Positions 1 to 64,000 of a stretch of 64,000 nucleotides of DNA are shown here, piece by piece. The notes beneath the pieces are model-generated. The model had not been told where the DNA came from, did not search any database, and saw only the letters and a program-made list of their open reading frames with translations. Source of the DNA: Prosthecobacter debontii (GTDB taxonomy: Bacteria > Verrucomicrobiota > Verrucomicrobiia > Verrucomicrobiales > Akkermansiaceae); NCBI GenBank assembly GCA_945873125.1, contig CAMCBV010000014.1, positions 1-64,000 on the forward strand. Reading direction: 5' to 3'. A program made the position numbers and the translations under genes. Numbering within the stretch: the first letter of the stretch is position 1; every line of letters begins with the position of its first letter.

Positions 1-199
1 GCATCAGCCATCCCCAAGTGCGGAGCAAATCGATCAACTCCTGCCAACTGCATGGCTGCAAGCAATGCACCAGAGCAAAATAGCGTAACCACCAGAGATA
101 CACTAATCTCTACCATCTCTACAAGAGCGGTTCTGTTGGGCGCTTACATCTAATCTAGATTACGCAACATTTGTTAATAAAGCTAAAGGCATAAGATTT

Positions 200-685
200 A
201 TGTCTATGATAGGCACACAAAATGACCGATGGGGTGCTGACTGGATTGACGACGCTAAACAGGCATTAGGAATTAAGACGAAGCAGTATATAAGAGCTAT
301 CGAATTTGCGATATCAGAAAAAGATATCTCCCAAAAAATGGGCTATGATTTTGTAATTTCAGGGCACTCCCTAGGTGGTGGCCTAGCTGCGGCAGCAAGC
401 GCTGTAACAGGCGCGCCAGCTTTAATTTATAATGCTGCAGGCGTTAATCCTCTTACTTTGCATTATGCTGGTTATGGCGATCTTATAAAAAATCTTGGAA
501 GTAACGTTGTATCGTACAACGTTGGAGGTGAAATTCTTACGAGCGGCCAATTTGCATTATCAGCAATGATACCTACAGCCGCCTCTGCGAATCATTACAC
601 ATTTTGGCCAAGAAATTTTCCATTTTCAACATGGAACCCCGCAACATTACATAGACCTGAACCCACATTTGAAGCTGTAAGATGA
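200..685 (+). CDS. Lipase class 3 / alpha-beta hydrolase fold protein, C-terminal part (possible polymorphic-toxin tip); N-terminus not resolved, same frame is open back to about 107
   Basis: ORF contains GHSLGGGLAAAA nucleophile elbow and GTQNDRWGADWIDDAKQALGIKTKQY, resembling lipase-3 domains found at C-termini of Rhs/polymorphic toxins; stop overlaps next ATG. Confidence 0.6.
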   Translation: MSMIGTQNDRWGADWIDDAKQALGIKTKQYIRAIEFAISEKDISQKMGYDFVISGHSLGGGLAAAASAVTGAPALIYNAAGVNPLTLHYAGYGDLIKNLGSNVVSYNVGGEILTSGQFALSAMIPTAASANHYTFWPRNFPFSTWNPATLHRPEPTFEAVR

Positions 686-1155
686 AAAAAATAACCGAAA
701 AAATATTAACCTATGCATTAGTTCTACAGTTGGCTTCTTGTGGAATCAATTCGAACTACGTCTATCTTATAGATCGTAATCCTGCGCCAAATGGCCAAGC
801 TAATCGTCTCGTGCTTAATTCTTGGAGAGGTGATTATGGCATGGTTAGTTCTGCTAAAAATCACAATCCTAATGATTTGAAATTCAAGATTGATAGAGAA
901 AGATTCCGTAAAGAAAATGGCTCGAAAAAATGGATATTAGAAAATTGGGGGGCTCCTGATTCTAGTCACATTGAAGGCGGCGTGACCTATTATACGTATT
1001 CTCAAAAATCCAAATTAGCCCCGAACTATAATAAGCAGTTCATGTTCACGGATCGTCCTGTAAAGCTGGGTTTTAGGGGAGAAAGATTAGTTGAAATTCA
1101 GGCGTATTTCTCAGATCGTGGCTATAAAGGCCAGCAAGTCGTTGTCTTGCCATGA
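682..1155 (+). CDS. Predicted lipoprotein of unknown function, candidate immunity protein
   Basis: Signal peptide with LASC lipobox; start codon overlaps upstream stop (ATGA). Confidence 0.6.
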   Translation: MKKITEKILTYALVLQLASCGINSNYVYLIDRNPAPNGQANRLVLNSWRGDYGMVSSAKNHNPNDLKFKIDRERFRKENGSKKWILENWGAPDSSHIEGGVTYYTYSQKSKLAPNYNKQFMFTDRPVKLGFRGERLVEIQAYFSDRGYKGQQVVVLP

Positions 1156-1327
1156 TCAACTAAATGCTGAAAAGCAGTTACCAGTTGTCTGTTCCGATAT
1201 AGTTGGATCCGTAATAGCGGCTCCCTTGCTCGGTGTAGGAGGCGAATGGAGTCCTCATACATACAGAGACGGCGGAAAATATATCCAATGGATGCCTGAT
1301 TTATACTAACAACCTAAAAAACGAAAA

Positions 1328-1786
1328 ATGAAATTAATACAGCTTGTATGCATATTGTGTGTGTCTATCAGCGTTTGCTCTTGTGTGACTTGGGTGCGTG
1401 AAGAGAAGAACGATAAGATAACGCAGGGTATGGTTGGGGCAATTATTGAGACGAAACAAGCTTCTAGGATTTGCACTAAAAGTGATATCAAAATAGATGA
1501 ACTAACGCCTGGCTATGGCATCATACCTGATTACCAGAAAAATTTAGCAGAAAACACCTATGTTATAGAACGTTGTCCCGCTGGAACGCGAGGCCGAGTG
1601 ATACGTTTCATCAAGGAGCGAGATGCGAGTCAGCACATTTGGAATTATGTAGAATTTGAAATGGATGATCCGAGATTGAAGCAAAAATATCGAATTATTC
1701 GTATGATGGGCTTGCGCCGTGACGGGAGAGGTACTCCATGGGAAAAAGGTGGCGACTTTAGAGTTGTTAGAAAAATGGACTTGTAA
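1328..1786 (+). CDS. Predicted lipoprotein, tandem paralogue 1
   Basis: Signal peptide MKLIQLVCILCVSISVCSC; near-identical N- and C-termini to the ORF at 1869-2333. Confidence 0.65.
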   Translation: MKLIQLVCILCVSISVCSCVTWVREEKNDKITQGMVGAIIETKQASRICTKSDIKIDELTPGYGIIPDYQKNLAENTYVIERCPAGTRGRVIRFIKERDASQHIWNYVEFEMDDPRLKQKYRIIRMMGLRRDGRGTPWEKGGDFRVVRKMDL

Positions 1787-1868
1787 GAGCCCCCTAGAGC
1801 GTAACACATTGAAACTAGAGTTTCGGGTTTACTTGGTGGTGAGTATGGATGTAGCTCTCCAACAAAAA

Positions 1869-2333
1869 ATGAAATTGATACAGCTTGTATGCATATTATG
1901 TGTGTCTATCAACCTTTGCTCTTGTGTCACTTGGGTGCGAGAAGAGAAGAATGGCCAGATTATTCAAGGAATGGTAGGGGCCGTTATTGAGACTAAATAT
2001 CCAGCCTTTATTTGCAGAGAAACAAACGCGGTTAATGACGATATTTCTAGTGAATATTTTATTTTTGCACCATCTATCCAAGGTGCAAATATGCCCGAAA
2101 ATACCTATGTTGTAGAACGCTGTCCTGCCGGAACTAGAGGACGAGTCATAAGATTCATCAAGGAGCGAGATGCGAGTCAGCACATTTGGAATTATGTAGA
2201 ATTTGAAATGGATGATCCGAGATTGAAGCAAAAATATCGAATTATTCGTATGATGGGGCTGCGCGGAAATAAGCCAAATATGCCATGGGGATCAGATAGA
2301 GACTTTAGAGTTGTTAGAAAAATGGACTTGTAA
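1869..2333 (+). CDS. Predicted lipoprotein, tandem paralogue 2
   Basis: Internal ATG (MKLIQLVCILCVSINLCSC) of the 1719-2333 ORF aligns with start of paralogue 1. Confidence 0.65.
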   Translation: MKLIQLVCILCVSINLCSCVTWVREEKNGQIIQGMVGAVIETKYPAFICRETNAVNDDISSEYFIFAPSIQGANMPENTYVVERCPAGTRGRVIRFIKERDASQHIWNYVEFEMDDPRLKQKYRIIRMMGLRGNKPNMPWGSDRDFRVVRKMDL

Positions 2334-2540
2334 GAGCCCCCTAGAGCGTAACACATTGAAACTAGAGTTTCGGGTTTGCTTGGTGGTGGGCATGGATGTG
2401 GCTCTCCAACAGCAACAAGCAGCTCTTGGCATGAAACCTCCGGTGCTTCGCAACGATTTGCAGAATGGAAACTCGTCGAGGAATGAAATGTTTTGAGTCG
2501 CCAAAGTCCAGTCGATTCAGTAGCAGCTAGGGAAGATTCT

Positions 2541-3569
2541 ATGGATAACAGCAACCTATTTCCAGAATATCGGTTCGGACGGGGCCTGATTGAGCCCGGG
2601 CTCATCTCATTTCTCTCGACTTGTCCGCAAGTCTTGGTCGTTCACGATGGGTGCTTGGGTGAGTTGTTCATCCCGCGGCTTTCAGAATTCACTTTGACGC
2701 CGCCCATGCTCATCGACGTCAGAGAATCGGATTTGGCTGCGATGGAGGCTACCCCAGCCGAAACGGGCATTGTGTATGCCTGTATCCAGGACGACTTGGG
2801 CTTGCCATTCGTCAATGTCGCCTATGCAAAGCGGCTGCGGGTGCACCCGGTGATGTTTGCCAACCCCAGAGACTATCTGTCGCGCAACACCCCGGCCAAG
2901 CAATCCCTGCGGGCAGAGATCGAATCGCAGCGGGCCGCAGGTTTCCTCAAGCTCGATTTTGGTTATGGCGATTTCCTCAACCTCATCCAAGCCTTCGAGG
3001 CGACGCGTGACCGACCCGGATGTATTGTTGAGGTCGGATGCTTCTGTGGGTCGTCCGCCGGTGCGCTACTCTCTTATGTGCGATCGCGACAAGCCGAGCG
3101 CGGGTTCCCAGAACTGTCATTCCATTACATGGACGTCTTCGAAGGATTCAACTATCCCCACGCGATGTCCAGTAGTGACGTCTTCTGGGCGGGCACGCAC
3201 CAGACTGATGGGTTCGAAGCTGTTAGAGAGCGCATTCAGGCCTATGGCCGTGGCGTTGAAGGCATGAGGATCGAAGTTTCCAAATGCAACATCATCACCG
3301 ATCCCATCCCGGAAGAGATCATACGCAACGGGGTGCGATTAGCCAATATAGACGTGGACTTGTACGAAGCGACTGCCGCGGGCTTGGCGCGTATCGCTCC
3401 CTTTGTCGTGTGCGGGGGGATCATGATCTGTGAAGACAGCGGGCATACACCCCTGCTGATCGGCGCACTCAAGGCGCTGGAGGAGTTCGTTCAATCAGAC
3501 ATGGGCAAGAAGTTCTGTCGGCTCGACATGCCGTCTGGCCAAACTTTCCTTGTTAAGGTCGAGGCTTGA
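2541..3569 (+). CDS. TylF/MycF-like class I SAM-dependent methyltransferase
   Basis: IVEVGCFCGSSAGALLSYV SAM motif, LANIDVDLYEATAAGL, CGGIMICEDSGH as in macrocin O-methyltransferase family; start likely ATG 2541 rather than 2493. Confidence 0.65.
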   Translation: MDNSNLFPEYRFGRGLIEPGLISFLSTCPQVLVVHDGCLGELFIPRLSEFTLTPPMLIDVRESDLAAMEATPAETGIVYACIQDDLGLPFVNVAYAKRLRVHPVMFANPRDYLSRNTPAKQSLRAEIESQRAAGFLKLDFGYGDFLNLIQAFEATRDRPGCIVEVGCFCGSSAGALLSYVRSRQAERGFPELSFHYMDVFEGFNYPHAMSSSDVFWAGTHQTDGFEAVRERIQAYGRGVEGMRIEVSKCNIITDPIPEEIIRNGVRLANIDVDLYEATAAGLARIAPFVVCGGIMICEDSGHTPLLIGALKALEEFVQSDMGKKFCRLDMPSGQTFLVKVEA

Positions 3570-3663
3570 TCCAAGGTTCCGATCCCATTGTCCGATCATA
3601 CGGCGGAATGATATTTTCGACTTCTGGTTTGAGGTTTGGAGTTTGAAATTTAGAGTTTCCGCC

Positions 3664-4269
3664 ATGCACACGCTTACACGCAAGCCTATCTCAGATAAGG
3701 AATTCGTTCCGTCGCATTATTTCAGGCGCTTGGAGCGGGATGAAATTTGCCGAGGTGAGCGGCCATTGGAGATGGATCTGGGTTGTGGGGATGGATCGTT
3801 TTTGATCGATCTAGCGAAGCATCATCCGGAACGGGATTTCATTGGGGTGGAGAGATTGTTGGGTCGCTGCAAAAAAGTGGCGAAGAAGATTGCCCGGGCG
3901 GATTTGGAGAACGCGAAGATTCTGCGATTGGATTCAAAATATGTGGTGGAGTGGTTGTTGCCGGAGGCATCGGTTTCACGGATTCATCTGCTCTGCCCTG
4001 ACCCGTGGCCAAAGTTCAAACATCAACGTCGGCGTTTAGTGCAGGTGCCGTTTTTGGGCGCGGTCAAAAAGGCATTGGTTCCCGGGGGGGAGTTTCTCTT
4101 CATGACCGATCATGAGGAATATTTCGATTATGCCTGCGAGCAAATCCAGGCGAGTGGCTTGTTTGAAGTCCTCCCATGGAATGACGATTCCTTTTTCTAT
4201 CCCAAAACCGATTTCCAAATCCAATGGGAGGCGGAGGGGAAATCGATGAACCGGATAAGGTGCAGGTGA
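3664..4269 (+). CDS. trmB: tRNA (guanine-N7-)-methyltransferase
   Basis: MDLGCGDGSFLIDLA, FIGVER, LLCPDPWPKFKHQRRRLVQ, FMTDHEEYFDYA motifs; start chosen at internal ATG. Confidence 0.92.
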   Translation: MHTLTRKPISDKEFVPSHYFRRLERDEICRGERPLEMDLGCGDGSFLIDLAKHHPERDFIGVERLLGRCKKVAKKIARADLENAKILRLDSKYVVEWLLPEASVSRIHLLCPDPWPKFKHQRRRLVQVPFLGAVKKALVPGGEFLFMTDHEEYFDYACEQIQASGLFEVLPWNDDSFFYPKTDFQIQWEAEGKSMNRIRCR

Positions 4270-4310
4270 GCGAGGAGCGAGGAGCGAGGAGCGAAGAGGG
4301 AAGAGGGAAG
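4266..4310. repeat. Short tandem purine repeat (GAGCGAG-type)
   Basis: gcgaggagcgaggagcgaggagcgaagagggaagaggga. Confidence 0.7.
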
Positions 4311-4357
4311 GGTGAAAGTATTCGGCCTCCTCTATTTCTTTTGGATGTCAGATCCTA

Positions 4358-4897
4358 TCATTTACTTTTCACACATCCCTCCGCGTGATCATCGACCATG
4401 CCGGTGGCTTGCATGAAGGCGTAGGCGATGGTGGAGCCGACGAAGTTGAATCCGGCTTTTTTGAGAGCTTTGCTCAGGGCATCGGATTCCGGGGTTTTTG
4501 AGGCGTAGTCGGCCAGTGAGCGCGGGCGTTGTTTCTTTTTGGTGGGAGCGAAGTTCCACAGCCAGTCGACAGGATTTTCCAAAGCCAGCCAGGCGCGCGC
4601 GTTGTCACGGACCGAGAAAATTTTACCGCGATGGCGGATGATGCCCGCATCTGCCACGAGGGCTTCGAGTTCGGCATCGGTCATCTTCGCGACTTTTTCA
4701 GGGACGAAGTTTTTGAACACTTCGCGATAGCGCTCCCGCTTCTGCAAGACCGTCCACCATGACAGTCCGGCCTGCGCGCCCTCGAGGCAGATCATTTCAA
4801 AAAGGTAACGGGGATCGCGCGAGGCAACGCCCCATTCCTCATCGTGATATTTGACATAGAGCGGTTTATCGGGCGGTAGCCAAGGACAGCGAAGCAT
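4358..4897 (-). CDS. tag: DNA-3-methyladenine glycosylase I
   Basis: CPWLPPDKPLYVKYHDEEWG, FEMICLEGAQAGLSWWTVLQKRE, VGSTIAYAFMQATGMVDDH. Confidence 0.94.
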   Translation of the reverse strand: MLRCPWLPPDKPLYVKYHDEEWGVASRDPRYLFEMICLEGAQAGLSWWTVLQKRERYREVFKNFVPEKVAKMTDAELEALVADAGIIRHRGKIFSVRDNARAWLALENPVDWLWNFAPTKKKQRPRSLADYASKTPESDALSKALKKAGFNFVGSTIAYAFMQATGMVDDHAEGCVKSK

Positions 4898-5011
4898 GCA
4901 GGAGGCATAAATGATGAACCGCGGATGGTGAAAGTTTTAATGAATCGCTTGTGGAGACATTCGAGCTTTTTCTCAAAGGAGCGGGGAGGCAGTGGAGGAC
5001 ACGGAGGTGTT

Positions 5012-5054
5012 TGATGGTAGGGCTGCTTTGACATAAGCAGCCGCATGAAATGAG
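5012..5054 (+). repeat. Dispersed short palindromic repeat, copy A
   Basis: tgatggtagggctgctttgacataagcagccgcatgaaatgag; matches 10642-10685 (reverse), 12120-12162 and 35431-35467. Confidence 0.8.
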
Positions 5055-5058
5055 ATGT

Positions 5059-7323
5059 TCATCTCAAGTTATTTGCCCTAGTCTCGTGTCTCAGTTCCAT
5101 CACGCTTTGATCTAGAAATCCTCGAATGATCAGTCGGTCTTCCTCGACGGTGATCGTCAAACCGCCGGTTTGTTGTCGGTCGATGATATGGAGAGAGGGG
5201 CTGCGCAAGCGTTCGACCTGTTCGAGTCGCAAACTGTCCATTTTGCTGCCAGCCAAGCGGGGGATGATGATGGCTTGCGGCGCGACGGCATCGATCAAGC
5301 TTTTCGTTAGGCTGAAATCGCTCTGATGCAGACCTGCGACAATGAGATCGGCTTTCAAATTCATTCCGCCTTCCAGCAATGCTTGTTCGCTGAGGCGTCC
5401 GGCATCGCCGAGCCAGAGAAGTTTCCAATCCTTCCAATGGATCATGAAGACAAGACATCGATCATCGGCAAGGGAGCCAAGGGCTTGATCGTGGGGGGAG
5501 AGCAAGACTTCTGCACGTATACCGTTTCCGAGCTCTAGGATCGACCCGCGGGAAGGTTTGATGAGGCGGATGTTTGGGTCGGCATTTTCCCAATCTTCTG
5601 CGACCGAGTTTTTGGCATGAGGCATGCCCATCACGACCTGGCGGATGGGAAACATTTCCCGCACGAGTTGCGAGGGTGCGGTGTGTCCGGCATCGGCATG
5701 GGTGAAGATGATCGAGTCCGGCCTCATGCCGAGCTGGTTGAGCGAGGTCCCGACGGTTCCCTGCAGGCTGAATTTCCCCCCGGCATCGATCATCACAGAG
5801 TTCCCTTTACGGGTTGTGAAACAAGCGGCCTCCGCGCCGTAATCGAGGTCGTGGATGAGGAGCGTGTCTTGGTTGGGGGAGCGGGTCGAGGCCCATGCCC
5901 CAGGAATTTTTGAAAACGTGCTAGCGGTCCACACGCAGGCATCGGCGACGATGGCGTTCTTGTGATTGAGAAACGCAGATCCGGCAGGCCACACGGGGTA
6001 TGTAAGAGCCGAGATCAGCGCGATGGCAAGCAGGATGAACACTTGAAATACTAGAAACGCAGTAGCAAACACCGAGACCGGAGTGACGACTCCGAAGTGA
6101 AAGATCGCCAAGGGAGTGGAGCCAACGGATGCGGCGAGAGATACGGCAAGACTGTTGGCGAGGTATTCGCGAAATCTGAGCCATTTGGTTTGCAACCCTG
6201 ACATCTCGCTGTTGGGAAGCAGTTCTTCTTTTTCGGCGATCCAATCAAAGCAGCGCCGCGCGAGGGCGGTTCCCAGACCGATTGCGGCGACCACACCATA
6301 GGACAGCTGAACGCCGGGAAGACGAATGATGCCGGGATTCCATAGCATGGCAAACAACAGCACGGCGCCGAGTGAATTGAGCAGATCGGGTCGGCGGCGC
6401 AGCATGAAAGCTCCGAGAAAAACCGCGCTCATCCATGCCGCCCGCAAGGCGGCTGGGGCGTTTCCTGTCAGCCAGACATAACCGAACATCGAGAAAACAA
6501 TCACAGGAATCGCCCATCGCCTCGGGCATTTGAACAGGCTGAGCAGGACCCAAAGCATTCCGCCAACCATCGTGACGTGCAGACCGCTGACGGAAAAAGC
6601 ATGCAGAGTCCCGCTCTCAAAAAATGCGCGGATAAGCCCCAATGAATCCGGAGATTTTTCACCCATCACTACCGCTCGAATCACTTTTGCCGCTGTGCTT
6701 TCCGTATCGATTCCTGCGACGATGCTTTGGCGGAAAGATGTTTTGAGCGCGGCTTTCTTTTTTGAAATCGGCCCGATCCAACGTTGCTCTCGCATTTCAC
6801 TTGCATGGAAGGTGCCGATGATTCCCTCCGCGCGCATCATGGCGATCCGATCCGGGAGGCCGGGATTGCGCTCGGGTTCCATCGCTTTGAACACGCCATA
6901 TGAGATGAGCTCGGTGCCGGCAGGCGGGGGATCGCCCGCGCCCAGCCATCGCACCTTGACGGAGTGCGCGCCAGGTCGGTGAATTTTCGCGGTCGCGTGC
7001 CAGCGGCCATTTTCTCCTTTCGCATCCTCCATCAGGCGGGCTTCGATCCGCTGAGGCGCTTGTCGGGTGATCCATGCCTCACCTTCCCGCTGGATGGACT
7101 CGCAATAGTGAAAATGGGTCAGGATTGCGGCTGTCAACACGAGCATCGTCGCGGCCATGCGCCAATGAATCAGCCATCCGGTTAACGCGGAGAAGCAAAC
7201 CACCACGAGCCACCCGAGATCTGTGTTGATGGCGCTCGACGTCACGACGATCAGCGCGCCCACGGCAATGATGAACAACGGCCGTTTCGCCCAGAATTTG
7301 GCAATTTTTCCAGTTGGGTTCAA
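5059..7323 (-). CDS. comEC: ComEC/Rec2 family DNA uptake channel with C-terminal metallo-beta-lactamase-like domain
   Basis: HAFSVSGLHVTMVGGMLW, NAPAALRAAWMSAVFL, C-terminal FTHADAGHTAPSQL / LIVAGLHQSDFS. Confidence 0.92.
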   Translation of the reverse strand: MNPTGKIAKFWAKRPLFIIAVGALIVVTSSAINTDLGWLVVVCFSALTGWLIHWRMAATMLVLTAAILTHFHYCESIQREGEAWITRQAPQRIEARLMEDAKGENGRWHATAKIHRPGAHSVKVRWLGAGDPPPAGTELISYGVFKAMEPERNPGLPDRIAMMRAEGIIGTFHASEMREQRWIGPISKKKAALKTSFRQSIVAGIDTESTAAKVIRAVVMGEKSPDSLGLIRAFFESGTLHAFSVSGLHVTMVGGMLWVLLSLFKCPRRWAIPVIVFSMFGYVWLTGNAPAALRAAWMSAVFLGAFMLRRRPDLLNSLGAVLLFAMLWNPGIIRLPGVQLSYGVVAAIGLGTALARRCFDWIAEKEELLPNSEMSGLQTKWLRFREYLANSLAVSLAASVGSTPLAIFHFGVVTPVSVFATAFLVFQVFILLAIALISALTYPVWPAGSAFLNHKNAIVADACVWTASTFSKIPGAWASTRSPNQDTLLIHDLDYGAEAACFTTRKGNSVMIDAGGKFSLQGTVGTSLNQLGMRPDSIIFTHADAGHTAPSQLVREMFPIRQVVMGMPHAKNSVAEDWENADPNIRLIKPSRGSILELGNGIRAEVLLSPHDQALGSLADDRCLVFMIHWKDWKLLWLGDAGRLSEQALLEGGMNLKADLIVAGLHQSDFSLTKSLIDAVAPQAIIIPRLAGSKMDSLRLEQVERLRSPSLHIIDRQQTGGLTITVEEDRLIIRGFLDQSVMELRHETRANNLR

Positions 7324-7419
7324 TCAAAGAGGGGGATGAAGAAACGAAAGGAAACTCGCAATGGTGGTCATTGGCAAGTCATGCCTTCCAGCCTTTGAAA
7401 AAAACGTGTGATGCTCAGA

Positions 7420-8106
7420 TCAGGCCAATCCCCACTGGCGTGTTTTGGTGCGTGCGTTGGCTGAGTGGCGTGTGTCTGGAAAGAGTTCGATGATTTGTGA
7501 GAGGATGGCTCCTGCCGTGTCATGATCTTGGAAATCTTCCTCGTAGATTTCAGACAGACGGAACATGAGAAATGCCATGTCATCCTCTTGCCATTCATGG
7601 TTTTCAATGGCTTGCTGCAAAGTTGCGATCGCGGCAGGCGGATTTTCCAGATTTTGGCGCTGGATTTTTGCGATCTCGATCCAAGGCATGCGGTCGTCAG
7701 GATTTTTCTGTGAGGCCAAATTGAACGCTTCGATGGCATCATCCCATTCGCCTTGCGCCATCTTCACCCGTGCGAGATGCAAGGGATCGATTTCGGCTTT
7801 TTCATCGCTGGCATAGATTGCAACGGAAACCTTGTCTGCGAGCATCGGCAGAATCAGGGTGGCGAACACAATACCGATCAGGCCCGCACTGAGAAACGTC
7901 AGCAAAATTCCCATGAAGATGCGCTCACCTTCCATGCCGATGATCTTCTTTTTGATTTCGCGCGCCTCCTGTTCGGTGTTCGGATCATATTGGAGATTCT
8001 CAACCTTTTGTTTCAATCGTGCCTCTTCCTTTTCGGATTGGACATAGGTATACCAACTTGTCGCAACGAGGAGTGCCAGTACGGCGATGCCAATGGACTT
8101 TAACAT
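7420..8106 (-). CDS. TPR-containing membrane protein
   Basis: N-terminal TM, second TM, then TPR-like repeats (GEWDDAIEAFNLASQKNPDD). Confidence 0.72.
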   Translation of the reverse strand: MLKSIGIAVLALLVATSWYTYVQSEKEEARLKQKVENLQYDPNTEQEAREIKKKIIGMEGERIFMGILLTFLSAGLIGIVFATLILPMLADKVSVAIYASDEKAEIDPLHLARVKMAQGEWDDAIEAFNLASQKNPDDRMPWIEIAKIQRQNLENPPAAIATLQQAIENHEWQEDDMAFLMFRLSEIYEEDFQDHDTAGAILSQIIELFPDTRHSANARTKTRQWGLA

Positions 8107-8146
8107 GGGTTGGGTTTGAGTGAGAAAGATTGAAAGCAGAAAAACC

Positions 8147-8932
8147 CTAGTCTTTCAGATGCTCAGTGCAATATTCTTTGCCATCCGCTGCCATGCGGAA
8201 CTCCAAATCCGGATGACTCAGTTCGGTGCGGTCGCACACCGTGCATTGGTGAAACGCATTTCCATCCATGGATGCTTGTTTTTTAAAACTCCTCCGCCTG
8301 CCCGCGGCTTTGACCATTTGACCTCGCCCGCGTAGCGCAGGAATACCCGCCCAGAGCAGGTAGCCTGAAAAGCCCAACAGGTAATAACCGATGAGTGGCG
8401 GGCTGTGGTAGATTTCTACGACGTAATAAATGGCTCCCAGCAACGCCAGCCAACGAATTTGCACCGGAATGATGAACATCAGCAGAAACTCGACTTTCGG
8501 AAACAAGGTCGCGAAGGCGAAAAATGCGGCGCCATAGATCAACATTCCGCTGCCGATCATGGGCGCATCATAGAGAAAATTCGCAAGGATCAGCCCGATG
8601 TAGCCGGTGTAGTAAAAAAAGCTGGCGCGAAATACACCCCAAGATTCCTCCAGCGCATCGCTGATCATGAAGGCGAGCATCACCATGAAAAACAGGAAGA
8701 GCATTCCGAAAGCGTCCTGCCCACCCACGCCACTGCCTGCGAACAGGAAGGTGATGAGTCTCCAAATCTCGCCAGCAAGAATTTTGCTGCGGTTGAATTC
8801 CAAGAAGATCCCGATCTCCGGATTCACAAACTGGAGTAAATAAACCAGCACATGAAAAATCGCATAATAACGCAGAAAGCCCGGAAAGGACAGCCAGCCA
8901 AATTTTCTCTCCCATTTATCAAGAAATTGCAT
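8147..8932 (-). CDS. Rhomboid-like multi-TM membrane protein with C-terminal cysteine-rich motif
   Basis: IFHVLVYLLQFVNP...GEIWRLITFLF N-terminal rhomboid-like signature; C-terminal CTVCDRTELSHPD...KEYCTEH. Confidence 0.65.
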   Translation of the reverse strand: MQFLDKWERKFGWLSFPGFLRYYAIFHVLVYLLQFVNPEIGIFLEFNRSKILAGEIWRLITFLFAGSGVGGQDAFGMLFLFFMVMLAFMISDALEESWGVFRASFFYYTGYIGLILANFLYDAPMIGSGMLIYGAAFFAFATLFPKVEFLLMFIIPVQIRWLALLGAIYYVVEIYHSPPLIGYYLLGFSGYLLWAGIPALRGRGQMVKAAGRRRSFKKQASMDGNAFHQCTVCDRTELSHPDLEFRMAADGKEYCTEHLKD

Positions 8933-8996
8933 CGCCTTGAGACTTCACCAGCTTCGCTTGGTTGACAAGCTCCGCTCGCAACGACAAGTTTGCCGC

Positions 8997-10097
8997 GTGT
9001 CAGAAAACGTCCTGCATTCGCCATTGGAAGCCGCCCACCTTGAGCTTGGGGCAAAACTCATTCCTTTCGGTGGTTGGGCAATGCCGGTGCAATACACTTC
9101 CATTCTTAACGAGCACGCCGCGGTCCGCGAACGTGTCGGCGCCTTCGATATTTCCCACATGGGCCAGGTGTTTGTGACCGGAGAAAATCACAGGGCGTGG
9201 TTGGATCGCCTGCTGACGAACCGGTTTTCCAAGCTCCTTCCCGGTGAAGGTCAATACACGCTGATGCTCAATGAAAAGGGCGGGGTCATTGACGATCTGA
9301 TCGCGTATCGCCTTTCCGCGGATGAAAGCTTGTTGGTGATCAATGCTTCGATGATTCCTGAAGACGTTGCTTGGATGGAAAAACATCTCGAAACGGGTGT
9401 GAACCTGCGTAACGAATCCGATGCATGGGCGGGCATCGCGATCCAAGGCCCCGATGCAGCCACGACGTTTGCGAAACTTTTTCCCAACGAAACCCTACCA
9501 CCGCGCAACGGGATTTCGAAAACCGCAGGTGGCGAGATCATCTGCCGCACGGGTTACACCGGCGAGGACGGCTTCGAGTTTTTCTGTCCCGCTGCGAAGG
9601 GAATTGAGTTCTTCAACGCCTTTATTGCCGCGGGTGCCACGCCCTGCGGACTCGGCGCTCGTGACACCCTGCGCTTGGAAATGTGTTACCCTCTCAATGG
9701 CAACGATCTCTCGCCGGAACACACGCCCATTGAGGCAGGGCTCGGTATTTTCTGTGATCTTGAGAAACCGGATTTCATGGGCCGCGATGTGTTGGCCGCC
9801 CAAAAACAAAACGGCCCCGCATACAAGCTCACCGCCATCGAGGTCACGGAAAAAGGCCCGCCACCGCGTTCGCATTACGCGGTTCTGAACGCAGCGGGAG
9901 AGACCGTCGCGGAGCTTTCCAGCGGCGTGATTTCGCCATCACTCGGCATCGGTATCTGCATGGCTTACCTTCCGGCTGCTTGCGCGAAGCCCGGCACCCC
10001 CCTCAAGATCGATGTTCGGGGTCGGCAATTTGCCGCCCTCACCGTGAAAAAACCCTTTCTTAAATCCACTCAGTCATCCAAAAAAACCTCCGCATGA
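8997..10097 (+). CDS. gcvT: Glycine cleavage system T protein (aminomethyltransferase)
   Basis: LIPFGGWAMPVQY, AAVRERVGAFDISHMGQ, GYTGEDGFEFF, GLGARDTLRLEMCYPLNGND; GTG start inferred in the 8937-10097 ORF. Confidence 0.94.
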   Translation: MSENVLHSPLEAAHLELGAKLIPFGGWAMPVQYTSILNEHAAVRERVGAFDISHMGQVFVTGENHRAWLDRLLTNRFSKLLPGEGQYTLMLNEKGGVIDDLIAYRLSADESLLVINASMIPEDVAWMEKHLETGVNLRNESDAWAGIAIQGPDAATTFAKLFPNETLPPRNGISKTAGGEIICRTGYTGEDGFEFFCPAAKGIEFFNAFIAAGATPCGLGARDTLRLEMCYPLNGNDLSPEHTPIEAGLGIFCDLEKPDFMGRDVLAAQKQNGPAYKLTAIEVTEKGPPPRSHYAVLNAAGETVAELSSGVISPSLGIGICMAYLPAACAKPGTPLKIDVRGRQFAALTVKKPFLKSTQSSKKTSA

Positions 10098-10480
10098 GCG
10101 CTTCCGAAATCCCAGCCGACCTCCTTTTTCAAAATTCCCACGAATGGGCGCGCCTTGATGGCGAAATCGCCACCGTTGGAATCTCCGATCACGCCCAAGC
10201 CGAGCTGACCGATGTGGTGTTCGTTGAGCTTCCGCCCATCGGTAAAACCGTGGATGCGGGAGATCCGACTGCCGTGGTTGAATCCGTCAAAGCAGCTTCC
10301 GATATTTACTCACCGCTCTCCGGTGAGGTGGTCGAGGTCAATCCGGCCGTTGAAGGTGATCCCTCTCTGGTCAACACCGCCCCGTATGGCGAGGGTTGGA
10401 TTTTCAAAATCAGAATCAGCAAGCCCGATCAAGTCGCCGGCCTGCTTTCTCCAAGTGCTTACGGCGCGCTGATTTCCTGA
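10094..10480 (+). CDS. gcvH: Glycine cleavage system H protein
   Basis: VGISDHAQAELTDVVFVELP, lipoyl site VVESVKAASDIYSPLSGEVVEVN. Confidence 0.96.
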   Translation: MSASEIPADLLFQNSHEWARLDGEIATVGISDHAQAELTDVVFVELPPIGKTVDAGDPTAVVESVKAASDIYSPLSGEVVEVNPAVEGDPSLVNTAPYGEGWIFKIRISKPDQVAGLLSPSAYGALIS

Positions 10481-10641
10481 TCGGACCGCGTGACTCTAGT
10501 CGCGCAAGAACGAGACCGCGTTTTTTAAATGGCGACCTCGTATGTGGCATGACTGTTGCGGCCGAAACATTTTCGTCGCTATGTAAAAATGCAGCGTCTC
10601 TCTGCAGGGATAACTTTGAATCTCTCTCATCTCAATAGCAC

Positions 10642-10685
10642 CTCATTCCATGCGGCTGCTTGCGGCGAAGCAGCCCTACCCGTCT
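10642..10685 (-). repeat. Dispersed short palindromic repeat, copy B
   Basis: ctcattccatgcggctgcttgcggcgaagcagccctacccg, reverse orientation of copy A. Confidence 0.75.
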
Positions 10686-10941
10686 ATCCCTTCTCCGTGG
10701 CCTTCGTTTTGAAAAAACCGTAGCCTTTCATAGTTTCCTTTTTCGCGCAGCGCCCTTCCGCGACATGGTCGGGCTTGGCAATCCGTTCAGAAAGAAGCCC
10801 AAGCCATCCTTCTTTTTTCTAAAAACTAACATCATAGAAATCTTAAATATTCACCTCCTACTACTAAATGTGCCGTAGTTTTTGAATTGACGCTACCACA
10901 TCGTGATTTAACCTCGTCTCTGTTGTTTCACGATTTTCCTC

Positions 10942-11433
10942 ATGCGTTGCGTCCAATGTGGTTCCTTAAAGGACAAAGTTCTCGACTCCCGTTCGTCCAA
11001 AGACGGGACGACGATTCGGCGTCGGCGCGAGTGTTTGAAATGCGGATATCGCTACACCACATACGAGCAGATCGAGCGCACAGAACTGCGCGTGGTGAAG
11101 CGCGATGGCACTCGCGAATCGCTGAACCGCGAAAAAATCACCAGTGGCCTGATCAAGGCCTGCGAGAAGCGCCCGGTCTCAATGGAGCGGCTCGACCGCG
11201 CGGTGGAAGAAATTCTAACAGATCTTCACAAGGACCACCTCAGCGAGGTCCCCTCGGCATCGATTGGAGCGAAGGTGATGGACAAGCTTCACGAGATCGA
11301 TCCCGTGGCGTATGTGCGTTACGTTTCGGTTTACCGTCAGTTCGAAAACGTGAACGAATTCATCGCCGAGATCCAATCGCTCTCCCGCCGCGCCGCGCGC
11401 GACACCTTCCAACGCCGCTTGTTCAAAGAATGA
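10942..11433 (+). CDS. nrdR: Transcriptional repressor NrdR
   Basis: MRCVQCGSLKDKVLDSR...RRRRECLKCGYRYTTYE zinc ribbon followed by ATP-cone. Confidence 0.96.
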   Translation: MRCVQCGSLKDKVLDSRSSKDGTTIRRRRECLKCGYRYTTYEQIERTELRVVKRDGTRESLNREKITSGLIKACEKRPVSMERLDRAVEEILTDLHKDHLSEVPSASIGAKVMDKLHEIDPVAYVRYVSVYRQFENVNEFIAEIQSLSRRAARDTFQRRLFKE

Positions 11434-11481
11434 TGCGTCGTTCAACTCATTTGGAAATCAACATTTCCGTATAAAACTTTT

Positions 11482-12048
11482 GTGATCGCTTTCCTCAACC
11501 AACGCCCCGCGATTCAGATCGGCTCCTATCAGGTGCTCGATTATGATACCGATTGGCTGGAAGACGCGATCATGCGCGCGGCAAAAGCCGCCGATCTTGA
11601 GAATTTTCCGATGGCCCAGGAAATTCGCTACGGGGTGGAGTTGTATTTGGAGAGCAAATGTTCACTGCGATTGTTGCATCTCGAGGATCTGTTTGATCGC
11701 ATGCGCAAGATGTTGGTGAAAATTGGCTGCGCGCCGATCGCCGACAAGCTCCAACCACTGGCTCCTTTGGTCACGGTCTCACTTGTCAAAACGGCGACAT
11801 CGGCGGGTAACGGCTTCGAGCTCGCCTTTTTCGAGACTCTGCGAGTTGAAATCGCCGAGCTTCGTCAAGCTGGTGCCGAAAAAGTTCATTTCACCGGCCT
11901 ACGCGAAAGCACACGCATCCTTCGCGGAGATTCGAAATGGAACAAACATTGCGATGCGTTGTTGGAAGAAATCCGGATCTTCTTGGCGGCCTGTGATAAG
12001 GACTCGGAAGAGTTTTCGAGCAGCCTTTCGCTGAGCGTTGAGGGATGA
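11482..12048 (+). CDS. Hypothetical protein (GTG start)
   Basis: Long ORF directly downstream of nrdR on same strand; no family recognised. Confidence 0.55.
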   Translation: MIAFLNQRPAIQIGSYQVLDYDTDWLEDAIMRAAKAADLENFPMAQEIRYGVELYLESKCSLRLLHLEDLFDRMRKMLVKIGCAPIADKLQPLAPLVTVSLVKTATSAGNGFELAFFETLRVEIAELRQAGAEKVHFTGLRESTRILRGDSKWNKHCDALLEEIRIFLAACDKDSEEFSSSLSLSVEG

Positions 12049-12119
12049 TGAATTGCTCCAAATAGGCTTCCGGCATTTTTAAAACGGAGAGAGGAGGCAA
12101 GGGATAACACGGAGGTAAG

Positions 12120-12162
12120 TGATGGTAGGGCTGCTTTGATACAAGCATCCGCCTGGAATGAG
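12120..12162 (+). repeat. Dispersed short palindromic repeat, copy C
   Basis: tgatggtagggctgctttgatacaagcatccgcctggaatgag; shares upstream acacggaggt with copy A. Confidence 0.8.
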
Positions 12163-12167
12163 GGGGA

Positions 12168-12350
12168 TTATGGAAAATGGAGCACGCTCAGGACTTTCGT
12201 GAAATTATGCTCCGTGGCCGGCTCAAGTGAAGTCCACGAAGTCTCATAATCGCCAAGTAGTTTTTCAACCACCTCCGGATGACCCGCCGCGATGTCGTTC
12301 TTTTGCCCGGGATCGGCCTTGATGTCATTGAGCTCCTTACCCTCCATCAA
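12168..12350 (-). pseudogene. C-terminal remnant of a sulfatase
   Basis: KELNDIKADPGQKNDIAAGHPEVVEKLLGDYETSW matches the conserved sulfatase C-terminal 'ELYD(I/L)KADPGE..N(V/I)A..HPEVV..L' segment; rest absent. Confidence 0.7.
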
Positions 12351-12880
12351 AAGAGAAATCTCTTATCCAGAAACTCCAATAGCTCACGGCGAGTGGGAAA
12401 TCCGTGTTTCGCGGGGCTGGCAGGATGGGGGAGATGAGTCCAATCAGCGTTGAAGCTGCAGGCATGAAGTTTTCTTATGGGGATGCCGAGTGCGACGGCA
12501 TCGGCGAGAAATTCATCTTCATCATCGGAATTGGCGGAGATCAAAGCATCGGCCCAATCGAGGATTGGCAGGAAAGGTTGAGGCGTGAGGTAGGTGGCGA
12601 GTGTGACACTCAGCAGGTTTTTCCGAAGCTTGGAGGTTTCTGATTCGGGTTCGTCTGGAAAAGGCTCTTCGTTTGGCAAAAACACGATGGTTGGAACGCG
12701 GAGCTCGATGCAGGTTCGTAAGAAAGTGAGCTCGGTAAGCGTGTTCGCGCCCGACAAGGCCACCATGTTTGATCCCAGCAAAATTCTCGCCGCCTCGAGT
12801 TCGGAACGGATGGTTTGAGCGAAAGCTGGGGCATCGCTCACCTCGACGCTCGCGGCGAAACCGAGTAATTTTACGGACAT
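12347..12880 (-). CDS. Hypothetical protein
   Basis: ORF of 177 aa between ppk2 and sulfatase remnant; no confident family. Confidence 0.55.
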   Translation of the reverse strand: MSVKLLGFAASVEVSDAPAFAQTIRSELEAARILLGSNMVALSGANTLTELTFLRTCIELRVPTIVFLPNEEPFPDEPESETSKLRKNLLSVTLATYLTPQPFLPILDWADALISANSDDEDEFLADAVALGIPIRKLHACSFNADWTHLPHPASPAKHGFPTRRELLEFLDKRFLF

Positions 12881-12881
12881 C

Positions 12882-13709
12882 TCAATCTTCCACCACGATT
12901 TTAGATGGGTCCCAATCGACCTTCGGAAGCTTCATGTTCAGTTTTTTCATGGTATCGACCATGATCCTGGCGACACATAGATTGCGATACCATTTGCGAT
13001 TTGCAGGGACAACATACCATGGCGCGTGCCCCGTGGAGGTTTTGGAGAGCAGATCCTCGTAGGTTCTCATGAAATCGTTCCAAAGCACCCTGTCTTTCAG
13101 ATCATCAGGATTGAATTTCCAATGCTTGTCTGGGTTTTCAAGCCTCGAGACAATCCGGCGTTTCTGCTCATCTTTGGAAATGTGCAGGTAGATTTTCACG
13201 ATCGTCGTGCCTTCCTCGGCGAGCATACGCTCGAAATCCACGATATGGTTGTAACGTTGTTTCCAGACTTTTTCAGGGAACAATTTTTTCACCTTCACCG
13301 CGATGACGTCTTCGTAGTGGCTGCGATTGAAAATCACCATCTCTCCATTGCGCGGAACTTTGTTGTGCACCCGCCAAAGGAAATCACGTGCCAGTTCTTC
13401 CTCGGTGGGCTTTTTGAACGATCGGACGTGAATGCCTTGCGGGTCGATTCTTGAAAAAACGTGCTTCACACAGCCGTCTTTACCCCCGGTATCCATCGCC
13501 TGAAGAACCAATAAAATCCGATGTTTGTTCTGCGCGTAGAGCACTTTTTGAAGCTCTTGCAGTTCATCTTGAAGTTTATCAAAAGCTTTAGCGCTATCGT
13601 CTTTTCCGCCAATCTGGAAAAGCGCGCGTTCATCCGAATCGATCTTCATGAGATCAACTTTCGCACCCGGTTTTACCAAGTATCGTTCCAAAGCTCCGCT
13701 AACTGGCAT
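12882..13709 (-). CDS. ppk2: Polyphosphate kinase 2 family protein
   Basis: LQAMDTGGKDGCVKHVFSRIDPQGIHVRSFKKPTEEELARDFLWR, FNRSHYEDVI. Confidence 0.94.
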   Translation of the reverse strand: MPVSGALERYLVKPGAKVDLMKIDSDERALFQIGGKDDSAKAFDKLQDELQELQKVLYAQNKHRILLVLQAMDTGGKDGCVKHVFSRIDPQGIHVRSFKKPTEEELARDFLWRVHNKVPRNGEMVIFNRSHYEDVIAVKVKKLFPEKVWKQRYNHIVDFERMLAEEGTTIVKIYLHISKDEQKRRIVSRLENPDKHWKFNPDDLKDRVLWNDFMRTYEDLLSKTSTGHAPWYVVPANRKWYRNLCVARIMVDTMKKLNMKLPKVDWDPSKIVVED

Positions 13710-13818
13710 GCTTGTTTATCCCTCCATGAAATCGATGTGACAAGCTTCGTCTCAATATTAGTCGAACCTGTCACACATTCGGCATTGTAAAAAAAGCCAA
13801 TCGTATTTGATATCGGGC

Positions 13819-15381
13819 ATGGCACTCGCACGGAAAAAACGTTCACTTCCTTCGGTTGACCAAGCGACGTTACTGACGGCGCTTCATATCGGAGCCAGTT
13901 CGGTTTCCATGATGATCGCTGAACGCACCGCAGACGGCACGCTGTTACCCATCGATTTTCTCGAACAACCCGCTCCTCTCGCCCACGATGTCTTCGGCGG
14001 AAATGTGGTCTCGAACGCGACCACGGAGCGCATCGTGTCCATCATCCGAGGTTATCAGAAATCACTCTCGGAGCTCGGGCTTGATCCTCACAATTTCAGC
14101 CGTGCCGTCGCAACCAACGTGTTGCATGAAGCTACCAATCACGAAGCGGTCCTGAATCGCATCCGCATCGCGTGCGGGTTGCCGGTTTCGATGATTGATG
14201 ACGGAGAGATGACCCGTCTGATTTACCTCAAAACGCGGCGGCGGATTCAACACCTTCCTGCGATGAAACAGCGTACCGCACTGGTTGTGCACGTGGGTCC
14301 GGGAAATACTCGCGCTTTGCTTTTTCAAGAAGGCTTGATCACGCGTTACACGAGCTACCGGATGGGAACGCACCGAACCCGCGAGGCTGTGGAGGCATCG
14401 CTCGCCGAGGGGCCGACCTTGCTGCGGGTCATTCGCGAACATGCTTCAGGAAATCTCTCGCAGTTACGTCATGACTACTCGGATGTCACGATCGAGGGTC
14501 TTGTATTGATCGGATATGAAATCCAATCCGTCGCGAGTTTCGTCACCAAAAGCAACGAGGCCTGTTCGTTAAAAAAACTGCGATCTTTCACTAGCGAAAC
14601 CGCGGCGCTTACCGATCTCGAGGCGGTGAAGCGTTTCCAGCTCGATTACCAAACCGCAGAGGCCTTGATTCCGGCGCTGGAGATCAACTTAGCGATTGCG
14701 GAAACGCTGGCTCTCAAAGAAGTCCATATCCCCGTGAGTGAATACGAACAGGGCTTGCTTCACGATCTTCTCGTTTCACGCGGGCTTACCGATACATTTG
14801 CCGCCGAGGTGCTGCGTTCCGCCAGAATTTTGGCAGACCGCTACCAATCCGATCCAGGCCACGGCGAGCACGTCGCGAAAATATGCGAGCACTTCGTCGC
14901 TGATCTCCAAGATCTCCATCAGCTCAACGAGCACGATTTATTGTTACTGAAAGTCGCTGCCATTCTACATGAGGTCGGCACTTATGTCAGTCCGCGCACC
15001 CATCACAAGCACTCGGAATACATCATCATGAATTCTGAAATTTTCGGATTGGATCGGCTGGATATCACGATCGTTGCCTTGGTCTCGCGATATCATCGCC
15101 ATTCCGTTCCGCGCCTGGATCATCCCTCCTATGCTGCGCTCAGTGTGGAGGATCGAATTCGTGTTTGCAAACTTGCTGCGATTCTCCGTGTGGCGGATGC
15201 GCTAGAGCGCACGCACATTCAGCGGGTTTCCAAAATCGAGGTCACCCGCACGTCGAGTAAACTGCACATCCGCCTACCAGGTCTTGAAGATGCCGCAATT
15301 GAACGCCTTGCCATGAGCTCGAAGGCCGATCTCTTCGAGCAAGTTTTCGGTCTCACCGTTATCATTGATGAGGATAACTGA
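13819..15381 (+). CDS. Ppx/GppA-like exopolyphosphatase with C-terminal HD-like domain
   Basis: ASKHA fold pattern at N-terminus, HD-like helix LHEVGTYVSPRTHHKHSEYIIMNSEIFG, ILRVADALERTH; ATG 13819 preferred over TTG 13807. Confidence 0.85.
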   Translation: MALARKKRSLPSVDQATLLTALHIGASSVSMMIAERTADGTLLPIDFLEQPAPLAHDVFGGNVVSNATTERIVSIIRGYQKSLSELGLDPHNFSRAVATNVLHEATNHEAVLNRIRIACGLPVSMIDDGEMTRLIYLKTRRRIQHLPAMKQRTALVVHVGPGNTRALLFQEGLITRYTSYRMGTHRTREAVEASLAEGPTLLRVIREHASGNLSQLRHDYSDVTIEGLVLIGYEIQSVASFVTKSNEACSLKKLRSFTSETAALTDLEAVKRFQLDYQTAEALIPALEINLAIAETLALKEVHIPVSEYEQGLLHDLLVSRGLTDTFAAEVLRSARILADRYQSDPGHGEHVAKICEHFVADLQDLHQLNEHDLLLLKVAAILHEVGTYVSPRTHHKHSEYIIMNSEIFGLDRLDITIVALVSRYHRHSVPRLDHPSYAALSVEDRIRVCKLAAILRVADALERTHIQRVSKIEVTRTSSKLHIRLPGLEDAAIERLAMSSKADLFEQVFGLTVIIDEDN

Positions 15382-15426
15382 CCGGGGCCGACGATGTTCT
15401 TCTTTAGAATTTAAAATTTCTCTCTC

Positions 15427-17517
15427 ATGACCGAATACCACAACCGCGAACTTTCCTGGCTAGAATTCAACCAGCGTGTCCTTGATCAAGCATTCAAAGA
15501 GTCGATGCCACTTTTGGAGCGTGTGAAATTTCTCGCCATCACCGCATCGAACCTCGATGAGTTTTTTCAAGTCCGAGTTGGATCTTTGATGCTTCAAAAA
15601 CGCAGCGGCCGGAAAACCCGCGACAATTCGGGCTATACTCCGCTTCGGAATCTTAGCGCCATTCGCGAACGGGTGCTCAAAATGAATGCGGATCAGTATC
15701 AGCTCCTCACTCAAACCCTGCTTCCAAGGCTGGCGGAAAAGGGAATCGTCATGCTTTCCGCCGAGCAACTCAGCGCTGCGCAACGTGCTCAAACAGCTGC
15801 GATTTTTGAAGACAACATCTCTCCGCTGCTCACGCCTCTGGCGGTCGATCCCAACTCGCCGCCGCCCAATGTTCCAGCGCTTCATCTTGTGCTGGCCTGC
15901 CGTTTGAACGATCCCGCAGACGGATCCTCGCGTCACGTGTTGATTCCGATTCATGAAAATTTACCTCGCCGCATTTCGGTTCAGACAGAGGACGGAAATC
16001 ACGCGTTCATTCTCATTGAGGATCTTGTGGCCTCGCATGCGTATCAATTGTTTCCGGGAGAAACCGTTGCCGCCAGCACGGCATTTCGTGTGACCCGAAA
16101 TGGCGATATCGCTGTAGATGAGGAAGATGCCACGGATCTCGCCGATGAAATGGAAGACGTTCTCACCGCGCGTCGTTTCGCCGATACCGTCCGCCTTGAA
16201 ATGCGGGCCGACGCGCCGCGTGATCTTACATTGATGATTCGCTCGGTGACTTCATCGACCCAGCATGAAATCTACCGTCATGATGGTCCGCTGGGTTTGG
16301 CCTCGTTCATGGAACTGGCGTTCCTCCCAGATTTCGATCACCTCCGTGATGAAGAATGGTCAGCTCAGAACAGCCCGTCAATCACGCCGGGAGTTTCCAT
16401 GTTTGAAACGATTGCCGCGAATGATCTTCTTCTTTTCCATCCATATGAATCCTTCGATCCGGTGATCCATCTCATTGAAGAGGCGGCTGTGGATCCGGAT
16501 GTGATCGCCATCAAGCAGATCCTTTATCGCACGGCCCGCCAATCGCGTATCATGGACGCGCTCATCAAAGCTGCGGAGAACGGCAAACATGTGACCGCCT
16601 TGGTTGAACTGAAAGCCCGCTTCGACGAAGCTCGGAATCTCACCCGCGCGGATGAACTGCAACGCGCCGGAGCCCAAATTGTTTACGGGGTTAAAAATCT
16701 CAAAACTCACGCGAAAATTTGCCTCATTGTCCGCCGCGAATCCGGGCGTCTGCGCCGTTATGTGCATCTCGGTACGGGAAATTATAACGAAACGACTTCT
16801 CGGCTTTACACGGATCTTTCCTATTTCACCTGCAAATCCGAATACGGAAACGACGCCTCATTGCTGTTCAATGCGGTGACGGGTCGTTCAAAACTGCTTC
16901 GCTTCCAACGCCTCGTTCCCGCACCATCCGCGATGAAGCCGAGGTTGCTTGATTTTATTGCCGGAGAAACCGAACGCGCGAAACAAGGACTGCCTGCAAA
17001 AATCATGGCGAAAACCAATTCGCTTCAAGATTCAGACATCATTGCCGCGCTCTACGCCGCTTCACAAGCCGGCGTAGAAGTTCAACTCAATGTCCGGGGC
17101 ATTTGCTGCCTCATTCCTGGTAAGAAATTCTCCAAGAACATCGAGGTCGTGTCCGTGATCGATCGCTTCCTCGAACATGCGCGCGTGTTTTATTTCCACC
17201 AAGGAGGCGAACCCGAAGTGTTCATCGCCTCGGCGGATTGGATGACTCGTAACCTTGAAAAACGCGTGGAACTGATGATCCCGATTGAGGACAAAACCAT
17301 CAAGCGTCGGCTTATTAAAATTCTCGAAACCTATTTCAAAGATAATCAAAACGCCTACCGCATCCAACCCGATGGCACTTCAAAACCCATCATCGCAAAG
17401 AAAGGCGAAAAGCCGTTCCGCGCCCAAGAGTATTTTCACTCCCAAGCCAAGCGCGCAGCCAAAGCAAGGGAACACGAGCGCTCCATGACCTTCGAGCCCC
17501 ACGTGCCGCAAGATTAA
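15427..17517 (+). CDS. ppk1: Polyphosphate kinase 1
   Basis: NRELSWLEFNQRVLDQA, FHPYESFDPVIHLIEEAAVDPDVIAIKQILYRTA, KICLIVRRE, HLGTGNYNETTSRLYTD, SADWMTRNLEKRVELM. Confidence 0.97.
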   Translation: MTEYHNRELSWLEFNQRVLDQAFKESMPLLERVKFLAITASNLDEFFQVRVGSLMLQKRSGRKTRDNSGYTPLRNLSAIRERVLKMNADQYQLLTQTLLPRLAEKGIVMLSAEQLSAAQRAQTAAIFEDNISPLLTPLAVDPNSPPPNVPALHLVLACRLNDPADGSSRHVLIPIHENLPRRISVQTEDGNHAFILIEDLVASHAYQLFPGETVAASTAFRVTRNGDIAVDEEDATDLADEMEDVLTARRFADTVRLEMRADAPRDLTLMIRSVTSSTQHEIYRHDGPLGLASFMELAFLPDFDHLRDEEWSAQNSPSITPGVSMFETIAANDLLLFHPYESFDPVIHLIEEAAVDPDVIAIKQILYRTARQSRIMDALIKAAENGKHVTALVELKARFDEARNLTRADELQRAGAQIVYGVKNLKTHAKICLIVRRESGRLRRYVHLGTGNYNETTSRLYTDLSYFTCKSEYGNDASLLFNAVTGRSKLLRFQRLVPAPSAMKPRLLDFIAGETERAKQGLPAKIMAKTNSLQDSDIIAALYAASQAGVEVQLNVRGICCLIPGKKFSKNIEVVSVIDRFLEHARVFYFHQGGEPEVFIASADWMTRNLEKRVELMIPIEDKTIKRRLIKILETYFKDNQNAYRIQPDGTSKPIIAKKGEKPFRAQEYFHSQAKRAAKAREHERSMTFEPHVPQD

Positions 17518-17524
17518 TATGGCG

Positions 17525-17548
17525 GCGGCGATCTTCGGTCGCCGTTTT
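17525..17548 (+). terminator. Putative intrinsic terminator downstream of ppk1
   Basis: ggcgatcttcggtcgccgtttt; UUCG loop, short T run. Confidence 0.65.
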
Positions 17549-17619
17549 AATGTATCCGGTAAATGACTCGCGCCCGCTGATAAGTCTAACATATTACATG
17601 CTTCTGATATCTCCTCATC

Positions 17620-18540
17620 ATGATCCGAATTTTATCTTTTTTATCTGTTGTTCTTCTCTTTGTGATTTCGGTGGCAAGCGCCTCTGAGAAGCTGTTAGAA
17701 GGTAAAAAAACCATCCTCATTCTTGGGGACAGCATCACTCAGGCGGGGGATTATGTGATGAATTTCGATGCTTGGCTGGTGAAGAAATATCCCGCGCGCC
17801 GCTTTGTCGTCATCAATGCGGGAGTCGGCAGCGAAACAGTTTCAGGGCTCAGCGAGGAAAATCACGCTGGCGGCCGTTTTCCAAGACCTGACTTGCATGA
17901 GAGATTGGACCGGGTTCTCGCAAAAACGAAACCGGATCTTATCATCGCCTGTTACGGGATGAACTGCGGGATTTATAAGGAGCTGGACGAAGAGAGAAGC
18001 GCACGCTTCCGCGACGGCCTTATCCGCCTGCGTGCCGCCGCCAAAACATGCAACGCGGAGATCGTGCATGTGACGCCACCGATTTTCGATAACCATGGCA
18101 AGCCGGGCTTCGATTATGACAGCGTGTTAAGTGCTTATTCCGAATGGATGGTGAAACAGCGCGACAAGGGTTGGCATGTTGTCGATCTTCACTCCGAGAT
18201 GCGCGCAAAAATCGAGCAAGCGAAAGCAAGCGATCCGAAATTCACCGTGCAAAAGGATGGGGTCCACCCGGACGGCGCGGGTCATTGGATGATGGCGCAA
18301 TCATTGATCTCTTTTTTTGGGGATCCGACATCGGCTCGTCTGGCTTCTGCGAATGAATGGCTCGACAGCGCGAGACTCGCTGCGATCAAACAAAGAATGC
18401 AACTCTACCAGAAGGCCATTCACGCGGAAACCAAACCGCTACGCCCCGGGATTCCACAGGGAGGAACTCTCGAGCTTGCGGCAACGGAAGCAAAGAAGCT
18501 CGAAGATCTCATTCATATAGGCGAGCAGAAGAACCCATAA
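17620..18540 (+). CDS. SGNH/GDSL-type hydrolase, secreted
   Basis: ILILGDSITQAGDY block I, VINAGVGSETVSGL, DGVHPDGAGHWMMAQ block V. Confidence 0.88.
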   Translation: MIRILSFLSVVLLFVISVASASEKLLEGKKTILILGDSITQAGDYVMNFDAWLVKKYPARRFVVINAGVGSETVSGLSEENHAGGRFPRPDLHERLDRVLAKTKPDLIIACYGMNCGIYKELDEERSARFRDGLIRLRAAAKTCNAEIVHVTPPIFDNHGKPGFDYDSVLSAYSEWMVKQRDKGWHVVDLHSEMRAKIEQAKASDPKFTVQKDGVHPDGAGHWMMAQSLISFFGDPTSARLASANEWLDSARLAAIKQRMQLYQKAIHAETKPLRPGIPQGGTLELAATEAKKLEDLIHIGEQKNP

Positions 18541-18693
18541 CCGCGTCTGAGCAACGGCTTTTCACACGCACTTTTATAAGAAAAGAAAGAGCGATCCGCT
18601 TTAGGATTTTTTGCTTCATGCCTGCCATGGGATGCATTAACCTATCTCTTTCCGGCTGAGAGTGGTATCTATCCAACTCTTTTTCCTCTTCTT

Positions 18694-19788
18694 ATGGCCT
18701 TCCCATTCAAAACCCTTGTCTTATTTGCCATCTTTTGTGTTGAGGTCTTTGCGGCAGAGACCGTGATGAAAGACATGCAAGGCATGGACTGCCATGTTTA
18801 CACGCCGGATCCGATGGATCCCGCCAAGACCTATCAACTGGTTGTTGGTGTGCATGGTGCCGGCGGTAAGGGCAATGGCGCTGCCGGCATGAAAGGCTGG
18901 GCGAATCGTGGTGATGTGATTGTCATCGGCCCGTCATTTGAAACAAAAGGCGAACGTCCTTATCAAAACGGCGATGGCATCCATGCGGAAAAACTCATCG
19001 CGTTATTTGAGGCGCTCAAAAAAACCTACAAGTTGCGTGATCAGATGTTCCTATACGGCTTTTCCGGTGGCAGTCAGTTCACGCATCGCTTCACCATGTT
19101 GAATCCAAAATATGTCTGCGGGGTCTCCGCGCATTCCGGGGGTTCATGGGCGACGGACCAATACGGTGAAATGACTGCTGCCGCGAAGAAAATTCCCTTC
19201 GCCATTTCATGCGGAGAGAATGATACGGCGAAATCTTTCCCCGAAGCTCCGTTTAACCGGCTTGAGTGGTATGGCCGCTTCCGTGATGAAATGGATAAAA
19301 AGAATTTTTGTTATATCGGCGGAACATGGCCAGGCGTCGGGCATTCCGCGTCAGCTGGCGTTTGGGATTTTACCAAACAATGCTTCCAGCTCGCAACCGG
19401 CTTACCGGGTGAATCTGCGACTCAGGAAGTCGAGATCAGCCCCAATTGGAAGAACCTGGATAAGATCAAAAAAGTAGTCACAACGGCTTCAGTGAAACCC
19501 ACGCCAATCAAACCTCCTGTCAACGGGGCGGAGCTCGATAAAATGGCGCAAGCTGCTTTCGCCAGAGCGGACAGAGAGCAAGTTCCGGATGATTTGCTGG
19601 TGGGATTCATGAAAAAATATCCACCAATTCTCTGGAAAGATAAGCCAGGTTCGACAAAATTGTTAGAACAATGCAGGGCCGCCGCAACTGCTTGGCAGTC
19701 CGCTGCAAAAGAGAAAAATATGTGGAACGATGTGCTCAAACTGCAGTTTTCCGAATTCACCGCAGGTCTGAACATGAAGGTGGAGTGA
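18694..19788 (+). CDS. Secreted alpha/beta hydrolase (PHB-depolymerase/esterase-like)
   Basis: YQLVVGVHGAGGKGNG, MFLYGFSGGSQFTHRF nucleophile elbow. Confidence 0.75.
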   Translation: MAFPFKTLVLFAIFCVEVFAAETVMKDMQGMDCHVYTPDPMDPAKTYQLVVGVHGAGGKGNGAAGMKGWANRGDVIVIGPSFETKGERPYQNGDGIHAEKLIALFEALKKTYKLRDQMFLYGFSGGSQFTHRFTMLNPKYVCGVSAHSGGSWATDQYGEMTAAAKKIPFAISCGENDTAKSFPEAPFNRLEWYGRFRDEMDKKNFCYIGGTWPGVGHSASAGVWDFTKQCFQLATGLPGESATQEVEISPNWKNLDKIKKVVTTASVKPTPIKPPVNGAELDKMAQAAFARADREQVPDDLLVGFMKKYPPILWKDKPGSTKLLEQCRAAATAWQSAAKEKNMWNDVLKLQFSEFTAGLNMKVE

Positions 19789-19844
19789 AATTTACAACGC
19801 CTTTACACAAAGCCGGCCTTTCATGGTGCTAATCTCGCAGTCTC

Positions 19845-20378
19845 ATGAAAACATCCATCCATGCAACCCTGCTTTGTGTCCTATCCATCGGTCTAAGCTC
19901 AGCCTTCGCCGATGCGCCAAAAAATCCCCACGTCGACATCCAGGCTTTCCTCAAAGATGCCCGTGCCGTCGAAATCCAACGCGTCAATCGTGTGATCGAT
20001 CAAGAGGCATTTCTCAAAATGGCCGCAGAAAAAGGTACGATGATTCTGGATGCCCGTAGTGCCGATAAATTTGCCATGCTCCACGTCAAAGACGCAGTCA
20101 GCCTGCCGTTCACCGATTTCACCGAAGAATCCCTAGCAAAAGTTTTTCCCGATAAAAACACACGCATTCTTATCTACTGCAACAACAACTTCAGTCATGC
20201 ACCTCGCGCCATGGCGCTAAAATCAGCCGGAGCTTCACTCAATATTTCAACGCTGATTGCCCTCCAAACTTACGGCTACAAAAACGTCTATGAACTCGGT
20301 GGCTACATCGATGTTAAAAAGTCGAAGCTACCATTTTCCGGCAGCGACGTGAAAACCCTAGATCTGCCCCAATCTTGA
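19845..20378 (+). CDS. Rhodanese-like domain protein, secreted
   Basis: MILDARSADKFAMLHVKDAVSLPFTDF, ILIYCNNNFSHAPRAM, TYGYKNVYELGGYI. Confidence 0.85.
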   Translation: MKTSIHATLLCVLSIGLSSAFADAPKNPHVDIQAFLKDARAVEIQRVNRVIDQEAFLKMAAEKGTMILDARSADKFAMLHVKDAVSLPFTDFTEESLAKVFPDKNTRILIYCNNNFSHAPRAMALKSAGASLNISTLIALQTYGYKNVYELGGYIDVKKSKLPFSGSDVKTLDLPQS

Positions 20379-20396
20379 ATCGCCCATTTTCTCCAG

Positions 20397-20434
20397 CTCA
20401 CAATGATTGTCATGGCCACGACAATCATTGTGAG
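20397..20434. repeat. Perfect 15-bp inverted repeat with 8-nt spacer
   Basis: CTCACAATGATTGTC-atggccac-GACAATCATTGTGAG. Confidence 0.95.
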
Positions 20435-20595
20435 AGCAAGGAGACTTGGAGAAGATTTCTCGGCATGCGTTGTTGGAGGCGTTTTGGCACTCTACCGCGA
20501 TGAGCGTCGTTTGGCTGCCAGCATGCTTTGAAATTTGACGATGAGTCGTCTCGTAGCTATTTGTTCTTAGAACATAGCCCGATTCAGATTTTCTC

Positions 20596-23500
20596 ATGCC
20601 ACTCCCAAACCGCTCCGTTTTGATTTTTTCCTCGCTCGGCCTCGCCGCCATGGTCGGCGGAGGCATGTGGCTCGCAAATAAAAAATCTTTTCCCTCTGTC
20701 GCACTTAATCAATCGCCCACGCATCATTCAGTGAGCATCCCGGAAACGGTTAGCTTCAATGCGCATATTCGGCCCATCCTCTCTGATAAATGCTTCTCTT
20801 GCCATGGGTTCGATTCGACCACACGCAAGGAGAATCTCAGGCTTGATACTGCGGAGGGAGCTTATGCGGCATTGGAAAGCGATCAGAAAAAGCGTGCGAT
20901 TATTCCTGAAAACACCAAAGACAGCGTCGTTTGGCAGCGAATCATGACGGCCGACGAGGACGATGTCATGCCGCCTCCGGATTTTCACAAGCCTCTTACG
21001 GATGTTGAGAAAAAGCTGATCACTCGCTGGATTGAGCAAGGCGCGAAATACCAGGAGCACTGGGCTTTTGCACAGATTATCAAGCCCGTCGTTCCTGACA
21101 AAAGCACCCAAAATCCCATTGATGCTTTTGTTCGCAGCAACTTGAAGGAACTGGGCCTGAAGCCGGCACCTCGTGCCGATAAAGCGACTCTGCTGCGCCG
21201 ACTCTCGCTTGATCTCACCGGTCTCCCTCCAACGCCAGATGAGCTTCAGGCCTTTTTATCGGATGCGTCCGCAGATGCCTATAAAAAGCAAGTGGAGCGC
21301 CTGCTTGCCTCGCCGCGTTATGGTGAGCGCATGGCGGTCTCCTGGCTCGATGCGGTTCGTTACGCGGATACGGTCGGCTATCACGGCGATCAGAATGCGC
21401 GCATTTTTCCTTTTCGGGATTACGTGATCAACGCCTTCAATGCGAACAAACCGTTTGATCAGTTCACACGTGAGCAACTTGCCGGTGATCTGATGGCGAA
21501 TCCAACTGACGAGCAGAAAATCGCCACCGGATTTCTGCGGCTCAATCTCATGACTCGGGAAGGCGGTGCTCAGGAAAAGGAGTATCTTGCAAAGTATGCC
21601 GGCGATCGAGTGCGCGCGATCGGCGGAGCATGGCTCGGCCTGACAACGGGTTGTGCGGAGTGCCACGATCATAAGTTCGACCCGTTCACGACGCGGGATT
21701 TCTATTCCCTTGCGGCATTCTTCAACGATATCCGTCAATGGGGGATTTATGCCAATTACAATAACACGCCGAACCCCGATCTTCCCGGTTTTAACAACGA
21801 GTCACCCTTTCCTCCCGAATTGTTTGCCAAAAACCCAGCCGTTCAAAAGCGCTTGCAAAAGGCACATGATGCGGCGGTGGACTCCGTAAAAGGTATGGCA
21901 TGCAAGCCGGAAGAGCTTCAGGCATGGCGCAAGACCGCGGCAGCTTTCATTACGGCGAATCAAGACGGTTGGCTTCCATTGAAAGCTATTTCCATCACCC
22001 GCAGTGGTGCGCCAAATGACAAACTCACACAAGCGGACGACAAGACCATTCGGGTCTCAGGCCAACCGGTCCCCAAAGATGTGATCACCGTTACCTACAC
22101 CATTCCTGCGGCCACCCCGATCAAGACCCTGCGTTTGGAAGTGTTGCCAGATGCGGCTAACGGCAATCGCGTTGGGCGTCGACCTGATGGAAAGTTCATC
22201 ATTCTCCCGACTTTTTCCATCGATGGCCAAAAAGCTGCCATCTCGTATCAACAAGCGGATCGGCGCACTCCGGCAAAATATTCCCACGGCAATCAGTCGC
22301 CATTGCTTGAAGAAACATGGCAGTCCGCACCCGCAGTTTTTGAGGAGCCGTCGGATGCCGCAAGCCTGCCGCATCACGCGCATTATCATTTGAAGCAGTC
22401 GATTTCATCGCACGGCAACAGCACGCTGACGCTTACCCTCGCCTCATCCGATATCGGAAAATTTCGCTTAAGCGTAAGCCCGTTCGCCGATCCGATCCCG
22501 GGCGAACCAACGGCCTACCGGCCGGCGCTTGCGTCAGCATTGCGAGACGATTCTTCCAGTCCATCTGAAATGGCAGCTGCATTCGTTCTCTCCACGGTAG
22601 CGAGTGACAAACTTCCTCCCGAATACATGAAGGCACGCACCGAGATGCTCGCTGCCCATGCCGGGTATGCTCACTCAATGATTGCGCAGCCACTGCCGCC
22701 CGAAAAAATTCCCCAAGGGCATATCCTGCCGCGGGGCGATTGGATGAATCCCGGGGAAAAAGTGGAGCCAGCCTTCCCTACCTTCCTCGACAAAGGAACG
22801 ACCAAGACGGGTAAGCGTCTCAGCCGCATGGATCTCGCGAACTGGTTGCTAGCTCCGGAAAATCCTCTGACTTCTCGCCATTTTTGCAATCGCCTGTGGA
22901 AGCAGTTCTTTGGAAAGGGCTTCTCCAACATTCTCGACGACTTGGGAAATCAGGGCCAGTGGCCATCTCATCCGCTGCTCATCGATTGGCTGGCGTCCGA
23001 ATTCCAAACCTCCGGCTGGGATGTGAAGCACATGGTGCGTCTCTTGGTGACTTCTGAAACGTATTGCCAAGTTTCTGCAAAGAATCCGGAACTTGCCGAA
23101 CTCGATCCCGATAACCGCCTGCTCTCGGAACAATCGGCACGTCGTCTGGATGCGGAATTTGTTCGCGACAACGCTCTCGCGATCGCTGGCTTGCTCCGCA
23201 CGGACGAAACGGGCGGCCCTTCGATCCTGCCCTATCAGGCCGAGGATTATTGGGAGAATCTCAATTTCCCTGAGCGAAAATACCTTTCATCCACCGGATC
23301 GGATCAATATCGCCGCGGGGTTTATGTTCACTGGCAACGCACCTTCATCCATCCCATGATGGCCGCCTTTGACGCTCCCTCTCGCGAGGAATGTGCCGCT
23401 GATCGCTTCCAATCGAACTCCCCCCAACAAGCTCTCGCGCTTCTCAATGATCCGACATTCGTCGAGTCGGCGAAAGCCCTTGCCAAACGCCTCGATAGAG

Positions 23501-23697
23501 AAGTCAACCAAGGAACCGATGCGGATAAAATCGAACGTGCCTATTTGTTGGCAATTTCAAGAAAGCCAAGCGCTCAAGAAAAATCCAACCTGATCGCCTT
23601 CTTGGAAAAACTTCGCAAAGAAGATCCGAAAACCGATGCGATGGAACAACTCTGCCGGGTCATTCTTAACCTTCACGAAACCATTACTCGATTCTAA
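20596..23697 (+). CDS. PSD1 family protein: PVC-type cytochrome c + DUF1549 + DUF1553
   Basis: FNAHIRPILSDKCFSCHGFD, LTGLPPTPDELQAF, CAECHDHKFDPFTTRDFYSLAAFFND, NPLTSRHFCNRLWKQFFGKG. Confidence 0.94.
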   Translation: MPLPNRSVLIFSSLGLAAMVGGGMWLANKKSFPSVALNQSPTHHSVSIPETVSFNAHIRPILSDKCFSCHGFDSTTRKENLRLDTAEGAYAALESDQKKRAIIPENTKDSVVWQRIMTADEDDVMPPPDFHKPLTDVEKKLITRWIEQGAKYQEHWAFAQIIKPVVPDKSTQNPIDAFVRSNLKELGLKPAPRADKATLLRRLSLDLTGLPPTPDELQAFLSDASADAYKKQVERLLASPRYGERMAVSWLDAVRYADTVGYHGDQNARIFPFRDYVINAFNANKPFDQFTREQLAGDLMANPTDEQKIATGFLRLNLMTREGGAQEKEYLAKYAGDRVRAIGGAWLGLTTGCAECHDHKFDPFTTRDFYSLAAFFNDIRQWGIYANYNNTPNPDLPGFNNESPFPPELFAKNPAVQKRLQKAHDAAVDSVKGMACKPEELQAWRKTAAAFITANQDGWLPLKAISITRSGAPNDKLTQADDKTIRVSGQPVPKDVITVTYTIPAATPIKTLRLEVLPDAANGNRVGRRPDGKFIILPTFSIDGQKAAISYQQADRRTPAKYSHGNQSPLLEETWQSAPAVFEEPSDAASLPHHAHYHLKQSISSHGNSTLTLTLASSDIGKFRLSVSPFADPIPGEPTAYRPALASALRDDSSSPSEMAAAFVLSTVASDKLPPEYMKARTEMLAAHAGYAHSMIAQPLPPEKIPQGHILPRGDWMNPGEKVEPAFPTFLDKGTTKTGKRLSRMDLANWLLAPENPLTSRHFCNRLWKQFFGKGFSNILDDLGNQGQWPSHPLLIDWLASEFQTSGWDVKHMVRLLVTSETYCQVSAKNPELAELDPDNRLLSEQSARRLDAEFVRDNALAIAGLLRTDETGGPSILPYQAEDYWENLNFPERKYLSSTGSDQYRRGVYVHWQRTFIHPMMAAFDAPSREECAADRFQSNSPQQALALLNDPTFVESAKALAKRLDREVNQGTDADKIERAYLLAISRKPSAQEKSNLIAFLEKLRKEDPKTDAMEQLCRVILNLHETITRF

Positions 23698-23731
23698 AGA
23701 GGGTGAGGGAGAAATAGAGAGACTGGGAGAA

Positions 23732-23914
23732 ATGATTATGAGAATCAACCGTCATACTGAACTTGAAGTCTTCAAGAAAGGCTGTCCAGTAGCTATGGAG
23801 ATTTTTTATGAAATTCGTGGGGTTCCCTCGGAGGAGCGCTATTCACTTCCAGCGAAAAAATCATCTCCCCATCACCCCATCACTTCCTCAACCCCTTTTC
23901 CCCGATCATCATGA
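23732..23914 (+). pseudogene. Truncated four-helix bundle protein remnant
   Basis: HTELEVFKKGCPVAMEIFYEIRGVPSEERYSL resembles N-terminus of four-helix bundle (S23/IVP-like) proteins; remainder missing. Confidence 0.55.
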
Positions 23915-25332
23915 ACGCCCACGAACTACAAAACGCCCTCCAAACCGACTGGTCGCGCAGGACTTTTCTGAAAAGAAGTTTCGCCGGACTCGGCGGGATC
24001 GCGCTTTCTCAGTTTGCGGAGGGGATGTCCATGCCCCGAATTTTTGAACAGGGAGGACTGCATTTTCCTGCGAAAGCCAAGCGCGTTATTCATCTCTGCA
24101 TGGCGGGTGGTCCGTCGCATTTGGAATCGTTCGATCCCAAACCCGAGCTCAATCGCCTCAACGGCAATCCTTTTCCGGAATCCTTTACGAAAGGTCAGCA
24201 ACTCGCCCAGCTACAAGGTCACAAACTCATCGCTCGTGGTTCGTTCACGGGCTTCAAGAAATACGGGAAAGCAGGTATCGAAATTTCCGATCTGTTTCCG
24301 CATATCGGATCCATGGCGGATGATATCTGTGTGATTCGCTCCATGGTCACGGAACAGATCAACCACGATCCCGCTCATGCTTTCATGAACTCTGGTTCGA
24401 TCTTGAAAGGTCGTCCCAGCATGGGGTCATGGTTGCTTTACGGTCTTGGAACAGAAACGCAAAATCTACCCGGATATGTGGTCATGGTCTCCAAGGGAGA
24501 TTTTGCGGACCAACCCATTTCCTCACGTCAGTGGTCGGCAGGATTCTTGCCATCACGTTTCCAAGGCGTGCAGTTTCAGTCAAAAGGCGATGCCGTCCAC
24601 TACGTCGGGAGTCCGGAAGGCGTTTGTCAGTCGACCCAGCGCCAGGTGATTGAGGAAGTCCAACGTCTCAACGGCATGTTACGCGATCATCACTATGATC
24701 CGGAAATCGAAACCCGTATTGCCCAATATGAAATGGCGTTCCGCATGCAGTCATCTGTGCCAGACCTTACCGATATGAAAGGTGAGCCTCAGCATATCCT
24801 TGACATGTATGGGGTTAAGGAAGCGGGGGATGGTTCATTCGCCTCCAACTGCCTGCTTGCACGTCGCATGCTGGAGCGCGGGGTGCGTTTCGTTCAGCTC
24901 TATCATCGGGGTTGGGATCAACACAGCAACATCGATAAACAAATGCCGAAATCCGCGTTGTTGACCGATCAGGCTTCCGCGGCCCTTATTAAGGATCTAA
25001 AGCAGCGCGGTATGTTGGAAGATACGCTTGTTATCTGGGGCGGCGAGTTTGGGCGCACCCCGATGGGACAAGGCTCAGGCCGAGATCACCACATCCGGGC
25101 ATTCTCGATCTGGATGGCCGGAGCAGGAATCAAAGGCGGCCATGTCCATGGCGCCACAGACGAGCTCGGCTACAACTCTGTCGATCAGGTTGTTCACGTC
25201 CGTGATCTTCACGCCACTTTGTTAGAGCGCTTCGGCATCGATCACACGAGGTTCACCAAAAAATTCCAAGGACTCGATTACAAACTCACAGGAGTTGAGC
25301 CAGCGAAGGTGGTTAAAGGGATTATCGCGTAA
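23911..25332 (+). CDS. DUF1501 family protein with Tat-like signal
   Basis: DWSRRTFLKRSFAGLGGIAL; VIHLCMAGGPSHLESFDPKPELN; VIWGGEFGRTPMGQGSGRDHH. Confidence 0.95.
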   Translation: MNAHELQNALQTDWSRRTFLKRSFAGLGGIALSQFAEGMSMPRIFEQGGLHFPAKAKRVIHLCMAGGPSHLESFDPKPELNRLNGNPFPESFTKGQQLAQLQGHKLIARGSFTGFKKYGKAGIEISDLFPHIGSMADDICVIRSMVTEQINHDPAHAFMNSGSILKGRPSMGSWLLYGLGTETQNLPGYVVMVSKGDFADQPISSRQWSAGFLPSRFQGVQFQSKGDAVHYVGSPEGVCQSTQRQVIEEVQRLNGMLRDHHYDPEIETRIAQYEMAFRMQSSVPDLTDMKGEPQHILDMYGVKEAGDGSFASNCLLARRMLERGVRFVQLYHRGWDQHSNIDKQMPKSALLTDQASAALIKDLKQRGMLEDTLVIWGGEFGRTPMGQGSGRDHHIRAFSIWMAGAGIKGGHVHGATDELGYNSVDQVVHVRDLHATLLERFGIDHTRFTKKFQGLDYKLTGVEPAKVVKGIIA

Positions 25333-25354
25333 AAGGGAGGCGCGCGCGCAACTC

Positions 25355-26695
25355 CTAATTTTCGAGTAGGCTTACAAGTTCGCGAACAGGGGAATACACG
25401 AAGGCTTTGCCATCCTTACCACGCGCCAAAAGCTTTTTGGCAAATAGGCTATCCAAATCATTTTTTGCAGTTTGATAAGAAACGCCATGAGAATTCTGGT
25501 GGCTAGTCACCGTGTATCTGCCAAATGGATGCTTCAGCGCATGCTTCAAGAGCGCGAGTTGCCTATGATTGAAATCACCTTTCGGACCAAGATGCGCGCG
25601 TATCGAGTCAATTTCCGATTGTTTTTTGCGAATATACTTTCGTAACGAAGAAATGGACTGGCAAATGATAACCAATTGGTGATTGATGAAATAATTCAGA
25701 TCGTTTCCATCTGTTTCCGTGTGCAGAAATGAACGGTAATATTGCTTTGGCGCTTTGAGAATCTCGTGAGAAATCGAGAAAAATTCTGCAAGCCAGAAAC
25801 CATGTTTGAGCATCGACCAGTAAAAAAGTGCCCTAGCTGTCCTTCCGTTGCCATCAACAAATGGGTGATCATATGCGATCCAAAAATGCACAATGATAGA
25901 GCGAATGACTGGATGTAAAAAACCGTTCATTCCAGTTTCATTCGCGAACGCACAAAGCTGGTTCATCCTCTCAGGCAATCGATCCGCAACCGGAGGAATA
26001 TGGAAAATCTCACCACTTTCTTCATCTTCAACGCGCACATTCTCATGCGGCAGACGTAACCGACCTTCCTGACCTGGATCATCCAAAGTTCCTGAAGTCA
26101 CTCTTTTATGAATTTGAAGAATGAGTTCAGGAGTCAGGGGCTCGCTTTTCAGTTCAGACAAAAACCGCATGGTTTGATAGTTGTTTAGAACCATCTTTTC
26201 GTGGTTGGTGGTTGGAGGGCGCTTACACCGTATCATATCCCGTGCTTCTGATCGGGTAACGACTGCGCCTTCAAGCTGACTGGAAGTGAGAGCCTCTTCG
26301 ATCAACGAATCCACATAGTAACGATCTCTTGTTTGAGGATGAATCACTCCATCATCAGTCACTCCTAAACCTCCGCCACAATAAAGATCGATTTCATGGA
26401 GGTTTTCAAAAGCCTTTTGAGTTAGGAAAAAAGTGAAAGGATTGGCCTTTTCATCGACTAAAGCCGTGTTCTGAGAGCGAGTGTTTCGGTTCATCCGCAA
26501 AGCTGCCCACTTTTCTTCTACCGAAAGAGCTTCAGGCTCTGTTGTTACTCGATGACGGAAATCGTCCCAATGAAGATAACGATCCGTTCGCAGACTTTCC
26601 TGCCTGCCGAATTCAAAAAATTCACTCAGTAAGTTCTTTTGAATGACTTCGTTGAGCGCGTTCTGCCATGGGGGAGGGTTTTGTGGAAGTCTCAT
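25355..26695 (-). CDS. Fic family protein (putative AMP transferase) with C-terminal winged-helix-like region
   Basis: Fic core HFWIAYDHPFVDGNGRTARAL; N-terminal inhibitory-type SSQLEG motif; start at M of MRLPQNPPPW with aggag SD. Confidence 0.93.
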   Translation of the reverse strand: MRLPQNPPPWQNALNEVIQKNLLSEFFEFGRQESLRTDRYLHWDDFRHRVTTEPEALSVEEKWAALRMNRNTRSQNTALVDEKANPFTFFLTQKAFENLHEIDLYCGGGLGVTDDGVIHPQTRDRYYVDSLIEEALTSSQLEGAVVTRSEARDMIRCKRPPTTNHEKMVLNNYQTMRFLSELKSEPLTPELILQIHKRVTSGTLDDPGQEGRLRLPHENVRVEDEESGEIFHIPPVADRLPERMNQLCAFANETGMNGFLHPVIRSIIVHFWIAYDHPFVDGNGRTARALFYWSMLKHGFWLAEFFSISHEILKAPKQYYRSFLHTETDGNDLNYFINHQLVIICQSISSLRKYIRKKQSEIDSIRAHLGPKGDFNHRQLALLKHALKHPFGRYTVTSHQNSHGVSYQTAKNDLDSLFAKKLLARGKDGKAFVYSPVRELVSLLEN

Positions 26696-26697
26696 AC

Positions 26698-26802
26698 TTT
26701 CTCCTAGTTTTCTCAAAATTAGGAGAAACTTGATCGCTTTGCAAGTCCCAACTCCCAATTTATGAGAAATTAGGAGTTAATTAGGAGTTAATTAGGAGTT
26801 GG
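26698..26802. promoter_or_regulatory. Iterated operator-like repeats (AATTAGGAGTT direct and inverted copies) immediately upstream of Fic start
   Basis: tctcctagttttctcaaaattaggagaaa...aactcccaatttatgagaaattaggagttaattaggagttaattaggagttgg. Confidence 0.7.
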
Positions 26803-26852
26803 AATGTAATTTATTCTAAATCAATGGCTTAGAGATTTAACAATTTTTGAAA

Positions 26853-27875
26853 TCAGCGCGCAGAAGCTCTTTTCAACCGATCCATAATCGCAACACCGAG
26901 TCCGACCTCGCTGACAGGCTCGGCGATGATTTCATCGAGACCCATTTCATCCATTTCACGCATGACGTAAAACAAGCGCACCGCGGCCTCGGCGAGCTTG
27001 CCGCTGCCGGGACTGAGCGCGACTACATTTTCCCAACGGTGCATTCTTACAAATTCACCGCCTTCTTCACCGGTATAGCTCAACAAACCGTAACGCTTGC
27101 CAAGCTCCGGAGTGAAATCGCTGGGCTTCTCGATCAAGCGAAACGGAGTGAGCGGCGCGTAATGGCTTTCCAGCTGTCCGGGTGATTGCAATGTGTCACC
27201 GGGTTTCACCGCTTGGACTTTCCCGAATTTTTGCAACTGCTCCTTGCTGATCGGACCGGCGCGATGGAGATGAAAAATCGGCTTCTTGCCCTCGCGCGGT
27301 TCGATCCGGATGATCGTGCTTTCCACGCCTTCGCTGCACGCTCCGGCATCGACGATCAAGGGAATGCGCCCACCGAGTTCTTTCATCACCGCCGAGGCGG
27401 AAGTCGGAGAAATGCGCCCGAACCGATTCGCGCTCGGCGCGGCGATGGGATTTCCGAGGGCTTTGTTGATCGCACGGAAAATCGGATGACCACTCTGGCG
27501 CACGCCGACAGTCGACAAGCCGCTGGTGACGAGATCCGGAACCTCCGGAGTTTTAGGTAAAATTACGGTCAGCGGCCCAGGCCAGAATTCGGTGGTGAGT
27601 TGATTCAAGGTATGACGAATGTCCTCCGGCACGATTGCCACTCTTTCCAAATCACGAACTGTGGCGATGTGGACAATCAACGGATCAAAATCCGGACGCT
27701 CTTTGGCGGCGAAAATTTTCGCAACCGCCGTCGGGTTGAACGCATCCGCCGCTAATCCATAAACCGTCTCGGTCGGCAACGCCACGACCTCGCCCTGTTG
27801 AAGCAGCTCGACCGCCGCATTCTGCGCTTCCTTCATCCCATCATCAGTCGCTTCTATGATCTTGGTCTCAAACAC
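26853..27875 (-). CDS. tsaC: L-threonylcarbamoyladenylate synthase (Sua5/YwlC/YrdC family)
   Basis: VVALPTETVYGLAADAFNPTAVAKIFAAKERPDFDPLIVHI; C-terminal Sua5-type extension with LESHYAPLTPF. Confidence 0.94.
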   Translation of the reverse strand: MFETKIIEATDDGMKEAQNAAVELLQQGEVVALPTETVYGLAADAFNPTAVAKIFAAKERPDFDPLIVHIATVRDLERVAIVPEDIRHTLNQLTTEFWPGPLTVILPKTPEVPDLVTSGLSTVGVRQSGHPIFRAINKALGNPIAAPSANRFGRISPTSASAVMKELGGRIPLIVDAGACSEGVESTIIRIEPREGKKPIFHLHRAGPISKEQLQKFGKVQAVKPGDTLQSPGQLESHYAPLTPFRLIEKPSDFTPELGKRYGLLSYTGEEGGEFVRMHRWENVVALSPGSGKLAEAAVRLFYVMREMDEMGLDEIIAEPVSEVGLGVAIMDRLKRASAR

Positions 27876-27953
27876 GAAGCGATCTTTAAACGGCGATCAG
27901 ATTATTGCAAGCCGCGGGGAACAAGGGCTTTTTCTACAAGGAGGGAGGAGGTT

Positions 27954-28041
27954 CATGGAGAAGAGGAGGATTTAATCCCGATAGGATCAGGTTTCACTCT
28001 TCATGATTTACTCCTCTCCTCTGTAATCTCCTCTCTCCATG
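27954..28041. repeat. Imperfect inverted repeat in intergenic region
   Basis: catggagaagaggaggatt ... aatctcctctctccatg. Confidence 0.6.
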
Positions 28042-28109
28042 TAAATATTGCCGGAAACATCATTCACGCACTTGGCAATGCAGTGCTTCCGTCTCAAAGT
28101 CTTTAACAC

Positions 28110-29063
28110 ATGAGCCTGAAACTGATCTCCGCCGAGCAAGTCCATGCCTCGCTGCATTATCCGGAATTCATCGAGACGCTGAGACAAACCTTCGCCGCTC
28201 CACACACCATGCCGCCTCGTCAGGTGATGTTGCTGGATCCCGCATCTGGCTCACACGATGCGTTTGCGATGCTGGCGAGCTGGAACGATGAAGTGATCGC
28301 GCAAAAAGCATTCACCTACTTTCCTGATAACCAAGCCCCTGCTCAAACACTTTACTCGCAGATCATGTTGTTCGATCGCAAGCAAGGCGCACCGCTCGCG
28401 TTGATCGATGGCGTGAGTGTCACCTGCTGGAGAACCGCCGGAGTGTCCGCTCTCGCATCGCGGCTGCTCTCACGCGAAAATTCGGAAACGCTGCTTTTGT
28501 TAGGAACTGGTAAACTCGCGCCGTTTCTCACTCGCGCCCATATCAGCGTGCGTCCATTGAAGCGGATTTTGCTATGGGGTCGCTCACTTGGGAAGGCGGC
28601 TGCGTTACAGGAAAAAATGTCGGCGGAATTTCCTGACATCCATTTTGAGACCACCAATGATCTCCCAGCCGCCTGCGGCCAGGCTGATATTGTCGTATCC
28701 GCGACAGGCAGCACGGAAATTCTTGTGAGAGGAGCTTGGATCAAGCCCGGCACACACACCGATTTCATGGGTAACCATCACAAGGACAAGCGCGAGTGCG
28801 ATACCGAGCTTGTGGTGAAATCCAGCGTGTATGTCGATAGTAAGGAAAACTGTTTTCGCGAAGCCGGAGAAATTCTAATTCCCGTTTCCGAAGGAAATTT
28901 TTCGTTAGATCAAGTCAAAGGCCAGCTCGCTGATCTCTGTCGTAGCACCCATCCCGCGCGCGAGAACTCAGAGGAAATCACCCTCTTCAAATCCGTCGGC
29001 TGCGCGCTGGGAGATTTGTGCGGGGCTATGACGGCTTGGAAGCACAACGGATTAAATTTCTAG
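28110..29063 (+). CDS. Ornithine cyclodeaminase/mu-crystallin family protein
   Basis: LISAEQVHASLHYPEFIETLRQTF, LLLGTGKLAPFLTRAHISVRPLKRILLWGRS, ADIVVSATGSTEILVRG, THTDFMGNHHKDKRECD. Confidence 0.9.
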   Translation: MSLKLISAEQVHASLHYPEFIETLRQTFAAPHTMPPRQVMLLDPASGSHDAFAMLASWNDEVIAQKAFTYFPDNQAPAQTLYSQIMLFDRKQGAPLALIDGVSVTCWRTAGVSALASRLLSRENSETLLLLGTGKLAPFLTRAHISVRPLKRILLWGRSLGKAAALQEKMSAEFPDIHFETTNDLPAACGQADIVVSATGSTEILVRGAWIKPGTHTDFMGNHHKDKRECDTELVVKSSVYVDSKENCFREAGEILIPVSEGNFSLDQVKGQLADLCRSTHPARENSEEITLFKSVGCALGDLCGAMTAWKHNGLNF

Positions 29064-29098
29064 TAAAATCAAATCCAACCACTACTTAGTATTTAAGT

Positions 29099-30238
29099 AT
29101 GACCTACACACTGGAAAATCCAGATGGACAACGTTATTCTGCGACTTCTTTAGACGAAGTGGCGAATGCGGTTCGTTCAGGAACTATAAACAGCAAGGCT
29201 TGGGCTTGGCATGAGGGTTTAACCGAGTGGATTCCAGTGATGTCTCTATTTCCCAACCATTCTAGTAAACCCAGCTTTGAGAATAGTGTTAAAAACGCCG
29301 TCGGAACCGCTTCAGGCGTATTAGCTAAAGCCGGGTTGGTCATGGCAGGCTTCGCTGCAAAAAATTATCGTAAGGCTACCCTCAAAAACAGATTTTCTAA
29401 GGCATTGGCTGCGATGATCGCTGATGGTCAATTAGACCATCAAGAGGTAGCCGCTCTGGAGCAAATGGTTCTAGAAGCAGGAGCCGATTGGGAAGAGGTG
29501 ATTAAGGAATGTCAGCCACTCGCAGAGCAGTTTATTCGACATCTCCTCGCCGACGTCTGTGAGGATGATCACATTGATGATTTTGAAGAAGCTAAAATTC
29601 TGAAGCATCTCGAATTTTTTAGAATGGGAGATGAGATCAAACGCGAGGTAAAATACACCATTCGCCGCGTTCGGTTACTCCATGATTTAGGTAACAATAA
29701 ATTACCTCCCATTATGTCGCTCAACCCGGCATGGCTACAGAGTGGGGAAGCTGTTTATCTTTGTCAGGATACGAGGTTATATCGAGATGACACTTTGGTT
29801 TCTGAAGGTAAGTTATGGATAACGAATATACGTGTTGAATACGTTTCCAATAAAGCAGGATTTAGTATTTCGCTTGGACGTATTCGTGAAATGCACGGCT
29901 TCAGGACGCAATTAATCATCACCTCTGTTAAAGGTGAAATTGAATTAGAAATTGTTGATGGCAAAGTTCCTGCCGCATTAGTCCTCTGTTTGCTGAGGCT
30001 TAATAATCGAACTGTTTCTGCTGTTACTGATGATACCACAGAAATTCGCCGTAAGATTTCCAAGCAAGTACGTAACGCAGTTTGGATAAGAGATGGCGGG
30101 ACTTGTGTAGAATGTGGTGCAAAGGACTACCTTGAGTATGATCACATTATTCCTGTGTCCAAAGGAGGCAGTAATACCGTCCAAAACGTTCAGCTCCTGT
30201 GTCGCAGATGCAATGGTAAGAAAAGCAATAAAATTTGA
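29099..30238 (+). CDS. Multidomain protein: GYF_2-like N-terminus, TerB-like helical region, PH/GRAM-like region, C-terminal HNH endonuclease
   Basis: MTYTLENPDGQRYSATSLDEVANAVRSGTINSKAWAWHEGLTEWIPV (GYF_2); FSKALAAMIADGQLDHQEVAALEQMV (TerB-like); VWIRDGGTCVECGAKDYLEYDHIIPVSKGGSNTVQNVQLLCRRCNGKKSNK (HNH). Confidence 0.8.
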   Translation: MTYTLENPDGQRYSATSLDEVANAVRSGTINSKAWAWHEGLTEWIPVMSLFPNHSSKPSFENSVKNAVGTASGVLAKAGLVMAGFAAKNYRKATLKNRFSKALAAMIADGQLDHQEVAALEQMVLEAGADWEEVIKECQPLAEQFIRHLLADVCEDDHIDDFEEAKILKHLEFFRMGDEIKREVKYTIRRVRLLHDLGNNKLPPIMSLNPAWLQSGEAVYLCQDTRLYRDDTLVSEGKLWITNIRVEYVSNKAGFSISLGRIREMHGFRTQLIITSVKGEIELEIVDGKVPAALVLCLLRLNNRTVSAVTDDTTEIRRKISKQVRNAVWIRDGGTCVECGAKDYLEYDHIIPVSKGGSNTVQNVQLLCRRCNGKKSNKI

Positions 30239-30380
30239 GTGATCTTACTCAGTTCTTGTTCGTGCGCGAGTCCCGACTTATCGGGAGATGCTGGACTCTG
30301 GTGGTCCGTCATTCCAAGCCCCAATTTCCCACAATCGGGGGTTGATACCCCATCGGGCTCTGGTAGCGTCTTCATACATT

Positions 30381-31244
30381 ATGAAACGACGTTCCCTATT
30401 TACCATGATTCCTGCCGCGTCCGTGTTGCTGGCGCTCCGCTCCAAAGGCGCTCCGATTCCGCAGGAAGCGGTAACGGCGGCAGGATTTGGAATCACCGTG
30501 CAATGCTGGTCATTGAAAGAATTTAGTTTGTTCGAAGCGATCCAGATGGCGGCGGCTGCGGGAGTAGGCGGAGTCGAATTGTTTTCGGGCCATAAACTCG
30601 GCGGTGATCACGGCGATGTGAAGTTTGAGCCAGGCATGCCTGAAGACAAGCTTCAGGCGCTCATCGAACATATCAAGGCGAACCACATCGTGGCTCAAAG
30701 CTTGGGAGTGATTCCGATTCCCAACGATGAAGCCAAAGCTCGTGCGATTTTTGATTTAGGTAAAAAACTCGGATTATACAGCATCAACACAGAAAGTATC
30801 GAATCGATCGATCTCATCGAAAAACTCGCTGCGGAATACGATATCAAGGTCGGTTTCCACAACCATCCGAAGAAGCCGAACTACAAGATGTGGGATCCAG
30901 ACTTCGTTTTCAATTCCGTGAAGGATCGCCATGCGAACGTTGGCATCTGCGCGGACGTCGGTCACTGGGCGACAAGCGGACTCAACCCGTTGGAAGTGAT
31001 CAAAAAAATCGCGCCACGCGTGCGTTCGTTCCACATGAAAGACCGTGAATCCATCGAGAAATGGTCACATGACCGCCCATTCGGAACCGGTATTATCGAC
31101 AACGTCGCCATTCTTGATGAAGTTCGCAAACAAGGATTCAAAGGTAATGTTTCGATCGAATACGAACATAACTGGAAGTCCAACTTACCTGAGATCGCCC
31201 AGTGCGTTGGCTACTTGCGTGCCTATTCGAAAATGCGTTCTTGA
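30381..31244 (+). CDS. Sugar phosphate isomerase/epimerase (AP endonuclease 2-type TIM barrel), secreted
   Basis: Signal-like MKRRSLFTMIPAASVLLAL; GVGGVELFSGHKLGGD, VGFHNHPKK, ICADVGHWATSGLNP, FHMKDRE, VSIEYEHNW. Confidence 0.88.
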   Translation: MKRRSLFTMIPAASVLLALRSKGAPIPQEAVTAAGFGITVQCWSLKEFSLFEAIQMAAAAGVGGVELFSGHKLGGDHGDVKFEPGMPEDKLQALIEHIKANHIVAQSLGVIPIPNDEAKARAIFDLGKKLGLYSINTESIESIDLIEKLAAEYDIKVGFHNHPKKPNYKMWDPDFVFNSVKDRHANVGICADVGHWATSGLNPLEVIKKIAPRVRSFHMKDRESIEKWSHDRPFGTGIIDNVAILDEVRKQGFKGNVSIEYEHNWKSNLPEIAQCVGYLRAYSKMRS

Positions 31245-31283
31245 TTTCGATTTTTTAGAACTAGCCCGTGTTGGAAACGGTCG

Positions 31284-31304
31284 GGTCATTTCGATGAAAT
31301 GACC
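31284..31304. repeat. Perfect hairpin between convergent genes
   Basis: GGTCATTTC-gat-GAAATGACC; a second near-palindrome ggtcgttttatcaaaacgaacc at 31337-31358. Confidence 0.8.
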
Positions 31305-31372
31305 GATCGGTTGGGATGGTTTCTGGCGTAAATGGCGGTCGTTTTATCAAAACGAACCTACCAAGCCTGTTT

Positions 31373-31810
31373 CTAGTAAGCGAAAATCTCGCTGTCTTTG
31401 AAGAAGCGTTTGATCTCGGCGGCAGCGGCTTCCTGGGAATCCGAGGCGTGGCAGACGTTGCGCATTTTTGAGTCACCGGATTTGTCGCCAAAGTCACCGC
31501 GAATGGTGCCGGCGGCGGCGGTGGTGGAATCGGTGGGTCCGAGCAGGTCGCGAATCCGGGAAATGACGTTATCTCCTTCAAGAGCAAGGGCAATCACCGG
31601 TGTTTCCTGCATGAAACCCCGCACGGAAGGGAAAAACGGCATGGCGGCGATGTGTGCGTAGTGCTCGGCGAGGATTTCGTCACTCAGGGTCATCATTTTG
31701 ATCCCGCGGATCACAAACCCTTCTTTCGCAAAGCGGGCCAGAACCTCGCCCGTAAGGTTTTTGGTAATCGCGTCAGGTTTGAAGAGAATCAACGTAGTTT
31801 CGTTAGCCAT
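31373..31810 (-). CDS. ndk: Nucleoside diphosphate kinase
   Basis: TLILFKPDAITKNLTGEV, LGPTDSTTAAAGTIRGDFG, NVCHASDSQEAAAAEIKRFF. Confidence 0.95.
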   Translation of the reverse strand: MANETTLILFKPDAITKNLTGEVLARFAKEGFVIRGIKMMTLSDEILAEHYAHIAAMPFFPSVRGFMQETPVIALALEGDNVISRIRDLLGPTDSTTAAAGTIRGDFGDKSGDSKMRNVCHASDSQEAAAAEIKRFFKDSEIFAY

Positions 31811-31963
31811 GCGCTTGAGGTAGGTCGCGAAATGCCGCTGCGCAAGTCTTTTCAGCCCGTTTTAGCCTGCCATTTGGGGTAGATATCCAATTTTGGCTCC
31901 TGTTTTGAGATAGATCATTGAACCGCGGATGGTCGCAGATCGCCGTTCATGGAATTGTTATTT

Positions 31964-32809
31964 TTACGGTATCGCCTCCACCAAGACATCGACTTCCATC
32001 TGACAATGGGCGGATCCGCGGTAGGTTCCGCGGATGGGGGCGACGTCCTCGTAGTCTCTTCCGACGGCCACTTTTACATAACGTGCATCGGCAAGGGTGT
32101 TGTTGGTGGGATCGAAGCCGATCCAGCCGACCACAGGAAGAAAGACCTCCGCCCATGCATGGGAGGCTTGGGCGCCAATGAGGTGATCCCGCGGGCCGTT
32201 ATAGAGGTAGCCGGATGCGTAGCGCGCCGGAATCCCAGCCGCACGGCAAAGTCCCAGCATCACGTGGGTGAAATCCTGACAAACGCCACGTTTCTGCGCG
32301 AAACATTGATCGAGATGCGTGGTGACATCGGTGCTGCCGGGTTCGTAACTGAACTCCGAGTGAATCCAATTCATGATCCGGGTCGCCTTATCGAAATATG
32401 CATCGTGGCCGAAGGTGATGTCTATGGCCTGGCGCCAGATTTCTGGGCGGAAAATGACACGCGCGCTCTCGTTCAGATAAGGCCAGCTGCGATCGCGCAC
32501 CGTGGTGGTTCGGTAAATTTCTTTGGTTGCGGCGCGCGCTTCGTCCGGTATTTCGAGCGGCAGGTTGTGGACGCGTATCCTGCTTTCGATTTCGAGATGT
32601 TGGTGGGGTCTTTGAATTTCGAAGTGATGGGTCGTGTTTTGAAAGAGATCTTGGAATTTGCTCATGCGCGTGGCTGGCAGCACGCGAATCAAAGAGGAGA
32701 GCGTTTTTTGAAAGGGAAAGGTGCGCGGCTCAAGGTGTAGCTCGTTCACGCTGTCAGTGACAGCTCCCCCGTAATGGAAGATGGTGCGATGTACGACGGA
32801 AAGCTTCAT
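31964..32809 (-). CDS. Transglutaminase family protein
   Basis: LSVVHRTIFHYGGAVTDSVNELHLEPR; RGVCQDFTHVMLGLCRAAGIPARYASGYLY; ASHAWAEVFLPVVGWIGFDPTNN. Confidence 0.95.
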   Translation of the reverse strand: MKLSVVHRTIFHYGGAVTDSVNELHLEPRTFPFQKTLSSLIRVLPATRMSKFQDLFQNTTHHFEIQRPHQHLEIESRIRVHNLPLEIPDEARAATKEIYRTTTVRDRSWPYLNESARVIFRPEIWRQAIDITFGHDAYFDKATRIMNWIHSEFSYEPGSTDVTTHLDQCFAQKRGVCQDFTHVMLGLCRAAGIPARYASGYLYNGPRDHLIGAQASHAWAEVFLPVVGWIGFDPTNNTLADARYVKVAVGRDYEDVAPIRGTYRGSAHCQMEVDVLVEAIP

Positions 32810-32859
32810 GCGGCGGATTGGATCATGGATGATCTGGTCAATCGGGCAACCCTCATCAT

Positions 32860-33894
32860 CTATTGCTGTTGCTGTTGTTCCTGCCAAGCCGTCAGGGCAT
32901 CGTGTCCGCGTTGCTGCATGCTGCGTTGGGACTCGAACATCTCCGGCATGAGAACAAATGTCTCGAAGATGAGTTCGCCAATACGGTTGAAGCGTTCCTG
33001 CAATCCATCGAGATAGGGGTGGAGGCCAAGCGCCATCGCATCTTGCGCATTGCCGTAGTTGAGGTCGGCGAGAAGCCTGCCGCTGACGCGCTCCGCCTCG
33101 TTGAGGAAACCACCGCGTGGGCTACCGGAAATCAGATGAATGCATTCGTCCACCCGATCTGCGCAATAACGAACCGAGCGTGGAAAATTTCTGGAGAACA
33201 CCAGAAAGCTGAGCGCGCCCTCGACATCAAAGCGATGATGGGCGGCGCGAAATGCCCCGAGTGCTCCGCAAGAACCGAGGATCGCAGTCCAGTGGAGCAT
33301 GCCGGGCGCGCCGATGCCGCCTTGACCGTCGTCTGGAAGATAGGACGTGGTGTCCAGGAAGCGGGTAGTTTTATCGGCGCGTTCGAGGTGGCGCCCAAGT
33401 TGCATGAACTCCCAGCCTTCATCACGGGTATGGCTGGTGGCGGAGATTCCCAGAAACGTCGCAACGGAACGGCGAATACGTTCATAGTAACGCGGTGGAG
33501 CTTCTTTGAGGAGATAAGCCGCCTCATCCGAGCGGACGAAAAGATGCAGGGCATTGATCTCCTCCCACATCTCATCCGAGATTTGGTCCCGCACCGTGCG
33601 CGCGCTCTCACGCGCTTGGGCAATGCAGGAAGCGATGCTGCTCACGTTCCTCGGATCATCTGTTAGAAAGCGGATAACGTCCTCGCCATGGGTTTCCGGA
33701 TAAATGGATTGGAACAGTTCCTCGTCGCCGGTGCAGAGAATGATGGGTCGCCAGAAATCCGCGATCCGGTCACTGCCGAGTGTCTCGTTGTCCAACAAAA
33801 GGTGGCGATTGACATCAATGAGACGAGCGAGGTTATCGGCCCGTTCAACATAGCGGGCCATCCAGTAAAGAGTATTGGCTACACGGGAGAGCAT
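32860..33894 (-). CDS. Alpha-E domain-containing protein (DUF403)
   Basis: MLSRVANTLYWMARYVERADNLARLIDVN; EGWEFMQLGRHLERADKTTRFLD. Confidence 0.95.
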   Translation of the reverse strand: MLSRVANTLYWMARYVERADNLARLIDVNRHLLLDNETLGSDRIADFWRPIILCTGDEELFQSIYPETHGEDVIRFLTDDPRNVSSIASCIAQARESARTVRDQISDEMWEEINALHLFVRSDEAAYLLKEAPPRYYERIRRSVATFLGISATSHTRDEGWEFMQLGRHLERADKTTRFLDTTSYLPDDGQGGIGAPGMLHWTAILGSCGALGAFRAAHHRFDVEGALSFLVFSRNFPRSVRYCADRVDECIHLISGSPRGGFLNEAERVSGRLLADLNYGNAQDAMALGLHPYLDGLQERFNRIGELIFETFVLMPEMFESQRSMQQRGHDALTAWQEQQQQQ

Positions 33895-33921
33895 GGTTTT
33901 TTGAAAGGATGTTGGTTTGTT

Positions 33922-35454
33922 TTATTGGCGCAGAACCCAGGTGTCTTTGCTACCACCGCCTTGGGAGGAGTTGACGACTAGTGAGCCTTTTTTGAGCGCA
34001 ACGCGGGTCAGGCCACCCGGAACGATGCGCGGGGTTTCGCCATAAATGATATAGGGCCTCAGATCGACGTGACGGCCTTCCATGCCCTCATCGCACCATG
34101 TCGGGCAGCGTGAGAGTGAGACCACGGGTTGCGCGATGTAGTTGGTGGGATCCGCGATGATGCGTTCGCGGAACTCGGCGATTTCCGTTTTGCACGCCGC
34201 AGGTCCCATGAGCATGCCGTAGCCGCCGGATTCGTTGGTGGCTTTCACGACGAGTTCAGGCAAGTGATCGAGAATGTAGCGGAGATCATCATCTTTGGCC
34301 GCGAGATAAGTAGGCACACTTTGTAAAATTGGTTCTTGTGCGAGGTAGTAGCGGATAATGTCGGGAACAAAGGCATAGATGGCTTTGTCATCCGCCACAC
34401 CGGTGCCCACCGCATTGGCAAGCGCAACATTTCCTGCGCGGTAGGCATTCATGATGCCCGGAACCCCGAGCACCGAATCTTTGCGGAAAACCACGGGATC
34501 GATGAAATCATCATCGATTCGGCGGTAAATGACATCAACGCGTTCCAAGCCGCGGGTCGTGCGCATGTAAACCACGTTGTCGCGCACGACAAGATCGCGG
34601 CCCTCGACGATTTCGATGCCCATTTCACGAGCGAGGTAACAATGTTCGAAATAGGCGCTGTTGTGGCAGCCCGGAGTGAGTAGTACGCAGACGGGATTAC
34701 CGGATTTGCGAGGCGCGATGTGGCGCAGCATTTCCAATACTTCGAGTGGGTAGGAATCGACTGATCGGACCGATGAGGTATCGAACAGATCCGGGAAAAC
34801 CCGTTTCAGCGCCTTGCGGTTTTCCAGCAAGTAAGATGCGCCGGAGGGGCAACGGCCGTTGTCCTCAAGTACCAACCATTCGCCCTTCTCATCGCGAATT
34901 AGATCGCTGCCGCAAATGTGAATATAGATGTCGGCGGGGACATCGATACCGCGAAACTCGGGTCGGTAATGGCGTGCTTGTTCAATGAACGACCGCGGAA
35001 TGATGCCGTCCTTGAGGATTTGTTGATCGTGATAAATATCGTGCAGGAAAAGATTGAGCGCCGTAATCCGTTGGGTCAGGCCGGATTCGAGGTGCTCCCA
35101 CTCATTTGCAGGAATGACGCGTGGGACGGGATCGAAGGGGAAAATACGCTCGCTGCCTTGAGAGTCGTGATAAACATTGAATGTGACACCTTGGGTCAGG
35201 AAATAGAGCTCGCAGGTTGCCTTGCGTGCCATGAAATCATTCTGATCCAAGCCTGAAATACGTTCCAAGAGAGGTGCGCAATGGGGCCGAACCGTTCCGT
35301 CCGGCAGGAACATTTCGTCAAAAAAAGCGTCTGGCAGGTATCCTTCAAGCATGGGTTTCACGTGATACCCCGATTTAGCAGTTTGCGAGCCAAGCTGGTG
35401 GGAAGAGGAGGAGGTGATGGAGGGAGCGGGGGATGGTAGGGCGGCTTGTGTCAA
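33922..35454 (-). CDS. Circularly permuted type 2 ATP-grasp protein
   Basis: [73 protein letters not shown]. Confidence 0.95.
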
Positions 35455-35467
35455 AGCCGCCCTACCT
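35431..35467 (+). repeat. Dispersed short palindromic repeat, copy D
   Basis: ggatggtagggcggcttgtgtcaaagccgccctacct. Confidence 0.75.
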
Positions 35468-35521
35468 TTTAGGAATCACAAATGTTGACGTGAGCGGGTG
35501 GTGCAGGCAATCTCGCTGCTT

Positions 35522-36007
35522 ATGAGTGTTGGCATTATCATGGGAAGCACGTCGGATTGGCCGACGATGGAACATGCGGCGCAAGTTCTTAAAGACTTTG
35601 GCGTGGAATATCGCGCTGAGGTGGTCAGTGCGCACCGTACGCCGGACAAATTGGTCGAGTATGCGAAGCAGGCGAAAAGCAAAGGTTTGAAATGCATCAT
35701 CGCCGGAGCAGGTGGTGCGGCGCATTTGCCAGGCATGGTTGCAGCGATGACCGAACTGCCGGTCCTCGGAGTTCCGGTGGAATCGAAAGCTCTCAAAGGT
35801 GTGGATTCCCTGCTCTCCATCGTGCAGATGCCGGCAGGTGTTCCAACCGCGACTTTTGCGATCGGGCATGCCGGCGCGACCAACGCCGGCTTATTTGCGG
35901 TGGCGATGCTGGCTCTTGAAAATGCGGAATTGGCGGTCAAGCTCACGGAGTTCCGTCGCAAACAAACCGCGAAAGTGGCCGAGTCCGTGTTGCCTGAGAT
36001 GGATTGA
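35522..36007 (+). CDS. purE: N5-carboxyaminoimidazole ribonucleotide mutase
   Basis: [48 protein letters not shown]. Confidence 0.97.
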
Positions 36008-36020
36008 TTTTTTTGTTACC

Positions 36021-37175
36021 ATGTCAGCTTCGGTTTTTTTCCCTTTGGACAAGCAACAAGTCGTCGGCGTGATCGGCGGAGGTCAACTCGGGCGCATGCT
36101 CGCCCTCTCTGCACGGCGGATGGGAGTGCGTTCGGTGGTCTGGACAGGTGGGCTTGAAGCTCCGGCGGTCGAGGTTGCGGACGAGGTCATTGATCTTCCC
36201 TTTGATTCCGCAGAGGCACTTGAGCAATTTTGCAAACAAGCGACCGTGGCGACCGTTGAGTTTGAAAACATCCCTCTGGCGACGCTCGAGGGAGTTGCAA
36301 GTCGTATCGGTATTTTCCCTTCACCACAAGCGGTCGGAATTTGCCAGAACCGCGAGCGGGAAAAGAATTTCCTCAAAGAGCATGGGATTCCCTGCACGTG
36401 GTTTCGGGTGATTGAAACCCTGAACGATCTCCAAGTTGCCATGGCCGAGCTCAAGGGCCCGGGTGTATTGAAAACCGCGGCATTTGGATACGATGGCAAA
36501 GGCCAGCTGAAAATCCAAGGCAACGAAGATCCGGCGATGGTCTGGAAAAACTTCGGCGGTGAACGCGCGATCCTGGAAGCCTGGGTTCCCTTCGAGAAAG
36601 AAATTTCCGTGATGGTTGTGCGCTCGGCAGATGGTGAGGTGAGAACATACGATCCTGCGGAAAACCGTCACCGTCATCACGTGCTCGATGTCTCCATCGT
36701 CCCTGCAAGGATTTCCGAAACAACCGCCAAACAAGCGCGTGAGCTTGCGGAAAAAGTTGCTGTCGCACTCGATTATCAAGGTATCATTGGCGTCGAGTTT
36801 TTCGTGAATCATGATGGCTCACTTGTTGTCAACGAAATGGCACCGCGCCCGCACAACTCCGGCCATCACACGCTTGATGCCTGTGCGACCTCGCAGTTTG
36901 AACAACAACTCCGCGTCGCCCTCCGGCTTCCGCTTGGTTCCACGAAACTTATCTCTCCCTGCGTCATGCTGAACCTGTTGGCCGATTTCTGGCAGGACGA
37001 AACCACTCCGCCTGATTGGACGCCCTTGTTGGAAACCGATGGTGCGGTTTTACATCTCTACGGAAAACGCCGCGCCCCTGGGATGCGCAAAATGGGACAC
37101 GCAACTTTGTTGGGTGATGATACGAATGAGATTTTGAAGCAAGTTGAGAAACTTGCTGCGGGTTGGTTGAAGTGA
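36021..37175 (+). CDS. purK: N5-carboxyaminoimidazole ribonucleotide synthase
   Basis: VVGVIGGGQLGRMLALSARRMG, VLKTAAFGYDGKGQ, EISVMVVRSADGEV, NEMAPRPHNSGHHTLDAC. Confidence 0.97.
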   Translation: MSASVFFPLDKQQVVGVIGGGQLGRMLALSARRMGVRSVVWTGGLEAPAVEVADEVIDLPFDSAEALEQFCKQATVATVEFENIPLATLEGVASRIGIFPSPQAVGICQNREREKNFLKEHGIPCTWFRVIETLNDLQVAMAELKGPGVLKTAAFGYDGKGQLKIQGNEDPAMVWKNFGGERAILEAWVPFEKEISVMVVRSADGEVRTYDPAENRHRHHVLDVSIVPARISETTAKQARELAEKVAVALDYQGIIGVEFFVNHDGSLVVNEMAPRPHNSGHHTLDACATSQFEQQLRVALRLPLGSTKLISPCVMLNLLADFWQDETTPPDWTPLLETDGAVLHLYGKRRAPGMRKMGHATLLGDDTNEILKQVEKLAAGWLK

Positions 37176-37277
37176 AAAGTCTTTCGATCATTGATATGGC
37201 TCGCTCATTTTCTTGAAATCATTTCGCAACCTATGATGCGGAAACGCGTTTCATCTATCGTAACCCGATAGAAAATT

Positions 37278-38189
37278 ATGAATCGGTCCATTTTCACATT
37301 ATTAGCGGCTTTCGCTATTATTGCGCTTCATCCTGGCTGCGTTTATGCAAAGTCGCCACTGGGTGACCGACTGCGTGAGCGCCTTGCGGAGCGGAAAGAA
37401 AACCCCGATAATGCAAAGGGCGCAAAAGAGTTGGCGTATGGAAAAGATCCGCTGCAAAAATTGGATTACTGGCGACCTGAGAAAGCGGGATCGCCATTGG
37501 TTGTTTTCGTGCATGGCGGGGGATGGAAGCGTGGAGATAAGAAGGCGACGGAATTAAAGCCCAGCCATTATTTGGCTGAGGGATATGCTTTTGCCTCGCT
37601 GAACTACCGACTGGTTCCGGCTAACACCGTGGAAGAACAAGCGCAGGATGTGGCCACGGCACTGGCATTTCTGATGAAGCAAGCCGGTGCTTTGGGTTTC
37701 GATAAGAAGAAGGTGGTGTTGATGGGACACAGTGCCGGTGCGCATCTCTCGGCTTTGGTTGGGACGGATATGACGTATTTGAAAAAGGCCGGGCTGAATT
37801 CAAAGTCGTTGCGAGGCATCATTCCACTCGATGGCGCGTGTTACGATATCCCCAAGCAGGTTGCTGATGGTGGGGTTATGATGGATGACACATACCTCCA
37901 AGCATTTGGCAACGAGCAGGAACGGCAGTTATCTCTCTCGCCCATATATCATGCCAAGGCACCAAATTCTCCCTCATTCCTTATTCTCCATGTAAAGAGA
38001 ATCGATGGAACCAAGCAGTCCCTCGCGCTTTGCGATGCTTTGAAAAAGGCCGGTGCCAGCGCGGAAATACAGGGATTTGACGGTTTTGGACTCAAAGGTC
38101 ATATGGAAATCAACCGCAGTCTCGGAGACCCCGATTACCCGGCTACTCCAGTCGTCGATCAATGGTTGAAGAGCGTTTTCGCGAAATGA
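37278..38189 (+). CDS. Secreted alpha/beta hydrolase (BD-FAE/lipase-like esterase)
   Basis: PLVVFVHGGGWKRGDKK oxyanion motif, VVLMGHSAGAHLSALV. Confidence 0.88.
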   Translation: MNRSIFTLLAAFAIIALHPGCVYAKSPLGDRLRERLAERKENPDNAKGAKELAYGKDPLQKLDYWRPEKAGSPLVVFVHGGGWKRGDKKATELKPSHYLAEGYAFASLNYRLVPANTVEEQAQDVATALAFLMKQAGALGFDKKKVVLMGHSAGAHLSALVGTDMTYLKKAGLNSKSLRGIIPLDGACYDIPKQVADGGVMMDDTYLQAFGNEQERQLSLSPIYHAKAPNSPSFLILHVKRIDGTKQSLALCDALKKAGASAEIQGFDGFGLKGHMEINRSLGDPDYPATPVVDQWLKSVFAK

Positions 38190-38210
38190 CTCGATGCTCC
38201 GGATTGTCGT

Positions 38211-38624
38211 TCAAATATAAAACATCGGGTCGGATGTGGGGCTGGCAAGGGATTCCAGAGTGATTTCCTCGAGGTTTTTGGTGAGTTGGGAGGAAACATT
38301 TTCCCAAGCTCGGCGGACCGAGGCGCCGGATTCGCCTTGATCTACGGCGGTATTTTGAAGTTGGGAGGGTTCTATGGCCTCGACAATCTGGAGCAGGGTG
38401 ATCTGTGCTGCTGGGCGGGAGAGCAAATATCCACCGGAAGCCCCGCGGCGGGAATCGATCATTCCCCCGCGCCGGAGATCATTTAGAATTTGCACTAAAA
38501 AGTTCGCGGAGACAGCTTCGCGTTGCGCCAGGTCGTCAAGACGGGTAAGAGTCTTGCCGTCATAAGCTTTCGCGAGTTGTGCGAGGGCTCGGCAGGCGTA
38601 TTCTAATTTTTGGGAAATCTTCAT
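38211..38624 (-). CDS. Rrf2 family transcriptional regulator
   Basis: MKISQKLEYACRALAQLAK, LAQREAVSANFLVQILNDLRRGGMIDSRRGASGGYLLSRPAAQITLLQIVEAIE. Confidence 0.93.
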   Translation of the reverse strand: MKISQKLEYACRALAQLAKAYDGKTLTRLDDLAQREAVSANFLVQILNDLRRGGMIDSRRGASGGYLLSRPAAQITLLQIVEAIEPSQLQNTAVDQGESGASVRRAWENVSSQLTKNLEEITLESLASPTSDPMFYI

Positions 38625-39480
38625 GAGCGAGAAAGATCAAACAGCGATGCAGGAGAATGGAACGAAGTTGTGCGGTGGGGAAGCCGCGAATTTGGAAAAC
38701 CTCTGGGCAAAGCTCCGCGTCGAGGCTGCGCGTGTGCATCGGGAAGAAGAGGGATTGCGGGCATTGGTTGACGATGTCGTGCTTTCGCGCGGGAGTTTTG
38801 CCGAAGCGCTCTCCGTGCGTTTGAGCCGCAGGCTGGCGCGTGAGGACATGCCGCGAGAGGCGATCGAGCCATTGATTGTAGATATTTTCACCAAACATGA
38901 ATCGATTGCCCGTGCTTGCAGTCGGGATTTGTTGGCGATGTTTGAGCGGGATCCCGCATGCTTTTCCCCTCTGGAGCCGTTATTGTTTTTCAAAGGCTTC
39001 ATGGCACTGAGCACCTATCGGGTGAGTCATCAACTCTGGAAAGATGGCCGCCGCTGGTTGGCTTTATATTTGCAGAGCATTTCCTCGGAGGTGTTTTCCA
39101 CGGACATCCACCCGGCTGCGACGATTGGCTGCGGGATTCTACTCGATCACGCAACCTCCTTTGTGGTCGGCGAAACGGCGATCATTGAGGACGACGTATC
39201 GATTCTCCACGAAGTCACACTTGGCGGAACGGGTAAGGACACGGGTGCGCGTCATCCGATTATTCGCTCGGGTGTGCTGATCGGTGCCGGCGCGAAAATT
39301 TTGGGTCGGGTCGAGATCGGCACCCATGCGAAAGTCGGGGCAGGCAGTGTGGTGTTGAATGATGTTCCTCCCCATACGACCGTGGCGGGCGTTCCGGCGG
39401 TTATCGTAGGAGAGGCTCGCGAGCTTAATCCGGCTTTGGAAATGAACCAGAAGCTCGATTGCAGGGGTGCGGATATTTAA
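38623..39480 (+). CDS. cysE: Serine O-acetyltransferase (start codon uncertain)
   Basis: GFMALSTYRVSHQLW, DIHPAATIGCGILLDHATSFVVGETAIIEDDVSILHEVTLGGTGK. Confidence 0.94.
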   Translation: MSEKDQTAMQENGTKLCGGEAANLENLWAKLRVEAARVHREEEGLRALVDDVVLSRGSFAEALSVRLSRRLAREDMPREAIEPLIVDIFTKHESIARACSRDLLAMFERDPACFSPLEPLLFFKGFMALSTYRVSHQLWKDGRRWLALYLQSISSEVFSTDIHPAATIGCGILLDHATSFVVGETAIIEDDVSILHEVTLGGTGKDTGARHPIIRSGVLIGAGAKILGRVEIGTHAKVGAGSVVLNDVPPHTTVAGVPAVIVGEARELNPALEMNQKLDCRGADI

Positions 39481-39492
39481 AGATTTTCATCT

Positions 39493-41973
39493 ATGCAAAA
39501 CGACATCCCAGACATTGAACCGAGCAAGCGGCATTGGCTCGGTTATTGGAGCATGATCGTTCAGCAGACGCAGAATGCTTTCAATGACAAGGCCGCGCAG
39601 TTTATTCTTATCTCTTTGGGTGGTGCGGTAGCGATGGATGTCGAGTCGTTAGCGGGTCTTATGATTGCCCTACCGTTTGTTTTGTTCGCGCCTCTGGCGG
39701 GTTGGATGAGCGACCGTTTTACGAAACGCAATGTTATCGTTGGTGCCGCGGTCGCGCAGGTTCTGATTCTTGGACTGATCAGCTTCGCGGTATGGATCAA
39801 ACAAATGCATCTCGCGCTGTTTGGTTTTTTCCTGCTCGCGGCACAGTCGGCGTTTTTTGGTCCGGCAAAGATGGGAATCAATAAGGAATTGGTTGGCTCA
39901 CGGCATCTGGGATTCGCTTCAGGAGTCCAGCAAATGACGGCCATGCTGGCGATTTTGGTTGGTCAGATCGTCGCGGGCTGGTGGTTTGATCATCGCTATA
40001 AAGCCATGCACTCGATGCCGGCAAACGCATGGCAAGCTGCGTTTTTACCGTTGCTTATTCTGACCTGTCTTTCCATTCCCGCGGTTGGAATGGCGCTCTC
40101 GATACCCAATGGTGCGGCGCATGGTAGAGAGAGGATTTCCGGGAAATTGCTCATCAGTCATTTCCGGGATCTAGGGGAATTATGGAAAGATTGTGCAATT
40201 CGGAGAGCTTCTTTCGGGGTCGCGTTTTTCTGGGGCTTTGCGGCATTCATCAATTTGTGGTCGGTGAAAATCGCCAAAGCCATGACAAATGGCGGCGAGG
40301 GATTCGGAAGCTTGCAATCGATTTTCATGGCTGCGGCTTCGCTTGGAATGGCGGTTGGATTTGGTTTCGCTTCTTGGCTGCTGCGGAAAAAAATTGAACT
40401 TGGTTGGGTGCCGCTTGCCGGCATCATGATGACGGCCAGTGCGTTGGCGCTTGCAGCATTTCCGATGGGAAGTGCGCAGGCCTATCTGGCGCTGTTAGAT
40501 TCGGGGCTGGGTCGGTTTATTGACGAATCTCCGCATGAGGCATTGTTCTTGCTTGCGCTCGGCGTGCTCGCCTTTTCATCGGCCATTTTTCTGGCGCCGC
40601 TCAATGCCTGGCTGCAGGATCGCTATCCTGCTGATAAACGCGGTGAGTTGCAATCTGCCGTGAATCTGCAGGATTGCTTCGCGGGGATCATTGCGGTGGT
40701 CTCGATTGAACTGATGTTTCTGATCTCGAACGCCCTGCACATGGGCGAGCTCGCAGGATTTCGCATGCAGCTCATCGTGGTTGGGTCGGCTTGCGGAATC
40801 ATGACTTTTTACGTCATGCGGATTTTGCCCGCGGACTTCATCCGGCTCTTTATCCGCTCTTTGGTGAAATTCATCTATCGCATCAAAACGACAGGCGTGG
40901 AAAACATCCCCAAAAGCGGTGGTGCCTTGTTGCTGCCGAACCATGTGACGTTCGCTGATGCCTTTTTTCTCTCGGTGATTTCCGAGCGGCCCATGCGTTT
41001 CGTGATGGACGAGAGCTTCATGGCGAATCCAATCATTCGCCTTTCCGCTAAATTGTTCGGCACCTTGACGATACGCCGCTCGCAACCTTTGGAAGCCATT
41101 CGGAAAACGATTGAAGCTCTCAACAACGGAGATCTCGTGGTGCTCTTTCCAGAAGGCCAACTGACGCGGACGGGTCAGTTGTGCCAACTTGAGAGAGGAT
41201 TCGAGCTCATCGCAAAAAATATCCAAGTGCCGATTCTCCCCGTCTGGGTGGATGGTTCGTGGGGTTCGATTTTCTCTTTTGAGCGTGGCAGTTATTTCAG
41301 AAAAATCCCATATGGCCTGCCTTACGGTTTGTCCGTTGCGGTCGGTGAGTCGATCGATGTGCCTAGGCCGGAACGGCAGATCGTGCAGGCGGCATTGTTG
41401 AAAGCCTCTGCCAGTGCCATGGCGATATGCCTTTCCGACGGTGTGACAGCGCAGAGGCGCAATGTTCATCAGCTCAAGCATTTTAATGCACTGCCGCGAC
41501 GGGCAACTCTCTACATGTTGGAGCGCGATCCAGAGATCGATGCGATCCGCCCCGTGCTGGAAGCTTTCGCCAGATCAACTGGCGGAAGAATCATGATTGA
41601 GAAGGATTTCACAGCGCGCGATGGAGCGTTGTGGCTCGGAGCTGCCGGATTGAGAGAGCAAATTGAACAAGCGCCGCCGTTCAATGGCGAGTGCCGGTTT
41701 TTTGATTTCAGCAAGAATGCCAATGAGTTGTTAGAAGCTGCCGGAATCGCGCACTTGCCCTGCCTCGCATGGAATGGGCAAGTGCTTTCCATGTCCATGC
41801 CGCACCCGGCATTGCCCACGGCGGATAGCTTTTTCCAAGCCGGCCACAAATCGGGGTCGTTTGGAAAACTTCTGCCTGGATGGTATGTCGAAAACTGCCA
41901 GCTGATGCCGCTTGGGATCCCTTGGCCGGAAAATTTAGAAATCGATGCCGAGTGTTTTGTTGTTCCTGTGTGA
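39493..41973 (+). CDS. MFS transporter fused to 1-acyl-glycerol-3-phosphate acyltransferase (LplT-PlsC-like)
   Basis: N-terminal MFS (LPFVLFAPLAGWMSDRFTKRNVI); acyltransferase block LLLPNHVTFADAFFL and LVVLFPEGQLTRTGQL. Confidence 0.92.
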   Translation: MQNDIPDIEPSKRHWLGYWSMIVQQTQNAFNDKAAQFILISLGGAVAMDVESLAGLMIALPFVLFAPLAGWMSDRFTKRNVIVGAAVAQVLILGLISFAVWIKQMHLALFGFFLLAAQSAFFGPAKMGINKELVGSRHLGFASGVQQMTAMLAILVGQIVAGWWFDHRYKAMHSMPANAWQAAFLPLLILTCLSIPAVGMALSIPNGAAHGRERISGKLLISHFRDLGELWKDCAIRRASFGVAFFWGFAAFINLWSVKIAKAMTNGGEGFGSLQSIFMAAASLGMAVGFGFASWLLRKKIELGWVPLAGIMMTASALALAAFPMGSAQAYLALLDSGLGRFIDESPHEALFLLALGVLAFSSAIFLAPLNAWLQDRYPADKRGELQSAVNLQDCFAGIIAVVSIELMFLISNALHMGELAGFRMQLIVVGSACGIMTFYVMRILPADFIRLFIRSLVKFIYRIKTTGVENIPKSGGALLLPNHVTFADAFFLSVISERPMRFVMDESFMANPIIRLSAKLFGTLTIRRSQPLEAIRKTIEALNNGDLVVLFPEGQLTRTGQLCQLERGFELIAKNIQVPILPVWVDGSWGSIFSFERGSYFRKIPYGLPYGLSVAVGESIDVPRPERQIVQAALLKASASAMAICLSDGVTAQRRNVHQLKHFNALPRRATLYMLERDPEIDAIRPVLEAFARSTGGRIMIEKDFTARDGALWLGAAGLREQIEQAPPFNGECRFFDFSKNANELLEAAGIAHLPCLAWNGQVLSMSMPHPALPTADSFFQAGHKSGSFGKLLPGWYVENCQLMPLGIPWPENLEIDAECFVVPV

Positions 41974-42010
41974 AAGGCAGGGGGCTATCGCCGATGGCAC
42001 CCTACCAAAA

Positions 42011-42574
42011 TCAGGACTTCAGCTTCAGTTTTTTTAGCTTCGGCTCGACGACGTATTGGCAGTAGCTGTTCCGCGTCTTGTTCAGGAAATAGTAATTCTG
42101 ATGATAATTTTCCGCAGGGAAAAATGTCATCGCCGGTACGATTTCGGTGACGATGGGCTGATCAAAATTTTCCTGAGCCGCAGACTGGGATCGCTCCGCT
42201 GTCATTTTTTGCTCTTCATTTTCATAAAAAATTACCGAGCGGTATTGCGTGCCGACATCGTTACCTTGGCGGTTGAGTTGCGTGGGGTCATGCAGATCCC
42301 AAAACCATGCGAGGATGGTTTCGTAATCGATTTTCGCAGGATCAAACACCACCTGCACCACTTCCGCATGCCCGGTTTTCCCTTCGCAAATCTGTTCATA
42401 AGTCGGGTTTGAGGATTCGCCTCCCATGTAACCCGAAATTGCGGAGTATACGCCATCGATCTGATTGTAAGCGGCTTCCACGCACCAGAAACATCCCGCG
42501 CCCAAAGTGGCAACCTTTGCTCCGTCAGGGATTTCAGGCAAACTTGCCATCGTTGGTGTTTCAGAATCACTCAT
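42011..42574 (-). CDS. msrA: Peptide-methionine (S)-S-oxide reductase
   Basis: ATLGAGCFWCVEAAYNQIDGVYSAISGYMGGESSNPTYEQICEGKTGHAEVVQV. Confidence 0.96.
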   Translation of the reverse strand: MSDSETPTMASLPEIPDGAKVATLGAGCFWCVEAAYNQIDGVYSAISGYMGGESSNPTYEQICEGKTGHAEVVQVVFDPAKIDYETILAWFWDLHDPTQLNRQGNDVGTQYRSVIFYENEEQKMTAERSQSAAQENFDQPIVTEIVPAMTFFPAENYHQNYYFLNKTRNSYCQYVVEPKLKKLKLKS

Positions 42575-42661
42575 GATGCTGGCAGCTTAATTCTGATTTT
42601 CTGACAAACAAGCCGCATAGTTACGGATTGCAGTGAAGTGGATTCCGTTGTTGATTGAATA

Positions 42662-44044
42662 ATGCAGAAAACCCGTACAGAACGCGATTCCTTGGGCGAA
42701 TTGAATGTTCCCGCCGATGCGCTCTACGGGGCTTCCACTCAGCGCGCGGTGGAGAATTTCACGATCTCTGGTCAGGCAATGCATCCCGCGCTGATCCATG
42801 CCTATGGGTTGATCAAAGAGGTCGCGGCTCTCGCCAATGAAAGGATCGGCGTTCTCGATCCAGTGCTCGCAAGTGCCATTGCTATAGCGGCCCGTGAAGT
42901 CGCTGAGGGGAAACACGATACGCATTTTCCTGTCGATGTGTTTCAGACTGGGTCCGGCACTTCGACCAACATGAATGCGAATGAGGTGATCGTCACCCTC
43001 TGCCGCCAGCGCGGGGTGAACGTCCACCCGAACAACCACGTCAATCTCGGACAATCTTCTAACGACACGTTTCCGACAGCGATTCACATTGCGATGTGTT
43101 TGCAACTTCGGGATGTTCTGATCCCGGCGCTTGAGTATTTGGAAAAATCGATTTCGCAAAAATCATCCGAGTTTCATGATGTCTTGAAAATCGGCCGCAC
43201 GCATTTGATGGATGCCGTTCCCATGCGGCTTGGTCACGAATTTTCGGGATATGCAAAGCAGGCGGAGCGCGGGATTGACCGATGTCACAAAGCGATCACG
43301 GCGCTATTGGAAATTCCGCTTGGCGGCACTGCGATTGGTACCGGCTTGAACGCTCATCCGGATTTTACCAAGAATGCGATCGCCTTGCTCAATGAGCGCA
43401 CGGGATTCATTTTCCGCCGGGCGGAAAACCCTTTTGAGGCCCAAGCCGCGCGCGACGCAATGGTCGAGGCGCACGGTCAGCTTAACGTCATCGCGACCTC
43501 ACTTTTTAAAATCGCCAACGACATCCGATTGTTGGCTTCCGGTCCGCGTTGTGCTTTGGGTGAAATCCATCTTTCCGCCATCCAACCTGGATCATCCATC
43601 ATGCCGGGAAAAGTGAACCCGGTTCTGTGTGAAGCGTTGACCATGGTCGCGGCGCGCGTATTTGGAAATCAAACCACCATGACGTTTTGCGGAGCGAACG
43701 GTCATCTGGAACTCAACACCTTCATGCCTCTCATGGGCCAAACGATCTTGGAGTCGGTTGGGCTCCTCGCCAATGGCGCCAAAACCTTTGCAGAAAAATG
43801 TGTCTCCGGCATCACGGCGAATCGCGCGCGTTGCGAGGAACTCGTCGGGCTATCCTTTTCCATGGTTACTTCCCTGGTTCCCTTGATTGGCTACGACCAA
43901 GCAGCAGCCATTGCCAAAGAGGCGGAAACGACAGGGAAAACCATCCACGGCCTCTGCACGGAGAAGCTCGCCTCACTCGGTATCACGGCAGAGCAGCTCA
44001 GTGCCGCTCTCGATCCAATCTCGATGGCTGACAACGCAGGATAA
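42662..44044 (+). CDS. fumC: Class II fumarate hydratase
   Basis: RTERDSLGELNVPADALYGASTQRAVENF, QTGSGTSTNMNANEVI, GSSIMPGKVNPV. Confidence 0.97.
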   Translation: MQKTRTERDSLGELNVPADALYGASTQRAVENFTISGQAMHPALIHAYGLIKEVAALANERIGVLDPVLASAIAIAAREVAEGKHDTHFPVDVFQTGSGTSTNMNANEVIVTLCRQRGVNVHPNNHVNLGQSSNDTFPTAIHIAMCLQLRDVLIPALEYLEKSISQKSSEFHDVLKIGRTHLMDAVPMRLGHEFSGYAKQAERGIDRCHKAITALLEIPLGGTAIGTGLNAHPDFTKNAIALLNERTGFIFRRAENPFEAQAARDAMVEAHGQLNVIATSLFKIANDIRLLASGPRCALGEIHLSAIQPGSSIMPGKVNPVLCEALTMVAARVFGNQTTMTFCGANGHLELNTFMPLMGQTILESVGLLANGAKTFAEKCVSGITANRARCEELVGLSFSMVTSLVPLIGYDQAAAIAKEAETTGKTIHGLCTEKLASLGITAEQLSAALDPISMADNAG

Positions 44045-44088
44045 GAAAGATTGTGAATTGCTCAGGGAATCTGTAATAAACCCGCGAG

Positions 44089-45411
44089 ATGAAATATCCA
44101 ACCCGATTTCAACAGCGAACCGTATGGAGCGCGTTAACTGGCCTGGCGATGCTCGTGCTCGGCTCTCTTCTCGTTGGCCTCGTGTGGCTGATTGGACAAA
44201 TCTTCGGGTTTCTCCAGCCTGTGCTGATTCCTCTGATTGTTGCGGGTATCATCGCTTATTTGTTGGATCCTGTCGTTAGGCTGATTGAGAAACGCGGAAT
44301 CAACCGGCTCTGGTCGGTGATCAGCGTTTTTATCGCTTCCCTCGTTGCCATCACCTTGTTGGTCGCGGCAGTGCTTCCGGCCATCCAAGGGGGAAAAAGA
44401 TTGTTTCGCGATATCATCAGCACCTCGGCGCCGGCCCGTGACGGAGAGAAACATCATTCGCAATCTCTGGAAAACTCCTCCGCGCCTAAGGCGGATCCCA
44501 ATCTTGTGCCCGCTCTCGCCCGCTCTCTGCACAATCTTCGCCGTCAGCATCAGGACGGCGTGATTGGTTGGGCGCTCACCGAAACGAATGCAGCTGGGAA
44601 GGAAATTCCATTTGCTGCGGATGCCGATAGCCCTGAATCCCTCGACTTCTTTTGGCAAACCCGTGGCGGTAAAACGCTATACGTCTACAAGGATGAGCTC
44701 ATTGAAATGGGCACCCGCTGGCTTTCGGTCGGGTCCTCGAAAATTATCGGTTTTATCGGCCTGTTCCTCGGAATGATCATGGTTCCTGTGTATCTGTTTT
44801 TCTTCCTGAAAGACTCGGTTTCGATCCACGATCACTGGCACGAATATATGCCGCTGCGTGATTCACGATTTAAGACGGAGCTCGTCTCAACGCTTCAGGA
44901 AATCAATGGTTATCTTGTCTCTTTCTTCCGCGGACAGGTCCTTGTCGGCATGATTGATGGCATTCTCGTGGGGATCGCCCTGTTTTTCTTTGACCTCCCG
45001 TATGCGCTGCTCATCGGCTTGTTAATGATGATTCTGGGCATCATTCCTTACATCGGAAATATCCTTTGTCTCATCCCCGCCTGTGTCATCGCCTATTTGC
45101 ATGCCCAAACCGCAAGCGTTCCGTTTGATCTCGAGCCATGGGCTTATGTTGGCTTCATGATTCTGATTTTCGCTGGTGTTCAGCAAATCAACTCGCTGGT
45201 GACTGCTCCCAAAATTGTCGGGGATTCGGTCGGGTTGCATCCGCTTACGGTGATTTTCTCGATGTTGTTTTGGTCCGTGGTGCTTGGCGGCTTTGTCGGA
45301 GCCCTGCTTGCCGTGCCGCTCTCTGCCGCGGTAAAAGTCATTTTCCGCAGGTATTTCTGGGGTAAAAACCTCAGTGAGTCCGAAGGCGGATTGGAGTCGC
45401 CCTCAGCGTAA
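44089..45411 (+). CDS. AI-2E family transporter
   Basis: PVLIPLIVAGIIAYLLDPVVRLIEKRGINR; LLIGLLMMILGIIPYIGNI; QINSLVTAPKIVGDSVGLHPLTVIFSML. Confidence 0.92.
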   Translation: MKYPTRFQQRTVWSALTGLAMLVLGSLLVGLVWLIGQIFGFLQPVLIPLIVAGIIAYLLDPVVRLIEKRGINRLWSVISVFIASLVAITLLVAAVLPAIQGGKRLFRDIISTSAPARDGEKHHSQSLENSSAPKADPNLVPALARSLHNLRRQHQDGVIGWALTETNAAGKEIPFAADADSPESLDFFWQTRGGKTLYVYKDELIEMGTRWLSVGSSKIIGFIGLFLGMIMVPVYLFFFLKDSVSIHDHWHEYMPLRDSRFKTELVSTLQEINGYLVSFFRGQVLVGMIDGILVGIALFFFDLPYALLIGLLMMILGIIPYIGNILCLIPACVIAYLHAQTASVPFDLEPWAYVGFMILIFAGVQQINSLVTAPKIVGDSVGLHPLTVIFSMLFWSVVLGGFVGALLAVPLSAAVKVIFRRYFWGKNLSESEGGLESPSA

Positions 45412-45449
45412 AATTTAGTTTTTTTCAGGAAAGACAAGCCCCCCAAGAG

Positions 45450-46133
45450 ATGATAAATTTCAACCCAATGTCCGATGAGAACAAGCATGATCCTTCAAAA
45501 GAGGATGAAGTGATCCAACAGGCCTATGCAAAAACCCGCAAAAGCCTGATCGCCAGACTCGATAATTGGGAGGACCAGCGCACTTGGGATGAATTTTATC
45601 AAACTTACTGGAGGCTGATTTATGCCGTCGCCATCAAAGCCGGACTCCGTTCTGAGGAGGCTTTCGATTGTGTTCAGGAAACCATCCTGTCGATTGCCAA
45701 GCAGAGTAAGAAAAAACTCTACGATCCCGAGCAAGGTTCGTTTAAAACATGGTTGATGAACATGACGCGTTGGCGGATCAACGATCAATTCCGCAAACGC
45801 AAAAAGGACACGGCGATGATCGAAGGCGAATGGGCGGACGACCGTAAAACCGCCGTGATTGATCGGGTGGAAGATCCCAATGGAGATGTTTTGGAGCGTC
45901 TTTGGGATGTTGAATGGAAAAAAGGCATCGCCGATGCCGCTTTATCCCGTGTGAAGGCACAGGTTTCTCCAAAGCAGTATCAGATTTTTGACTATTACGT
46001 GATTCGTCAATGGGATGCGGAAAAGGTTCAGGAAAAGCTCAATGTAAGCATGGCACAGGTTTATCTGGCAAAACACCGCGTGGGTGCGGTTCTCAAGAAA
46101 GAGCTGGCAAAACTTGAAGAGGAAACGGAGTGA
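45450..46133 (+). CDS. ECF-type RNA polymerase sigma factor
   Basis: RTWDEFYQTYWRLIYAVAIKAGLRSEEAFDCVQETILSIAKQ; FKTWLMNMTRWRINDQFRKRKK; C-terminal HTH KLNVSMAQVYLAKHRV. Confidence 0.9.
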   Translation: MINFNPMSDENKHDPSKEDEVIQQAYAKTRKSLIARLDNWEDQRTWDEFYQTYWRLIYAVAIKAGLRSEEAFDCVQETILSIAKQSKKKLYDPEQGSFKTWLMNMTRWRINDQFRKRKKDTAMIEGEWADDRKTAVIDRVEDPNGDVLERLWDVEWKKGIADAALSRVKAQVSPKQYQIFDYYVIRQWDAEKVQEKLNVSMAQVYLAKHRVGAVLKKELAKLEEETE

Positions 46134-46136
46134 GTC

Positions 46137-48701
46137 ATGCCAGCGCCGATACGCAGTAATCCGAGCATACCCGATCACGATGTCCTGAGAAAAATCGGTG
46201 GTGGTGCTTACGGCGAAGTATGGATGGCTCGCGGTGTGACGGGCGCGCTGCGCGCCGTGAAAGTGGTCTGGCGTGAGGATTTCGATGACGAGAGAACCTT
46301 CGAGCGTGAATTCGAAGGCATCCTGAAATACGAACCGATTTCCCGGGATCACCCTGCCCTTGTCAATATCCTGCACGTCGGACGCAGTCCTGATTGCGGT
46401 TCATTTTATTATTATGTCATGGAGCTGGGTGATGACGTCCATGCCGGGCAGGACATCAACCCCATCGAGTATGAGGCGCGCACCCTGCGACCAGATGGGA
46501 AACACAGCGTTCGTTGGGAAACTTCGGTTTGTATCGATGTCGGGCTACGCCTCGCAGAAGCGCTGAATTACCTCCATCAGAACGGATTGGCGCACCGCGA
46601 TGTGAAGCCCTCGAATGTTATTTTCGTCAATGGTAAGGCCAAGCTTGCGGACATCGGTCTTGTTGCCGCGCGAGATCAAAGGACTTTTGTCGGCACCGAG
46701 GGATTTGTGCCTCCCGAAGGTCCGGGCTCTGCGCAGGCCGACATCTATTCGTTGGGTAAGGTGCTTTACGAAATCGCTACCGGTAAAGACCGCTTGGATT
46801 TCCCCGAGCTTCCGGATGAGCTACCCACTGGGTTGGAGCGTAAACGCTGGCTCGAGCTGAACAAAATCATCTGCGATGTCTGTGATCCGAGAATCAGCAA
46901 ACGCAACATTTCCACTGCGGGTGAACTTGCCGAAGCTCTTCATTGTCTTCAGCGTGGAACGCGCAGGCGCAGCCCAAATCTTTCCATTTGGGCAACTACT
47001 CTCATTCTTTTTGCCTTCGCTGGCTGGACCACATGGCATGTATTCAAAGACAGCGGTTGGTTGCCATGGAATGAGGTGAATTCGCAGAACCGCGCCACAG
47101 CTGAGAGAAAGATTCGCATCGTAACCACTCCGGAGGGTGCGGAGGTCTACACCGCGGATGGTGATTGGATCGGAAGCACGCCGACCTCAACCGGAACCCT
47201 GCGTGCAAAGGTAGGCAGTCAGGTTGATTACGTCATTCGGAAGACTGGATATAAGAACGCCGTGATCTCTGAAACGGTCACACCAGATTCGGCTTCGGAG
47301 CCGATGCTGATCTATCGTGAACTGCAGAATTTCTCGCCACCTAAAATTGGTGAAAAGTGGCAGGACCATCACGGCCTTACTTACCTGCCGGTTGGCGACA
47401 AGCATGTGACCTCACGCTATGTTCCAAGGGAGGTATGGAACGACTTCCTGCGTTCTTCCAAGCGGCCGAGAAATTCCGTCGAGTTCATACTAGCTTCTGA
47501 AAACGGCGAAAATGCGACCGTGGTGCTCGCCGGGCAGCCCGACATCATCGCCTTCATGGATTGGGTGCGTGTGAATGGTATCCAACAAGGGTTCTTTACT
47601 CAGGATAACCAAATTACCGCCGAGGTGGATCAAAGTTTCGCCAATCCGAATCTGAGTGATCGCGCCAAGCGTGAGAATCTCAAGCCCTTCCGGTTGGTGG
47701 TTGGAGAATACAAATACGGAGCTGTGGAATTGACGACGGATCCCCCCGGTGCGGAGGTTTACATGAACGGTATGCATTATGGATCCACCGCAAGCACGTT
47801 GCACATTCCGAGAGTGAAGCCCGGATCTGTCGAGTTACTCATTATTTTAGAAGGATACAAACCGCGCACGCTCAATGCCCGGGTGAAAGAAGGACAAAGC
47901 CTCTCGCTTACCGCTACGCTGCAACCGAGTCAGGGAGTTGTTTTTGGAAAAACATGGCACAATGGAATTGATATGCGTTTCGAGCCCGTTGAAGCGGATC
48001 TCATGGCATCCGCCTACGAAACAAGGGTCATCGATTACGAGGCATTCATACAGGGCGCGCGCCATGAGCGGCCGAGCAAACCGGAATTTGAACAGGGAAA
48101 GGATCATCCTGTCGTTTATGTGTCCCGTGATGACGCAAAAGCATTTTGCAAATGGCTGACAGAAAAAGAACGTGAGGAAGAGCTCATCGGGCAAACCCAC
48201 CAATACCGGCTGCCAACCGATCTTGAATGGAACATGATCGCAGACTTGAAAAGGGAGGTCGGTGACGGCCCTAGTCAGCGCGATGCGAACAAATCGATGC
48301 TCTATGCGTGGGGCGCGTATTGGCCGCCGCCGGACGCGTATGGAAATTATGCGGACTCCATGGCTGCAGATCATGAAGGCCTCACGTCATCGCGAATTAT
48401 CCCGGGCTATGCGGACGGTTTTCCTAGAACCTCTCCCGTAGGTGAATTTCATGCCAACAAATTCGGAATCTACGACCTGAGCGGAAACGTGCATGAGTGG
48501 GTTGAGGATGATATCTTTCTTGATGCCGAAAACTCGCTCGGCGTGCTTCGGGGCGGGGGCTGGAACACGTATCGGCAAGAAGATCTTGTGCTGGGATGGC
48601 GTAATCCCGTCCCGGCGACCGCTCGCACGGGCTATTATGGCTTCCGTATTGTTCTGGCAAAAACCGATCCATCCAAAGACTTTACCACCAACAACGAATA
48701 A
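46137..48701 (+). CDS. Serine/threonine protein kinase with PEGA repeats and C-terminal SUMF1/FGE-sulfatase-like domain
   Basis: IGGGAYGEVWMAR, NGLAHRDVKPSNVIF; TM region; PEGA (EVYTADGDWIGSTP, EVYMNGMHYGSTAS); SUMF1 (YRLPTDLEWNMIA, GNVHEWVEDD, GVLRGGGW, YYGFRIVL). Confidence 0.93.
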   Translation: MPAPIRSNPSIPDHDVLRKIGGGAYGEVWMARGVTGALRAVKVVWREDFDDERTFEREFEGILKYEPISRDHPALVNILHVGRSPDCGSFYYYVMELGDDVHAGQDINPIEYEARTLRPDGKHSVRWETSVCIDVGLRLAEALNYLHQNGLAHRDVKPSNVIFVNGKAKLADIGLVAARDQRTFVGTEGFVPPEGPGSAQADIYSLGKVLYEIATGKDRLDFPELPDELPTGLERKRWLELNKIICDVCDPRISKRNISTAGELAEALHCLQRGTRRRSPNLSIWATTLILFAFAGWTTWHVFKDSGWLPWNEVNSQNRATAERKIRIVTTPEGAEVYTADGDWIGSTPTSTGTLRAKVGSQVDYVIRKTGYKNAVISETVTPDSASEPMLIYRELQNFSPPKIGEKWQDHHGLTYLPVGDKHVTSRYVPREVWNDFLRSSKRPRNSVEFILASENGENATVVLAGQPDIIAFMDWVRVNGIQQGFFTQDNQITAEVDQSFANPNLSDRAKRENLKPFRLVVGEYKYGAVELTTDPPGAEVYMNGMHYGSTASTLHIPRVKPGSVELLIILEGYKPRTLNARVKEGQSLSLTATLQPSQGVVFGKTWHNGIDMRFEPVEADLMASAYETRVIDYEAFIQGARHERPSKPEFEQGKDHPVVYVSRDDAKAFCKWLTEKEREEELIGQTHQYRLPTDLEWNMIADLKREVGDGPSQRDANKSMLYAWGAYWPPPDAYGNYADSMAADHEGLTSSRIIPGYADGFPRTSPVGEFHANKFGIYDLSGNVHEWVEDDIFLDAENSLGVLRGGGWNTYRQEDLVLGWRNPVPATARTGYYGFRIVLAKTDPSKDFTTNNE

Positions 48702-48709
48702 CCCCAATC

Positions 48710-49117
48710 ATGGTCACCATCCAACTGAATTACCAAGGCGGACTCCGCTGCTCCGCGACCCACGTTGCGTCCGGCAACACAATCTGCACCGACGCGCCTC
48801 TCGATAACAACGGCAGAGGCGAATCTTTTTCTCCGACCGATCTTCTCGCTACGGGTCTTGGAGCCTGCATGGCAACTGTGATGGGCATCGTCGCCGAGCG
48901 GAAACAAATTTCCCTGGACGGGTTGAAAGTCGAAGTCCGAAAGCACATGTCAACCGACACCCCGCGCCGCATCGCAAAACTTGAAGTGGACATCGACATG
49001 CCGCTTGCGGCGGATCATCCGGAGAGGATGCTGTTTGAAAGCGCTGCGCGCGGTTGCCCCGCCCATCATTCGCTGCATCCGGATATTGAGACCGTCTTCA
49101 ACTGGACTTGGAAGTAA
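48710..49117 (+). CDS. OsmC family protein
   Basis: FSPTDLLATGLGACMATVMGIVAER; GCPAHHSLHPDIETVFNWTW. Confidence 0.93.
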   Translation: MVTIQLNYQGGLRCSATHVASGNTICTDAPLDNNGRGESFSPTDLLATGLGACMATVMGIVAERKQISLDGLKVEVRKHMSTDTPRRIAKLEVDIDMPLAADHPERMLFESAARGCPAHHSLHPDIETVFNWTWK

Positions 49118-49166
49118 TCGTGCCGCAACTGCCATTGCCCTGCTTCAAATCATTCACCGCCTCCAC

Positions 49167-50231
49167 ATGCAACGATTCCTGATACCCATCACCATCCTCA
49201 TGGCAGCACATGCTCTGGCATCGCCGACGGAGGCGGAGCGGATCCAGCGAAGCTACGGGCTTTCCCAGGAAAGCTTTGCGCTCAAAATGAAGATCGCGAC
49301 CACCCCGGAGGAAAAACAAGCGATCTGGGAAAAGCGCCCGTCTCCCGAAGTGACCGCTTCACAGCTTTGGAAGAACATCACCGGATCCCTCCATCAAGAT
49401 TGGACGATCCCTTACTCTGCTTTTTATCTTAACCTCACCCATCAACTACCGGCATCCAATGCGGAGGTTTCTCGGCATCGTAAGGAAATCATGGATGGCT
49501 TTGAGGCGCACCATCTTGATAAGTCGAACATCCGTGTGTTTTGCGTGGCGCTCACACAAAGCGGTTCGCCACGCGCGCTGCCGCTTTTGGAAAAAATCAT
49601 CAAAAAAAACCCTGATAAAAAAACCCAAGGAATCGCGGCTCTCGGTGCGGCGCTCTTGTTGAAAAACCTGGGTGATAGCCCGGAAATTCTTGAGAAACGA
49701 ATCACTCATTTGCGAATGGCGATTATCCAAGCCGTGGATGAAAAAATAGGTGACATGAGCGTCGCAACTCTCGCTGCTGATGAGATTTTTATTATTCGCC
49801 ATCTCATTAAAGGCCGCACTCCTCCCGAGTTCACAGGCACGGATGTTGCGGGTCGCATCATCAAATCTGGTGATTTCAAAGGCAAAATCACGGTCCTGTT
49901 ATTCTGGGATTCCAAATCCGCTGAGATCGATAAGGTGATCCAACTCAGTAACCAGTTGGTCGACAAATATGCCAAAAAACCCATTTCAATCATCGGCATC
50001 ACCCCCGAGCCTATTGCAGACATCCGTGCTCTGCAGGCCAACGACTCCATTAAATGGAACAACATCATCGATGCTAAAGACGAAATCGCCGCTTTATACC
50101 GCATTAGAAGCCGGCCTGCTATCTTCGTTGTCGATTCCGATGGAAAACTCGAATACTCAGGCGTGCCTGGTTCCTTTGTTGAGCTTACCATCGACGCCCT
50201 TTTGGATGGAAAAGTGAAAAGTAATAAGTGA
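49167..50231 (+). CDS. Secreted TlpA/thioredoxin-like fold protein lacking CxxC
   Basis: C-terminal FTGTDVAGRIIKSGDFKGKITVLLFWDSKSAEIDKV...SRPAIFVVDSDGKLEYSG. Confidence 0.8.
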   Translation: MQRFLIPITILMAAHALASPTEAERIQRSYGLSQESFALKMKIATTPEEKQAIWEKRPSPEVTASQLWKNITGSLHQDWTIPYSAFYLNLTHQLPASNAEVSRHRKEIMDGFEAHHLDKSNIRVFCVALTQSGSPRALPLLEKIIKKNPDKKTQGIAALGAALLLKNLGDSPEILEKRITHLRMAIIQAVDEKIGDMSVATLAADEIFIIRHLIKGRTPPEFTGTDVAGRIIKSGDFKGKITVLLFWDSKSAEIDKVIQLSNQLVDKYAKKPISIIGITPEPIADIRALQANDSIKWNNIIDAKDEIAALYRIRSRPAIFVVDSDGKLEYSGVPGSFVELTIDALLDGKVKSNK

Positions 50232-50289
50232 ATCCCAAGGTTTTTTAGCCTCTACGATTCACGTTCTACGATTTGTATTATAACGGCGT

Positions 50290-50323
50290 AAAAAAGGGCG
50301 ATCTCGAAAGATCGCCCTTTTTT
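50290..50323. terminator. Bidirectional intrinsic terminator
   Basis: AAAAAAGGGCGATCT-CGAA-AGATCGCCCTTTTTT between convergent genes. Confidence 0.93.
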
Positions 50324-50357
50324 GGAACCTAAACTATGAAAACAACGGCTCGGGAAA

Positions 50358-50522
50358 TTATTTAACGCCTTTTTTGGAGAGACGGGTTCCTTTGGTCGCG
50401 CCTTGACGGGCTTTGAACTTCGGATTGGTCTTGCAGATCACGTAGTTCGTGCCTTTGCGGCTGACGACCTGGCAATCAGCGTGACGGCGCTTTGCGGAGG
50501 CAAGGGAAGATAATACTCTCAT
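50358..50522 (-). CDS. rpmJ: Ribosomal protein bL36, type B (54 aa; absent from supplied ORF track)
   Basis: Manual translation [54 protein letters not shown]. Confidence 0.95.
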
Positions 50523-50912
50523 GACAGAAATTGGTTAAATTGGGCTGCCAACTTGGCGGCGGGGCGCGGAAATTAGAAAATCCGGTGAATTTGTAAAGCG
50601 ATTTCTTTATTTAGGCTCACTTTGGCATTCCGCACCATGAGGATGCTTGATTTGTCAGATCATTAGCCATGCCTCTCCGAAAGCCGTTCAAGCTATGCCA
50701 TGTTGAATTTAGGCCGGTTTGCCGCGAATGGGTTGTCGATTTTCGTATAAACCTCGTCGAGGAATTTCAGTTGATATTCCAATATCCGAGGAATGCTTGC
50801 CGTCGGATCATGGATATTATAGTGACTGCTTTTTCCGTGCTTCTCGAAGGCTTCGCAAAATGCGCAAAGACCGTTTGCCAACGGCTTCGGTTTGGTCAAT
50901 GATCCGCGCCCG

Positions 50913-52613
50913 ATGAACGACCAAGAACGCCCCTTTTCCAGTTTGATGCTTGATGGCCCCGATCGCGCACCCAGTCGCGCGATGCTTTATGCGGTGGGCT
51001 TCGAAAAAGCGGATTTCGCCAAACCGCAGATCGGTATCGCATCGACATGGAGCCAAGTCACTCCCTGTAACGTTCATATCGACAAACTTGCCATCGAATC
51101 CCAGAAAGGCGTCGACGCTGCCGGTGGAAAAGGAATTATTTTCAACACGATCACCATTTCCGACGGTATTTCCATGGGAACCGAGGGTATGAAATACTCA
51201 CTCGTCTCCCGTGAGGTGATCGCCGATTCGATCGAAACCGTGGTCGGCTGTGAGGGCATGGACGGCTTCGTCGCCATCGGCGGTTGCGATAAAAACATGC
51301 CTGCCTGTGTGATGACCATGGGCCGCATGAACCGCCCTGCCGTGTTCGTTTATGGCGGCACCATCCTTCCGGGATGTGGCAAAATCAAAGGGGAGGAAAA
51401 GGATCTCGATATCGTTTCCGTTTTCGAAGCGGTGGGCAAACATGCCAACGGCGAGTTCACCGATGAGGAGTTGGAACACGTGGAATCATGCGCCATCCCG
51501 GGCCCGGGTTCCTGCGGCGGGATGTATACCGCCAACACCATGGCAAGTGCGATCGAAGCGCTCGGCATGTCGCTTCCCAACAGCTCGGCCCAAGCGGCAA
51601 TTTCCGATGACAAAATGCGCGATTGTTTTGATGCCGGTGCCGCCGTGCTCAACCTCATCAAGCTCGGCATCAAGCCACGCGACATCATGACGAAAAAGGC
51701 TTTCGAAAACGCAATCACTGTTTTGATTGCTCTCGGTGGTTCAACCAATGCCTGTCTCCACATTCCCGCGATGGCACATTCCGCAGGAGTCGACATCACC
51801 CTCGATGACTTTGAACGCATCGGTAAAAAGACGCCGGTTCTTGCCGATCTCAAACCGTCTGGCAAATACGCGATGGCGGATCTCGTTCGTATTGGCGGTA
51901 CGGTTCCGTTGATGAAAATGCTTCTCGAGGCAGGGCTGCTGCATGGCGATTGCATGACGGTGACGGGTCGCACCATGAGGGAGAATTTGGAGAAATCCCC
52001 GATTCATTACCCAGCCGATCAACAGATCATCCGGCCGGTGAACAACCCGCTCAAAAAAGACAGCCACCTTCGTGTTCTTTATGGGAACCTTGCGGAAGGT
52101 GGCGCAGTTGCCAAAATTTCCGGCAAAGAAGGAGAGGTATTCAAGGGTAAAGCGCGCGTTTACAACTCTGAGGATTGTGCGATGAAGGACATTCTCGCCA
52201 AGCAAATCAACAAGGGGGATGTGATCGTCATCCGCATGGAGGGCCCAAAAGGCGGCCCAGGGATGCGCGAAATGCTTGGCCCAACTTCCGCTGTCATGGG
52301 CATGGGTCTTGGTAAAGACGTCGCGCTCATCACGGATGGTCGTTTCTCAGGCGGCAGCCACGGCTTCGTGGTCGGCCACATCACACCGGAAGCTTTCGAA
52401 GGTGGCACCATCGGCATCCTTGAAGAAGGTGACGAAATCGAAATCAATGCCGTTGAAAACCGTATCAGCGTCAATCTTTCCGACGCGGAAATCGCAGCAC
52501 GCAAAGCCAAATGGATTCGCCCAGAGCCTCGTTACAAATACGGAGTTCTCGCCAAATACGCAAAACTTGTTACCAGTGCCAGCGAGGGCGCGGTGACTGA
52601 CAAGTATCTCTAA
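50913..52613 (+). CDS. ilvD: Dihydroxy-acid dehydratase
   Basis: GCDKNMPACVMTMGRMNRPAVFVYGGTILPG; GSCGGMYTANTMASAIEALGMSLP; LITDGRFSGGSHGFVVGHITPEAFEGG. Confidence 0.97.
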   Translation: MNDQERPFSSLMLDGPDRAPSRAMLYAVGFEKADFAKPQIGIASTWSQVTPCNVHIDKLAIESQKGVDAAGGKGIIFNTITISDGISMGTEGMKYSLVSREVIADSIETVVGCEGMDGFVAIGGCDKNMPACVMTMGRMNRPAVFVYGGTILPGCGKIKGEEKDLDIVSVFEAVGKHANGEFTDEELEHVESCAIPGPGSCGGMYTANTMASAIEALGMSLPNSSAQAAISDDKMRDCFDAGAAVLNLIKLGIKPRDIMTKKAFENAITVLIALGGSTNACLHIPAMAHSAGVDITLDDFERIGKKTPVLADLKPSGKYAMADLVRIGGTVPLMKMLLEAGLLHGDCMTVTGRTMRENLEKSPIHYPADQQIIRPVNNPLKKDSHLRVLYGNLAEGGAVAKISGKEGEVFKGKARVYNSEDCAMKDILAKQINKGDVIVIRMEGPKGGPGMREMLGPTSAVMGMGLGKDVALITDGRFSGGSHGFVVGHITPEAFEGGTIGILEEGDEIEINAVENRISVNLSDAEIAARKAKWIRPEPRYKYGVLAKYAKLVTSASEGAVTDKYL

Positions 52614-52617
52614 AGCC

Positions 52618-52896
52618 ATGGTAAAATCTGCGATCCAACTTTTCGGCGTGATCCTTGGCGCGTCTCTCCTTTCCGCATTGCTGGGAGGTCTTTTTGCTAT
52701 GCTGATTGCTTCCGTTTCGCCGGAGTTCATCAAGAACCTCTTTGGCGTTACCCAAGGAGCCAGCGCAGTGCGTTACGCCTTTTCGGTCGGGATGATCTGG
52801 GGGCTTTTCCTCGGGGCCGGCGTCAGCGGATTCGCCTGTGGACTTTCGGTCTTAATGAAGATTCTCAATCTTTGGATCAAAGTGGACAAGGCCTAG
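52618..52896 (+). CDS. Small membrane protein, hypothetical
   Basis: Two hydrophobic segments; directly downstream of ilvD. Confidence 0.6.
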   Translation: MVKSAIQLFGVILGASLLSALLGGLFAMLIASVSPEFIKNLFGVTQGASAVRYAFSVGMIWGLFLGAGVSGFACGLSVLMKILNLWIKVDKA

Positions 52897-52969
52897 TTCC
52901 TCGCTCAAACGCCCTCCTCAACAACAGGATGGACAGAGATTCCGGCGAGTTCTAAGTTTTACCAAGCCC

Positions 52970-53773
52970 ATGCACGATTCCGAGAAAATCATATGTAAGC
53001 CCACTCCGTGGTTTTTGCTCCGTGCGGGTGTGGTTTTGCTGATGTTCAGTGTTTTCAGTGTGCTGTTTTACATTGATGGCACAACGGGTTACCGGAAAAA
53101 GAATTTTGAATTCTATGTCAACGCGACTTTTAAAGAAGCGACCTCTGTCTTTTCAAAGATGGACGCGGAGACTCCGCTGACAGAAGAGGCTTGGCGGGAG
53201 TTTGCCTCAAAGCAAACAGTTCGGTTTCCTGATGATCCTGAAGTCCTTCCGGCTGACCTGAAGCTGCCTATGCCCTGGCCGGACATTCTCTGCGATTATC
53301 AACGCGTCAAAACCCTGCAGCACAACGCGCTCTGGCGGGATTATTCCGAGAAAAACCAACTCAACGAAAAGCCTGCGGAAGAGCCCTTCAAGGCAACGAA
53401 AATCAAAGAGCAAATGCATGTTTTCTCTGTCTGCATCTCATTGTCAGTCGTCACTCTGTTTTTTCTGATCCGCACCAGCCGCCGCTCCTTGTCCGCGGAT
53501 GCCGAAGCGCTCACAACTGCCGAGGGGAAAACGATCCCATACGACAGCATGCGCGTTCTCGATCTGCGCAAATGGGAGGGCAAAGGCATCGCCTTCATCG
53601 AATACGAAAGCGCTTCTGGCACGAAAAGAGCCAGAATCGATGGTTTAACCTATGGCGGATTCAGCCAAGAGAAGAACCAACCAGCCGAAGCGCTTATGCG
53701 CCAGATTCGCAGCCATTTTACGGGTGAAATGATCGATTACGGGTTGGAAGAGGAAGTGAAGAGTGAAGAGTGA
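52970..53773 (+). CDS. Hypothetical membrane protein
   Basis: Two TM segments and a soluble C-terminus; no family recognised. Confidence 0.65.
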   Translation: MHDSEKIICKPTPWFLLRAGVVLLMFSVFSVLFYIDGTTGYRKKNFEFYVNATFKEATSVFSKMDAETPLTEEAWREFASKQTVRFPDDPEVLPADLKLPMPWPDILCDYQRVKTLQHNALWRDYSEKNQLNEKPAEEPFKATKIKEQMHVFSVCISLSVVTLFFLIRTSRRSLSADAEALTTAEGKTIPYDSMRVLDLRKWEGKGIAFIEYESASGTKRARIDGLTYGGFSQEKNQPAEALMRQIRSHFTGEMIDYGLEEEVKSEE

Positions 53774-53990
53774 ATGGCGAGGGGTGAAAGCCAGTCTGCG
53801 TTTTCAATCTCTGCGTATCTCCCGTTTTCTACGTATTTCCGGAGCCTCTGTTTATAAAGTCCAAATCGCCTCAATGCCCCAAGCTCTTCATTTTTTCCTA
53901 TCTCTTTGACGCTTTTCACGTTTTCATGATTGCCAACCAAGGCGCTGACGCGCTAACCGTTTCCCACACCAACACACAACCACTCAACAC

Positions 53991-54233
53991 ATGTCAGACA
54001 AATCGATCGAAGAACGCGTTAAGGAAATCATTGTAGACCAACTCGGAGTCAGTGCCGACCAAGTAACTCTCGAAGCCAAATTTGTTGAGGACCTCGGTGC
54101 CGACTCTCTGGATACCGTTGAGCTCGTTATGGCTCTTGAAGAGGAATTCGACGTCGAGGTTCCAGACGATGAAGCCGAGAAGCTTCAGGCTGTCAAAGAC
54201 GTCGTCAATTTCATCACCAGCAAGAAAGGCTGA
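53991..54233 (+). CDS. acpP: Acyl carrier protein
   Basis: [46 protein letters not shown]. Confidence 0.98.
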
Positions 54234-54255
54234 TCCGCTAGAATTTAAGTTTTCA

Positions 54256-54289
54256 AAAAGGGTGGTTGTCGCAAGGCATCCACCCTTTT
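54256..54289 (+). terminator. Intrinsic terminator downstream of acpP
   Basis: AAAAGGGTGG-ttgtcgcaaggcat-CCACCCTTTT. Confidence 0.88.
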
Positions 54290-54437
54290 ATTTGGTGATC
54301 TAATCCGAAATAACTTGGGCGACAGAGGGGTGGGGGTAGCGAATCGCGATCCTCAATTTTTCAAATGTAGTTGCTCTGGGAAAAATCCGGTGGAGACTCA
54401 CGTAAGTAACTTTTCAGTTTTCCAGCTTCTAGCCGCC

Positions 54438-54974
54438 ATGCCCAGCCGAGACGACATTCAATATGCTATGGAGACCACTCGGGTTCTTCATGAACCGGAT
54501 CACCGCATCCAAACGTTTGGAGAAACGCGTTTTGAGTTTCAGCTTTTGAGTGAGCCCATGGATCAGGTGGGAAAAGTCCGGATTCGTACCGGTGAAGTGG
54601 AGGCGATCAAACCCCGAATTTTACGCCCCGAGTCCTATCGCGAAATCGAGCTCGAAGGGTTTGATGATCATGCTCGGGCTCGTTTCGATCAACTGGTGGA
54701 GAAACTCAGGGAGCAGGGCCGGGATCTTGCGTTTCTTCAATATGGCTTTCGCTTCAAACGCGGTGCGGTTAACGAGGAAGTCATCCATGACTCCATCGAA
54801 GCCGTCCGCGAACGCGTTCTCGAGGACATCCGCCGAACCGGTAATCCATCTCGCGCCATTATTGAAGGCGTGGACGACACCTGGGAGGTCTCGATCCTGA
54901 AATTTTCTTTTGAGATGATTCTTCGCTCGCATGAAATCAATGCTTTCGACTTACGCAGGAAAGGCCTGATCTAG
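54438..54974 (+). CDS. Hypothetical protein
   Basis: Start at MPSRDDIQYAMETTRVLHEPDHRIQTFG within the 54315-54974 ORF; no family recognised. Confidence 0.65.
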   Translation: MPSRDDIQYAMETTRVLHEPDHRIQTFGETRFEFQLLSEPMDQVGKVRIRTGEVEAIKPRILRPESYREIELEGFDDHARARFDQLVEKLREQGRDLAFLQYGFRFKRGAVNEEVIHDSIEAVRERVLEDIRRTGNPSRAIIEGVDDTWEVSILKFSFEMILRSHEINAFDLRRKGLI

Positions 54975-54999
54975 TGAAATACCCTGCCATTGCCGCCAT

Positions 55000-55896
55000 A
55001 TGAAAATCTGGCTCATCATCAAAATCGTCGCAGGCATCGTCGTCGCCGGAATTGCGACGTTTTCAGGCATGATGGCCTACCATGTCGCGGTCAAACCTCT
55101 GGGCGGAGTGTTTGCAAAAATCATTCCTGATGCCGGAGCCGTCTTGCGCGAAACCAAAGAGGAAGACTTCAGCAAAATGCTTGAATTGGCGGAGATTCCC
55201 GACTTTGAGCCTGGAGACCGCGCATTCCAAAAAGCCCATGAACTCATCGCTCTTGGCAAAATCCGCGAAGGGCGCGAGAAGCTTATGGCCATCATCAATG
55301 TTTTTTCCTCCTCGCCTGCCACGCCACAGGCCCGCCGCATCGTCAGTATGATGAATCTTGATGAAGTCTTGTCCTCCGATTTCCGCACCGGAAAATCTTC
55401 CTACAAAGTGAAATCAGGCGATTCCTATTTTGCCATCGCAGATCGCAACGAGACATCACTCGACATGATCATGCACCTCAACAACATGATGGAGTTGAAG
55501 AATTTGAAAGTCGGCGACCAATTGAGCCTGATGCCTCTGAACTATCGCATGGTGATCGAGCCTTCACGTAACTCGGTCTCTCTGTGGGAAGATGCGAAAT
55601 TCATCTGCGACTATCCGATTCTGAGTATCCAAGGAGGGAGTCCCGGTCCCGGCAAAACGGTGATCGCAACGCGGCGCGCGGATCTTGCCGGAAAGGTCAT
55701 CCAACCCACGGCCACCGGATATCGATCCACTTCAAAAAGCATTACGCTCAAAAACCCCGCCCTTCAGATTCTCCCCCATGGTAAGGATCATGAAGCCTCA
55801 AAACGCGGCATATTCCTCAAAGAAACCGATCTCGAGGAGCTTTTCCTGCTCACCCGAACCGGAAATGCCGTGGAAATCCGGTCGGCGAAGAAATAG
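55000..55896 (+). CDS. LysM domain protein with degenerate L,D-transpeptidase-like domain
   Basis: SYKVKSGDSYFAIADRNETSLDMIMHLNNMMELKNLKVGDQLSLMP (LysM); C-terminal KRGIFLKETDLEELFLL. Confidence 0.8.
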   Translation: MKIWLIIKIVAGIVVAGIATFSGMMAYHVAVKPLGGVFAKIIPDAGAVLRETKEEDFSKMLELAEIPDFEPGDRAFQKAHELIALGKIREGREKLMAIINVFSSSPATPQARRIVSMMNLDEVLSSDFRTGKSSYKVKSGDSYFAIADRNETSLDMIMHLNNMMELKNLKVGDQLSLMPLNYRMVIEPSRNSVSLWEDAKFICDYPILSIQGGSPGPGKTVIATRRADLAGKVIQPTATGYRSTSKSITLKNPALQILPHGKDHEASKRGIFLKETDLEELFLLTRTGNAVEIRSAKK

Positions 55897-56024
55897 TCGG
55901 TAACCCCATGCGGGATGCAGCATACTTTTTGATTTCATCCGTGTCTTGATCAGGTGGATATGGAATATGTACATGTGTCCCGCTCTTGATTAAAACCTGT
56001 TAACGTCGTTGTATAAATCAATTC

Positions 56025-56669
56025 ATGAAACCTTCATTGCTGATATCGAGTTTCCATCTTGTTTTTTCCTTGCTGGTTTGCCCGCTTGCATTTGCTGGCG
56101 AAAAATCCGGCGTATCTCTTTTCGACGGAAAAACCCTCACGGGCTGGAAAACGGTAAAAGAGGAAAATGCGAAATTCTGGTCCGTGGTTGATGGGGTGAT
56201 CGTCGGCAGCAATGGAGAGCAGAAGGTCCCTACCAATACCTATCTGGTTTATGAAAAGGAATACGGGGATTTTGAATTTCGCTGCAAGTTTCGCATCAGC
56301 GGTGACCACAAGACGGGCCTCATCAACAGCGGCATTCAATACCGTTCCGTCATTGAAAAAGGAAAGATTGCCGGATATCAGGCGGATATCGGAAAAGGCT
56401 ACTGGGGAGATATCTACGATGAACATCGTAGAGGAAAACTGGTCCAGGGAAACACCGCTGTATTATTGCAAACCCTCGTCGAAGACGGATGGAATGATTA
56501 CCTGATTCGCTGCAAGGGGAACCATCATGAGCTTTTCATCAACGGAATCAAAACCGCGGATTACACGGAAGAAAAAGACTTTCCGAGCAAAGGCTTCCTG
56601 GCCATTCAGTTGCATAGCGGAGGAGTGGCTAAGGTTGAATTCAAAGATCTAACAGTGAAAGAGCTATAA
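56025..56669 (+). CDS. DUF1080 (3-keto-disaccharide hydrolase) domain protein, secreted
   Basis: GVSLFDGKTLTGWKTVKEENAKFWSVVDGVIVG; GLINSGIQYRS; GFLAIQLHSGGVAKVEFKDLTVKEL. Confidence 0.93.
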   Translation: MKPSLLISSFHLVFSLLVCPLAFAGEKSGVSLFDGKTLTGWKTVKEENAKFWSVVDGVIVGSNGEQKVPTNTYLVYEKEYGDFEFRCKFRISGDHKTGLINSGIQYRSVIEKGKIAGYQADIGKGYWGDIYDEHRRGKLVQGNTAVLLQTLVEDGWNDYLIRCKGNHHELFINGIKTADYTEEKDFPSKGFLAIQLHSGGVAKVEFKDLTVKEL

Positions 56670-56673
56670 GCGA

Positions 56674-59600
56674 ATGCCCTTAATCCGAACGATGAAACTC
56701 CTGCTCCTGCCATTACTGGGAATCTGCATACTTGCGCAAGAGTTGCGTGCGAAGCCTACACAGTCATTAAGAACCGCGGCGTTTAGCCCGGAAGAACAAC
56801 TTAGCGGATTTAAAGTGCCGGAAGGTTTTGTGGTGGAGCTTGTCGCGAGTGAGGTTGATGGTGTGGTAAACCCGATTGATCTCGCCTTTGATGATGCCGG
56901 GCGCCTATGGACGCAAACCGCGCGGATGTATCCCTTGGATCCGTCCAAAGATATCAAATGGAACGACCTGTTGAAATTAATGGACGATCCGGAGGCTCAG
57001 AAGCGCAATCCGGAATTTAAACGTGTTCTTGATCTCTATCAGGGCAATACCAAAGGAGATGATCAAGTATTAGTGCTTTCAGGTATTTGCGGAAAAGGAA
57101 AACCGAAAGTCTCGGTCTTTGCGGATGGCTTGGCGATTCCACAAAGCATCCTGCCTTATGGAAAGGGTGCTTATGTCGCTCAAGGTTCCGAGCTTTTCTA
57201 TCTGGAAGACACCGACCAAGACGGCAAGGCCGACAAGCGCACACCCATACTCACGGGCTTCGGGTTTACCGATACCCACACCATGACCCACACGCTTGTC
57301 CGTGCGCCGGGCGACTGGATTCATTTCAGCCAAGGAGCCCTGAACAAAGGTGAGGCAACTGCTATGAAAAGCGGCATGAAGGCACGCTTTGATTATTCTA
57401 AAATCGGACGATTCTCCACCGATGGTAACAAGATCGAAGTTATTTCCAGCGGACTGAACAATATCTGGGGTTTCTGGATGCGCGCCAACGGCCAGTGGTG
57501 GGGATCTGAAGCGAATGATATGGGATGGTCTATCGCACCTATGGAACCTGGCACGGGTTTCGAAGGAATTGGTAACGACGCGATCCGGCCCTATCAGCCA
57601 AAGTTTCCTCGGCTTCATACGTTTCGTGTCGGTGGCACGGGTATTTCCGGACTCGCCTATGCGGATGACGAAGCGGGTAGCTTCCCGGCCGAATGGAAAG
57701 ACGTGGCATTTCTCGCAAATACCATCACCAACAAAATCAATGCGGTTCAGGTCAAACGCAATGAAGATGGCACGGTTGAGGCAAAACATTTGCCGGATTT
57801 TCTAACAAGCACGGACGATTGGTTTCGTCCGGTGAACATCGAGTTCGGGCCCGACGGATGCCTGTATATCGCGGATTGGTATGACAAAATCATTTCCCAT
57901 AATGAAGTTTCGACGAGTCATCCTGACCGTGACAAAGCTCGTGGGAGAATTTGGAGAGTCCGGTATAAAGGAAATGCGGCCAGAGATATTCCGGACTTGT
58001 ATCAGGCGAAATCCGAAGATCTTGTCACGCACTTGTCCGCCCCCTCCATCTGGCAAAAGCGCTCGGCTTTGCATCAGATCACGGAACGAAAGCTCAAGCA
58101 ACTTGCTCCCGCACTTGTTGAATTAGCGCGCGACGAGGCGGCTACTGAAGTCACCAGAATTCATGCGCTATGGGCATTGGAAGGACTTGGTCATTACGAC
58201 GCGGCATTGATGAACAGCCTGTTGGACGGTAAATTTTCAGATCTCCGTCGTGAGGCAGTGCGATCACTTGCCAATCTCGCTCCCAATTTGGATGCCTTTA
58301 ACAAGGCGCTTGCCTTGCGTATCGAAGACCCCAATCCAATGGTGCGTTCCCAGGTCCTAAGGATCATAGCCGAGCGTGGAGAAGCAAACGCGGATACCAT
58401 TCATATTTTGGTCACCGCATGTAAACCTGAAATCAAGGGTGACACATTGGGAGGTCCTTACGAGAGGAAATTCGAACGCTTTCTTGCGCGCATGGCGTTG
58501 GAGAAATTTCCCACACAGCTGAGTGATTATCTGCAGAGTCCACTTGTAAAAAAACAGAGTGGCGCAAACATGCTCTGGGCAAGTCAGGCCCTTCCAATGG
58601 AGCAGCGCAACGAGGCGTTTCTCGGCATATGGGCGGGGCGGGATCATAAGGCGCAACTCGATGAATCGACTTTTGTGATGTTCGCAGGTATGCTGGATTA
58701 TCCGGACATCGCCAAAGAAGTCGGACCCGTTCTTCAGGATGCCGAACACGGCCCGACGTATGTTGCGTTTGCCCTGAAAAATCAGGCTCAGACCCAATCC
58801 GCCGAACTCTCTGTAATTTTCGTCCCAGTGATTGAAAGGATGCTGGCAGATCCAAAATTCCGAATGATGGCTTTGGATGCGGTGGCGAGGATGAATGTTC
58901 CTGTGAAATCGGATGCGGTGACGCGCTTGTTGGAAGAAAAGGTGTCGTCCGAATGGGTCAGCGCCGTCCTAAAAGCCCTTCAGTCGGATTCTAAACGAAA
59001 TCGCGAGGCGATTCTTGGATTGGCATCTGACGAGTCGCTTGCCTTTCCTACGCGACTCAGCGCGCTTCACAGCTTAACACAAATCGCACCGCAAGAGGGC
59101 AGCCGAATACTTCAACCATGGCTCAAAAAAATGGGCGATGAGCAGAGGCGTGAGTTTGTGCGCGAGTTTTCAGCTTCGAAACAAGGTTCTGCCATTTTGA
59201 TTCAAGAATACGCAAGCGGGCGGATGCTCATCGATTCATTCGACATATCGAGTGCCGAGCGGATGAATCAATTGCTTAAGAAAAACACGGATGCCACCGA
59301 TATTCTGAACAAGGTCAGAGCTGCCGATGCGGAGAAGAAAAAAGAACTGGCGAATCGGTTCAGTCATCTGGTGAAAGTTTCGGAGCAATTCAAAGGAGAT
59401 CCTGCCAAAGGAAAGATCCTGTTCGGCACGTGCCTTTTGTGTCACCGGGTTGGGGATCAGGGATTTGACATCGCTCCCGCACTGGATGGATCAGCGAAAC
59501 GCGAGAGGGAGGCCCTGCTTACCGCGATTCTTTATCCTGATGCCGCCGTCGAGGGGGGTTATCAGGCTTACCGTATCACCAAAAAGGACGACACTACCTT

Positions 59601-59799
59601 GGAAGGCTATTTAAAGAAAGACGATGAAGCAGGCGTGACTTTGGCATTCATGGGTGGAGCCACGGTATTCATTCCGACTGCGGAAATTGCTTCGAAAGGT
59701 TTTGTCGGCGGCCGCTCTTTCATGCCGAAAGGGCTGATCGACGCATACACCGACCAACAAGTTGCGGATCTGCTCGCCTTCATTCAGACCTTGAAATAA
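56674..59799 (+). CDS. PVC-type haem-binding CxxCH protein with membrane-bound dehydrogenase/HEAT repeat domains
   Basis: FKVPEGFVVELVASE, DLAFDDAGRLWTQTARMYP, FGPDGCLYIADWYDKIISH, GKILFGTCLLCHRVGDQGFDIAP. Confidence 0.93.
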   Translation: MPLIRTMKLLLLPLLGICILAQELRAKPTQSLRTAAFSPEEQLSGFKVPEGFVVELVASEVDGVVNPIDLAFDDAGRLWTQTARMYPLDPSKDIKWNDLLKLMDDPEAQKRNPEFKRVLDLYQGNTKGDDQVLVLSGICGKGKPKVSVFADGLAIPQSILPYGKGAYVAQGSELFYLEDTDQDGKADKRTPILTGFGFTDTHTMTHTLVRAPGDWIHFSQGALNKGEATAMKSGMKARFDYSKIGRFSTDGNKIEVISSGLNNIWGFWMRANGQWWGSEANDMGWSIAPMEPGTGFEGIGNDAIRPYQPKFPRLHTFRVGGTGISGLAYADDEAGSFPAEWKDVAFLANTITNKINAVQVKRNEDGTVEAKHLPDFLTSTDDWFRPVNIEFGPDGCLYIADWYDKIISHNEVSTSHPDRDKARGRIWRVRYKGNAARDIPDLYQAKSEDLVTHLSAPSIWQKRSALHQITERKLKQLAPALVELARDEAATEVTRIHALWALEGLGHYDAALMNSLLDGKFSDLRREAVRSLANLAPNLDAFNKALALRIEDPNPMVRSQVLRIIAERGEANADTIHILVTACKPEIKGDTLGGPYERKFERFLARMALEKFPTQLSDYLQSPLVKKQSGANMLWASQALPMEQRNEAFLGIWAGRDHKAQLDESTFVMFAGMLDYPDIAKEVGPVLQDAEHGPTYVAFALKNQAQTQSAELSVIFVPVIERMLADPKFRMMALDAVARMNVPVKSDAVTRLLEEKVSSEWVSAVLKALQSDSKRNREAILGLASDESLAFPTRLSALHSLTQIAPQEGSRILQPWLKKMGDEQRREFVREFSASKQGSAILIQEYASGRMLIDSFDISSAERMNQLLKKNTDATDILNKVRAADAEKKKELANRFSHLVKVSEQFKGDPAKGKILFGTCLLCHRVGDQGFDIAPALDGSAKREREALLTAILYPDAAVEGGYQAYRITKKDDTTLEGYLKKDDEAGVTLAFMGGATVFIPTAEIASKGFVGGRSFMPKGLIDAYTDQQVADLLAFIQTLK

Positions 59800-59821
59800 A
59801 AAACCGTTTCTTGATTTCAGT

Positions 59822-61066
59822 TCATTGAACAACATCGGAGATCGCCTTGTCCAAGGCCTCCATTCCGAATGTCATTTCCTCATGGTTCACGGAGAGCGGG
59901 GGCATGAATACAACCGTGCCAAGGATGTTTCTTGTGAGCAGGCCGTAATTTCTGGCGGCAGTGGCAATCTTCAATCCTGATTCTTTGTCGAATTCAATTC
60001 CAGCAATGAGCCCGCACTGACGGAACTCGCGAATCGACGGATGTCGCGCTTTCAAATCTTCAAGGGACCGGTTCAGGAAAAGAATTTTTCCAGGGAGATT
60101 TTCGAAGACGCGATCGCTCTTGAAAAGTTCAAGTGAAGCCAGCGCTGCTGCACAGCCAATGGGGTTGGCTGTATAACTATGTCCGTAGTAGAACGCGTTT
60201 TCCGAAGGGCCGAGAAACGATGAATAGATTTGATCGGTAGTCAGCGTCGCTGCAAGCGGAAGAGAGCCGCCGGTGAGGCCTTTGGCCAAGCACAGAAAAT
60301 CCGGTATCACATTTTCCTGTTGGCACGCGAACATTGTGCCGGTTCGGCCAAAGCCTGTCATCACCTCATCAAGGATCAGGTGAATTCCATTTTCTAATGT
60401 CCAGTCACGCAACTTCTTGAGCATTCCTTTGGGCCAAGGGCGCATTTCATTGACTCCTTGAATCAAGGGTTCGATGACTACTGCGGATATAGTAGATGTA
60501 AGCACATGATCCAGATGATCGATGGACGAAATAAATTCCGCCTCAAAGCCCGAGGACCGGAAACGGGAGAAGAAACGATTCACTCCACCAAGCGATGCTG
60601 CGCCCAAGGTATCGCCATGGTAAGCGTTATCAAACGCGAGGAAACGGGTGCGCTTTTCCTGACCTGTCTGCATGCGGGATTGCAGGGACATTTTCAAAGC
60701 AACCTCAACAGCCGTGGAGCCGTTATCGGAAAAGAAGACGCGTTCGAGCGTCTTTTCAGGGAAAAACGATACCAGCTTTTCTGCGAGCTCCGAAGCAAGT
60801 GGATGGCCGAGGCCGAGGTAAGACGAATGATCGAGCGTGGCAGCTTGTTTGGCGATTGCCTGGGCAATTTTAGGTCGGCAGTGGCCATGGATGTTTGTCC
60901 AGATCGATGAATTGCCATCGAGGTATTTCTTATCATTCGCATCGTATAGCCAAACGCCTTCGCCTCGAACGATCATGACAGGATCGTGCGCAGGGTCGCA
61001 CCAATCATCCTGAGGGGTGAATGGGTGCCAACAATGGGCTTTGTCTGCGGTGATGGAATCGGCCAC
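59822..61066 (-). CDS. bioA: Adenosylmethionine-8-amino-7-oxononanoate aminotransferase
   Basis: HCWHPFTPQDDW, LDGNSSIWTNIHGH, FSDNGSTAVEVALKM, ILDEVMTGFGRTGTMFACQ, FLCLAKGLTGGSLPLAATL. Confidence 0.95.
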   Translation of the reverse strand: MADSITADKAHCWHPFTPQDDWCDPAHDPVMIVRGEGVWLYDANDKKYLDGNSSIWTNIHGHCRPKIAQAIAKQAATLDHSSYLGLGHPLASELAEKLVSFFPEKTLERVFFSDNGSTAVEVALKMSLQSRMQTGQEKRTRFLAFDNAYHGDTLGAASLGGVNRFFSRFRSSGFEAEFISSIDHLDHVLTSTISAVVIEPLIQGVNEMRPWPKGMLKKLRDWTLENGIHLILDEVMTGFGRTGTMFACQQENVIPDFLCLAKGLTGGSLPLAATLTTDQIYSSFLGPSENAFYYGHSYTANPIGCAAALASLELFKSDRVFENLPGKILFLNRSLEDLKARHPSIREFRQCGLIAGIEFDKESGLKIATAARNYGLLTRNILGTVVFMPPLSVNHEEMTFGMEALDKAISDVVQ

Positions 61067-61344
61067 GAAGAAAGATTAAACTGCGAATGAACGCGAATGA
61101 ACGCGAATTTTTCGATAAATTGATCTGCTTTCGGCAGTTGATCCGGATGAATGGAAAGATTACGGATGAATCAAAGAAGACGGAATGTTTGCCAACGTGC
61201 CTTTTATTAAGCTGTATCGAATCTTTGTCATTTGAAGGAGCCTCCTGATGCCGATGCGGGAATGGCGTGAGAAGGGTGATGTGGATTCCGAGGTTGCATA
61301 AACCCGATTACATTTCGGATTGGTATGCACTGGAGATGCAGGGC

Positions 61345-62061
61345 TTAGGCAAGATCGAAGAGAAGTGCCTCGGAATCTTCTTTGGCGGTGAAAGTGAATA
61401 TTCCCGGGGATTCCGAACTGGCGGCGTCGCCGGGAAAAAGTGTGACCTCGCCGGCAGTGAGCTCGCCTTTGATGAGTTGTAACCACAGGCCGCGGCCGTT
61501 TACGAGATCATGGGTAATCGTTTCACCGGCATGAATTTTCAATCGATAAATATCCGCGCTCTGGTGAATCTGCGCCGAGTCTTCCCTGCCATCAGATGAG
61601 ATCACGAGGACTTTCGGCTCGTTTTCAGAATGGGCGGATGGATGCCATTCGGTGTAGGAGGGTTGCAGGTGACTTGTGTTTGGAAGGATCCAGATTTGTA
61701 GGATGTGGAGAGGCTCGGTGGGAGATGGATTGAATTCCGAATGAGTGACCCCTGTCCCGGCGCTCATGAGCTGGATCTGCCCGGGTTTCAGTTCGCGGCC
61801 ATTTCCCATGCTGTCTTTGTGAGCGATCGTACCGGAAACGATGTAGCTGAAAATTTCCATTTCCCGATGTGGGTGGGCCGGAAAGCCCGCGCCGGGTGCG
61901 ATGATGTCCTGATTGACCACACGCAGGCTGCGGAAACCCATGTGGGCTGGATCGTGGTAACCGGCGAAGCTGAAGGAGTGATAGCTATCCAACCAACCGT
62001 GATTGGCGTGACCGCGTTCGGAGGATCTGCGTATGGTGATTTCGTTAGTGCTTGTTTTCAT
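61345..62061 (-). CDS. Pirin family protein
   Basis: RGHANHGWLDSYHSFSFAGYHDPAHMGFRSLRVVNQDIIAPGAGFPAHPHREMEIFSYI. Confidence 0.94.
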   Translation of the reverse strand: MKTSTNEITIRRSSERGHANHGWLDSYHSFSFAGYHDPAHMGFRSLRVVNQDIIAPGAGFPAHPHREMEIFSYIVSGTIAHKDSMGNGRELKPGQIQLMSAGTGVTHSEFNPSPTEPLHILQIWILPNTSHLQPSYTEWHPSAHSENEPKVLVISSDGREDSAQIHQSADIYRLKIHAGETITHDLVNGRGLWLQLIKGELTAGEVTLFPGDAASSESPGIFTFTAKEDSEALLFDLA

Positions 62062-62083
62062 GACGAGTCAGGAATTTCAGGCG

Positions 62084-63376
62084 TCACTTCCCATCCCATT
62101 CACTATCTTGAATCGCCATGAGTCGTTTGACTTCAACGGGTCGCTCTTTTGCCAAGTTGGTACTTTCAAGAGGATCGGCCTTGAGATCGTAGAGTTCGAT
62201 TTCGGTAGGGATGGTGTGGAACGGACGGGTGGGTTTGGCTGGACCCGGGATGATGAGTTTCGAAAAACCATCAATCACCACGCGCGCATACAAACTCTTG
62301 CCGGGATCTTTGAGGTCGGCGATGTCGTGACAGTAAGACTCCACGAAAATGGATTTGCGTTTCGTCATGGCATCGCGATCTAACAAGTCCAGCCCAGGAA
62401 TGTCGCTTGGAGCTTTGACCTTTGCGATTTTAAGAATGGTCGCTGGAAAATCGGTTATGTGGGCAAGAGTTTCATCATCGCGAAGTGGAATTACTTTTCC
62501 CGGCCAGCGGATGAACATGGGAGTTCGGATTCCTGTTTCATAGGGAGTCATTTTCGCGCGCCCACCGTTGTAACCTTTTTCAGCATTCCAGCCGTTATCG
62601 GCAAGGTAGAGGATGACCGTATTTTTCTTCAGGTCGTTTTTGGTCAGGTAGTCATCGAGCTCGCCGCAGGTTTTGTCGAACCACTCGACCATTGCATAGT
62701 ATTTTTCAGCTGCGGGTGTCGGTCCTTTGCCTATGTATTTCTCAAGAATTTCCTGCGGTGGCGTGTGCGGATCATGTGGCATGAGTGGTGCGTGCCAGAT
62801 GAAGAAAGGTTTTTTTTCTTTGTTAGATTTTTCGATAAAATCATAGATCGGCTTCATGCCCTTGCGGCCGATGGTCAAGCCATCGCCACCATGACGACCC
62901 TGTTTGTCTGTCATGCCATGGGTGAACCCGACGTCTCTGAAAGTAGTGTTCCAGAGTTTGCCGGTTTGAAAAGTGAGATAGCCTGACTCGGTGAGTGCTT
63001 TGGGAAGCATAAGGGAGTTACCCAGTAACTGATCCATGAGCGGTTTGCGGTTCAGTTTTCCGCCTGAAAACTGCGGAGCATCCGGTGCCAAATCATTCCC
63101 GGTGATGCCGTGGTTGCGCGGCATCTTTCCTGTTAGCAAACACGCAAGTGAGGGGGAACAAACCGGCATCACATAACCCCGAGTGTACACGAGACCCTCG
63201 GAAGCGATCCGGTCGAGATGCGGCGTTTTAGCGATCTTACTGCCCATGAACGTGTAATCGTTGAATGCTTGGTCATCTGAAATGATCAGGATGATGTTCG
63301 GGCGGTCCGCGGCGGGTTCGGAAAACCCAAGGGTGCAGGTCAAAATGAGCGTCAGGATTGGGTAGAGAAATTTCAT
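62084..63376 (-). CDS. Sulfatase family protein, secreted; altered CxPxR motif (CSPSL)
   Basis: RPNIILIISDDQAFNDYTFMGSKIAKTPHLDRIASEGLVYTRGYVMPVCSPSLACLLTGKMPRNHGI; HAPLMPHDPHTPP. Confidence 0.94.
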   Translation of the reverse strand: MKFLYPILTLILTCTLGFSEPAADRPNIILIISDDQAFNDYTFMGSKIAKTPHLDRIASEGLVYTRGYVMPVCSPSLACLLTGKMPRNHGITGNDLAPDAPQFSGGKLNRKPLMDQLLGNSLMLPKALTESGYLTFQTGKLWNTTFRDVGFTHGMTDKQGRHGGDGLTIGRKGMKPIYDFIEKSNKEKKPFFIWHAPLMPHDPHTPPQEILEKYIGKGPTPAAEKYYAMVEWFDKTCGELDDYLTKNDLKKNTVILYLADNGWNAEKGYNGGRAKMTPYETGIRTPMFIRWPGKVIPLRDDETLAHITDFPATILKIAKVKAPSDIPGLDLLDRDAMTKRKSIFVESYCHDIADLKDPGKSLYARVVIDGFSKLIIPGPAKPTRPFHTIPTEIELYDLKADPLESTNLAKERPVEVKRLMAIQDSEWDGK

Positions 63377-63426
63377 CTTTTGGCTTCTACGTGGATGGAG
63401 TTGCGAAACTTACGGGTCGATGCATA

Positions 63427-63615
63427 TCAGCTCTCCACTAATTCCGCGCCTTTGATGAGGCGGCAGAATTCTTTTTTTGTCACATCATGCAGAGTGCCTT
63501 CGACGGCTTCTGGGTCCGAGGTTTCCTTGTAACGGATCGCGAGCCGCTCCCAGATGACGATCCGAAAATACTTGTCTCCTGATTTCCAGAGTTGGTTTTG
63601 TGCGAGTTGGATCAT
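63427..63615 (-). CDS. Small hypothetical protein
   Basis: 62-aa ORF five bases downstream of ispD on same strand. Confidence 0.55.
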   Translation of the reverse strand: MIQLAQNQLWKSGDKYFRIVIWERLAIRYKETSDPEAVEGTLHDVTKKEFCRLIKGAELVES

Positions 63616-63619
63616 GTTG

Positions 63620-64000
63620 TTAGAATTTCACCTGACAGAGGGCTTCCAAGTCCGCAGGTGTTGTGATTTTGGGGTTGGGTGAAGTGGAGGCTATCAACTG
63701 GGTTTTGACCGAGATGGTTTCAAGCGCCGAGGTTTCATCGGTTACGGACAAGCCTTCTTCAAGAATATGCCGGTAGGCGGACTGAACAAGATCGGCTTTG
63801 AAAACCTGGGGGGTTTCGACCAACCAGAGGTTTTCACGCGAGACCGGAGATTCGGTCAGTCCTTCGCTGTCCGTGCGTTTCAAGGTTTCGGTGACTCGGC
63901 GTGCAAGGCTGGCGGCTCCGTGGGTTCTTGCGGCGGAAAGTGTTGCAAGAATGTCAGCCTGCGACACGAGTGGGCGTGCAGCGTCATGGATGAGAATAAA
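63620..64000 (-). CDS. ispD: 2-C-methyl-D-erythritol 4-phosphate cytidylyltransferase, partial (truncated at window edge)
   Basis: FILIHDAARPLVSQADILATL (read to window end), ENLWLVETPQVFKADLVQSAYRH, VTDETSALE. Confidence 0.94.
   Translation of the reverse strand, partial: FILIHDAARPLVSQADILATLSAARTHGAASLARRVTETLKRTDSEGLTESPVSRENLWLVETPQVFKADLVQSAYRHILEEGLSVTDETSALETISVKTQLIASTSPNPKITTPADLEALCQVKF

What the first reader, a model, noticed from the sequence alone, without database searches (positions are those of the whole stretch)
107..2333. Candidate lipase-type toxin tip with downstream lipoprotein immunity array
A lipase-class-3-like ORF (GHSLGGG) is directly overlapped (ATGA at 682-685) by a lipoprotein gene, then two tandem paralogous lipoproteins. 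A secreted lipase/phospholipase effector followed by lipoprotein immunity genes is an established arrangement in polymorphic toxin and T6SS Tle/Tli loci. None of the three lipoproteins resembles an immunity family I recognise. The toxin N-terminus (delivery domain) lies outside the window or has been lost.
Basis: partly seen in the sequence, partly recalled or inferred. Interest (0 to 1): 0.68.

Follow-up and report, generated by a model that had tools for sequence, protein, structure and literature searches.

The report
IS-broken Rhs lipase toxin with lipoprotein immunity
The start of this contig holds the broken-off tip of a giant antibacterial toxin, a phospholipase-like enzyme cut by a jumping gene, followed at once by a membrane-anchored protein that most likely protects the cell from that enzyme and that belongs to a different family from the ankyrin-type protectors known for this kind of lipase.

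Summary
Window 149-685 is the 3' part of a lipase domain: Ser-Glu-His triad intact, closest solved relative the Enterobacter T6SS lipase Tle6 (7UBZ/9CYS). Its N-terminus is missing because an IS66-type element (window 1-147) sits inside the gene and the contig ends within it. In two same-genus genomes the same domain (52-53% identity) is the C-terminal tip of a large SpvB/TcdB-Rhs polymorphic toxin; other genus members carry the same core with unrelated tips. Contig C44 of this genome carries a matching Rhs N-terminal part that runs off the contig end. Lipoprotein A (682-1155) is the best immunity candidate: a relative lies 17 nt behind the lipase in G032, and a lipoprotein signal peptide starts 3 nt behind it in G094. 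A is not an ankyrin protein, whereas Tle6 lipases are reported to be invariably paired with ankyrin immunity proteins. Lipoproteins B and C (1328-1786, 1869-2333) are 73% identical paralogues with a divergent middle, strongly conserved flanks and no found relatives; extra or orphan immunity genes is plausible but unproven. No T6SS sheath gene (VipA) was found. In this assembly the toxin is probably inactive.

The parts
1..147 (+). Right end of an IS66-type insertion sequence (transposase C-terminus at 2-88, inverted repeat ending at 147) in which the contig ends
   Evidence: Same 147 bp at ends of contigs C3, C81, C45 and C40 with different flanks; DDE_Tnp_IS66_C, E=1.7e-7, above cut-off, from the longer copy in C40
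148..155 (.). Position of the presumed 8-bp target-site duplication (inferred; the other copy was not found)
   Evidence: IS ends at 147; exact search for ATCTAATC joined to a GTAAGCG-type left end gave nothing
149..685 (+). [quoted passage not shown] catalytic Ser in GHSLGGG, Glu in GGEIL, His in LHRP)
   Evidence: 53% to G032 Rhs tip, 52% to G094 Rhs tip, 7UBZ/9CYS E=4.7e-13; triad alignment
682..1155 (+). Lipoprotein A, candidate cognate immunity protein (non-ankyrin), translationally coupled through ATGA
   Evidence: Homologue 17 nt behind the same lipase in G032 (E=8e-8); lipoprotein signal 3 nt behind it in G094; 3 credible copies in 387 genomes
1160..1309 (+). Tail of an open frame between A and B, possible gene remnant, unidentified
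   Evidence: Frame 2, ends TAA at 1309; no PHROGs family and no convincing relative in the genus
1328..1786 (+). Lipoprotein B, possible accessory or orphan immunity gene
   Evidence: Lipobox VCSC; 73% to C; no relatives in 388 phylum genomes, plasmids or viral contigs
1869..2333 (+). Lipoprotein C, tandem paralogue of B
   Evidence: dN 0.024 against dS 0.40 over residues 77-131, but 22 of 32 residues changed in 45-76; repeat unit about 545 bp
1809..1829 (.). Palindromic element TTGAAACTAGAGTTTCGGGTT behind B (second copy 2356-2376 behind C)
   Evidence: Exact pattern occurs 3 times in the genome

Best explanation
The locus is the 3' end of a polymorphic toxin operon. A secreted SpvB/TcdB-Rhs shell protein carried, as its exchangeable C-terminal tip, a Tle6-like phospholipase that would act on membrane lipids of a neighbouring bacterium from the periplasmic side. 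Lipoprotein A is made from the overlapping gene, exported and anchored, and binds the lipase so that the producer and its siblings are not harmed. B and C are probably additional or orphan immunity lipoproteins, kept against other toxin variants. In this genome an IS66 copy has landed inside the lipase domain, so the toxin is probably dead here while the protecting genes remain. Shown: homology, architecture in relatives, gene order, lipoboxes, IS. Inferred: enzyme activity, antibacterial target, binding and protection by A, role of B and C, and that C44 holds the 5' part of the same gene.
For: Lipase is the tip of Rhs proteins in G032 (2827 aa) and G094 (2263-codon open frame). Shell domains SpvB, FG-GAP, RHS and Rhs_assc_core in G032; SpvB, TcdB_midN and RHS in own contig C44. 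The same core in 11 of 73 genus genomes carries different tips with different small partner genes. Triad conserved, and T6SS lipase effector 7UBZ/9CYS is the best solved relative. Homologue of A at the same place in G032, lipoprotein start in G094. In 80 more distant lipases an ankyrin-type partner lies immediately downstream in 50 and adjacent upstream in 12, with 13 loci holding more than one such gene downstream. Tip and lipoproteins have 39-42% GC against 52% in the rest of the window. C44 is the only Rhs relative in the genome at the threshold used, 66% identical to G032, and ends at its contig border.
Against: The link between C44 and the window is not assembled: about 300 residues are missing between them. 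A and its G032 homologue are only 22% identical. G338 has an A-like lipoprotein without a lipase in the 16 kb around it. No activity or binding has been measured. B and C have no toxin of their own in sight and no relatives. Tc-type shells can also deliver toxins into eukaryotic cells; a lipoprotein partner argues for a bacterial target but does not prove it.
Confidence: 0.84

Rival explanations
1. Ordinary secreted lipase of the class 3 type with a functionally unrelated lipoprotein cluster behind it.
For: Only weak Pfam Lipase_3 match (E=2.7e-4, below cut-off); the 161-aa ORF looks free-standing in the window.
Against: The ORF is a fragment cut by IS66; in relatives the same domain is the tip of an Rhs protein and lies directly before a lipoprotein gene in all three loci.
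Confidence: 0.04
2. The Rhs-lipase is a Tc-like toxin against eukaryotes (for example protists) and lipoprotein A has a helper role such as surface anchoring or folding rather than immunity.
For: SpvB and TcdB-like shell domains; Tli of E. cloacae is also needed to activate its lipase (PMC11470151), so helper roles of partner proteins exist.
Against: The partner genes change with the tip among genus members, as immunity genes do; A sits behind the tip-coding end; lipoprotein partners of related lipases neutralise them (Tli in PMC11470151; for a different lipase toxin, TilA in PMC10730906).
Confidence: 0.1
3. B and C have nothing to do with the toxin; they are a recent tandem duplication of a lineage-specific lipoprotein that happens to lie here. 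(This concerns B and C only and is compatible with the best explanation for lipase and A.)
For: No similarity to A; no relative near any lipase or Rhs gene; absent from the other 72 genus genomes searched.
Against: Same low GC as the tip and A; position where Rhs loci often keep orphan immunity genes; conserved ends with a divergent middle fit specificity-determining variation; tandem partner arrays occur at 13 of the 80 relatives and at TslA/TilA loci.
Confidence: 0.4

Closest known systems
Tle6 / Tli of Enterobacter cloacae (T6SS lipase effector with lipoprotein immunity; PDB 7UBZ, 9CYS; PMC11470151)
   Same: Homologous lipase core with the same Ser-Glu-His triad; lipoprotein partner gene directly behind, overlapping by 4 bases in some members
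   Different: Partner is not an ankyrin protein; delivery scaffold is SpvB/Rhs and not T6SS; the helix with Glu458 and Lys461 needed for the activating crosslink is absent, since the protein ends 10 residues after the catalytic His
TslA / TilA of Staphylococcus aureus (type VII lipase toxin with tandem DUF576 lipoproteins; PMC10730906)
   Same: Lipase toxin protected by a lipoprotein; several tandem lipoprotein paralogues at the locus
   Different: Different secretion route and domain order; DUF576 is not detected in A, B or C; Gram-positive host
TcdB/TcaC-type polymorphic toxins with SpvB and RHS (Zhang et al. 2012, PMC3482391) and their Tox-ABhydrolase tips
   Same: Hydrophobic signal-like N-terminus, SpvB, beta-propeller-type repeats, RHS, exchangeable tip, adjacent immunity
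   Different: That survey names Imm65 (partner of Tox-JAB-1) as its only lipoprotein immunity protein; A matches no Pfam family above cut-off

Membership tests
Rhs/TcdB-type polymorphic toxin | RHS repeats and Rhs-associated core before a variable C-terminal tip | tested here: met
   G032: RHS_repeat 8.2e-25, Rhs_assc_core 8.3e-19. For the window gene itself only by inference through C44 (RHS_repeat 1.5e-33)
Rhs/TcdB-type polymorphic toxin | Tips differ between relatives while the core is conserved | tested here: met
   11 of 73 genus genomes have the core; lipase tip in G032 and G094, other tips in G031, G062, G059, G083, G009, G010
Rhs/TcdB-type polymorphic toxin | Cognate immunity gene directly behind the tip | tested here: met
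   Position and homology met; protection itself not testable here
Tle6 lipase effectors | Sequence homology to E. cloacae Tle with the Ser-Glu-His triad | tested here: met
   E=4.7e-13 alone, 1.3e-21 as profile; triad aligned
Tle6 lipase effectors | Ankyrin-repeat immunity protein | tested here: not met
   No ankyrin match in A, B or C, while the control G045 partner scores Ank at 2.5e-9
Tle6 lipase effectors | Arg180, Glu458 and Lys461 for the activating crosslink | tested here: not met
   Glu458 position is Arg and Lys461 position is beyond the end in window and G032; Arg180 position is Lys in G032 and lost in the window. Also missing in about half of ankyrin-partnered relatives
Tle6 lipase effectors | T6SS delivery | tested here: not met
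   No VipA in the 94% complete genome; scaffold is SpvB/Rhs
TslA/TilA | DUF576 tandem lipoproteins and type VII helical targeting domain | tested here: not met
   No DUF576 match in Pfam for A, B or C; Rhs scaffold in relatives

The most novel reading that the evidence does not exclude
Lipoprotein A founds a new, non-ankyrin family of immunity proteins for Tle6-like phospholipases, linked to a lipase branch that has lost the glycation-crosslink activation, so that the lipase no longer needs its partner as an activator; B and C are a second new immunity family under diversifying pressure.
Probability: 0.35. Interest if true: 0.6.

Novelty: new variant of a known kind. Interest (0 to 1): 0.42.

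Why it matters
Tle6 lipases were reported to be invariably paired with ankyrin immunity proteins that also activate them. A lipase of this type on another delivery scaffold, with a different partner and without the crosslinking residues, would show that the toxin core can change both its protector and its activation. It also gives a clean test pair (G032) for how an unrelated lipoprotein blocks a phospholipase, and shows a polymorphic toxin silenced by an insertion sequence while its protector genes remain.

Tried and rejected
Left flank of the IS insertion: exact search for the presumed target duplication joined to an IS66-type left end found nothing. Structure models of A (mean pLDDT 51.8, 3 sequences) and B/C (36.6, 2 sequences) are too weak; the PDB fold search with A gave no match below 1e-3. 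The WGxP...Y motif of A recalled BamE/SmpA lipoproteins, but no Pfam or PDB sequence match supports it, so it is not claimed. Fragment 1160-1309: hits in G076, G084 and G079 fall out of frame in a homoserine dehydrogenase gene and are taken as chance. B/C and A in plasmids, B/C in viral contigs: none. G662 hit for A (E=0.001) judged spurious. Weak Pfam/NCBIfam labels (Prokineticin, DUF4309, DUF6567, SA1320) are below cut-offs and not used. The first ankyrin scan held two wrong-frame queries and was replaced. The lipase tree groups window and G032 (100/98) but their deeper place rests on long branches, so no claim of descent from an ankyrin-partnered lineage is made.

Full report
WHAT IS THERE. 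The window begins at base 1 of contig C14 of a 2.88 Mb, 83-contig genome (94% complete). Bases 1-147 are the right end of an IS66-type element. The same 147 bases end four other contigs, each time next to a different sequence, and the transposase tail from the longer copy in C40 matches DDE_Tnp_IS66_C above its cut-off. From base 149 an open frame encodes 178 residues of a lipase domain. Its homology to relatives reaches the codon that touches the IS end, so the IS lies inside a formerly continuous gene.

THE LIPASE. Pfam gives only a sub-threshold Lipase_3 match. Against solved structures the fragment alone finds the Enterobacter T6SS lipase effector 7UBZ/9CYS at E=4.7e-13, and a four-sequence profile finds it at 1.3e-21. 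Aligned with an Enterobacter relative of that effector, the window keeps the catalytic Ser, Glu and His (residue numbers from PMC11470151). The window protein and G032 end 10 residues after the catalytic His, so they lack the helix with Glu458 and Lys461 that is needed for the activating methylglyoxal crosslink in Tle6. About half of the ankyrin-partnered relatives also lack these residues, so this is not a strict marker.

THE MISSING N-TERMINUS. In G032 of the same genus the same domain (53% identity) is the end of a 2827-residue protein with SpvB, FG-GAP, RHS repeats and the Rhs-associated core. In G094 it ends a 2263-codon open frame (52%). In this genome a search with the G032 shell finds one place: bases 3-2522 of contig C44, 66% identical, in a 2366-codon frame that starts with a hydrophobic N-terminus, has SpvB, TcdB_midN and RHS, and runs off the contig end about 300 residues before the lipase would begin. 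C44 is most likely the 5' part of the broken gene.

A POLYMORPHIC SYSTEM. The end of the Rhs core occurs in 11 of 73 genus genomes. Six of them (G031, G062, G059, G083, G009, G010) have other tips, mostly followed by a different small gene, often with a lipoprotein-like signal. That is the hallmark of polymorphic toxins (Zhang et al. 2012, PMC3482391, which describes the SpvB-TcdB/TcaC trafficking class and lipase-like tips). No T6SS sheath protein VipA was found in this genome, so the T6SS label does not apply.

THE PARTNER GENE. Lipoprotein A overlaps the lipase stop by ATGA (682-685). In G032 a homologue (22% identity, E=8e-8, with the shared core K.W I..NWG.PD) starts 17 nt behind the lipase. 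In G094 a reading frame MKKITLALLILMGSNCQN, a lipoprotein signal, starts 3 nt behind the lipase, where the contig ends. Among 387 genomes of the order, only G000, G032 and G338 have a credible A. The G338 copy has no lipase nearby and may be an orphan.

COMPARISON WITH THE KNOWN. Of 80 GTDB relatives of the lipase, 50 have an ankyrin-type gene immediately downstream and 12 have one adjacent upstream; 18 have none by this test. Thirteen loci have more than one such gene downstream. The Rhs-lipase of G045 also has an ankyrin lipoprotein. [quoted passage not shown] The window and G032 are exceptions: A has no ankyrin match. The closest parallel for a lipase with several tandem lipoproteins is S. 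aureus TslA/TilA (PMC10730906), but A, B and C are not DUF576.

LIPOPROTEINS B AND C. They form a tandem repeat of about 545 bp, 73% identical in protein. Residues 77-131 are held by purifying selection (dN 0.024, dS 0.40), residues 45-76 differ at 22 of 32 places, and the last 21 residues have 9 changes and no silent one. This looks like a functional scaffold with variable specificity patches. No relative was found in 388 phylum genomes, the genus, plasmids or viral contigs. They share the low GC of the tip and A (39-42% against 52%). An immunity role is possible, and I give it somewhat better than even odds.

MECHANISM, STEPS SHOWN AND INFERRED. Shown by sequence: lipase with intact triad, Rhs-tip position in relatives, exchange of tips, coupled lipoprotein gene, IS in the gene. 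Inferred: secretion of the Rhs shell, release of the lipase into a neighbour, hydrolysis of membrane phospholipids from the periplasmic side, and block of the lipase by the anchored lipoprotein A. In this assembly the toxin is probably inactive; the immunity genes would still protect against kin that carry intact copies.

VERDICT. A real, well-supported polymorphic toxin tip with a probable new immunity family; a new variant of a known kind, of moderate interest.

Noticed in passing
L018 (contig C81) 2603-3277 and 920-2609, - strand: Another IS66 copy end adjoins an alpha/beta-hydrolase ORF (GHSMG; weak Abhydrolase_6 and DUF900) followed by a 214-aa ORF and a 347-aa lipoprotein; possibly a second hydrolase gene cut by the same IS.
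   Followed up: partly
window 1809-1829 and 2356-2376; G000 C10:23056-23076: Palindrome-bearing 21-mer TTGAAACTAGANTTTCGGGTT occurs only three times in the genome, twice behind lipoproteins B and C and once between pta-like and PNPase-like genes.
   Followed up: partly
window 1160-1309: Unidentified open-frame tail between A and B, perhaps the remnant of a lost gene.
   Followed up: partly
L145 5617-6219 (-) and 5154-5624 (-): G009 carries the same Rhs core with a tip that shows an HLGTPGGIGCIVV motif recalling L,D-transpeptidase-like toxins, followed by another lipoprotein; not supported by Pfam.
   Followed up: partly
L118 5325-5762 (-): A-family lipoprotein in G338 with no lipase or Rhs gene in the surrounding 16 kb: possible orphan immunity gene.
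   Followed up: partly
window 2493-3569: TylF-like methyltransferase ORF just behind the locus, at normal GC, marking its right border.
   Followed up: no
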